A stretch of 38,769 nt of DNA from Desulforhopalus sp. (lineage in GTDB: Bacteria > Desulfobacterota > Desulfobulbia > Desulfobulbales > Desulfocapsaceae), in contig WTAT01000528.1 of assembly GCA_013139415.1 (NCBI GenBank), positions 1 to 38,769 on the forward strand. Direction: 5' to 3'. Shown here in pieces: positions 1 through 38,769 of the stretch; position 1 is the stretch's first letter, and every line of letters starts with the position of its first letter. Made by a program: the position numbers and the translations under genes. Under the pieces are notes generated by a model, which saw only the letters and a program-made list of their open reading frames with translations, did no database searches and was not told where the DNA came from.

Positions 1-25
1 CAAGGCTTTTTTATTATTTCGGGGG

Positions 26-481
26 TCATGGTACCTCGGTAAATGTGAATACTGTTGTAAACTTGGCTGCACGCTTTGGACCTATTCCTTTAAGATTTTG
101 AAGATCCATACTCTTTTTAAAAGGTCCGAATTCATTACGGTATTCTACAATACTCGCGGCCAGAGCAGGCCCGATTCCATTGATAGTCATAAGTATATTC
201 TTGTTTGCTCTGTTAATCGGAATCAATTCAAAAAAGAAAGGGGAGTATGTTGCAGGGACAGGTTTGTGGTCCTGCTCCCTACCAGCATCTGAACAATTTT
301 CAACAACGAGTTTATCCGGACGTAGAAATGCCAACTGTCCTCCAGAAATGTAACCGTTGTTTCCATCTAAAAAAGACCAATGCTGCCTATAACTAAAGTC
401 AAACAACAGGAGGCCGAACATAAGGAGAAGTAATACTGTCAAACGTCCATCGCCTGAAATGTCGTTGTTTGAATCATTCAA
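26..481 (-). CDS. ComEA-like helix-hairpin-helix protein with N-terminal membrane anchor
   Basis: ORF 151 aa; C-terminal 'INRANKNILMTINGIGPALAASIVEYRNEFGPFKKSMDLQNLKGIGPKRAAKF' matches the tandem HhH ComEA pattern; N-terminal hydrophobic helix. Confidence 0.8.
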   Translation of the reverse strand: MNDSNNDISGDGRLTVLLLLMFGLLLFDFSYRQHWSFLDGNNGYISGGQLAFLRPDKLVVENCSDAGREQDHKPVPATYSPFFFELIPINRANKNILMTINGIGPALAASIVEYRNEFGPFKKSMDLQNLKGIGPKRAAKFTTVFTFTEVP

Positions 482-629
482 TTTTCATTCACCACTCAAG
501 TCAGATGGCCTGTATAATTTGTTTTACGAATTTGTTTTACGAATGTGAACGAACTTCAAAATCTATCCGTTCGCACTTAAAAAGCAACGTTTTATGCTCA
601 CCCCTGCTCACTTCTGCTTGTTTTTCGTT

Positions 630-819
630 GTTTTCGTCCTGCGCAATGAGTATAAACCATACTCCTTTAACCATTTATGAGCCCGTTGATTTACGGCCTT
701 TTCGCCCGATCTCCGCGTTATGTGGAAAAAATAATCCTCGAAATATTAAGTATATGTCTCCGGTTATTTTTTCCACATGCCTTGATATCGAACGAAAATT
801 CTCATAAATCAACAGACTC
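630..819. repeat. Interspersed palindromic repeat family 2, copy 1
   Basis: Shares 'ttcgtcctgcgc', 'cccgatctc', the loop 'tcctcg.aatat.aagta.atg.ct' and 'tcgaac.aaaatt' with 9281-9423. Perfect 15-bp inner stem 720-734/764-778; outer inverted repeat gagcccgttgattta/taaatcaacagactc. Confidence 0.7.
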
Positions 820-847
820 ATTTATAATCATACTGAAGTTTCCTGAC

Positions 848-1318
848 ATGAATACACCTCGTCCTTTCAACATAGTACTGGTTGAACCTGAAATTCCTCC
901 GAACACCGGTTCCATAGCCAGACTTTGCGGAGCCACCAACTCAGTGCTGCACTTGATACACCCACTCGGCTTTTCAACCGATGATAAACATCTCAAACGC
1001 GCTGGTCTCGATTATTGGCAACATGTTGATATTCGACATTGGGATAACTTTGATGCATTTCTACAGGCCCAAAATGAGCTTGAACTCTTTTTCTTTACTA
1101 CGAAAGTCACTAAAGTATATAGCTCAGCACAGTTGAATCCAGGTAGTTTTTTGATTTTCGGAAAAGAGACAAAAGGCATACCCGAAGACATACTTCATTT
1201 GTATCAAGACAGGTGCTATACTCTGCCGATGCCAAATCCCAATATCAGAAGTTTGAACCTTGCCATGACTGCAGGGATAGTCTTATATGAGGCCATCAGG
1301 CAAAATTCAGGCAGATAG
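848..1318 (+). CDS. trmL: tRNA (cytidine(34)-2'-O)-methyltransferase (SPOUT family)
   Basis: In-frame ATG at 848 within ORF 677..1318; 'FNIVLVEPEIPPNTGSIARLCGAT', 'FGKETKGIPEDIL', 'MPNPNIRSLNLAMTAGIVLYEAIRQ' are TrmL/SPOUT signatures. Confidence 0.9.
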   Translation: MNTPRPFNIVLVEPEIPPNTGSIARLCGATNSVLHLIHPLGFSTDDKHLKRAGLDYWQHVDIRHWDNFDAFLQAQNELELFFFTTKVTKVYSSAQLNPGSFLIFGKETKGIPEDILHLYQDRCYTLPMPNPNIRSLNLAMTAGIVLYEAIRQNSGR

Positions 1319-1397
1319 TTTGCTGCTACATTTGACAAGTTATAACTAAACCCTCAAATATCATTCAATATAAAACCCACCACAGGAGAAACCAGCA

Positions 1398-2486
1398 ATG
1401 ACTGATCGTGTATTTAATTTTAGTCCCGGACCAGCAACCCTCCCCTACGAAGTGCTGCAAAAAGCTGGGAAGGATGTCGTTAATTTTCAGGAAACCGGTA
1501 TTGGTCTTATTGAAATCAGTCACCGTTCTAAAGAATTTATGTCCGTTGCAGATGAAGCTGAAGCCAACCTTCGCGAGTTGATGCAGATTCCAGATAACTA
1601 TAAGGTTTTATTTTTACAAGGTGGTGCCTCAAGCCAGTTTTTCATGATCCCTATGAATTTTTTGGGTGAAGGCAAGAAGGCAACCTATCTCAACACCGGT
1701 ACCTGGGCAAAAAAAGCCATCAAGGAAGCCAAATTGTTTGGTGAGATTGATGTCCCCTACTCGAGCGAAGAAGCCAGTTTTAATCGGGTACCTAAGCAAG
1801 ATGAATACACCGTCGCTGAAGATTCTGAGTACCTCTATTACGTATCCAATAATACCATTTACGGTACTGAGTTTCCCGAACTTCCGAAAACTGACAAGAT
1901 GCTCATCAGTGATATGAGTTCTGATATCCTGTCACGACCGGTGGACGTCTCAAAATTTGGTCTTATATTTGCTGGAGCGCAGAAAAACCTTGGACCAGCT
2001 GGTGTTACCGTCGTCATCATTCGGGAGGATCTTCTTGAGAAGACACCGGCAAACACCCCAACCATGCTGAGCTACAAAACACACGCCGATAAAGGGTCCA
2101 TGTTTAATACCCCACCCTGCTTTTCGATTTATGTCGTCGGCGAGGTGTTAAAATGGCTGAAGCAACAGGGCGGTATCGATGCCATGGCAAAAATAAACAG
2201 GGAAAAAGCAGCTCTTCTTTACGGGGCGATTGACAGCAGCGACTATTATCGTGGTCACGCCGAAAAAGAATCCCGCTCACTCATGAACATTGCCTTCAAC
2301 TTGCCGACCCCAGAACTTGAGGCAAAATTTATTGCTGAGGCTGCAGCGGTCGACCTCAACGGTTTAAAAGGGCATCGCTCAATTGGTGGCTGTCGAGCAT
2401 CCATTTACAACGCTTTTCCTGTCGAAGGTGTCGTAAAGCTGGTTGAATTCATGAAAGATTTTAAAGCAAAAAATCCGGCGGCCTGA
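1398..2486 (+). CDS. serC: phosphoserine aminotransferase
   Basis: 'VFNFSPGPATLPYEVLQKA', 'LFLQGGASSQFFMIPMNFL', 'FAGAQKNLGPAGVTVVIIREDLL' typical of SerC. Confidence 0.97.
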   Translation: MTDRVFNFSPGPATLPYEVLQKAGKDVVNFQETGIGLIEISHRSKEFMSVADEAEANLRELMQIPDNYKVLFLQGGASSQFFMIPMNFLGEGKKATYLNTGTWAKKAIKEAKLFGEIDVPYSSEEASFNRVPKQDEYTVAEDSEYLYYVSNNTIYGTEFPELPKTDKMLISDMSSDILSRPVDVSKFGLIFAGAQKNLGPAGVTVVIIREDLLEKTPANTPTMLSYKTHADKGSMFNTPPCFSIYVVGEVLKWLKQQGGIDAMAKINREKAALLYGAIDSSDYYRGHAEKESRSLMNIAFNLPTPELEAKFIAEAAAVDLNGLKGHRSIGGCRASIYNAFPVEGVVKLVEFMKDFKAKNPAA

Positions 2487-2497
2487 AGCGATTTTAT

Positions 2498-3367
2498 ATG
2501 AACTATGTAGGGAATGTCATCCGACCGCCCAGCGAGGCAAACGCAATCATCCTCCAGGTGACGGTCGGATGTTCCTATAATAAATGCACCTTCTGCGGTG
2601 CCTATAAGGAAATTGGTTTCCAGTTGAAGGCACAAGATACCATTGATGCAGACCTTGAATTTGCCAAACAGCATTGTCGCAATCAAAAACGTGTTTTCCT
2701 GGCCGACGGTGACGTGCTTATACTGTCACAGAGAAGACTACTCCAGCTTTTCAATAAGATTCGAACGCATCTCCCCTGGATCACAAGGATTTCAATGTAC
2801 GGAAATGCAAAAGCTGTGCGAAATAAGAGTATAACTGAGTTAAAAGAGCTAAAATCCATGGGGCTTGACCGTGTGTATATGGGCCTTGAGAGCGGCTGCG
2901 ATAAGGTTTTGCAATACGTCAAAAAAGGGGAAACAGCGTCAACCATGACGGCTGCAGGTAAAAAAATAAGGGAATCCGGGATTTTTCTCTCGGTGACTAC
3001 CCTTCTCGGCCTCGGCGGAGTTTCATTATCATCTCAGCATGCTACTGATACAGCAGGAGTCTTAAATAAAATGGCACCAAATCAGATTGCCGCCCTTACC
3101 CTGATACCGCTCGAAAACACCGAACTAGGTGAAGATGTTGCAGCGGGAAAATTTATACTGCCGACTCCCTCTGGAATCCTGCAAGAACTCCATCTGCTTA
3201 TTTCTCACCTTAAAGACGTCAAATGTCAATTCCATGCCAATCATGCCTCAAGCTATTTGCCGCTTGCGGGCCGATTGCCAAGAGATCAGAATGCCTTCCT
3301 CGCTTCCATAGAGATGGCATTGAACGGCGCCACACCTCTTGTGCCGGATTACAGGAGGGCACTATGA
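2498..3367 (+). CDS. radical SAM protein (COG1032/Elp3-like)
   Basis: 'VTVGCSYNKCTFCGAYKEIGF' Cys cluster and 'GLDRVYMGLESGCDKVLQYVKKG' radical SAM motif; 4-bp ATGA overlap with rlmN. Confidence 0.85.
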   Translation: MNYVGNVIRPPSEANAIILQVTVGCSYNKCTFCGAYKEIGFQLKAQDTIDADLEFAKQHCRNQKRVFLADGDVLILSQRRLLQLFNKIRTHLPWITRISMYGNAKAVRNKSITELKELKSMGLDRVYMGLESGCDKVLQYVKKGETASTMTAAGKKIRESGIFLSVTTLLGLGGVSLSSQHATDTAGVLNKMAPNQIAALTLIPLENTELGEDVAAGKFILPTPSGILQELHLLISHLKDVKCQFHANHASSYLPLAGRLPRDQNAFLASIEMALNGATPLVPDYRRAL

Positions 3368-4425
3368 GCCTTGGGCAAAAAACAGACCTGAAAAACCTCA
3401 CCCAGGATGGTTTGATTGAGTTCGCCGTGAGCCTTGGACAATCAACCTTTCGTGGCAAGCAAATAATGGGATGGCTATATCGGCCTGAAATCACTGATTT
3501 CTCACAGATGACAGATCTTGCCAAGGTCTTCAGGAAAGTGTTAGAGGAAAATGCTTTCATATCTAGATTCTCCAATCCCATTATTGAAAAGGCCAACGAT
3601 GGCTGCGTTAAGTTTGGTTTTAGGCTCCACGATGGGCATATCATTGAATCAGTTCTTATCCCGGAGCCGGATAGAAATACTCTCTGTATTTCCTCCCAGG
3701 TCGGCTGCGCCATGGGCTGCACCTTCTGTCTCACTGGAACCATGGGTTTTATAAGAAACCTGACTCCTGCGGAAATTGTCAACCAGGTATGCGGGGCACG
3801 GGATTACCTGCTCGCCCAACCCATAGAGAGTCTCATAGGCCCCGACAGGATAACCAATGTTGTCTATATGGGAATGGGTGAACCACTCAATAATCTGGAG
3901 AATGTTCTCGCTTCCCTGTCAATCATAACTGAACCGAAGGGGTTGGATCTCGCAGGGAGGAGGATTACTGTCTCCACCTGCGGTATTGTACCAAAAATCA
4001 AAGAGTTCGGAGAGAAGTCTCCAGTGAATCTAGCTATTTCCCTGCACGCAATAAACGATGAAGTGCGAAGCAATTTGATGCCTGTGAATACTCGTTATTC
4101 CCTCGATGAGCTGCTCGATGCATGCCGTAAATTTCCCTTGTCGAAAAGAAAAAGAATAATGTTTGAGTATACTCTTCTCAAAGGCATTAATGACGCAGAT
4201 CGAGATGCCATCCAGTTAGGAAGGAAACTTCAAGGAATCCCCTGCAAAATTAATCTGCTGCCCTATAATGAATCTCCGGCACTTCCATTTGAAAGCCCCA
4301 GCAAGGACCGGCTCTTGAGATTTCAAAAAATACTGATAGATGCTCATTATACAGTATTTATAAGAAGCAGCCGCGGGACTGATATCTCCGCCGCTTGTGG
4401 TCAGCTTGCAACGGGAGAGCGCTGA
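3364..4425 (+). CDS. rlmN: 23S rRNA (adenine2503-C2)-methyltransferase
   Basis: 'CISSQVGCAMGCTFCLTGTMGFIRNLTPAEI', 'VVYMGMGEPLNN', C-terminal 'RGTDISAACGQLA'; ATG at 3364 in ORF 3223..4425. Confidence 0.95.
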   Translation: MSLGQKTDLKNLTQDGLIEFAVSLGQSTFRGKQIMGWLYRPEITDFSQMTDLAKVFRKVLEENAFISRFSNPIIEKANDGCVKFGFRLHDGHIIESVLIPEPDRNTLCISSQVGCAMGCTFCLTGTMGFIRNLTPAEIVNQVCGARDYLLAQPIESLIGPDRITNVVYMGMGEPLNNLENVLASLSIITEPKGLDLAGRRITVSTCGIVPKIKEFGEKSPVNLAISLHAINDEVRSNLMPVNTRYSLDELLDACRKFPLSKRKRIMFEYTLLKGINDADRDAIQLGRKLQGIPCKINLLPYNESPALPFESPSKDRLLRFQKILIDAHYTVFIRSSRGTDISAACGQLATGER

Positions 4426-5405
4426 CCTGCAGAGGTGCCTGTCAATTTCAGACGAGGACTGCAATGAGATCAGAAGGCGATTTCAAGGGGAGGTACCCTT
4501 CAAGATTTAGGGTTAAAAGATATTCACGTTACATCACGTATACGGTTTTTCTATTCTTTTAATATTTGATGGTATCGTAAAAACTCTTCATCTTCTTCGT
4601 TGTTGCAAATTCCGACAGCCTTAAACCTGTTTCTTTTACTGATTAACCATGGTCTCCAACAAGAAGCTGAACCAATATCACCCCAGACATTGGAAGTTTT
4701 CATATAGTCTTTACGGGTAATGATGAAAATAATCACATCAGCCCTTGAGATGTGGAAGGAGTATCCCCCGCTCTTGCCGGTTGGATGACAATTATAATAA
4801 TAGTTTCCATCAGGTCCGAGCCTGATCTCAATCGGTTTCCTGGTTTGCTGAAATTCAAACTTGGGCGATTTGCCGTTTTTCTTGGTTTGTGTTGGTTATT
4901 TAAGGTTGTTGTGGCGTTATCGTTCTTTCTACGTATTATGGTGCAATCTACTCCTCTAGATTGTCTACGCGAAAGCAATCTAAACGAGAAGCCCTTTCTA
5001 CGAGTCGAAAGACCTCTGTGGAAAGGGCTTTTATGTTCCTTGATTGCCCAGGATCAGCAGCTCACCAAGGAAGGGAATCAAGTTTCTCGCTGTACCGTTC
5101 TCTTCAGCCGCAAAAGCTGCCCTCGCCGGTACTCCGCTGGTTCAAAACCTGAAAAACTGTGAGTATATGGATATCATTCTCAATGGTGCTCAAGCTTGGC
5201 GGGAAGGTTTTCCCAAATTGATGCTTATCTGGTACAAAAAGAAATAGATAATGCAAAAAAACAACAGCGAAAGGATATTGTCTGCGATCAGGAAACTGAT
5301 AAGAGATTCTGACGTGACAATGAAAATATCCTCATTGTTTTCCTTACATTTAAAATGAATGCCAACCGTAATTTGCGGCCATAGATTGATTCCAAATCAA
5401 TAAAA

Positions 5406-5858
5406 TTACATAGAACTCAAATTGGCCAACAAATACAGCTCCCATATGACGACGGACCCGAACAGCAATATGCAGAAGGGAAACATAAGTGAGGATGCAA
5501 TACGGTATCGTACGGAGATGATAGGATTAAGAACAACCATGATCAGTAAAGCCAAAGCCGTAAGACCATACTTAACCATCAAAAAAATTCCAGGGCCAAG
5601 ATTAATGTAGTACCTCATCACTGGGTTGAGTTCCACCGCCCCTTTATCCAACAAAGTGAGGGTTAAAGCAGCATCCAACAGGCTCAGGCCCACCACAACC
5701 AGTACGGAAATCAATAAGCCGGGATGGTACTGATCAAGCACGGTGATCCGTTTGCAGTCTTCGGTGCGCTGCAAGGTCCGCCGCCTGCCCTTAAAGAAAA
5801 AGAGCTTGTAAAATGGTATATGGTTTTGTCGGCGATCCTGATTGGAGCGCTGTTCCAT
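5406..5858 (-). CDS. DUF5658-like small membrane protein
   Basis: Hydrophobic ORF; 'LSLLDAALTLTLLDKGAVELNPVMRYYINLGPGIFLMVKYGLTALAL' resembles DUF5658; likely start MEQRSNQDRRQN at 5858 within ORF 5406..5924. Confidence 0.65.
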   Translation of the reverse strand: MEQRSNQDRRQNHIPFYKLFFFKGRRRTLQRTEDCKRITVLDQYHPGLLISVLVVVGLSLLDAALTLTLLDKGAVELNPVMRYYINLGPGIFLMVKYGLTALALLIMVVLNPIISVRYRIASSLMFPFCILLFGSVVIWELYLLANLSSM

Positions 5859-6253
5859 TTTAACAGGATTCTTCAATTGTGACCTTTTTTTTGGTGCGTC
5901 TATAGAATGTGCGAATATTACCAAATTGGTGAAAAAACATTATTCCAAAAAAAATATTCTGAGGCAAAGCATCTTAGTGAATTTTCATCCTGAAACTAAA
6001 TAGAGATATTCAAACAAAAGGTTAGCAAGGTCACGAAAGAAAAGAGAAATTTCAACAGCAAGGATCGAACGTGTCAGCCAGTTAACCAACCACCACCGAC
6101 TAAAGACTCTTCCCAAACAATTGTGCCAGGGAAATCAGTATGAAATTGGTGTTTTTTCGGTGCAGAACATCTTGAAAATGTCGACCTGATCCACCACCTT
6201 TCAACCACTGGTTGCGAGGATCAGATCGAAATTTTCATCAATACATTCAACAG

Positions 6254-6754
6254 TTACTGATTAATCGAGCCACCAAACGGATTAAGTTTGTTTTCCGCCG
6301 CCACGTCAACCGTCACGTAAAGATTGGCTTGAGTTTTACCTAAACTCTCAGATAAAACGAACATACAGGTCTTATTTGGCTTTTTAAACGCAAGCATGAC
6401 GTTTTTATAGGAGGCCTCACCGACTAGTCTCCATTTATTATTGCGCATTGACACAATAATATAGTCTCGGAGAGAATTAATCTGCACACGGCCGCTATAG
6501 CTGTGAATGCCGCCTTGAAAAGAATCTGTGCGCATTGCGATGCTCTTATTTTGCGACAGGGTCATCTCAATAGGCAATTCGATGTCGCCGTAGCTTTCAA
6601 CCATAGTTGCTACCGGAGCCAAATCATCACTTGTCAGTGGTACGCTGGAATCAGTTTCGCCCGTCATCCCACTGGTGCATCCGGTCATAAGAACCATCAG
6701 CAGGATTAATCCGCTGTATTTTCCAACTATCCTGCCAACTGATTTCATTTCCAT
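6254..6754 (-). CDS. predicted lipoprotein of unknown function
   Basis: Signal peptide with lipobox 'LMTGC'; 166 aa. Confidence 0.7.
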   Translation of the reverse strand: MEMKSVGRIVGKYSGLILLMVLMTGCTSGMTGETDSSVPLTSDDLAPVATMVESYGDIELPIEMTLSQNKSIAMRTDSFQGGIHSYSGRVQINSLRDYIIVSMRNNKWRLVGEASYKNVMLAFKKPNKTCMFVLSESLGKTQANLYVTVDVAAENKLNPFGGSINQ

Positions 6755-7158
6755 AGTATAAACCCCCTTGTAAAATTATAATGCGTGATCTCTATAGCTC
6801 CTACGTGTATATCTTCTCCACATCCTGCCTGTTATGAGAACATAAGGCATTGGCGAAAAGAACCAACCAATCAACAGGAAACAGTATGTCAATCTTATAC
6901 CATAATAATTCAATTATTGTAACTATTCAGGTACATGCAAGAAACCTGAAAACACCACGGACTCTAACTGTTCAGCCGTGCTCCAGATGTGCTCAAGCAG
7001 GTCGATCAGCAGATAAGCGAAGACTTCGATACATTTGTATGCTGGGCGAACTGATCGTGCACAGATGGGGTGCTGCTGAACAGTTACCAATTATTCGAAC
7101 AATTTTACATTCATTCGCGCCCGCGATTCACCCTTGGTCCAACAGGAAATTATAAAAA

Positions 7159-7386
7159 ATGTCAGCACAACACAATACAATAAAAGTCAAAGAGCTGCCT
7201 ATTCGACTCGGTCAATTTCTAAAACTTGCCAATCTTGTCCAGGATGGATTTGAAGCAAAGTTGAAGATACAGAATGGAGAGGTAATGGTGAACAGTATTA
7301 TCGAAAGCAGAAGGGGCAGACAACTCAAACACCTAGACAAGATTACTATCGACGGTGGTACTTGGATTGTAGATCTTGAGGTGTAA
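7159..7386 (+). CDS. S4-domain RNA-binding protein (YbcJ-like)
   Basis: 'IRLGQFLKLANLVQDGFEAKLKIQNGEVMVNSIIESRRGRQLKHLDKI' S4 motif. Confidence 0.85.
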   Translation: MSAQHNTIKVKELPIRLGQFLKLANLVQDGFEAKLKIQNGEVMVNSIIESRRGRQLKHLDKITIDGGTWIVDLEV

Positions 7387-7481
7387 TTGCTGTTCGCTGA
7401 GAGTCGGTTGGCGAACACTCTGCCGTTTTTTATATGTTCGCCACAGACAAGGAAATACAGTAACTTCAGAGTCCATCCCTC

Positions 7482-7567
7482 TAACACCCCACAAGGGGGT
7501 ACTAAAAAAGAGAGACAGGCTTTCAGGAGTACTCAGTTTAGTGCCCCCTTGAGGGGTAAGGCACTAA
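7482..7567. repeat. Interspersed GC-hairpin repeat family 1, copy A
   Basis: 44 bp at 7523-7566 match 13481-13524 with one mismatch; internal inverted repeat TTAGTGCC(7538-7545)/GGCACTAA(7560-7567). Confidence 0.8.
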
Positions 7568-7633
7568 GTCGCAGACATCAACACAACCTTTATTCATACC
7601 TAAGTTAAAAAAAAATCTTCATCGATCGTTGTG

Positions 7634-9175
7634 TCAGGAATTGTCTTCAGTAAACATACCGCTCTCCCATTGCCGTAGCAATTCGATTAAAGTCCTCACC
7701 CCAACACCGGAAGGGCCCTTTGGAACATATGATTTTTCGGTGAAATTCCAGGCTGTTCCAGCGATATCCAGGTGTGCCCATGGAACCTTGCCGACGAATT
7801 GATGCAAATACTCTGCTGCAGTAATGCTACCAGCTGGTCTACCACCTGTATTTTTACAGTCTGCAACCTTTGATTCTATCTGTTTGGCATACATTTTACC
7901 AAGCGGTAAACGCCAAAGAGGTTCTCCGCAGATCCTTCCAGCTTCAATAAGTTTCTCAGTCAACCGATCATTATTACTCATCAGACCGGAGTGATGATGC
8001 CCCAGGGCAATTATCACCGCTCCAGTGAGGGTGGCAAGATCAATGACACAATTCGGTTGAAATTTTTCTATACCATAAGCAAGTGCGTCGGCGAGAATGA
8101 GACGGCCTTCCGCATCTGTATTTTCTATTTCAGAGGTTATGCCGCCATAATGAGTTATAATATCACCAGGTTTTACTGCACCGCCTCCAGTCATATTGTC
8201 CGTTGATGGAATAATCGCCACTACCCTTATTCCAGGTTTTTCCCGGGAAATGGCCTCCATTGCAGCAAGAACAGCCGCCCCCCCACACATATCATACTTC
8301 ATGTCCATCATGCCCTGTGCCGGCTTTAAACTGATCCCGCCTGAATCAAAAGTGAGTCCTTTACCGACCATTAAGACAGTTTCTGTATACTTTTCAGGAT
8401 TGTATTCGAGAATCACAAGTTTAGGCGGTTCCTCTGAACCCTTATTAACGGCAATGATGCCCCCCATTCCAAGTTTTTTCATGTGGGATTTTTCCAGAAT
8501 GGTACATTTCAAATGTAATTCTTTCGCAACCTTTTCCGCATATTTAGCAAAATGGTTTGGGGTCCAACCGTTCGCCGGTTCATTGGCCATATCTCTTGCA
8601 GCACATGCAGCAAGAGCACTATTATTCCCCTTGTCGACACCTTTACGGATTTTGGATCTGTCAGCGCGAGAAAGGAACTCAATTTTCTTCAGTCCAGGAT
8701 AGACATCGTCATCCTTTTTCTTGTATTTCAAGAACTGATACACTCCGAGAAGAATCCCCTCAGTCACATATTCCCCGACAACAGCAGCATCCAAACCTTT
8801 AAATTCCGGAATATTAACGCCAACAATCTCAATCTTATTTTTTTTACACTGACTGGCGATGCTTCCCCCGGCAGTTCTAAACAGCTCAAACATTTCGTTT
8901 AGATCAGACAGCTCACCAATATCCCCAAGTCCAAGCAACATAAGCCTTTTGCATTGAACTAAGCCTTTAAACTGGCCAATAGCTGGATACAATTGAAGAA
9001 TTTCTTCTTTTTTACCAGTGAACTCCTTGAATTCCTGTAAGGATTTCAACATCGGCCCAAACAGACGATCGCCAATAATTTTACCATCGCTATCCTGAGC
9101 AACAAATATTACCAGTAATTCTCCTGAATATTCCTCTAGTTTCTTTTTCGAAACAGCTACCTTTGTGGTCTTCAT
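7634..9175 (-). CDS. pepA: leucyl aminopeptidase (M17)
   Basis: 'VGKGLTFDSGGISLKPAQGMMDMKYDMCGGAAVLAAM' and 'NTDAEGRLILADALAYG' M17 signatures. Confidence 0.95.
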   Translation of the reverse strand: MKTTKVAVSKKKLEEYSGELLVIFVAQDSDGKIIGDRLFGPMLKSLQEFKEFTGKKEEILQLYPAIGQFKGLVQCKRLMLLGLGDIGELSDLNEMFELFRTAGGSIASQCKKNKIEIVGVNIPEFKGLDAAVVGEYVTEGILLGVYQFLKYKKKDDDVYPGLKKIEFLSRADRSKIRKGVDKGNNSALAACAARDMANEPANGWTPNHFAKYAEKVAKELHLKCTILEKSHMKKLGMGGIIAVNKGSEEPPKLVILEYNPEKYTETVLMVGKGLTFDSGGISLKPAQGMMDMKYDMCGGAAVLAAMEAISREKPGIRVVAIIPSTDNMTGGGAVKPGDIITHYGGITSEIENTDAEGRLILADALAYGIEKFQPNCVIDLATLTGAVIIALGHHHSGLMSNNDRLTEKLIEAGRICGEPLWRLPLGKMYAKQIESKVADCKNTGGRPAGSITAAEYLHQFVGKVPWAHLDIAGTAWNFTEKSYVPKGPSGVGVRTLIELLRQWESGMFTEDNS

Positions 9176-9280
9176 TCTACACCTGTATCCTGTTCATTAT
9201 GTTTTATTTTCTCGCTCTTTATTATCTGGTCATTTACAGTATAATTCAAATATCGATATAGAATAGTTATATATTTTGTT

Positions 9281-9423
9281 AGTTTCCGTCCTGCGCCCAC
9301 CCTTTTGTCCGATCTCATCGCTATACGAGATTTTTTATCCTCGGAATATCAAGTAGATGGCTGTGGTATAAAATCTCGTATGCCTCAATCTCGAACAAAA
9401 TTCCTGGTTTCAGGACACAAACT
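9281..9423. repeat. Interspersed palindromic repeat family 2, copy 2 (MITE-like)
   Basis: Terminal inverted repeat agtttccgtcctg / caggacacaaact; inner perfect stem 9323-9334/9370-9381; conserved loop shared with copy 1. Confidence 0.75.
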
Positions 9424-9502
9424 AGTTACAAATCAATTAATACTCTGATCGCTGCAAATTTAGTTGTGGAGGTTCGGGTAAATCTTCTGAGGTCACATAC
9501 AG

Positions 9503-10570
9503 GTGCTTCAAACATTATTCATTTCAGTATCCCTTGCCATTACTATCTCTGCCCTCTGTTCTATCTGCGAGGCCGTACTGTATACTGTTACCGCGAGTCA
9601 GGTCGAAATGCTGAAAAAGAGTGGTCATTCCGCAGCCGTACATCTACAAGATCTCCGTTCAGACATTGAGCAACCAATAACAGCAATACTTACCCTGAAC
9701 ACTATTGCCAACACCATTGGGGCTTCCGTTGCCGGGGCTGCAGCCGCTAAACTTTTCGGTGACGAGAACCTTATCCTCTTCTCTGCAGTCTTCACCCTGT
9801 CGATTCTCATTTTTTCCGAAATTTTACCGAAAACTATCGGAGTTGTCTATGCCTACAAACTAGCGCCTATTATAACCTACCCCTTGCGTGCCATGATCTT
9901 CCTGCTCAAACCAATAGTCTGGATGTCGAGATCTATGACCAAACTGCTCCCGCAGAAAGTTGAGGAAACGATATCCGCTCAAGAAATACAGACTATTGCT
10001 GATCTTTCCAGACAATCAGGTGACATCGAAGAAAATGAGGCCATGATTATTAACAACATACTCGACCTGAAAGACAAAATTGTCCGGCAGGTGATGACAC
10101 CGCGAACAGTAACCTTTTCCATAAATGAGCATATAACCGTCGGTAATGCCATGGCCACGCTGACCGAATTAAGCAGCCACAGCCGTATCCCAATTTATAA
10201 ACACGAACCGGACAATGTTACAGGAATTGTCATGCGTAAAGACGTTCTTCAGGCCGCCGCAGAAGGAAAAAATAAGTTTACCCTATCAAGATTCAAACGA
10301 CCTGCCCATTTTGTCCCGGAAACGGCGCCACTCCATCTCATCCTCATTGATTTTTTCGACCGGAGACAACATCTTTTTATCGTTGTTGACGAGTACGGAA
10401 CAATGACGGGGGTTATTTCCATGGAAGATGTGCTGGAAGAAATTATAGGCCGGGAGATTATTGACGAATCAGATAAAACAAAAGATATGCGGGAACTCGC
10501 CAGATCCAAAAACCTTGAATCACGCCGAAAACTGAAGAAAAATGGGCCTAAAGACCAGCCAGGGAAATGA
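9503..10570 (+). CDS. CNNM (DUF21)/CBS-domain transporter, hemolysin/CorC family
   Basis: GTG start; four hydrophobic segments followed by CBS-type region 'VRQVMTPRTVTFSINEHITVGNAM...SRIPIYKHEPDNVTGIVMRKDVL' and 'HLFIVVDEYGTMTGVISMEDVLEEIIGREIIDE'. Confidence 0.9.
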   Translation: MLQTLFISVSLAITISALCSICEAVLYTVTASQVEMLKKSGHSAAVHLQDLRSDIEQPITAILTLNTIANTIGASVAGAAAAKLFGDENLILFSAVFTLSILIFSEILPKTIGVVYAYKLAPIITYPLRAMIFLLKPIVWMSRSMTKLLPQKVEETISAQEIQTIADLSRQSGDIEENEAMIINNILDLKDKIVRQVMTPRTVTFSINEHITVGNAMATLTELSSHSRIPIYKHEPDNVTGIVMRKDVLQAAAEGKNKFTLSRFKRPAHFVPETAPLHLILIDFFDRRQHLFIVVDEYGTMTGVISMEDVLEEIIGREIIDESDKTKDMRELARSKNLESRRKLKKNGPKDQPGK

Positions 10571-10674
10571 CTGTCCAAAAGGTAGCATAGGGTTAAATTC
10601 TTTCTTCTACGTCGAAGTGCACAAAGACTCAAAGAGAATTATCAATCATGAAAAGGGCATTCTCGGACAGCCTC

Positions 10675-11766
10675 CTAGTTTATTGCCGCCAGACGAAGGG
10701 TAATATCAAGTGTCTCCCCGTTTCTGAGGATGGTAAATAGAACTTCCGCACCAACCCTAAAACGTTCAAGCTCGGTGAGCAAATCCTCGAAAGATCTGAT
10801 CTGTACTCCTGCAACAGCGATGATGATATCGCCGAGGATAATTTCTCCACGATATTGTGTCGTCGGCTGCAACCCTGCTTTTTCAGCTGGTCCGCCTCGT
10901 TCAACGTTCAGAACCAACACCCCTTCAATACCAAGCCTTTTGGTCACCCGTTCATCAGCAAGTGTTGCACCAATCCCAGGACGGATAATTCTGCCATGCT
11001 TAATAAGCTGAGGAACGATACTATTGACTATGTCGACCGCGACGGCGAAACCAATCCCCGCATATGCACCTGAGGGACTATAAATTGCCGTATTTACTCC
11101 AATAAGTCTCCCTGCACTATCAAGGAGTGGCCCCCCTGAGTTCCCTGGGTTGATGGCGGCATCAGTCTGAATAACCCCGTGGATCACCCTGCCGGTAACA
11201 GCTTTGATCTCCCGGTTAAGAGCAGAAATTATGCCGGAGGTTATAGTTTGATCGAGTCCAAAAGGGTTTCCGATGGCAAACACTTTCTGGCCGACGAGCA
11301 AGTCTCTAGAGCTTCCTATGGCAATCGGTTTCAACCGATGACTTGGTGCATCTATCTGTAAGACCGCGATGTCTTTATCAGGTGCTGCTCCAACCAAAAC
11401 TGCCTTCCAGGTCGAGTTATCGGCCATAGTGACCTGAACCCGATTCGCGTCGCTTATAACATGGTAGTTGGTAACTATTCGCCCCTGATCGTCCCAGATA
11501 AAACCAGAACCAGTCCCTTGCGGAATTTCAACAGCATTTAGGGAAAATAATCCACGTCTTACAGCAATACTTGTTACATACACAACCGCCGGAGAATTGG
11601 CCCGGAAGATGTCAATGGTATTGACCTCATCAGCAGCGAGGTCGCCCCGGGCGGTGACTGCTCGAGGTTCAGCATTATAGGTGCTTACAAACCTTTTAAT
11701 TGGCACAAACAGAAGCCAGGCAGCCAGGCAGGCAACAACAATAAGTGCAACAGGTGACGTTCTCAT
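10675..11766 (-). CDS. trypsin-like serine protease with PDZ domain (DegS/HtrA family)
   Basis: 'TGSGFIWDDQGRIVTNYHVI', 'DKDIAVLQI', 'IQTDAAINPGNSGGPLLDSAGRLIGVNTAI' catalytic triad motifs; C-terminal PDZ. Confidence 0.92.
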   Translation of the reverse strand: MRTSPVALIVVACLAAWLLFVPIKRFVSTYNAEPRAVTARGDLAADEVNTIDIFRANSPAVVYVTSIAVRRGLFSLNAVEIPQGTGSGFIWDDQGRIVTNYHVISDANRVQVTMADNSTWKAVLVGAAPDKDIAVLQIDAPSHRLKPIAIGSSRDLLVGQKVFAIGNPFGLDQTITSGIISALNREIKAVTGRVIHGVIQTDAAINPGNSGGPLLDSAGRLIGVNTAIYSPSGAYAGIGFAVAVDIVNSIVPQLIKHGRIIRPGIGATLADERVTKRLGIEGVLVLNVERGGPAEKAGLQPTTQYRGEIILGDIIIAVAGVQIRSFEDLLTELERFRVGAEVLFTILRNGETLDITLRLAAIN

Positions 11767-11809
11767 GGGATGAAATGGCTCACTGAATTATTTCGATTTC
11801 TACCAGAAG

Positions 11810-13210
11810 TTATAATTTGAGAAAGAGCTTGGCAATTGAAAAGTACATAAGGACCCCGAGAATATCAATGGAGGTTGTGACAAAGGGTCCGGTTGCAATT
11901 GCCGCATCGACATCAAACCTCTTCAAGATAAGTGGAATCATCGTCCCTAATGTAGCAGACATTACCATACAGAAGAAAATAGACAGGCCAACGACAACAC
12001 CTAAAAGAGCAGGTTCCGGGAACCCCAGAAAGGCAACGACTCCCAAAAACAAACCGTATATGAGCCCCAGTATGAGACCCACTCGCATCTCTTTCAGCAC
12101 AACGCGATAGGATTCGTCAAGATTTATCCGGCCGGTTGCAATGCCTCGCACCACAATTGTGGAGGACTGGGTGGCAATATTGCCTCCCATACCAATAACA
12201 ACAGGAATAAAGGATGCCAAAGCAATCATCTTTGAAAGTTCATCCTCAAAGGCCCCGATAATGAGCATCGCCATTACTCCGCCTATCCATGAGGCAAACA
12301 ACCACGGCGCCCTGATAAAGGCGCTCTCCCTGGTCGGTTTCAGTAAAATCTCACTATCCTTTCCTGCACCTGCCATCTGCAGGAATTCTTCAGAGGCCTC
12401 CTCCCTGATAACGTCAATAATATCATCAACTGTAACTATACCTACCAGGGTATAATTTGAGTCCACCACCGGTACAGCCAGGATGTTATATTTGGCAACA
12501 ACGTGGGCAACTTCTCCCTGGTTAGTGTCGGTCGTAACCGAAAGGACATTGGGATTCATGATTTCTTTTAGTTGTCGCTCTTCGGGATGCATCAGCAATT
12601 CCCTTAAAGAAACTACTCCGGACAGTTTATGGTCGCCGTGTGTGATGTAAAGATAAAATACCATCTCTTTTTCTTCACTTCGTTTCTGCACTTTTTTTAT
12701 GGCCTCACTGACCACCTGTTCCTCATCAAGATACATGAAATCGGGAGACATCAGCCCACCGGCCGTCTCAGGATCATACTGCAGAAGTTCTTCAACTTCA
12801 TCCCGATCCTTTTTACCCATGTGTTCTCTGATTTCGTCGGCAATCGTACCAGAAAGAACTTCCAGAATATCCACCGCGTCATCAGATGGCATATCAGAGA
12901 GAATTTCCGCCATATACTGCGGGGTGAGCCCCTCGACCAATTCCGTGACAAGCAGGCCATCCAGTTCGCTTAAAAAAGATCCGACAAAGTCCGTTTTAAC
13001 TATAATATTGAAAACAGCAGTCCTTTCAGTCTCTGTCAAATGCCTGTAGACCCAGGCCATATCGGCGGGATGGGTTTTCCTGATGAGTTTCTTCAGATGC
13101 TCAATCGCCCCACGCCTGTTTAAGCGTCTGACCATATCGAGGATAACTATCCCTTCATTACCGATTAATTCTTTTTTCTTTTTAACTTCCATAGCTGTAC
13201 CGTAGCACAT
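11810..13210 (-). CDS. mgtE: magnesium transporter MgtE
   Basis: N-domain repeats, CBS pair ('ILAVPVVDSNYTLVGIVTVDDIIDVIREEASEE'), membrane region 'VVIGMGGNIATQSSTIVVRGIATG'. Confidence 0.95.
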   Translation of the reverse strand: MCYGTAMEVKKKKELIGNEGIVILDMVRRLNRRGAIEHLKKLIRKTHPADMAWVYRHLTETERTAVFNIIVKTDFVGSFLSELDGLLVTELVEGLTPQYMAEILSDMPSDDAVDILEVLSGTIADEIREHMGKKDRDEVEELLQYDPETAGGLMSPDFMYLDEEQVVSEAIKKVQKRSEEKEMVFYLYITHGDHKLSGVVSLRELLMHPEERQLKEIMNPNVLSVTTDTNQGEVAHVVAKYNILAVPVVDSNYTLVGIVTVDDIIDVIREEASEEFLQMAGAGKDSEILLKPTRESAFIRAPWLFASWIGGVMAMLIIGAFEDELSKMIALASFIPVVIGMGGNIATQSSTIVVRGIATGRINLDESYRVVLKEMRVGLILGLIYGLFLGVVAFLGFPEPALLGVVVGLSIFFCMVMSATLGTMIPLILKRFDVDAAIATGPFVTTSIDILGVLMYFSIAKLFLKL

Positions 13211-13424
13211 TGTAATTTAAAGGGATTAACTCGGAGCTTCGAATAGGCACATTGACTTGTGTATCTTGAATATTTTGCTTTTTCGTTCCAAGTCCAGGGG
13301 CGTAAAAATGCAATTAATCAAGGTGACCATGTGAAAATGCACTCTACCTGCATTTACTCACCTAGGTCAATTTCAATTTCTTTTTCTAACTAAATTAACT
13401 AACCCCGGTAAACGGGAAAAAAGA

Positions 13425-13524
13425 GCACCCCTCAGGTAAGCGACAGACTCCGAGGGGGTATTGAACTGAATGACAGGAAATCAGGAGTACTCAGTTTAGT
13501 GCCCCCTTGAGGGGTAAGGTACTA
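13425..13524. repeat. Interspersed GC-hairpin repeat family 1, copy B
   Basis: 43/44 identity with copy A; 'gggtattgaactgaatgacagg' shared with the reverse complement of copy D. Confidence 0.8.
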
Positions 13525-13533
13525 AAAATCTGA

Positions 13534-13752
13534 TTATTGAAAGAGAGATGTTTTTTGAACAACGAAAATAATCGTTAACCCTATTACCATGGCCAGAAGC
13601 CCCATTGACCGTAGCTGGCTGGGATTAATGTCACTCAATTTTTTTAGCCAGTCCTGCATTGCCTCTGGTGCAGCAACGTAAGGCAAACCTTCCAGAATCA
13701 AAACAAGACCGATAAGTAGCGCAAGTAATTTCATAACGGGCTTATTTAACAA
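13534..13752 (-). CDS. DUF2065 family membrane protein (YjeT-like)
   Basis: 'LLALLIGLVLILEGLPYVAAPEAMQDWLKKLSDINPSQLRSMGLLAMVIGLTII'. Confidence 0.85.
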   Translation of the reverse strand: MLNKPVMKLLALLIGLVLILEGLPYVAAPEAMQDWLKKLSDINPSQLRSMGLLAMVIGLTIIFVVQKTSLFQ

Positions 13753-13931
13753 AACCCATGAAATATTTCAACATGGACTTAGCAAAGCTTTCGTATCCAT
13801 CAATATTTATCGTGATTTGATGCAATTGCATTGCTTTTTTAGAGTTCCCTTAATATTATATATTGTTATATACTCCACAAAACTGATCTATGTCCTGATC
13901 CAAAATATATCAAAATCTACAATCATTAAAT

Positions 13932-14984
13932 ATGAGCGAAACAACTAAGAGTAAATACAGTGAAGCTGGTGTTGATATCGACAAAGGCAATGCATTCATC
14001 GAAGATATCAAAGAGATCGTTGCATCAACTCATCAGCGGAGCGTTCTGGGAGGGATCGGCGGTTTCTCTTCCCATATTGCCATCGATACCAACAAATATA
14101 ATAAGCCGGTTATCGTCAATTCAACCGATGGTGTCGGAACCAAGCTTGCTGTCGCTCATCTCTGCAACAAACACGACACCATTGGAATTGACCTTGTTGC
14201 AATGTGTGTGAACGACTTAGTGGTTGGTGGAGCTGTACCTTTATGTTTTCTCGATTATTTTGCCGTCGGTAAACTGGAATTATCCATCGCCAAAGAAGTT
14301 ATTACTGGTATTGCCGAAGGTTGCAGACAGGCACAATGTTCGCTCGTTGGTGGCGAAACGGCCGAAATGCCGGGACTGTATAAGGACAAGGACTACGATC
14401 TTGCAGGGTTTGTTACCGGAATTGTCGACCGGGATTCAATTATTGACGGATCGGATATCCGTGCCGGAGACCAGATCATCGGCCTTACTTCCAGCGGTCT
14501 TCATTCCAACGGCTTTTCTCTGGTGCGAAAAATTTGTTTTGCCGATCATAAGCTGGATGTCAAACAGCACATCGACGAACTGGGTTGTGAGCTGGGCGAA
14601 GAGTTACTGAAGCCGACCAAAATCTATGTCCAGGCGGTCCTCAATGTTCTGAAAAACTACCCATTAAATGGCATGGTGCATAATACTGGTGGCGGTTTCA
14701 TCGACAATATTCCCCGCATTCTGCCAAAAGGTTATAAGGCTGTCCTTAATACATCAAGCTGGCCCTTACCACCTATTTTTCCATTCCTGCAAAAATTAGG
14801 TGACGTTCCACAGGACGAAATGTACCGCACTTTCAATATGGGAATCGGGTTGCTTGTGATCGTCAATGAAGCTCAAGCGAAAGATATTCGTCATCACTTT
14901 GAAGCAGTCGGTGAAGAGGCCTACATCATTGGCGAAATCGCGCCAATGGCTGTAGGAGAAACAGCCACTGTTGAGATACGATGA
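13932..14984 (+). CDS. purM: phosphoribosylformylglycinamidine cyclo-ligase
   Basis: 'VLGGIGGFSSHIAI', 'STDGVGTKLAVA', 'LVGGETAEMPGLY', 'MVHNTGGGFIDNIPRILP'. Confidence 0.96.
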   Translation: MSETTKSKYSEAGVDIDKGNAFIEDIKEIVASTHQRSVLGGIGGFSSHIAIDTNKYNKPVIVNSTDGVGTKLAVAHLCNKHDTIGIDLVAMCVNDLVVGGAVPLCFLDYFAVGKLELSIAKEVITGIAEGCRQAQCSLVGGETAEMPGLYKDKDYDLAGFVTGIVDRDSIIDGSDIRAGDQIIGLTSSGLHSNGFSLVRKICFADHKLDVKQHIDELGCELGEELLKPTKIYVQAVLNVLKNYPLNGMVHNTGGGFIDNIPRILPKGYKAVLNTSSWPLPPIFPFLQKLGDVPQDEMYRTFNMGIGLLVIVNEAQAKDIRHHFEAVGEEAYIIGEIAPMAVGETATVEIR

Positions 14985-15005
14985 CAACAGTCAGCATTTC
15001 TGCTG

Positions 15006-15052
15006 ACAAAACGGGGTGAGGCTGAGTAATAATCGGCCTTACCCCGTTTTGT
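15006..15052. terminator. Bidirectional rho-independent terminator between convergent purM and moaB-like genes
   Basis: 17-bp stem acaaaacggggtgaggc / gccttaccccgttttgt (one G.U), A-tract/T-tract on each side. Confidence 0.85.
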
Positions 15053-15057
15053 TTGAG

Positions 15058-15558
15058 TTATACAACTCCGCAGTCACTCTCCCCACCCCCGATTTTTTCC
15101 AGAGCGTGTGGGATAACAGGGAGAACGACCTCAAGATTTTCTTTAACTGCCTTCAAACTACCAGGCAGGTTTATAATCAGGCTCTCCTTTCGAATGCCAA
15201 CCTTCCCTCGGGAAAGCATGGCCCGTGAAGTTTTTAATAAACTTGCACTCCGCATAGCCTCGGCCATTCCGGGTATTTCACGTTCGATGACAGAAACCAT
15301 TGCCTCAGGGGTAATATCCGACGGGGAAACGCCAGTTCCACCGGTGGTCACAATGAGGGATATTTTTTGATCATCGACAAGTTCTATAAGACTGTCGATG
15401 ATTACCTGTTTGTTATCGGGGATAACACGGTAAGACTGTAAGATATAACCTTCTTCGGCCAACCTTTTCTGAAGATAGGGCCCACTTGTATCTTCCCTTT
15501 CCCCCCGGGCACCTTTGTCGCTCATTGTCAGTACAGCAAAGGAGTAGTTTTCGTGCAT
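15058..15558 (-). CDS. MogA/MoaB family molybdenum cofactor biosynthesis protein
   Basis: 'AVLTMSDKGARGEREDTSGP', 'LIVTTGGTGVSPSDITPEA', 'IINLPGSLKAVKENL'. Confidence 0.93.
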   Translation of the reverse strand: MHENYSFAVLTMSDKGARGEREDTSGPYLQKRLAEEGYILQSYRVIPDNKQVIIDSLIELVDDQKISLIVTTGGTGVSPSDITPEAMVSVIEREIPGMAEAMRSASLLKTSRAMLSRGKVGIRKESLIINLPGSLKAVKENLEVVLPVIPHALEKIGGGESDCGVV

Positions 15559-15576
15559 ATCAGTTCAGCTCTATCC

Positions 15577-17640
15577 TTAATTATTTTCTGCAGCTGTCTC
15601 AGCAACAATTTTCTCTGCGATTTGAGCCGGTACTTCTTCATAATGAGAAAAAGAGATATCGAAACTTCCAAGCCCCCCCGTCATTGAGGTAAGATCTGTT
15701 GCATAAGACAAAATTTCGGATTGGGGAACCTGTGCGTTAATAACCTCTAACCCATTAGCAGAATCCATCCCCATAACCTTGCCACGGCGGGAATTGAGGT
15801 CCCCCATCACATCGCCGACGCTCTCCTTGCCGACCTTGATTTCTATGTCCATATAGGGCTCAAGCAAAACCGGCCCGGCTTCCTGTGCACCTTTTTTGAA
15901 AGCAAGGGAGCCGGCAATTTTAAAAGCCATCTCCGAAGAATCAACATTATGGAAAGAACCGTCAACTAAAACAATCTTTACATCAATCAAGGGATATCCT
16001 GCCAAAACACCTTTCTCCATGGCTTCCTGAATACCTTTATCCACAGCCGGTCTGTATTGCTGCGGGATCACCCCCCCTACAATTTTATCTACGAACTCAT
16101 AACCACCGCCTGGTAGCGGTGAAATTTCTATCCAGCAATCACCAAATTGACCACGGCCACCACTTTGCTTTTTATGTTTCCCCTGTACTCTGGCGGTCGA
16201 TCGAATAGTTTCCATATACGGAATTTTCGGAGTACTAAGCTCCATTTGAACGCCAAATTTTCTCTTAATCTTAGAACCAACCACATCAAGATGTACTCTC
16301 CCAACACCGGACAAAAGCACCTGTTTGGTTTGCTCTTGCCTGGTAAGCCGTAATGTCAGATCCTCATCAAGCATTTTAGTGATGGAGCCAAAAACCTTTT
16401 CTTCGTCGCCTTTTTTGGCACTCACAGCAAAAGAAATTACAGGCTTTAAGGGCTCTGGAGCTTCTAATAACACAGGACTAGAAGCATCAGCCAGGGTGTC
16501 ACCAGTCCCGGTTTCTTTTAGTTTTGTAAGGGCAACAATCATTCCCGGCCCTGCACTATCGATCGGTTTCTGCTCTTTTCCTTCGAGTACATAGAGCTGT
16601 CCAAACCGTTCTGTGGTCTTCTTCGTGGAATTGTAGAAACTATCACCATCCAGAATGCCGCTGAATATTCTTAGGATAGTAAGCCGTCCGGCGTAAGGAT
16701 CGGCCATGGTTTTGAAAACCAGTGCCGTCAGGGGTTCTTCTGAAGTTGGTGCAATTTCAACGGTTTCTTCACCGTCTGCTTTTGTAGCTGAGATGGGCTG
16801 GCGATCAGATGGGCAAGGCATAAGATCATTGATAATATCAAGAAGTGGGGCAGTTCCCTTATTTAGAGTGGCGGCACAAACACAAACAGGGGCAATAGTC
16901 GCAGTCAATATGCCTGTTTTCAAACCTGCCAGCAACTCTGCCTCGGTCAGTTCACCTTCTTCCAGAAATTTTTCTATTAGCTCATCATCGGTTTCAGCAA
17001 CATTTTCCATCAATGTTTCGCGAAGCAGAGCCACTTCATCAGCCATTTCAGCCGGGATATCAGTTGATTTAACCCCACCCTTATCGCCATCAAACAAATA
17101 AGCCTTTCCGGTTACTAGATCTACATACCCCTTAAAATCATCCTCAGCACCAATAGGCAGTTGAATGACAACCGGATTAAACGCCAGTGACTCTTCGATT
17201 TCATCAATCGTTTTCTGAAAATCGGCTCGTTCACGATCCATTTTATTGATAGCAATTACAGTTGGTACGTTTCTCTCTTTTATAATATTCGAGAACTTAA
17301 TGGTCTGCCCCTTCACTCCAAGTACGGCACCGATTGTGAACAGTGCGCTGTCGCATACATGGGAAACAGAGACAGTCTCATTAAGAAAGTTATCATCACC
17401 AGGTGTGTCAATGAGAAACACACTGTGCTTTTTCCAGCTGTAATTATGGAAACTTGTGTTGATGGATATATTTCTGGCTATTTCTTCTTCTTCGTAATCC
17501 ATCGCTGAATTGCCGTCATCAACCTTACCGAGTCTGTTAATTTTCCCGGCCGTGAAAAGCATTGCCTCAGCAAGAGATGTTTTGCCACAATTACCATGAC
17601 CAATTATTGCTACATTCCTGACCATATTTGTTTCCTGCAT
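15577..17640 (-). CDS. elongation factor G-like GTPase (EF-G paralogue type)
   Basis: 'VAIIGHGNCGKTSLAEAML', 'LIDTPGDDNF', 'AINKMDRERADF', EF-G domains IV/V ('GGVIPQQYRPAVDKGIQEAMEKGVLAGYP'). Confidence 0.92.
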   Translation of the reverse strand: MQETNMVRNVAIIGHGNCGKTSLAEAMLFTAGKINRLGKVDDGNSAMDYEEEEIARNISINTSFHNYSWKKHSVFLIDTPGDDNFLNETVSVSHVCDSALFTIGAVLGVKGQTIKFSNIIKERNVPTVIAINKMDRERADFQKTIDEIEESLAFNPVVIQLPIGAEDDFKGYVDLVTGKAYLFDGDKGGVKSTDIPAEMADEVALLRETLMENVAETDDELIEKFLEEGELTEAELLAGLKTGILTATIAPVCVCAATLNKGTAPLLDIINDLMPCPSDRQPISATKADGEETVEIAPTSEEPLTALVFKTMADPYAGRLTILRIFSGILDGDSFYNSTKKTTERFGQLYVLEGKEQKPIDSAGPGMIVALTKLKETGTGDTLADASSPVLLEAPEPLKPVISFAVSAKKGDEEKVFGSITKMLDEDLTLRLTRQEQTKQVLLSGVGRVHLDVVGSKIKRKFGVQMELSTPKIPYMETIRSTARVQGKHKKQSGGRGQFGDCWIEISPLPGGGYEFVDKIVGGVIPQQYRPAVDKGIQEAMEKGVLAGYPLIDVKIVLVDGSFHNVDSSEMAFKIAGSLAFKKGAQEAGPVLLEPYMDIEIKVGKESVGDVMGDLNSRRGKVMGMDSANGLEVINAQVPQSEILSYATDLTSMTGGLGSFDISFSHYEEVPAQIAEKIVAETAAENN

Positions 17641-17847
17641 TTGTATCTCCTCTAAAACGACAATTTATCAATACCGTATCCAAATCACGACAAAACTCTC
17701 AACTCGCTCGAGCCTCCATTCGGTGCAAAAGACAGTACTCATATATTCAATTTCAAAAGACAAAGTCAAGAGAGAACAGCGATAGCAAAGTGTTTCAAAA
17801 AAAATATTTGTATAGAAGTACCTGATTCAAATCAAAATGATGATTTT

Positions 17848-19515
17848 GTGGCATATTTTTTATTATCGGGGTATTCTGGCAACCCGAATTACTATTTCAG
17901 ATTTTTCCCGGATAATTTTCAGTTGACTGATCAGACAGCAAATAAAAGCACAATAGCCAAATCAGCCGCCACCGTTGGCATTGCTGTGATGTGCAGTCGA
18001 ATCCTTGGACTTGTCAGAGAACAGGTGTTCGCTGGACTTTTTGGCGCCGGATACACCAACGATTCCTTTGTTGTAGCGTTCCGCATACCTAACCTTCTAA
18101 GGGATCTTTTCGGGGAAGGTGCGCTATCTGCCGCCTTCGTCACTGTTTTTTCGGCATACGACACGAACCGCTCCCGGGAGGATACCTGGAGGTTGGCGTC
18201 CAATGTTCTAACCTTTATCCTGATACTTCTAAGTATTATCACTTTACTAGGGATCTTTTTTGCCGATTCAATTGTCTCTCTTTTGGCACCGGATTTCAGT
18301 CTGATCGCCGGTAAGAGTGTTCTCACCATAAAACTCACTCAGATAATGATGCCCTTCCTCATTTTCATCTCACTTTCTGCGGTGGTAATGGGGATTTTAA
18401 ATACCAAGGGACGATTTTTTGTCCCGGCGATAGCCTCCAGCTTTTTCAATCTCGGCTCGGTGATTGGCGGAACCAGCCTGGCTTTTACCCTGCCACATTT
18501 TGGACAACCGGCCATAGTCGGAATGGCTATCGGCACACTTATCGGAGGAATGCTGCAACTCGGAATCCAGATCCCCTCATTGCTCAAAACCGGTTTTAGA
18601 TACAGGCCGACTATCGATCTTTCAGACCCCGGCTTGCGTCGGATTCTCAAACTGATGATTCCTGCAACCGTTGGGTTATCCGCCACCCAGATCAACATTT
18701 TCATCAACACCAACTTTGCCTCATCCTGCGCCGAAGGCTCCGTTTCCTGGCTCTATTATGCGTTCAGGCTTGTACAGCTGCCCATCGGCATTTTCGGTGT
18801 TGCTCTGTCGATCGCAATGTTGCCTATATTGGCCAAGCAGGCTGCAAAAAAAAATATAGCTGAAATGAAAAAAACCATGGTGTCGTCCCTCACCATGGTT
18901 TTTGCCTTAACCCTCCCAGCCACGGCCGGACTCATTGTCCTTGCGGAGCCGATTATCCGACTGATTTTTGAGCACGGCGCCTTTACCGCAAAAGACACCC
19001 TGGCAACGGCGCAGACACTGGCCCTTTATTCGGTGGGGCTGTTTGCTTATTCCTCAAACAAAGTGCTGGTACCCGCCTTTTACGCCCTCGACAAAACCCG
19101 TTATCCGGTCATTGCCAGCTTTATGGCGATTGTTATCAACATCATTATTATCAACCTGACTATTGACCGCTTTCAGCACTTGGCAATTGCTTTTTCCACT
19201 TCGTGCACAATGTTGATCAATTTTCTTTTTCTCATGATCGTATTATACAGGAACCTGAACGGTTTTCCCCTTGCTTACCTTTGCAAAAGCCTGCTGAAGA
19301 TAACATTTGCGACCCTGGCCCTTACCTGTTTACTCTGGTATTTGCTGCCATATTTTAATGCCTGGTTGCACGGTTCCGTCATCCACCAGAGTGGTTCGTT
19401 ATTGCTGCTCATCCTGTCAGCGGCTCTCTTGTATGGAGTGATTCTCCATTTATCTAAACTTGCAGAGATGAACATTTTAACGAAAATGATACGAACAAAA
19501 TTCCTCAAGAATTAA
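17848..19515 (+). CDS. murJ: lipid II flippase MurJ (MviN); true start may be further downstream
   Basis: 'MCSRILGLVREQVFAGLFGAGYTNDSFVVAFRIPNLLRDLFGEGALSAAFVTVF' MurJ signature; polytopic membrane protein. Confidence 0.94.
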   Translation: MAYFLLSGYSGNPNYYFRFFPDNFQLTDQTANKSTIAKSAATVGIAVMCSRILGLVREQVFAGLFGAGYTNDSFVVAFRIPNLLRDLFGEGALSAAFVTVFSAYDTNRSREDTWRLASNVLTFILILLSIITLLGIFFADSIVSLLAPDFSLIAGKSVLTIKLTQIMMPFLIFISLSAVVMGILNTKGRFFVPAIASSFFNLGSVIGGTSLAFTLPHFGQPAIVGMAIGTLIGGMLQLGIQIPSLLKTGFRYRPTIDLSDPGLRRILKLMIPATVGLSATQINIFINTNFASSCAEGSVSWLYYAFRLVQLPIGIFGVALSIAMLPILAKQAAKKNIAEMKKTMVSSLTMVFALTLPATAGLIVLAEPIIRLIFEHGAFTAKDTLATAQTLALYSVGLFAYSSNKVLVPAFYALDKTRYPVIASFMAIVINIIIINLTIDRFQHLAIAFSTSCTMLINFLFLMIVLYRNLNGFPLAYLCKSLLKITFATLALTCLLWYLLPYFNAWLHGSVIHQSGSLLLLILSAALLYGVILHLSKLAEMNILTKMIRTKFLKN

Positions 19516-19518
19516 ACT

Positions 19519-19639
19519 AGTTTCCGTCCGAAAACCAAGGATTTTGTTCGAGATCGAGGCATGCAAAAAAAATTTGAGCATAACGATGAGATTGGACAGG
19601 TAGCGTAGACTCCGAAAGAACAGTTTTCGGATGGGAACT
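19519..19639. repeat. Interspersed palindromic repeat family 2, copy 3 (loop-less derivative, inverted orientation)
   Basis: TIR agtttccgtccgaaaac / gttttcggatgggaact (15/17 complementary); 'ggattttgttcgagatcgaggcat' and 'aacgatgagattggaca' match the reverse complement of copy 2. Confidence 0.75.
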
Positions 19640-19666
19640 AATCCAGCACTTATTGGATTTCGTGTC

Positions 19667-19981
19667 CTACTCAGTCTCTTTTTTTAGAGAAGAAATCTCT
19701 TCCCGTAACCGCTCAATCTCTGTTTTTAAGAGCTCGACATCCTCAACGCGGGCCAGTTTCATTTTGGCAATAGCGTTTTGCACAACGCTCTCTGTCTGAC
19801 TTTTCATCGTTTCGCGGGATTCCTCAGCACAGCTGAACATTTCTTGAACTAATTTTTCTCCCTCCTGCTCGGACATTTTCCCCTTGTCTATTAATTCTTT
19901 TGCGAGATCTTCAATTTTATCTTTAGTCAGAGACGCAACCCCGACACCCGTCAAAACAGCTTTTTTTATAAGATCTATCAT
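19667..19981 (-). CDS. phasin-family / PhaI-like granule-associated protein
   Basis: 'LIKKAVLTGVGVASLTKDKIEDLAKELIDKGKMSEQEGEKLVQEM' plus C-terminal coiled coil. Confidence 0.8.
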   Translation of the reverse strand: MIDLIKKAVLTGVGVASLTKDKIEDLAKELIDKGKMSEQEGEKLVQEMFSCAEESRETMKSQTESVVQNAIAKMKLARVEDVELLKTEIERLREEISSLKKETE

Positions 19982-19991
19982 CTCGTTCTCC

Positions 19992-20185
19992 TTAGTGTCT
20001 TACTCCAGATTTTCTGTCATAAAAACAAGAAGTCTGAAGAGTGTTTTGAAATTGGAAACTTAAAGTAACCTGCAAGGCACTTATACCCCCTTGTGGGGTG
20101 TTAGTGTCTTTGAAATTATACTCTTATCATTATCCCCCTCAGATAAGTGATGGACCCTGAGGAGGTACTCAAAAGTACAGTTTAT
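19992..20185. repeat. Interspersed GC-hairpin repeat family 1, copy C
   Basis: 20025-20102 matches 37006-37083 at 72/78 positions; right part 'ccctcagataagtgatggaccctgaggaggta' matches copy B 'ccctcaggtaagcgacagactccgagggggta'. Confidence 0.85.
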
Positions 20186-20207
20186 CGGAGTTACAATGAT
20201 GTTTTTT

Positions 20208-21200
20208 TTAACACATTGACCGAGCGAAAAAAATCGCTGCTCTCCGACGTGCCTGTTCAATACAATCACTGTTCTGGATCGATGCCGCAAGGTGATGGCC
20301 AAACGGAAATGACGCAGCAAAATATCGAGTAAACTGTTTCAGACGACCTAAGCGTCTTTCCGGTGCAAATCGCTGCTCAAGCAGGGTTATAAATTGAGCA
20401 TAAATCTCTGAGCTTTCAGTTTGTTTGCGACCTTCTCCAATACCGTAGAGTTCTCTGGCAATCTCACCACATAACCAAGGTCGCTCGACTGCTCCTCGAC
20501 CAATCATCACGCCGTCAGCGCCGGAGAGCTCGATACATCTCCTTGCATCCGCTGGAGAAAAGATTCCTCCGTTTGCAAGAATCGGCACGGAAACAGCATC
20601 TTTAATTTCACCAATTACCGCCCACCGAGGTTTACGACAAAACTTTTCTCCATTCAGTCTTGCATGAATAGTAATCATATCTACGCCCTCTGCCTCAAGA
20701 AATAGGCAGAATGATCGCAATTCATCACCGGCGAGACGGTGCCCCAGACGAATCTTCACACTCAGCGGTAATTCGGTGCTCTTTCTCAGGCTGCAAAGAA
20801 CCTTTTGGAGCTGCTTATGGTTACCAGCAAGTATGGCCCCCGCTCCCTGCCGTCTTTGCACTGGTGCCGGGCAACCAAGATTAAGATCAATGCCCTGAGC
20901 CCCAAGCTTATGCAGTTTTTCCACCGCAGGTTCGATAGTTACCTCATTTGAGGTAATAATTTGATATATAAGGGGTTTTTCTGACTCATCCCTGATAAGC
21001 AGAGGCGAACATAATTCGCTATCATGGGGCAGCCGTTTTGCGGCCAGCATTTCGGTAAAAAGTAGTCCAACCCCGCCCTCACCCTGTACCAGGCTGCGAA
21101 AAGCCGAATGGGTGATGCCAACCATTGGCGCGAGAGCAATAGGCGGTGAGATTTCCAGTCCGCGAACAACAAGCTTATTTTTAAATATTTTTCCTGACAC
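20208..21200 (-). CDS. dusB: tRNA-dihydrouridine synthase (DusB-like)
   Basis: 'IALAPMVGITHSAFRSL', 'GIDLNLGCPAPVQRRQGAGAIL', 'ANGGIFSPADARRCIELSGADGVMIGRGAVERPWL'. Confidence 0.92.
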   Translation of the reverse strand: MSGKIFKNKLVVRGLEISPPIALAPMVGITHSAFRSLVQGEGGVGLLFTEMLAAKRLPHDSELCSPLLIRDESEKPLIYQIITSNEVTIEPAVEKLHKLGAQGIDLNLGCPAPVQRRQGAGAILAGNHKQLQKVLCSLRKSTELPLSVKIRLGHRLAGDELRSFCLFLEAEGVDMITIHARLNGEKFCRKPRWAVIGEIKDAVSVPILANGGIFSPADARRCIELSGADGVMIGRGAVERPWLCGEIARELYGIGEGRKQTESSEIYAQFITLLEQRFAPERRLGRLKQFTRYFAASFPFGHHLAASIQNSDCIEQARRRAAIFFARSMC

Positions 21201-21217
21201 GAAGCACTAAATAGCAA

Positions 21218-23605
21218 TTATTGATTTCGTCTGGCAACAGAGAGGATTTTGTTGTAAGAAGTCTCATCAATTTTTTTAGAAAGTTTAACATGAACTGAGA
21301 AATCCTGCACAATCGGCGCATATAACCTGACACCGACGACAACACCAATTAGTGGCGGGAGCTCCTCATTTCCGACAATGATGACTGTCTTAATATGTCG
21401 GCCCAGGAGTAACCTGGCTTTGTTGGTATTTGAGATTCTTATCGTAAATGCCATTCCTTGCCTGGAAATATCAAAAAGTTCACCATTAAAAGTCCGTTTT
21501 TCCTTGTTTCCATAGGGGTCCATCAAATTATTTCTGGTCTGAAGGACCACAGAGTAACGGGCATATTCCCGACGATCCCCCCCTGACATTTTTAATAATT
21601 CCGACACTTGAGTATGTTTTCGACAATACTTGCGCAACTTGTATTCGATGCCAGGATGGTCAACCGCAATTTTTTTTAACACTGCATGATCCAAGACATG
21701 GACCTGGATTTCGCAAAGAGCTCTCAGAGTTACAGTCCAAACAGAATTGGAAAAAAACTGGTCGCCACCCAGCACATTGCTGGGCTGCATTCTTTTAAGA
21801 AAAATTTCTCTTCCACCAACGTTGCAGCTAAGACTAATATAGCCAGAGTTGAGAAAATATAAATTATTGTCGTTCTCACCGCTTTGAACTATGATATCGC
21901 CCTTACGATAATTTTCCTGTCGCAGAGAATGATAAAGTTCACTGAACTCCTCAGTAGTCATTTCATCATACAACTCGCTCCATATCTCAAGATGATGACT
22001 GGTGATCGATTTATTTTTTTGTTCCTCAATAAAATCCCCAAGTTCAATGGCTTCAGTAAGTGCCATAGGGTTGATTTCCAAAAGTCTGGTCAGCAATAAT
22101 CTTGCCACAGGGAAATCAGTTGTTTTTGCCGCAGTGATCGCCTGGTCATAAATCAATTGTCCGGCCTGCTGTACATCACCGGCACGCACGAGAAGCTGAA
22201 CTTCCTCCTCTATTTTTCTAACCTTTTCGGAGGCCAGTTGCCGCTGAACAGGGTCGTTATCAAAAGACACAATATCTTTAAGACCATCAACACCCTGAAG
22301 GCTATGTCTCATCTTTGGCTCAATAACCATCAGTGCCTCATCTATGTGAAGCAGAAGTTGTTCGGTTCCCTGTTTCCTTGAGAATTCATCCCTCATTTTT
22401 CCGAGCTGCTCGACACTCTTTCTGCACGGAAAAGTTTTCAATGCTGCTATGAGAGCATGCGGCAAATCATCTCCTGATTGCACAGAAAAGGTTGTTCTCT
22501 TTCCGGCCAGATTGAGAATGGCCGCTAAAACATTTTCGTCGTTGTCTTCCTGCTCGACAAGCAGGCGGAGTATATGAACCTTCAGACGATCTTGGACAAA
22601 ATCAAGGCCCTTAATTAAACGGGGTTTTATCATCTGTCCGCCTAATTTCAAGACACAACGGATCATTTCATGTTGTATCCGTTCGTCAAAATGGCCAAAA
22701 TATCTTGCAACAAGGGCATAATGTGCATCGTTTTTGATTTCCGAAACGATGTAAATGATATTTTTCACGACTGCCCATGGCGGATCGCTTTTCAGGCAAT
22801 CTTCAAGGGCGGGAACCGCTGAATTACCAAACGTAGATATCAGGTCGAGCAAATCGAACTTTTCTGATCTACTGTCACTATAGATAGCCCGGTTGAACAG
22901 ATATGTTGCTGCTTTGGGACCTATGGAATGAAGTATATTTTGAAAAAGGTGTTGTTGTTCATTCCCAAGCAGATACCCATCTGTAAACTTTTCAAGGATA
23001 TCTTTTTTCTCAAGTTTCTGTAATGTTTTGTTCGTCAGACTTTTAATTACCCTGCTTTTTTTTAAACTACCTGACTGAATCCGGTACAGGAGGATAACCA
23101 CCTCTTCTACTTCAACCCAACATGAGTTATCCATTGACCAATCCAAAACTTCTTCAAGCCTCTTGATCAAAACGGAAAAACCGGGAAGCAATTCAGTCTC
23201 AAATTCGAGCCAGTTACAAAGGCCATGCACTAAAACAAGCATGTTTTGTGCCTCGTTTTGGTCAAGATAGAATTCCGTGGTGGAGGATAGTAATGCCAAC
23301 GCCCTCTCCCTCACTGGGATTTCTTCAACAATGGCCCCCTCACCAATACGTTTAAGAAGTTTTAATTTTATATCTTTGTTCTCACTAGGATCTGCCAAGA
23401 GATACGATCTCAGCCCCGCAATAAATTCATCGTTTTTCAGAACCTGGACATTGCCCCTTTCAAAATTGTTGAGATTATATGCAAACCGGAGTTCCCTCCG
23501 CTCTTTTTCAGCAGCAGCGATGTTCTTTGCAATATTTTCCGCAATATCGACAGGTTGTCCAATTTTATTTTTCATCAGATATAACTCACAAAGGATTTCA
23601 AGCAA
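21218..23605 (-). CDS. large multidomain protein: helical-repeat-like N-terminus, cyclic-nucleotide-binding domain, C-terminal PilZ domain
   Basis: cNMP-like 'LYHSLRQENYRKGDIIVQSGENDNNLYFLNSGYISLSCNVGGREIFLKRMQPSNVLGGDQFF'; PilZ-like 'GGDRREYARYSVVLQTRN...GELFDISRQGMAFTI' (RxxxR and DxSxxG). Confidence 0.8.
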   Translation of the reverse strand: MLEILCELYLMKNKIGQPVDIAENIAKNIAAAEKERRELRFAYNLNNFERGNVQVLKNDEFIAGLRSYLLADPSENKDIKLKLLKRIGEGAIVEEIPVRERALALLSSTTEFYLDQNEAQNMLVLVHGLCNWLEFETELLPGFSVLIKRLEEVLDWSMDNSCWVEVEEVVILLYRIQSGSLKKSRVIKSLTNKTLQKLEKKDILEKFTDGYLLGNEQQHLFQNILHSIGPKAATYLFNRAIYSDSRSEKFDLLDLISTFGNSAVPALEDCLKSDPPWAVVKNIIYIVSEIKNDAHYALVARYFGHFDERIQHEMIRCVLKLGGQMIKPRLIKGLDFVQDRLKVHILRLLVEQEDNDENVLAAILNLAGKRTTFSVQSGDDLPHALIAALKTFPCRKSVEQLGKMRDEFSRKQGTEQLLLHIDEALMVIEPKMRHSLQGVDGLKDIVSFDNDPVQRQLASEKVRKIEEEVQLLVRAGDVQQAGQLIYDQAITAAKTTDFPVARLLLTRLLEINPMALTEAIELGDFIEEQKNKSITSHHLEIWSELYDEMTTEEFSELYHSLRQENYRKGDIIVQSGENDNNLYFLNSGYISLSCNVGGREIFLKRMQPSNVLGGDQFFSNSVWTVTLRALCEIQVHVLDHAVLKKIAVDHPGIEYKLRKYCRKHTQVSELLKMSGGDRREYARYSVVLQTRNNLMDPYGNKEKRTFNGELFDISRQGMAFTIRISNTNKARLLLGRHIKTVIIVGNEELPPLIGVVVGVRLYAPIVQDFSVHVKLSKKIDETSYNKILSVARRNQ

Positions 23606-24191
23606 TCATTCGATTTAAAACAGAGGTGGTAACCATTATTACTAGAAATCTTCAGTCTGGGATTTATCAAAAAAAATGGAGTACAGATATGTAATAATCG
23701 TTTCCCAATTTCCTATGTTTTGCATCCGAATCCTGGCGACTGCAAAATCCTTAAGTTAAATAGAGGTAAGCCATACATAAAAATATCTCGATTCAGGATA
23801 GAAGACAGACCACAAAATATATGGACTTTAAGGCATGCAAGAAACATTTTTACAAATATATAGTAACCAATATATAATAACCAATTATAAGCAACAAGGA
23901 AAGAAAACTACTGCACCCGAACTCTTCACCTTCATTGACTGAGTATTTCTGGCTTGCATAATACAGTTATATAATTCCATGATCAGTAATTCACTATCCC
24001 CCCTTTTGAATTGTCTCAGCTACTATTAATGTTGAATTTTCCAGCCAATTACTCTAGACTTCTATGCTCTTGTCTTGACACAAAGTTCAAAAAGATAGAT
24101 CTTAACCAGATTTCCATATATTCACTGTTGTTCAGTTACAATAATTGAAATTCTTCAATATAATATTCCTCATCAAAAAATACTATTTACC

Positions 24192-25430
24192 ATGCAAAAT
24201 CGAAGAATAGTTATCACCGGAATCGGACTCGCCGCGCCAAATGGCTCAACTCTCCAAGAATACAGAGAAAAGTTAATCAATGGTGTCAGTGAGATCCAAG
24301 ATGTCGAACTGAGATATTTTGGCAAGGCTCCGGCTGGTATATGTTCGTTTCCGGAAACGCTTTATCGAAAAAAGAAAGAAAACAAGAAAGGTACCCGTGC
24401 CGGTTGTCTTGGAGTGTATTGTGCCAATGAAGCGTTAAAGAACGGCAACTTAGATATAGCAAGGTACGATTCTTCAAAAATCGGCGTGTACATTGGTCTG
24501 ACCGAGCATGGCACTGTGGAAACTGAAAACGAAGTATACAATATTAGCAAATACGGCCACAATGTCGATTACTGGAGCCACCACCATAATCCACGAACGG
24601 TTTTAAACAATCCCGCTGGCGAAATCACCATGAATCTCGGCATTACAGGTCCACATTATGTCATTGGCGCGGCCTGCGCTGCCGGTAACGCCTCGCTCAT
24701 CCAGGCAGTTCAAATGATGAGGCTTGGCGAGGTCGATATGGCTCTTGCCGGTGGAATTTCAGAATCAGTTGGATCATTCGGCATTTTCGCCAGTTTTAAA
24801 GCACAGGGAGCTCTGGGTGAAGCGGAAGATCCGAGATTGGCATCGCGGCCATTCGACACTGACAGGAATGGTATCGTCATCTCCGAAGGTGCCTGCATTT
24901 ACACTTTGGAGTATCTAGAAAAAGCCCTGGAGAGAGGAGCCCACATTTACGGAGAGATTGTCGGATATGCAATGAATTCCGATGCCAGGGATTTTGTCCT
25001 CCCCTATGGCAAGCGACAGGCGGAATGTATGCACCTTGCGTTGCAAAGAGCCTCGTTGCGACCGGAAGAGATCGATATAGTGAATACCCATGCGACCGGT
25101 ACTAAACAGGGTGATATTGAAGAATGCAAAGCCATACGAGAAGTCTTCGCCGATAGTCAAAGCACCTACATAAACAATACCAAAAGTATCATCGGTCACG
25201 CAATGGGCGCTGCTGGTGTATTGGAACTGGCAGGAAACCTGCCTTCATTTGATGACGGAATTGTGCACCCTACCATTAACATAGAAAACCTCGATCCAGA
25301 ATGTGACCTCAACAACCTGGTGATTAATAAAGCGATTCAAGCAGAGTCTATTGACACGATACTGAATAATTCATTTGGAATGGTCGGTATCAACTCCACA
25401 GTGATCGTAAAAAAATACACTGCCAGCTAA
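24192..25430 (+). CDS. beta-ketoacyl-ACP synthase (KAS II/FabF-like)
   Basis: 'GAACAAGNASLIQAVQMMRLGEVDMALAGG' (active-site Cys), 'NTHATGTKQGD' (His), 'NTKSIIGHAMGAAGVLEL' (His). Confidence 0.93.
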   Translation: MQNRRIVITGIGLAAPNGSTLQEYREKLINGVSEIQDVELRYFGKAPAGICSFPETLYRKKKENKKGTRAGCLGVYCANEALKNGNLDIARYDSSKIGVYIGLTEHGTVETENEVYNISKYGHNVDYWSHHHNPRTVLNNPAGEITMNLGITGPHYVIGAACAAGNASLIQAVQMMRLGEVDMALAGGISESVGSFGIFASFKAQGALGEAEDPRLASRPFDTDRNGIVISEGACIYTLEYLEKALERGAHIYGEIVGYAMNSDARDFVLPYGKRQAECMHLALQRASLRPEEIDIVNTHATGTKQGDIEECKAIREVFADSQSTYINNTKSIIGHAMGAAGVLELAGNLPSFDDGIVHPTINIENLDPECDLNNLVINKAIQAESIDTILNNSFGMVGINSTVIVKKYTAS

Positions 25431-25584
25431 TTTTTTCCCTGTTGCGTTAAAATAATTATAACCAAGAATGCTCAGGTATGTTATAGGAAGTGTTTTGCTG
25501 TAATTATAATACATACTCCCTCACTTTTAGGGAGTCTTAATATTTGAAACTTTTTTACCCCACACGTCGAAGCCGGAGAATTAC

Positions 25585-25836
25585 ATGACAAGTGAAGAGA
25601 TCAAAAATCTGATACTGGAAATTATTGAAGATATAGATGACGAAGCAGACTTTGACAGTCTGGATGCCGATCAACCCTTACGTGATCAATTGGATCTGGA
25701 CTCAATGGATTTTCTTGATATCGTGATGGAACTTAGAAAACGGCATAAGCTACAGATTCCAGAGGAAGATTATCCCAATCTCGCTACCCTCAACAGTTGC
25801 GCAATCTACCTAGAACCGCTTTTAAAAAACGCCTGA
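25585..25836 (+). CDS. acyl carrier protein
   Basis: 83 aa acidic ORF; phosphopantetheine motif 'LDLDSMDFLDIVMELRKR'. Confidence 0.93.
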   Translation: MTSEEIKNLILEIIEDIDDEADFDSLDADQPLRDQLDLDSMDFLDIVMELRKRHKLQIPEEDYPNLATLNSCAIYLEPLLKNA

Positions 25837-25840
25837 TGTT

Positions 25841-27232
25841 GTGAGAGTTCCCTTTCTGGTTATCGGTGGTGGTCTTTCAGGTTTGGCCGCCGCCATCCGA
25901 GTAGCACGGTTCAATCCAAATGTTCTCCTTTTAGAAAAACACTCCCGACTTGGCGGTCTCAATTCTTATTTTTACCGAAATAAAACTCTTTACGAAACTG
26001 GCCTGCATGCCATAACCAATTACGCCGGGCCCAAAGACAAAAGAGCTCCCCTAAACAGGTTGCTGCGTCAATTGAAGCTTCGACGAAGTGAGCTCACCTT
26101 CTGTGAGCAACACCAGAGTGAAGTAGTGTTCCGTGGCTGCACATCTTTGAAATTTTCCAACGATTTTGATCTGTTCCAAACTGAAATCAGCAATAAATTT
26201 CCCCAAGCCAGCGAGAAATTCCAAAGATTACTTGATTTTCTTCGTGAGTTCGACCCCTTCATCCTCACCCCATTCAACTCAGCAAAGAAGTTTCTCTTGA
26301 ATTGTCTGGAAGATCCACTTCTCGTTGACATGATTCTTTGCCCGTTGATGTATTATGGTTCCAGCCACGAAAACGACATGGATCTGTCCCAGTTCGCCAT
26401 TATGTTTCAGGCGATTTATCAAGAGGGTATGTTTCGCCCTCGTGGAACTATCAAAGATTTCCTTGATTTCCTGGTTGCCCATTATTTTCTTCTCGGTGGC
26501 AACCTAAGGAAGAGCTGCGGTGTAGAAAGGATTATTCATCACAAGAACAAAGCAATTGGTGTGGTCCTGGTGTCCGGGGAAGTTATCGAATGTGACCATC
26601 TCCTCTCTACCATCGGTCGCGATGAGACGATGAGTCTCCTCGGGAAGGAACCGAACACGCCATCTGCTGATTGTCAACGACTTGGTTTTGTTGAAACTAT
26701 CTATCAGGTTCCTGAAAAAACTGCAGCACACCTCCCCCGGGACAAAACTATTATTTTTTATAATGATGCTGACCAATTCTCATACAAAAACCCAGATGAT
26801 TATGTCGATTTTTCGAGTGGGGTCATCTGCTTCCCTGGAAATTTCAAGGGCCTGGAGCCCAAGGACTTACGAGAAATTCGCTCCACACATCTGGCAAATT
26901 TTAATCAGTGGAAAGCGCTCTCACTAGACACAGAGCAATACAAAATCCAAAAGAAAGCCATCTCACACCGCTCCAGCCAATGTCTTGAGAAGCTCATTGG
27001 CAGTTTCACGTCAAATATTATATATGAAAACTCCTTTACTCCTGTTACCATTGAGCGTTACACTTCAAAGATTGAAGGGGCTATTTACGGAAACCCGACC
27101 AAAACAAAAGACGGGGATCTCGGATTCACCAATCTTTTTCTTGCCGGTACTGATCAAGGATTTCTTGGAATTATTGGCTCCATGCTCAGCGGGGTATCGA
27201 TCGTCAATCAGCACATCCTGCCCAAGTTATAA
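25841..27232 (+). CDS. FAD-dependent oxidoreductase, phytoene desaturase (CrtI)-like
   Basis: GTG start; 'FLVIGGGLSGLAAAIRVARFNPNVLLLEKHSRLGGLNSYF' Rossmann motif; C-terminal 'NLFLAGTDQGFLGIIGSMLSG'. Confidence 0.87.
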   Translation: MRVPFLVIGGGLSGLAAAIRVARFNPNVLLLEKHSRLGGLNSYFYRNKTLYETGLHAITNYAGPKDKRAPLNRLLRQLKLRRSELTFCEQHQSEVVFRGCTSLKFSNDFDLFQTEISNKFPQASEKFQRLLDFLREFDPFILTPFNSAKKFLLNCLEDPLLVDMILCPLMYYGSSHENDMDLSQFAIMFQAIYQEGMFRPRGTIKDFLDFLVAHYFLLGGNLRKSCGVERIIHHKNKAIGVVLVSGEVIECDHLLSTIGRDETMSLLGKEPNTPSADCQRLGFVETIYQVPEKTAAHLPRDKTIIFYNDADQFSYKNPDDYVDFSSGVICFPGNFKGLEPKDLREIRSTHLANFNQWKALSLDTEQYKIQKKAISHRSSQCLEKLIGSFTSNIIYENSFTPVTIERYTSKIEGAIYGNPTKTKDGDLGFTNLFLAGTDQGFLGIIGSMLSGVSIVNQHILPKL

Positions 27233-27273
27233 GATAAATATTAATTAATCCTCTTTTATTAATCAGCGATTAT

Positions 27274-28677
27274 ATGCCTGTTTCATTTTCCCAATTGGAC
27301 GACAAGTACGACGTTATCATAATCGGATCTGGCCTCGGTGGACTGACAACAGCCAACCGCCTGGCCTATTGCGGCCATAAAGTCCTGCTGCTTGAACACC
27401 ATCATAGACTGGGTGGACTCTCCACCTGGTTTAAACGCCGGGGCCATATTTTCGACATATCCCTGCACGGTTTTCCTTTCGGGATGGTTAAAACCTGCAA
27501 GAAATACTGGAATAAGGCGATTATGCAGTCCATCGTCCAACTGCCGAATATTGTTTTTGACAATCCGCAGTTTTCATTGCGCACTACCTTTGACAAGGAG
27601 GATTTCACCGAACTCCTCAGGTCTCATTTCAAAGTCCCCAGGGAAACAATCAACAAATTCTTTTCAACCGTTGCCGGTATGAATTTTTATGATGACCAGA
27701 CGATGACGACCAGGGAATTGTTTGAGCGTTTTTTCCCTGGAAGAAGTGATGTGCACAGGTTACTCATGGAGCCGATAACCTACGCCAACGGTTCGACCTT
27801 GGAAGATCCTGCTATTACCTACGGTATCGTTTTTTCCAATTTCATGAACAAAGGGGTTTACACCTTTGAGGGTGGTACTGATAAACTGATCGGAATGATG
27901 ACCGATGAACTTGAGAAAAACGGCGTCACCATCTGCACCAGGGCAAAGGTTGATAAAATTATTACTGAAAAAGGCAAGGTCAGAGGAATCTCCGTTCATG
28001 GTAAAATAATTTCCTCGAAAGCAGTTGTTTCCAACAGCGGTATTACAAATACCATAAAAAATCTCACTGACCGTGAGGTATATTCTGATGAGTTTCTCGA
28101 AAAAGCCGATAAGATACGGGTCAATACTTCTAGCTGCCAGGTTTATCTAGGGATACGCGAAGGTGAACAAATCGAAGAGGTCGGTGATCTCCTTTTCACT
28201 TCCAAATCACCGGAATTTGATTCTGAGGAACTGCTCGACATGAAAACCAAATCAAAAACATTTTCCATTTACTACCCAAAAACCAGACCGGGAGCAGACC
28301 GCTACACCATCGTCGCCTCCATGAACAGCCGCTTCGAAGACTGGGCTAAGCTTGACGAAGAGACATACCAGCTTGAAAAGCAGTCTCTTATCTCCAGATC
28401 CATATCTGATCTGAACAAATACCTTCCCGGTGTAAAAGAAAAAATTGACTGGGCCGAAGCTGCCACGCCTAGAACATTCAACAGCTACACCTTGCACACC
28501 CAAGGGACATCTTTTGGGACTAAGTTTGAAGGATTAGATATATCTCGATCAATTTTCAAGGAGGTTGCCGGGCTATTTCATGTCGGTTCCGTCGGAATAA
28601 TCATGTCCGGCTGGCTGGGAGCAATCAATTACGGAGTTATTGTCGCAAATGATGTTGACAGTTTCCTCAGGACATAA
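27274..28677 (+). CDS. second FAD-dependent oxidoreductase, phytoene desaturase (CrtI)-like
   Basis: 'DVIIIGSGLGGLTTANRLAYCGHKVLLLEHHHRLGGLSTWF'; C-terminal 'GLFHVGSVGIIMSGWLGAINYG'. Confidence 0.88.
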   Translation: MPVSFSQLDDKYDVIIIGSGLGGLTTANRLAYCGHKVLLLEHHHRLGGLSTWFKRRGHIFDISLHGFPFGMVKTCKKYWNKAIMQSIVQLPNIVFDNPQFSLRTTFDKEDFTELLRSHFKVPRETINKFFSTVAGMNFYDDQTMTTRELFERFFPGRSDVHRLLMEPITYANGSTLEDPAITYGIVFSNFMNKGVYTFEGGTDKLIGMMTDELEKNGVTICTRAKVDKIITEKGKVRGISVHGKIISSKAVVSNSGITNTIKNLTDREVYSDEFLEKADKIRVNTSSCQVYLGIREGEQIEEVGDLLFTSKSPEFDSEELLDMKTKSKTFSIYYPKTRPGADRYTIVASMNSRFEDWAKLDEETYQLEKQSLISRSISDLNKYLPGVKEKIDWAEAATPRTFNSYTLHTQGTSFGTKFEGLDISRSIFKEVAGLFHVGSVGIIMSGWLGAINYGVIVANDVDSFLRT

Positions 28678-28685
28678 AGGATGAT

Positions 28686-29426
28686 ATGGAAGATTTTAGT
28701 GGTCAGACCGTAGTTGTCAGCGGGGCAACAAGAGGCATCGGCAGGGCAATTGCAGTACATTTTCTCGAAGCGGGGGCAACTGTCATAGGGATATATGCCG
28801 GAAATACCGCAGCCGCAGCATCCTTTTCTGATGAATTCAAGAGGTTTTCCTCGAAATTTGAACTTCTGAAATGCAATATAGCCAAAGAGGCTGAGGTAAC
28901 CGCCCTTTTCGCTATGGTGGAGGAAAAATACCAATCCCTCGATATCCTGGTAAATAACGCGGGTATCCGCAAAGATGCCGTACTCGCTTTGATGCAGACT
29001 GAACAATGGCAACAGGTAATTGACATCAATCTGACCGGGACCTATTTAATGGCCAAGCAGGCTGTGCTGCTCATGATGCAAAATAAATACGGTAGAATAA
29101 TCAATATCACTTCGCCGGTAGCCAAACTCGGTTTTCCCGGCCAGGCGAACTATGCAGCATCAAAGGCCGGGCAGGTAGCCCTGACCAAAACACTTGCAAA
29201 AGAAGTCGCTAAGAAAAAAATTACAGTAAATTGCGTATCTCCTGGTTTTATATCCACTGATTTCATAAACGATTTAGGCAAGGAACAGCTTACTGCCTAT
29301 AAGAAAATGGTGCCGATGCGTCGGTTCGGAACCCCCGAAGAAGTTGCCGATGCAGTTCTATTTCTTGCTGGGAACCGGGCGACCTATATAACCGGTACTG
29401 TATTGGAAGTTAACGGTGGACTGTAA
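28686..29426 (+). CDS. fabG: 3-oxoacyl-ACP reductase (SDR)
   Basis: 'VVVSGATRGIGRAIAVHFLEAGATV', 'LVNNAGIRKD', 'YAASKAGQVALTKTLAKEV'. Confidence 0.93.
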   Translation: MEDFSGQTVVVSGATRGIGRAIAVHFLEAGATVIGIYAGNTAAAASFSDEFKRFSSKFELLKCNIAKEAEVTALFAMVEEKYQSLDILVNNAGIRKDAVLALMQTEQWQQVIDINLTGTYLMAKQAVLLMMQNKYGRIINITSPVAKLGFPGQANYAASKAGQVALTKTLAKEVAKKKITVNCVSPGFISTDFINDLGKEQLTAYKKMVPMRRFGTPEEVADAVLFLAGNRATYITGTVLEVNGGL

Positions 29427-29872
29427 TGGTGGGCTCTTTTGATGAAATCTCCAGGCTAATCCCCCACCGTCCTCCTTTCTTATGGGTGGATAAAATCATC
29501 TCTTTTGCAGGCGATACCATTGTCACAGAAAAAATAATTCCTGCAAACCTGGATGTTTTTAAGGGCCATTATCCAGACAACCCGATAATGCCCGGAGTAC
29601 TCCTCTGCGAAGCTATTTTTCAGAGCGGTGCCCTGCTTATGGGAAAGATGTCACAACGACAAGATTCAGATAAGCATACAGTTCCTGTTTTGACCCGCAT
29701 TAACAACGCTAAATTCAAAAGAAATGTCCTCCCCGGGGATACTGTCCAGATAAAGGTACAACTGACGGAATCCGTATCCTCCGTAAGCTTTTTCAAGGGT
29801 ACTCTGACGGTCAGAGGTAAATCAGCCGTTCAGGTAAGTTTTGCCTGCGCAATGGTCGCTTCCGAGGTATAA
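29426..29872 (+). CDS. fabZ: 3-hydroxyacyl-ACP dehydratase
   Basis: 'LIPHRPPFLWVDKI', 'FKGHYPDNPIMPGVLLCEAIFQSGALL' FabZ hot-dog motif. Confidence 0.93.
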   Translation: MVGSFDEISRLIPHRPPFLWVDKIISFAGDTIVTEKIIPANLDVFKGHYPDNPIMPGVLLCEAIFQSGALLMGKMSQRQDSDKHTVPVLTRINNAKFKRNVLPGDTVQIKVQLTESVSSVSFFKGTLTVRGKSAVQVSFACAMVASEV

Positions 29873-30078
29873 TTTCATCGTTTTGGGTAAAGGGGCACCC
29901 CTGCTTGACGAACTCTTTTCCATCAATTGACCTGTTGAATTTTTAATTAAAGCAGGTAAGATACCACTTCTGAAATTACACATTACATTTACTATTCTTT
30001 TTATTAAAAAAACCGGGTTAGCCGGGGCACTTAGTAATAACAAGTTACTCGTGTTGTCTATAGATTAAGGATCCACTC

Positions 30079-30780
30079 GTGCAGCTATCAATTTCCGATA
30101 TGATTTTACATGCAGGTCCGGTAGGTCAGCTGGTGATGCTTACCCTGCTCATTTTTTCGCTTGTATCATGGACTATAGTAATAACTAAAGTTCGTTTGTT
30201 CAAAAAAGTACGCCTTGATTCGGAAGACTTTGTTGAGACATTCTGGAACTCCACTAATCTAAGTGAGGCATACAATACCGCTTCTGAATTTGAGTATTCC
30301 CCACAGGCGGAGGTTTTCGTTGCTGGTTTTGGCGAACTTGAAAAAATCAACAAAATCCGTAACAGAAAAGATGACGGCAGAGGGGTGGACACTCTTGATA
30401 TGCAGCTCGCCACTATGGACAACCTTAAACGTGCAGTAAGGAAAGCCGCATCGCAGAAAATCAACGAACTAGGCAGCAGCCTCCCCTTTCTGGCCACAAC
30501 CGGAAGCGCGGCTCCTTTTATCGGATTGTTTGGCACAGTCTGGGGTATCATGGCCTCTTTTCACGATATAGGGCAGAGGGGCTCAGCCTCGCTAGCTGTT
30601 GTCGCTCCTGGAATTTCCGAGGCACTGGTTGCCACAGCAGCAGGTCTTGCCGTTGCTATTCCCGCAGTTATCTTCTACAATTATTTTTCCAATAAACTTG
30701 ATGAAATTGACGGGGAAATCTCCAACTTTTCCACCGACTTTCTGAATCTCGTAGAACGAAATCTATTGAGCAGAGTATAG
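30079..30780 (+). CDS. tolQ: Tol-Pal system proton channel TolQ
   Basis: 'LPFLATTGSAAPFIGLFGTVWGIMASF...VAPGISEALVATAAGLAVAIPAVIFYNYF'. Confidence 0.95.
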   Translation: MQLSISDMILHAGPVGQLVMLTLLIFSLVSWTIVITKVRLFKKVRLDSEDFVETFWNSTNLSEAYNTASEFEYSPQAEVFVAGFGELEKINKIRNRKDDGRGVDTLDMQLATMDNLKRAVRKAASQKINELGSSLPFLATTGSAAPFIGLFGTVWGIMASFHDIGQRGSASLAVVAPGISEALVATAAGLAVAIPAVIFYNYFSNKLDEIDGEISNFSTDFLNLVERNLLSRV

Positions 30781-30784
30781 AACA

Positions 30785-31201
30785 ATGGGTCCAGCAAGAA
30801 GCAACCACAGAAAAAAACTGGTGTCTGATATCAATGTGACCCCTATGGTCGACGTCATGTTGGTACTTTTGATCATCTTCATGGTAACCGCCCCGATGAT
30901 GACCCAGGGAGTCAATGTGGAACTGCCTGAAACCACGGCAAAGTCACTCCGGCAAGAAGAAAAACCTATTGTAATTACCATTAGTAAAGAGGGTGATATC
31001 AGCATCAACAATATCCCTCTCGTTCGCGCTCTTATGGTTCAGGAACTGCAGAAGAATTATGACTCCAATAAAAACCAACCCATTTTCCTCCGGGCTGACA
31101 AGAACGTCGCCTATGGCCACGTTGTCACGGTTATGGCAGACGTAAAATCGGTTGGTTTTGATAAAATTGGCATGATTACCAAGCCTCCTGAGAAAGAGTA
31201 G
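30785..31201 (+). CDS. tolR: Tol-Pal system TolR (ExbD family)
   Basis: 'VSDINVTPMVDVMLVLLIIFMVTAPMMTQGVNVELP'. Confidence 0.95.
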   Translation: MGPARSNHRKKLVSDINVTPMVDVMLVLLIIFMVTAPMMTQGVNVELPETTAKSLRQEEKPIVITISKEGDISINNIPLVRALMVQELQKNYDSNKNQPIFLRADKNVAYGHVVTVMADVKSVGFDKIGMITKPPEKE

Positions 31202-31205
31202 AAGA

Positions 31206-32090
31206 GTGGACCACGTTTATCGAGTTACCGCTATGCTGCCAAATGAATGGAAACTCCCCCTGAATCTGGCCATTGGCATACATGTGTTGGCCCTTTTGGG
31301 AGCATTATATTTACCAGGTATCTTTGAAGCCAAGCCGAGATTCGCTGACATCTACACGGTGAGTATCATCAATATAGCAGAACCCACAGCCGGTCAGCCA
31401 CCTCCCATCAAAGCACAGGAAACAACTCCACCTCCGGTAATATCCCCCCCACGCAAAGCACAAAAAATTGCTCCGATTGCTGAGATGCAGGAAAAAGTAG
31501 CCCCCAGTCCACAAAAGTCGATTTCCCTGAAACCTTTAAAGAAGAAGAAAATTCAAAAGGTTAAACCACCGGAAAACCAAGCCCGCCAGCAAGAGATTGC
31601 ACGAATTAACAGACAGAGGCTTGCAGAAGCAATCAGGGAGGAAGAACTCCTTTCGGAAAAGGCCAAGCTGGCTCAGGCGGCTCTGGAATCTGAACGAAAG
31701 CTGCTCCAACCGCAACAACCTGCTAATGACTTGCAGGAAAAGTCATCGCCAGATACCGGCAACCAGACCTCAGTCACTGCTGCCGGTAGCAGCTCAAATC
31801 TTCTCGAAAGTCAATACCTGGCATCTATTTTCAACAGATTACATCAGTACTGGGCACCTCCTGAATACCTGCAGCAAGACCCAAACTTAACTACCGTCGT
31901 GGTAATCACTATCAGTGAAGACGGCAAAATTGCCAATATGCTTTTTGAGAGCAAATCAGGCAACAGAGTTTTTGATCAGTTTGTCAGTAAAACAATAGAA
32001 GCAGCAGCCCCCATGCCTCCGATTCCACCAGCCTTGAAAAAACAACAGTTTGAAATCGGCTTGCGTTTCAGGCCGGGCAGTATACAGTAA
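31206..32090 (+). CDS. tolA: TolA/TonB-family energy transducer
   Basis: GTG start; single TM, Pro/Lys-rich linker, C-terminal TonB/TolA-like domain; position between tolR and tolB. Confidence 0.88.
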   Translation: MDHVYRVTAMLPNEWKLPLNLAIGIHVLALLGALYLPGIFEAKPRFADIYTVSIINIAEPTAGQPPPIKAQETTPPPVISPPRKAQKIAPIAEMQEKVAPSPQKSISLKPLKKKKIQKVKPPENQARQQEIARINRQRLAEAIREEELLSEKAKLAQAALESERKLLQPQQPANDLQEKSSPDTGNQTSVTAAGSSSNLLESQYLASIFNRLHQYWAPPEYLQQDPNLTTVVVITISEDGKIANMLFESKSGNRVFDQFVSKTIEAAAPMPPIPPALKKQQFEIGLRFRPGSIQ

Positions 32091-32112
32091 ACCAGCTTAT
32101 GCAAAAGGTACA

Positions 32113-33396
32113 ATGACAATGTTTACAATCCGATATATCTTTATTTTCCTTGTTCTTTTGTGTTTTGCGCAGCCCACAATTGGTGCAGAACGTGTCTATC
32201 TTGATATTACAGCATCAGAAACCCGAAAAATCAACATTGCTGTACCATGGTTTCAAAACAAAGGGTTACCCCAGCAAAAACAAATTCTAGGCAGGCAACT
32301 TGCCGATACTCTCAGCAGGTCACTAGAGTTTCATGGCATCATCTCTATAATTCCCAGCAATGAATTTGGTGGCAACCAAGCCGACGACCGGAAAAAGCTT
32401 GGCGCAGATTATTCCATTTTAAGTCAATATGAGATCAAATCCGACTCAATTAAACTTGAAATGAGACTGCTGGATGTAGCCGGAAATGAGATTATCATGG
32501 GCAAAAGCTTCTCAGGTTCGATGGAGCAAAAAGAGCAAATGATATTTAAATTTTGCGACAGCGTCATCAAAACACTGACGGGAAAACCGGGTATTGCTAC
32601 TACCCGGATTGCCTTTATCAACGGTGAGCAGAATGTAAAAGAAGTATTCATGACTGACATTTTAGGTACAAAATTCAAACAAATTACCCGACACAAGCAC
32701 CTTACCGTCTCCCCACGGTTCGTCCCTGGAGGAAATTTCTTGACCTATACCTCCTATCATAGCGGTAATCAGAATTTATACATTACAGATTTACGGCAGA
32801 ACAAAACCACGCGGGCACTCTCCAGGCGCAAGGGTTTAAATCTCGCTCCGGCCTGGTCAGCCGATGGTAAACACATGATTCTCACCCTGTCTAAAAACGG
32901 CAATCCAGACCTTTACTTATTGGACGCCAAGGGTAAAATAGTTGAACAGCTGACCAGTCGTGCAGGAATCAATGTTTCCCCTACCTGGTCACCTGACGGC
33001 AGCCATGTGGTTTTCGTTTCCGATCGAAGTGGGAGTCCGCAACTTTATCTTATGGAGATGGGGACAAGAAAGGTTAAAAGACTGACCTTTGAAGGCTCTG
33101 AAAATGCCGAGCCCTGTTGGTCATCAAGCGAAGACCTTATCGTCTATTCCAGTTTACGGGATGGCATATACCAGTTATTTACCCTCAATCCATACAACAA
33201 CAAGCCACCTAATCAGGTGACAAAAGATCTCAATTACCACGAATCGCCCTGCTGGTCACCCGACGGCAACCAAATCATATTTGCAAAACGTGATGGCAAA
33301 AAAAACCAGATATACGCTATAATGAAAAACGGTTCATTTCAAAGAAGACTTTTCACTCTTCCCGGCAGCCAAAATTATCCCCAATGGTCAAGGTAA
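32113..33396 (+). CDS. tolB: Tol-Pal system beta-propeller protein TolB
   Basis: Signal peptide, repeated 'SPTWSPDGSHVVFVSDRSGSPQLYLMEM' propeller blades. Confidence 0.95.
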   Translation: MTMFTIRYIFIFLVLLCFAQPTIGAERVYLDITASETRKINIAVPWFQNKGLPQQKQILGRQLADTLSRSLEFHGIISIIPSNEFGGNQADDRKKLGADYSILSQYEIKSDSIKLEMRLLDVAGNEIIMGKSFSGSMEQKEQMIFKFCDSVIKTLTGKPGIATTRIAFINGEQNVKEVFMTDILGTKFKQITRHKHLTVSPRFVPGGNFLTYTSYHSGNQNLYITDLRQNKTTRALSRRKGLNLAPAWSADGKHMILTLSKNGNPDLYLLDAKGKIVEQLTSRAGINVSPTWSPDGSHVVFVSDRSGSPQLYLMEMGTRKVKRLTFEGSENAEPCWSSSEDLIVYSSLRDGIYQLFTLNPYNNKPPNQVTKDLNYHESPCWSPDGNQIIFAKRDGKKNQIYAIMKNGSFQRRLFTLPGSQNYPQWSR

Positions 33397-33433
33397 GGCA
33401 TCCATCGAATAATTTTAGTTAATAAAAAATATC

Positions 33434-34510
33434 ATGAAAAAAACAGTATTCAACTTTATCCTCCTTGCTTCAGTTGCACCTTTTCTTGTCCAATGTGCAT
33501 CACAGGCTGAACTTGCAGAACTACGCTATCAACTGCGTATTGTAAATAAAAAACTTGAGGATATGAAGTCTACTACAGTCGGCCAGCTCCAGAAACGTCA
33601 GGCTGCTGCTTCTGGCCAGGTCGATATGGTTGAACAGGATATTCTTAAGATGAAGAGCCAGCTTGAGGAAACATATTATTTAAACCAAAGACTCAGAGAG
33701 CAAAATAAAGAACTTGAAGCGACCATTTCCTCTGTTGCCCTGACAGAAGCAACCAAGCGCGAAGAAGCACTGAGGCAGTTCGAAGAAGCTCAACGTGAGA
33801 AAGATGCAAGATTGATGAAAGCGCTTAACGAGAAACTGAGATTGCAACAAAAGAGTGTCAATGCCATCCAGCAGGCTCGTATAAAGGAGGCCGAGCGCAG
33901 AGCTAAAGATGCAGCTCTTGCAGCAGAACTTGCAAAAACAAGGTCAAAATCAGCTAATTCCAACTTGAGTTCACGGAGCGGTGTCAAATATATCCGGTTG
34001 ACTCAGAAAAAAGTCAAACGGAGTGTGGTCGCCAAGGCCCCGACACAGTCAAAACCCAAAACTACTCAGGCGAAACAACTTACCAGTAGTACCGCGAAAA
34101 AACAGACCCCTGTTTCTCAAGTCGAAAATTCCATTGCTGGAGAACAGCCGTCTGACGACTATAACAAAGCCCAGAAACTGTATAGAAAGGGTAAGTATAA
34201 GGAAGCGTTTTCACTATTCGAACAGATAGCTGGCAATTCATCTTCCCCAAATAGCGTTGATGCACGGTTTATGATGGGTGAATGCTTTTTTAAGCAAAAG
34301 GAATATGATAAGGCTATCATGCAGTATCAAAACATCATCTCTCAGCATTCGGGTCATGCCAAATCCCCGGAAGCAATGCTTAATCAAGCCATGGCCTTTG
34401 AAAAACTCGCCGACAAGGACACCGCAAAAGTCATCTATAAAAAATTAGTTAAAAAGTACAGTTCCTCGCCTGAAGCGGCGATAGCTCAGCAAAAACTTGG
34501 CAAGCTTTAA
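33434..34510 (+). CDS. Tol-Pal associated coiled-coil/TPR protein (CpoB/YbgF-like lipoprotein)
   Basis: Lipobox 'FLVQCAS', long coiled coil, C-terminal TPRs 'YNKAQKLYRKGKYKEAFSLFEQIA...DARFMMGECFFKQKEYDKAIMQYQ'. Confidence 0.87.
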   Translation: MKKTVFNFILLASVAPFLVQCASQAELAELRYQLRIVNKKLEDMKSTTVGQLQKRQAAASGQVDMVEQDILKMKSQLEETYYLNQRLREQNKELEATISSVALTEATKREEALRQFEEAQREKDARLMKALNEKLRLQQKSVNAIQQARIKEAERRAKDAALAAELAKTRSKSANSNLSSRSGVKYIRLTQKKVKRSVVAKAPTQSKPKTTQAKQLTSSTAKKQTPVSQVENSIAGEQPSDDYNKAQKLYRKGKYKEAFSLFEQIAGNSSSPNSVDARFMMGECFFKQKEYDKAIMQYQNIISQHSGHAKSPEAMLNQAMAFEKLADKDTAKVIYKKLVKKYSSSPEAAIAQQKLGKL

Positions 34511-34528
34511 TATACGGAAAATGATGTT

Positions 34529-35269
34529 TTGAAAGATCGTCTTGATCAGATATTAATCCGCAGAAAAATTGCCCCTACAATCGAAACAGCACGGGCAATG
34601 ATAATTGCCGGAGAAATATATATTAATGAACAGGTGTCGGATAAACCAGGGCGATCATATTCAACAGACGTGTCGATCCGCATTAAAGAAAAATGTCGGT
34701 ATGTCTCACGGGGTGGCCTGAAACTCGAAAAAGGGCTGTCCCATTTTGGTGTCTCTCCTTCTGGCCTGATCTCTCTTGATATTGGTGCTTCCACCGGTGG
34801 CTTTACGGATTGCCTTCTCCAGCACAATGCCCGAAAAGTGCACGCTGTTGATGTTGCCTATGGACAACTTGCCTGGAAAATCAGGCAGGATCCCAGAGTG
34901 GTCGTTCTCGAACGCTTCAACGCAAGAAACATCACTGCAAAAGATATCAATAGTGACCACATTGATCTAGCAGTTATGGATGTTTCGTTTATTTCCTTGA
35001 CCACCCTTATTCCCCCAATATCAAAACTCTTTGCACAGGAGGTGACGATTCTCGCGCTTATAAAACCGCAATTTGAGCTTCCACGAGATGACGTTGGCCC
35101 AGGAGGAGTTGTGAGTGAACCAGCACTGCACATTAAGGCTATAGAAAAAATTGAATCCTTTGTCCAACAATTCGGGTTGATCAGCAAAGGAACTGTCCCC
35201 TCCCCCATACTTGGCCCCAAAGGTAATCGGGAATTCATTATTTACATTAGCTCCAATCAATCAGGCTAG
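34529..35269 (+). CDS. TlyA family rRNA methyltransferase (S4 + FtsJ-like)
   Basis: 'MKDRLDQILIRRKIAPTIETARAMIIAGEIYIN' S4; 'SRGGLKLEKGLSHF', 'LDIGASTGGFTDCLLQ' FtsJ-like; TTG start. Confidence 0.92.
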   Translation: MKDRLDQILIRRKIAPTIETARAMIIAGEIYINEQVSDKPGRSYSTDVSIRIKEKCRYVSRGGLKLEKGLSHFGVSPSGLISLDIGASTGGFTDCLLQHNARKVHAVDVAYGQLAWKIRQDPRVVVLERFNARNITAKDINSDHIDLAVMDVSFISLTTLIPPISKLFAQEVTILALIKPQFELPRDDVGPGGVVSEPALHIKAIEKIESFVQQFGLISKGTVPSPILGPKGNREFIIYISSNQSG

Positions 35270-35337
35270 AACTGCAAATATTTACCTTCTTGGGGAAGGT
35301 GGAAAGCTGTCAAATAAAGAGACCCATTACCCGACAA

Positions 35338-36948
35338 ATGTCATTAGCAATGAAACCAACAACTATTTTTCAGTTTTTGCTCTTTATTATCTTAATTTTG
35401 ACCGGATCCGCTTTTAGTCAAACTTCCAAACAGTTTAATCCTCAATCATTTTCCCTGCTCTATTCAAGTAACGTTTCAGGTGAATACGAACCCTGCGGTT
35501 GAAAGTCAAATCAGCTGGGCGGACTGTCCGGCAAAGCTCATATAATTGACAAACTAAGAGCTGAGTTGCAACAACCCTTGATTATTGTTGACGCTGGAAA
35601 TCTTCTCTTTAAAAAGGCGCTTTCAGACTCCAAAGGTATAAGCAACACCACCGCCTTAATCACCGCTTATGGTCTCGTCAGGGCTTATAAACAGATGTCG
35701 TATGACGCAGTTGGTATCAGCTCAAATGATTTGTCCGCTGGAACTGAATTTTTCCGGCGATCAATTGACAATTCCTTCCCTTGGGTAGCAGCCAATATTT
35801 ATGATAAAAAAGCCAACCTTCTTTTTTCACCACATATCATTAAAAAATCCGGAAACCTGACTATCGGTATTATTGGCTTAACAGGGGCCGCTGGAAACAA
35901 TATCGAAGATTTCGTTATCAGCGACTGGCGAAAATCGCTGCGGAAGCAAATTGCTTTACTTCAAAAGAACTGTGACATGCTTGTTGTTCTCTCCAGCCTG
36001 AACCTCTCTGAAAACAAAGAAATACAGAGAAACTTCAAGCAGATAGACATCATTGTTTCAGCTAGCCAGAAAGGGAGGAATATTCAACCACAGACAATAC
36101 AAAACGGCCTGCTCATCCAAGGTGGAGGTCGAGGGAAATATATAGGAAAACTCGATATCACCCGAAATAGCGAAGGTAGTTGGCACCTCGCTTCACCCCA
36201 ATCGCCTGATTATCAAAAAAACAGACTCAGATCCATCGACCGGCAGTTAAAACAGCTTGCTAAACAACAAAGCTTAACTGGCAAGGATTTCTCCCAGAAA
36301 ATGGACAGGCTGCGATCATCCAGGGAAATAATTTCCAAGCAAATAGCACAGCAGGTGACAGACCTGACCGAAAAAAAGACTCTATCAGCCAAGAGTTATA
36401 AATCCTCTTTTCTGCCGGTCAAACCAAAGTCACCAACTGGAAAGATCGGTATAATCGTACAGGATATAAAAAAGAGTATCAATACATTCACCAGATATCA
36501 ACGAGCTGCTCTACAGCCAGGTGATCCAGCCGTTCGCCGCGCACTGCAAAACGATGAGATTGCCGGCATTAGCAGCTGTGTTCCTTGCCACGAAAAGCAA
36601 GCTGAATTCTGGAAGAATACCAGGCATTCCAATGCTTATGCCACTCTGTCCCAACAAGGTCAGTCTTTTAATCTCCAATGTCTGCCATGCCATGTAACTG
36701 CCGGTAAAGTTATCCACTCTTCAGTCGATTCTGAGTTGCTCTTTCTCCTTACACTCAGCACTGATCGCCAAACAATAGGTTGTGAAGTATGCCACGGCCC
36801 TGGCAACCGCCACCTTCTTTCCCCTGACGAAGTTACTCCAGAGCGTCTGCCTTCAGAAAAAATCTGCTTGCAATGCCATACTCCTGATCGGGACAACAAT
36901 TTTGATTATCAAAAAAAACTTGCCACAATTGCCTGTCCGGTCGATTAG
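35338..36948 (+). CDS. candidate selenoprotein: UshA/5'-nucleotidase-like domain fused to a multiheme c-type cytochrome; in-frame UGA (Sec?) at 35500-35502
   Basis: 35338..35502 and 35503..36948 are in the same frame separated only by TGA. Signal peptide, 'LLYSSNVSGEYEPCG(U)KSNQLGGLSGKAHIIDKLRAELQQPLIIVDAGNLLF', then four CxxCH motifs (CVPCH, CLPCH, CEVCH, CLQCH). Confidence 0.8.
35503..35532 (+). promoter_or_regulatory. candidate bacterial SECIS element
   Basis: After the TGA: 11 nt spacer, then 7-bp stem GCUGGGC(35514-35520)/GUCCGGC(35526-35532, includes G.U pairs) with loop GGACU; loop begins 18 nt past the UGA. Confidence 0.6.
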
Positions 36949-37085
36949 TGCCTTACTCCTGAAAGCCTGTCATTCAGTTCAATACCCCCTTGAGGGGTGT
37001 AAAAAACAAGAAATCTGGAGAGTGTTTTGAAATTAGGGACTTAAAGTAACCTCCAAGGCACTTATACCCCCTTGTGGGGTGTTGA
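36945..37085. repeat. Interspersed GC-hairpin repeat family 1, copy D
   Basis: 78-bp block 37006-37083 matches copy C (72/78); 'ttagtgccttactcctgaaagcctgtcattcagttcaatacccc' matches reverse complements of parts of copies A and B. Confidence 0.85.
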
Positions 37086-37100
37086 ATCAAGGCCACAAAT

Positions 37101-37134
37101 AAAAAAGGGCAGTTACATTAAAATGTAACTGCCC
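37101..37134 (-). terminator. Rho-independent terminator of the ppaC gene
   Basis: 12-bp perfect stem gggcagttacat / atgtaactgccc followed (on minus strand) by T6. Confidence 0.9.
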
Positions 37135-37188
37135 TCAATATTCTTCCGGACGCTACCGGAAGCACAACTCTTAATCAGAGTATTCTGA

Positions 37189-38118
37189 TTAACAACCGAA
37201 AGCGTTCTGCAAATTAGGTACAGTCTGCTTTTTGCGGCTCATCATACCGGGAATCCACATGCAATTTCCGTCAAGTTTGGTATCAAAGGCCTTTTCGATC
37301 AGAGCAGGATCATCGGAAAGAACGACCAGGTCAGTTCCCTCTTTCACAACATCAGTGAGCATAAGCAGTACGGTGTGACGACCATCGGCCTTAACTTCTT
37401 CCATTGCCCCTGCGAGTGCTTCGCGAATAGCAGCAACTTGATCAAGAGTTGCAAGTTCAAGCTGACCAACACCTACTTTATTACCTTTCATATCAAAGTC
37501 TTTGTAGTCACGAAACAGCAGGTCTTTTGCTGGAACACCATCAACAGCAGACTTGGCTTTTAACATTTCCATAAAAAGCTCTTCAGTATCAGCGACACCA
37601 GCAACAGCTTTCAGGTCATTGACAGCAACCTTGTCATCTTCGGTGCAGGTGGGTGATTTGAAATTAACTGTGTCACTCAAAATAGCTGCCAACATTCCAC
37701 CAGCAATATCTTTAGGAATTGCAACACCGGCTTCCTTGAACATTTTATTCAATACGGTACCGGTACAGCCGACAGGCTCTGCCCTGAAAAGAATAGGATT
37801 GTTAGTGGTGACATCACCAATTTTGTGATGGTCAACAACTGCAACTAATTCAGCTGAATCTAAATTTGCAGGCCCCTGGGCAAGATCGCTAAAGTCTACG
37901 AGCGCGATTTCTTTTCCAGCTGCATCGTCAAGCATTTCAGGAGCAGCGAGACCAAAACGTTTTAAAACGGTGGTGGATTCAGGGTTCAGATCTGCAGCAG
38001 CGATTTGCATACATGCCTTCGCTTCCATTCCCTGAGCGTTAAGCAGAGCTGCAAGTGCGATCGCAGCAGTTACTGAATCAGTATCAGGATTTGCATGTCC
38101 AACAACAGAAATAGCCAT
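37189..38118 (-). CDS. ppaC: manganese-dependent inorganic pyrophosphatase (DHH family)
   Basis: 'VVGHANPDTDSVTAAIALAALL', 'VAVVDHHKIGDVTTNNPI', 'ILSDTVNFKSPTCTEDD', C-terminal 'MMSRKKQTVPNLQNAF'. Confidence 0.96.
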   Translation of the reverse strand: MAISVVGHANPDTDSVTAAIALAALLNAQGMEAKACMQIAAADLNPESTTVLKRFGLAAPEMLDDAAGKEIALVDFSDLAQGPANLDSAELVAVVDHHKIGDVTTNNPILFRAEPVGCTGTVLNKMFKEAGVAIPKDIAGGMLAAILSDTVNFKSPTCTEDDKVAVNDLKAVAGVADTEELFMEMLKAKSAVDGVPAKDLLFRDYKDFDMKGNKVGVGQLELATLDQVAAIREALAGAMEEVKADGRHTVLLMLTDVVKEGTDLVVLSDDPALIEKAFDTKLDGNCMWIPGMMSRKKQTVPNLQNAFGC

Positions 38119-38442
38119 TAACTTTCCTCCAAATTAAATTAATATGAGTAACCAAAATCTTGTCGCCTTAATCTATTATATTTTTTACTTAAACGACAAT
38201 GAGCTTATATTTTTGCCACCCCAAAATAGTGTTTTCGAAGGTATCAGTCAAGCATTAAAAAAATCTTGTGCAGATTGTCCTGCCAATAATCAGTCACAAT
38301 TCCACCTATGGTATGACTAGCCGAATTCGGTTTAAATCCACTTGTTCTTCCGTGACTTTGCAGTTGGTATGGAGTATCTTTTTTGGGAAACTGCCCCCTG
38401 ATTCGGATCTCCTTTCCCTACCGTTTATAAGGTGAATATTTA

Positions 38443-38769
38443 ATGAATAAACAAAATAATAAAGACCAACCACAGTCTCGAGTAAAAAGAGAATCGAATA
38501 CATTTAGTTATCTTGCCATTGTGGTTGTTGTATTATTTGTGGTCATTTTTTATTTTTACCTTAAAAAGAGCCCATCACCATCCTCCTCCCCCGTCAATCA
38601 AGTTGAAAATGGTGCTGCTGTTCAGCAGGCAGACACGCAATCACCAGGTCCAGAGATAGAGATTGAACGTGAAGAAGACGTACCTTCTTCAGATGTCAAC
38701 GGTCCGGAGAACAAACAACCAATTAATCCAATACAAACACAAGGTACCAATGCTGATACCCCGGACCAG
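38443..38769 (+). CDS. partial membrane-anchored protein, unknown function (runs off window end)
   Basis: Open frame from ATG 38443 to window end: 'MNKQNNKDQPQSRVKRESNTFSYLAIVVVVLFVVIFYFYLKKSPSPSS...'; one TM then low-complexity Pro/Glu-rich segment. Confidence 0.6.
   Translation, partial: MNKQNNKDQPQSRVKRESNTFSYLAIVVVVLFVVIFYFYLKKSPSPSSSPVNQVENGAAVQQADTQSPGPEIEIEREEDVPSSDVNGPENKQPINPIQTQGTNADTPDQ

Follow-up and report, generated by a model that had tools for sequence, protein, structure and literature searches.

We identified in the window, the whole 38,769-nt stretch of Desulforhopalus sp. DNA analyzed here, a gene that is a new member of an already catalogued family of UshA-like selenoproteins. 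Its single in-frame UGA codon is almost certainly decoded as selenocysteine (Sec; U), as judged from sequence. The best overall explanation of the gene would combine Sec decoding, a degenerate phosphatase fold, and a heme-linked selenothiol redox function, and we give this reading as a whole a probability of about 0.8. The gene (Table 1) occupies one register from an ATG codon to a TAG codon, with an alternative ATG start codon at 35350; the stretch 3' of the TGA comprises 481 codons and a stop. The initial annotation had proposed that one TGA separates a leader-bearing 5' part from an open frame in the same register, with the junction NVSGEYEPCG-U-KSNQLGGL, and both the arrangement and the junction were recovered. 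The predicted signal peptide region, a hydrophobic leader, corresponds to a helix (residues 7 to 26) in a structure model, and the protein is probably exported to the periplasm. The read-through protein contains four CXXCH motifs, at residues 414-418, 448-452, 482-486, and 510-514 (first nucleotides at 36577, 36679, 36781, and 36865).

Table 1. Features of the UshA-like selenoprotein locus and its flanks (window coordinates)
Feature	Position	Strand	Basis or remark
tlyA (rRNA 2'-O-methyltransferase), upstream	34529..35269	+	ends a tolQRAB-ybgF-tlyA run
UshA-like selenoprotein gene	35338..36948	+	536 aa with UGA as Sec; NF041198 match
Predicted signal peptide region, MKPTTIFQFLLFIILILTGSAFSQ	35350..35421	+	sequence pattern only
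UshA/5'-nucleotidase-like N-terminal domain, metal ligands lost	35452..36177	+	Foldseek, ligand table
Cys53 codon TGC, Sec partner in C-G-U	35494..35496	+	invariant in 18 and in 38 aligned members
UGA codon, residue 55, read as Sec	35500..35502	+	codon conserved across homologues
Bacterial SECIS-type hairpin GCUGGGC-GGACU-GUCCGGC, inside coding sequence	35514..35532	+	folding and conservation
Mostly helical linker	36178..36564	+	secondary structure of model
Tetraheme cytochrome c554-like domain	36565..36885	+	PF13435, E = 1.4e-11
Perfect 14-bp inverted repeat resembling an intrinsic terminator of the minus-strand gene	37106..37135	.	
DHH/DHHA2 protein, Mn-dependent inorganic pyrophosphatase type, convergent downstream	37189..38118	-	

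The read-through protein matched the NCBIfam model NF041198 (UshA_like_PCGU) with 478.3 bits (curated cut-off, 275 bits) over residues 16 to 525, spanning the UGA, and the post-UGA piece by itself matched this model from position 42 onward. The PCG-U/C motif of the family, specified by a UGA or a Cys codon, is present. Because one family model covers both sides of the UGA and the hairpin described below was more stable than any of 400 recodings, the read-through frame does not arise by chance. The UshA-like family has been listed among CxU selenoproteins (PMC2398784, as COG0737, UshA-like; PMC9312934; PMC13188914), and the Sec claim is thus right but known in kind. The window protein shares with NF041198 the full-length match, the PCGU motif, and the UshA-like domain with a cytochrome part, and nothing sets it apart from that family. 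The initial annotation regarded Sec on a tetraheme cytochrome fusion as functionally notable; the combination of Sec and a cytochrome part is already catalogued in NF041198. A related N-terminal domain occurs in NF049981 (UshA-like (seleno)protein family 2), but the score (49 bits) is below the cut-off of 140 and that family has a CxxU motif, in contrast to CxU here. Although the protein shares a fold and weak sequence similarity with the Escherichia coli UshA 5'-nucleotidase and the SoxB thiosulfohydrolase, it scores far under their family cut-offs, lacks their metal and catalytic residues, and carries Sec and hemes in addition. The C-terminal four-heme domain scores above the gathering threshold of the cytochrome c554 family (PF13435) but, unlike that family, is fused to a selenoprotein domain.

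The genome encodes the machinery for Sec insertion. The genes selA, selB, and selD and tRNA-Sec (selC), for which the initial annotation had suggested a search, were all detected over cut-off in the same assembly, which is fragmented (7.3% estimated contamination) and carries the sel genes on contigs other than that of the window. Two selD genes were found (G000 C462:2069-3001, L012; C348:497-1429, L013), each with one in-frame TGA, so that SelD is itself probably a selenoprotein; one of the copies may derive from contamination of the assembly. A genome-wide use of UGA as a sense codon (e.g., Trp or Gly) would likewise supply the read-through that the window gene needs. However, TGA terminates 7 of the 30 likely genes of the window as well as 9 of 34 long frames of the genome, RF2 is encoded, and relatives have Cys at the site, which makes this explanation extremely improbable.

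The UGA codon is kept in 112 collected loci with 86 distinct 48-nt UGA-plus-downstream sequences, the loci coming from two sources that overlap in organisms. Matches above the NF041198 cut-off were found in 64 of 98 genomes of the taxonomic family to which the window's genome belongs, nearly all strong matches having one internal TGA, and in 58 of 298 genomes of a phylum sample. A separate genome scan, using a pattern with X at the Sec column, found the motif in 53 loci, of which 52 had TGA and 1 had TGC. The expectation that Cys occupies the UGA column elsewhere was borne out: homologues have either UGA or Cys there, with Cys encoded by TGC in one orthologue (L141; CCC TGC GGC TGC, i.e., PCGC) and present as CGC in five more distant relatives (L083, L084, L085, L086, and L089). 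The existence of the TGC orthologue, together with the single in-frame stop and the draft state of the assembly, would favor a reading of the gene as a pseudogene or an artifact, in which a Cys codon was changed to TGA by nonsense mutation or misread in sequencing. This explanation is extremely improbable, since the same codon is TGA in >100 related loci, the frame is open beyond it, and the hairpin signal is seen in TGA carriers but not in Cys homologues; a misread TGC or TGT at 35500 cannot account for such conservation. Thus, both the pseudogene and the genome-wide recoding were rejected, on TGA conservation and on TGA stops with RF2, respectively.

The hairpin downstream of the UGA has the geometry given in the initial annotation, with 7 pairs (35514-35520/35526-35532), a 5-nt loop starting with GG (GGACU), and a UGA-to-loop spacing of 18 nt. 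Lying just 3' of the UGA and having a G in the apical loop, it conforms to a predicted bacterial SECIS element. Codons after the UGA were swapped synonymously with same-gene codon weights and nucleotides 12 to 37 from the UGA were refolded; none of the 400 recodings was as stable as the window hairpin (z = -4.06). The mean z was -1.92 for 60 Sec genes (which are related rather than independent, so that the mean is not convertible to a P value) versus -0.18 for 8 Cys homologues, and from -0.09 to -0.36 for six positions further 3' in the Sec genes. When each gene was considered individually, values below 0.05 were obtained for 43% of the Sec genes but for none of the 8 Cys genes. Dinucleotide shuffling of the window hairpin gave weaker support than recoding (z = -1.7 and -0.9), and an Rfam scan of 35200-37200 returned nothing above gathering scores. 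Codon choice in the stem is far more restricted than background at Gly61, Leu63, and residue 64: among 59 distinct Sec sequences, Gly61 is encoded solely by GGC or GGG, and the residue 64 codon always ends in CC, compared with background use of GGC for 34% of Gly and TCC for 27% of Ser. The stem occurs in three registers across subfamilies, and in each register almost every sequence preserves the inner pairs. In the TGC orthologue, the stem codons are GGA, CTA, and TCA, and these differing third bases indicate that the stem has been lost, in what is one orthologue and one event.

The N-terminal domain retains a fold but not the active site associated with it. A structure model built from 38 sequences (mean pLDDT, 78; below 50 in the Sec loop, residues 50 to 58) matched E. 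coli UshA and CD73 in Foldseek with an E value of about 1e-15, indicating a 5'-nucleotidase fold. We take the two-metal site of UshA to consist of D41, H43, D84, N116, H217, H252, and Q254, with H117 and D120 as catalytic residues. None of these 9 positions is kept in the window protein as aligned with E. coli UshA (L104), an alignment with only about 17% identity, in which the motifs were anchored by neighboring conserved residues. Across the 38 members, D84, N116, D120, and H217 are kept in none, H252 and Q254 in 1, H43 in 2, and D41 in 18 (UshA numbering); in all, 6 of the 9 active-site positions are kept in 0 or 1 member and two more in 2 to 4. A Cys-form tetraheme relative (L086:69-1427, minus strand) has D84-, H217-, and H252-type residues and may represent a transitional stage from phosphoesterase to redox protein. 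These residues, the fold itself, and the Asp equivalent to D41 in 18 of 38 members are compatible with a domain that is still a metal-dependent phosphoesterase, in which Sec would play an auxiliary part or coordinate some other metal center. We regard such a function as quite improbable, given that 6 of the 9 positions survive in at most one member and the window protein keeps none. The initial description of the protein as phosphoesterase-like therefore stands for the fold and not for the role. Because the metal ligands are nearly all gone while C53-G54-U55 and the four CXXCH motifs are invariant, "UshA-like" denotes a fold and not an activity, which suggests a family whose ancestral phosphatase active site has been lost.

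The conserved elements of the family are P52-C53-G54-U55, G61-G62, D85, D131, and the heme motifs. C53, residue 55, and the four CXXCH motifs are invariant in the 38 aligned full-length members (the alignment prints U and C alike as C, and residue 55 codons were read separately), and the four CXXCH motifs are also invariant in an 18-member alignment. One locus (L065:1-1548) has PSGR instead of PCGU, with both redox residues lost and the frame otherwise intact; such a joint loss would be as expected for a pair. Another (L101) has Gly in place of Cys53 and keeps U, which argues against a strict need for Cys53. The CXXCH motifs are absent from 12 of the 53 genome-scan loci with the Sec part present, so not every member requires fused hemes, and of the two parts the Sec domain persists more widely. 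The tail-less Sec relatives are L132, L146-L150, L152, L154, L155, L160, L161, and L168; frames with heme motifs lie downstream in L161 and in L147, the latter a two-heme fragment. These arrangements suggest that the cytochrome part was lost or became detached in some lineages.

A redox partner gene was sought in the flanks of the window gene and its relatives and none was found, the flanking genes being of housekeeping types. In 28 relatives, the gene that follows is a homologue of the pyrophosphatase-type gene; on the upstream side, tlyA in the window contrasts with a RarA-like gene, a name resting on sequence recognition, in 39 relatives' loci. The closest relative found (57% identical) comes from a metagenome-assembled genome labeled Desulfopila aestuarii (Desulfocapsaceae, Desulfobulbales), and other named loci belong to Desulfocapsa, Desulfobulbaceae, and "Candidatus Electrothrix" (L143, L144, and L166). 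The hairpin repeat ATACCCCCTTGWGGGGTGT occurs in the window at 7484-7502 (minus strand) and at 20083-20101, 36982-37000, and 37064-37082 (plus strand). Its 17-nt core has 263 occurrences in the genome versus 0 for a reversed control, and it was not found in 64 relatives' loci. Since the copies share flanks, e.g., AAATCTGGAGAGTGTTTTGAAATTAGG and CTTAAAGTAACCTCCAAGGCACTTA, it resembles a dispersed REP- or MITE-like element.

SelB and tRNA-Sec, with the coding-sequence SECIS hairpin 18 nt downstream, almost certainly decode the UGA at 35500 as Sec. The resulting protein, probably exported, combines a 5'-nucleotidase fold, in which the metallophosphatase site has degenerated, with four motifs for c-type hemes. 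We propose that, at C53-Gly-Sec55, a selenol/selenenyl-sulfide couple would react with a small periplasmic substrate, perhaps sulfur or peroxide, and the tetraheme tail, by an inferred step, would exchange electrons with the periplasmic cytochrome pool in either direction. We put the chances of this redox mechanism, which is drawn from sequence features, at about even. Sec is able to act as a metal ligand, and C-G-U would make a short chelating pair; the site might instead bind or sense metals or reactive species, with the tetraheme domain as an electron store and no dedicated substrate turnover. The occurrence of heme-free members fits such a role, whereas the invariance of the heme motifs in full-length members points to electron transfer, and we consider the binding or sensing role somewhat unlikely. 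A further proposal, speculative and rated by us as unlikely, is that in Desulfocapsaceae and cable bacteria a 5'-nucleotidase/SoxB-type fold has been converted into a heme-wired selenoenzyme whose new active site, C-G-Sec, uses a sulfur compound as substrate.

The UshA-like selenoprotein family is widespread in Desulfobulbales, cable bacteria included. Beyond the identity already catalogued, the contribution of this analysis is that the family name is mismatched with its chemistry: the name derives from a phosphatase, but the active site of that enzyme has disappeared from the family, and the name misleads on the reaction to be expected. The C-G-Sec pair with four hemes offers a testable hypothesis for its function.
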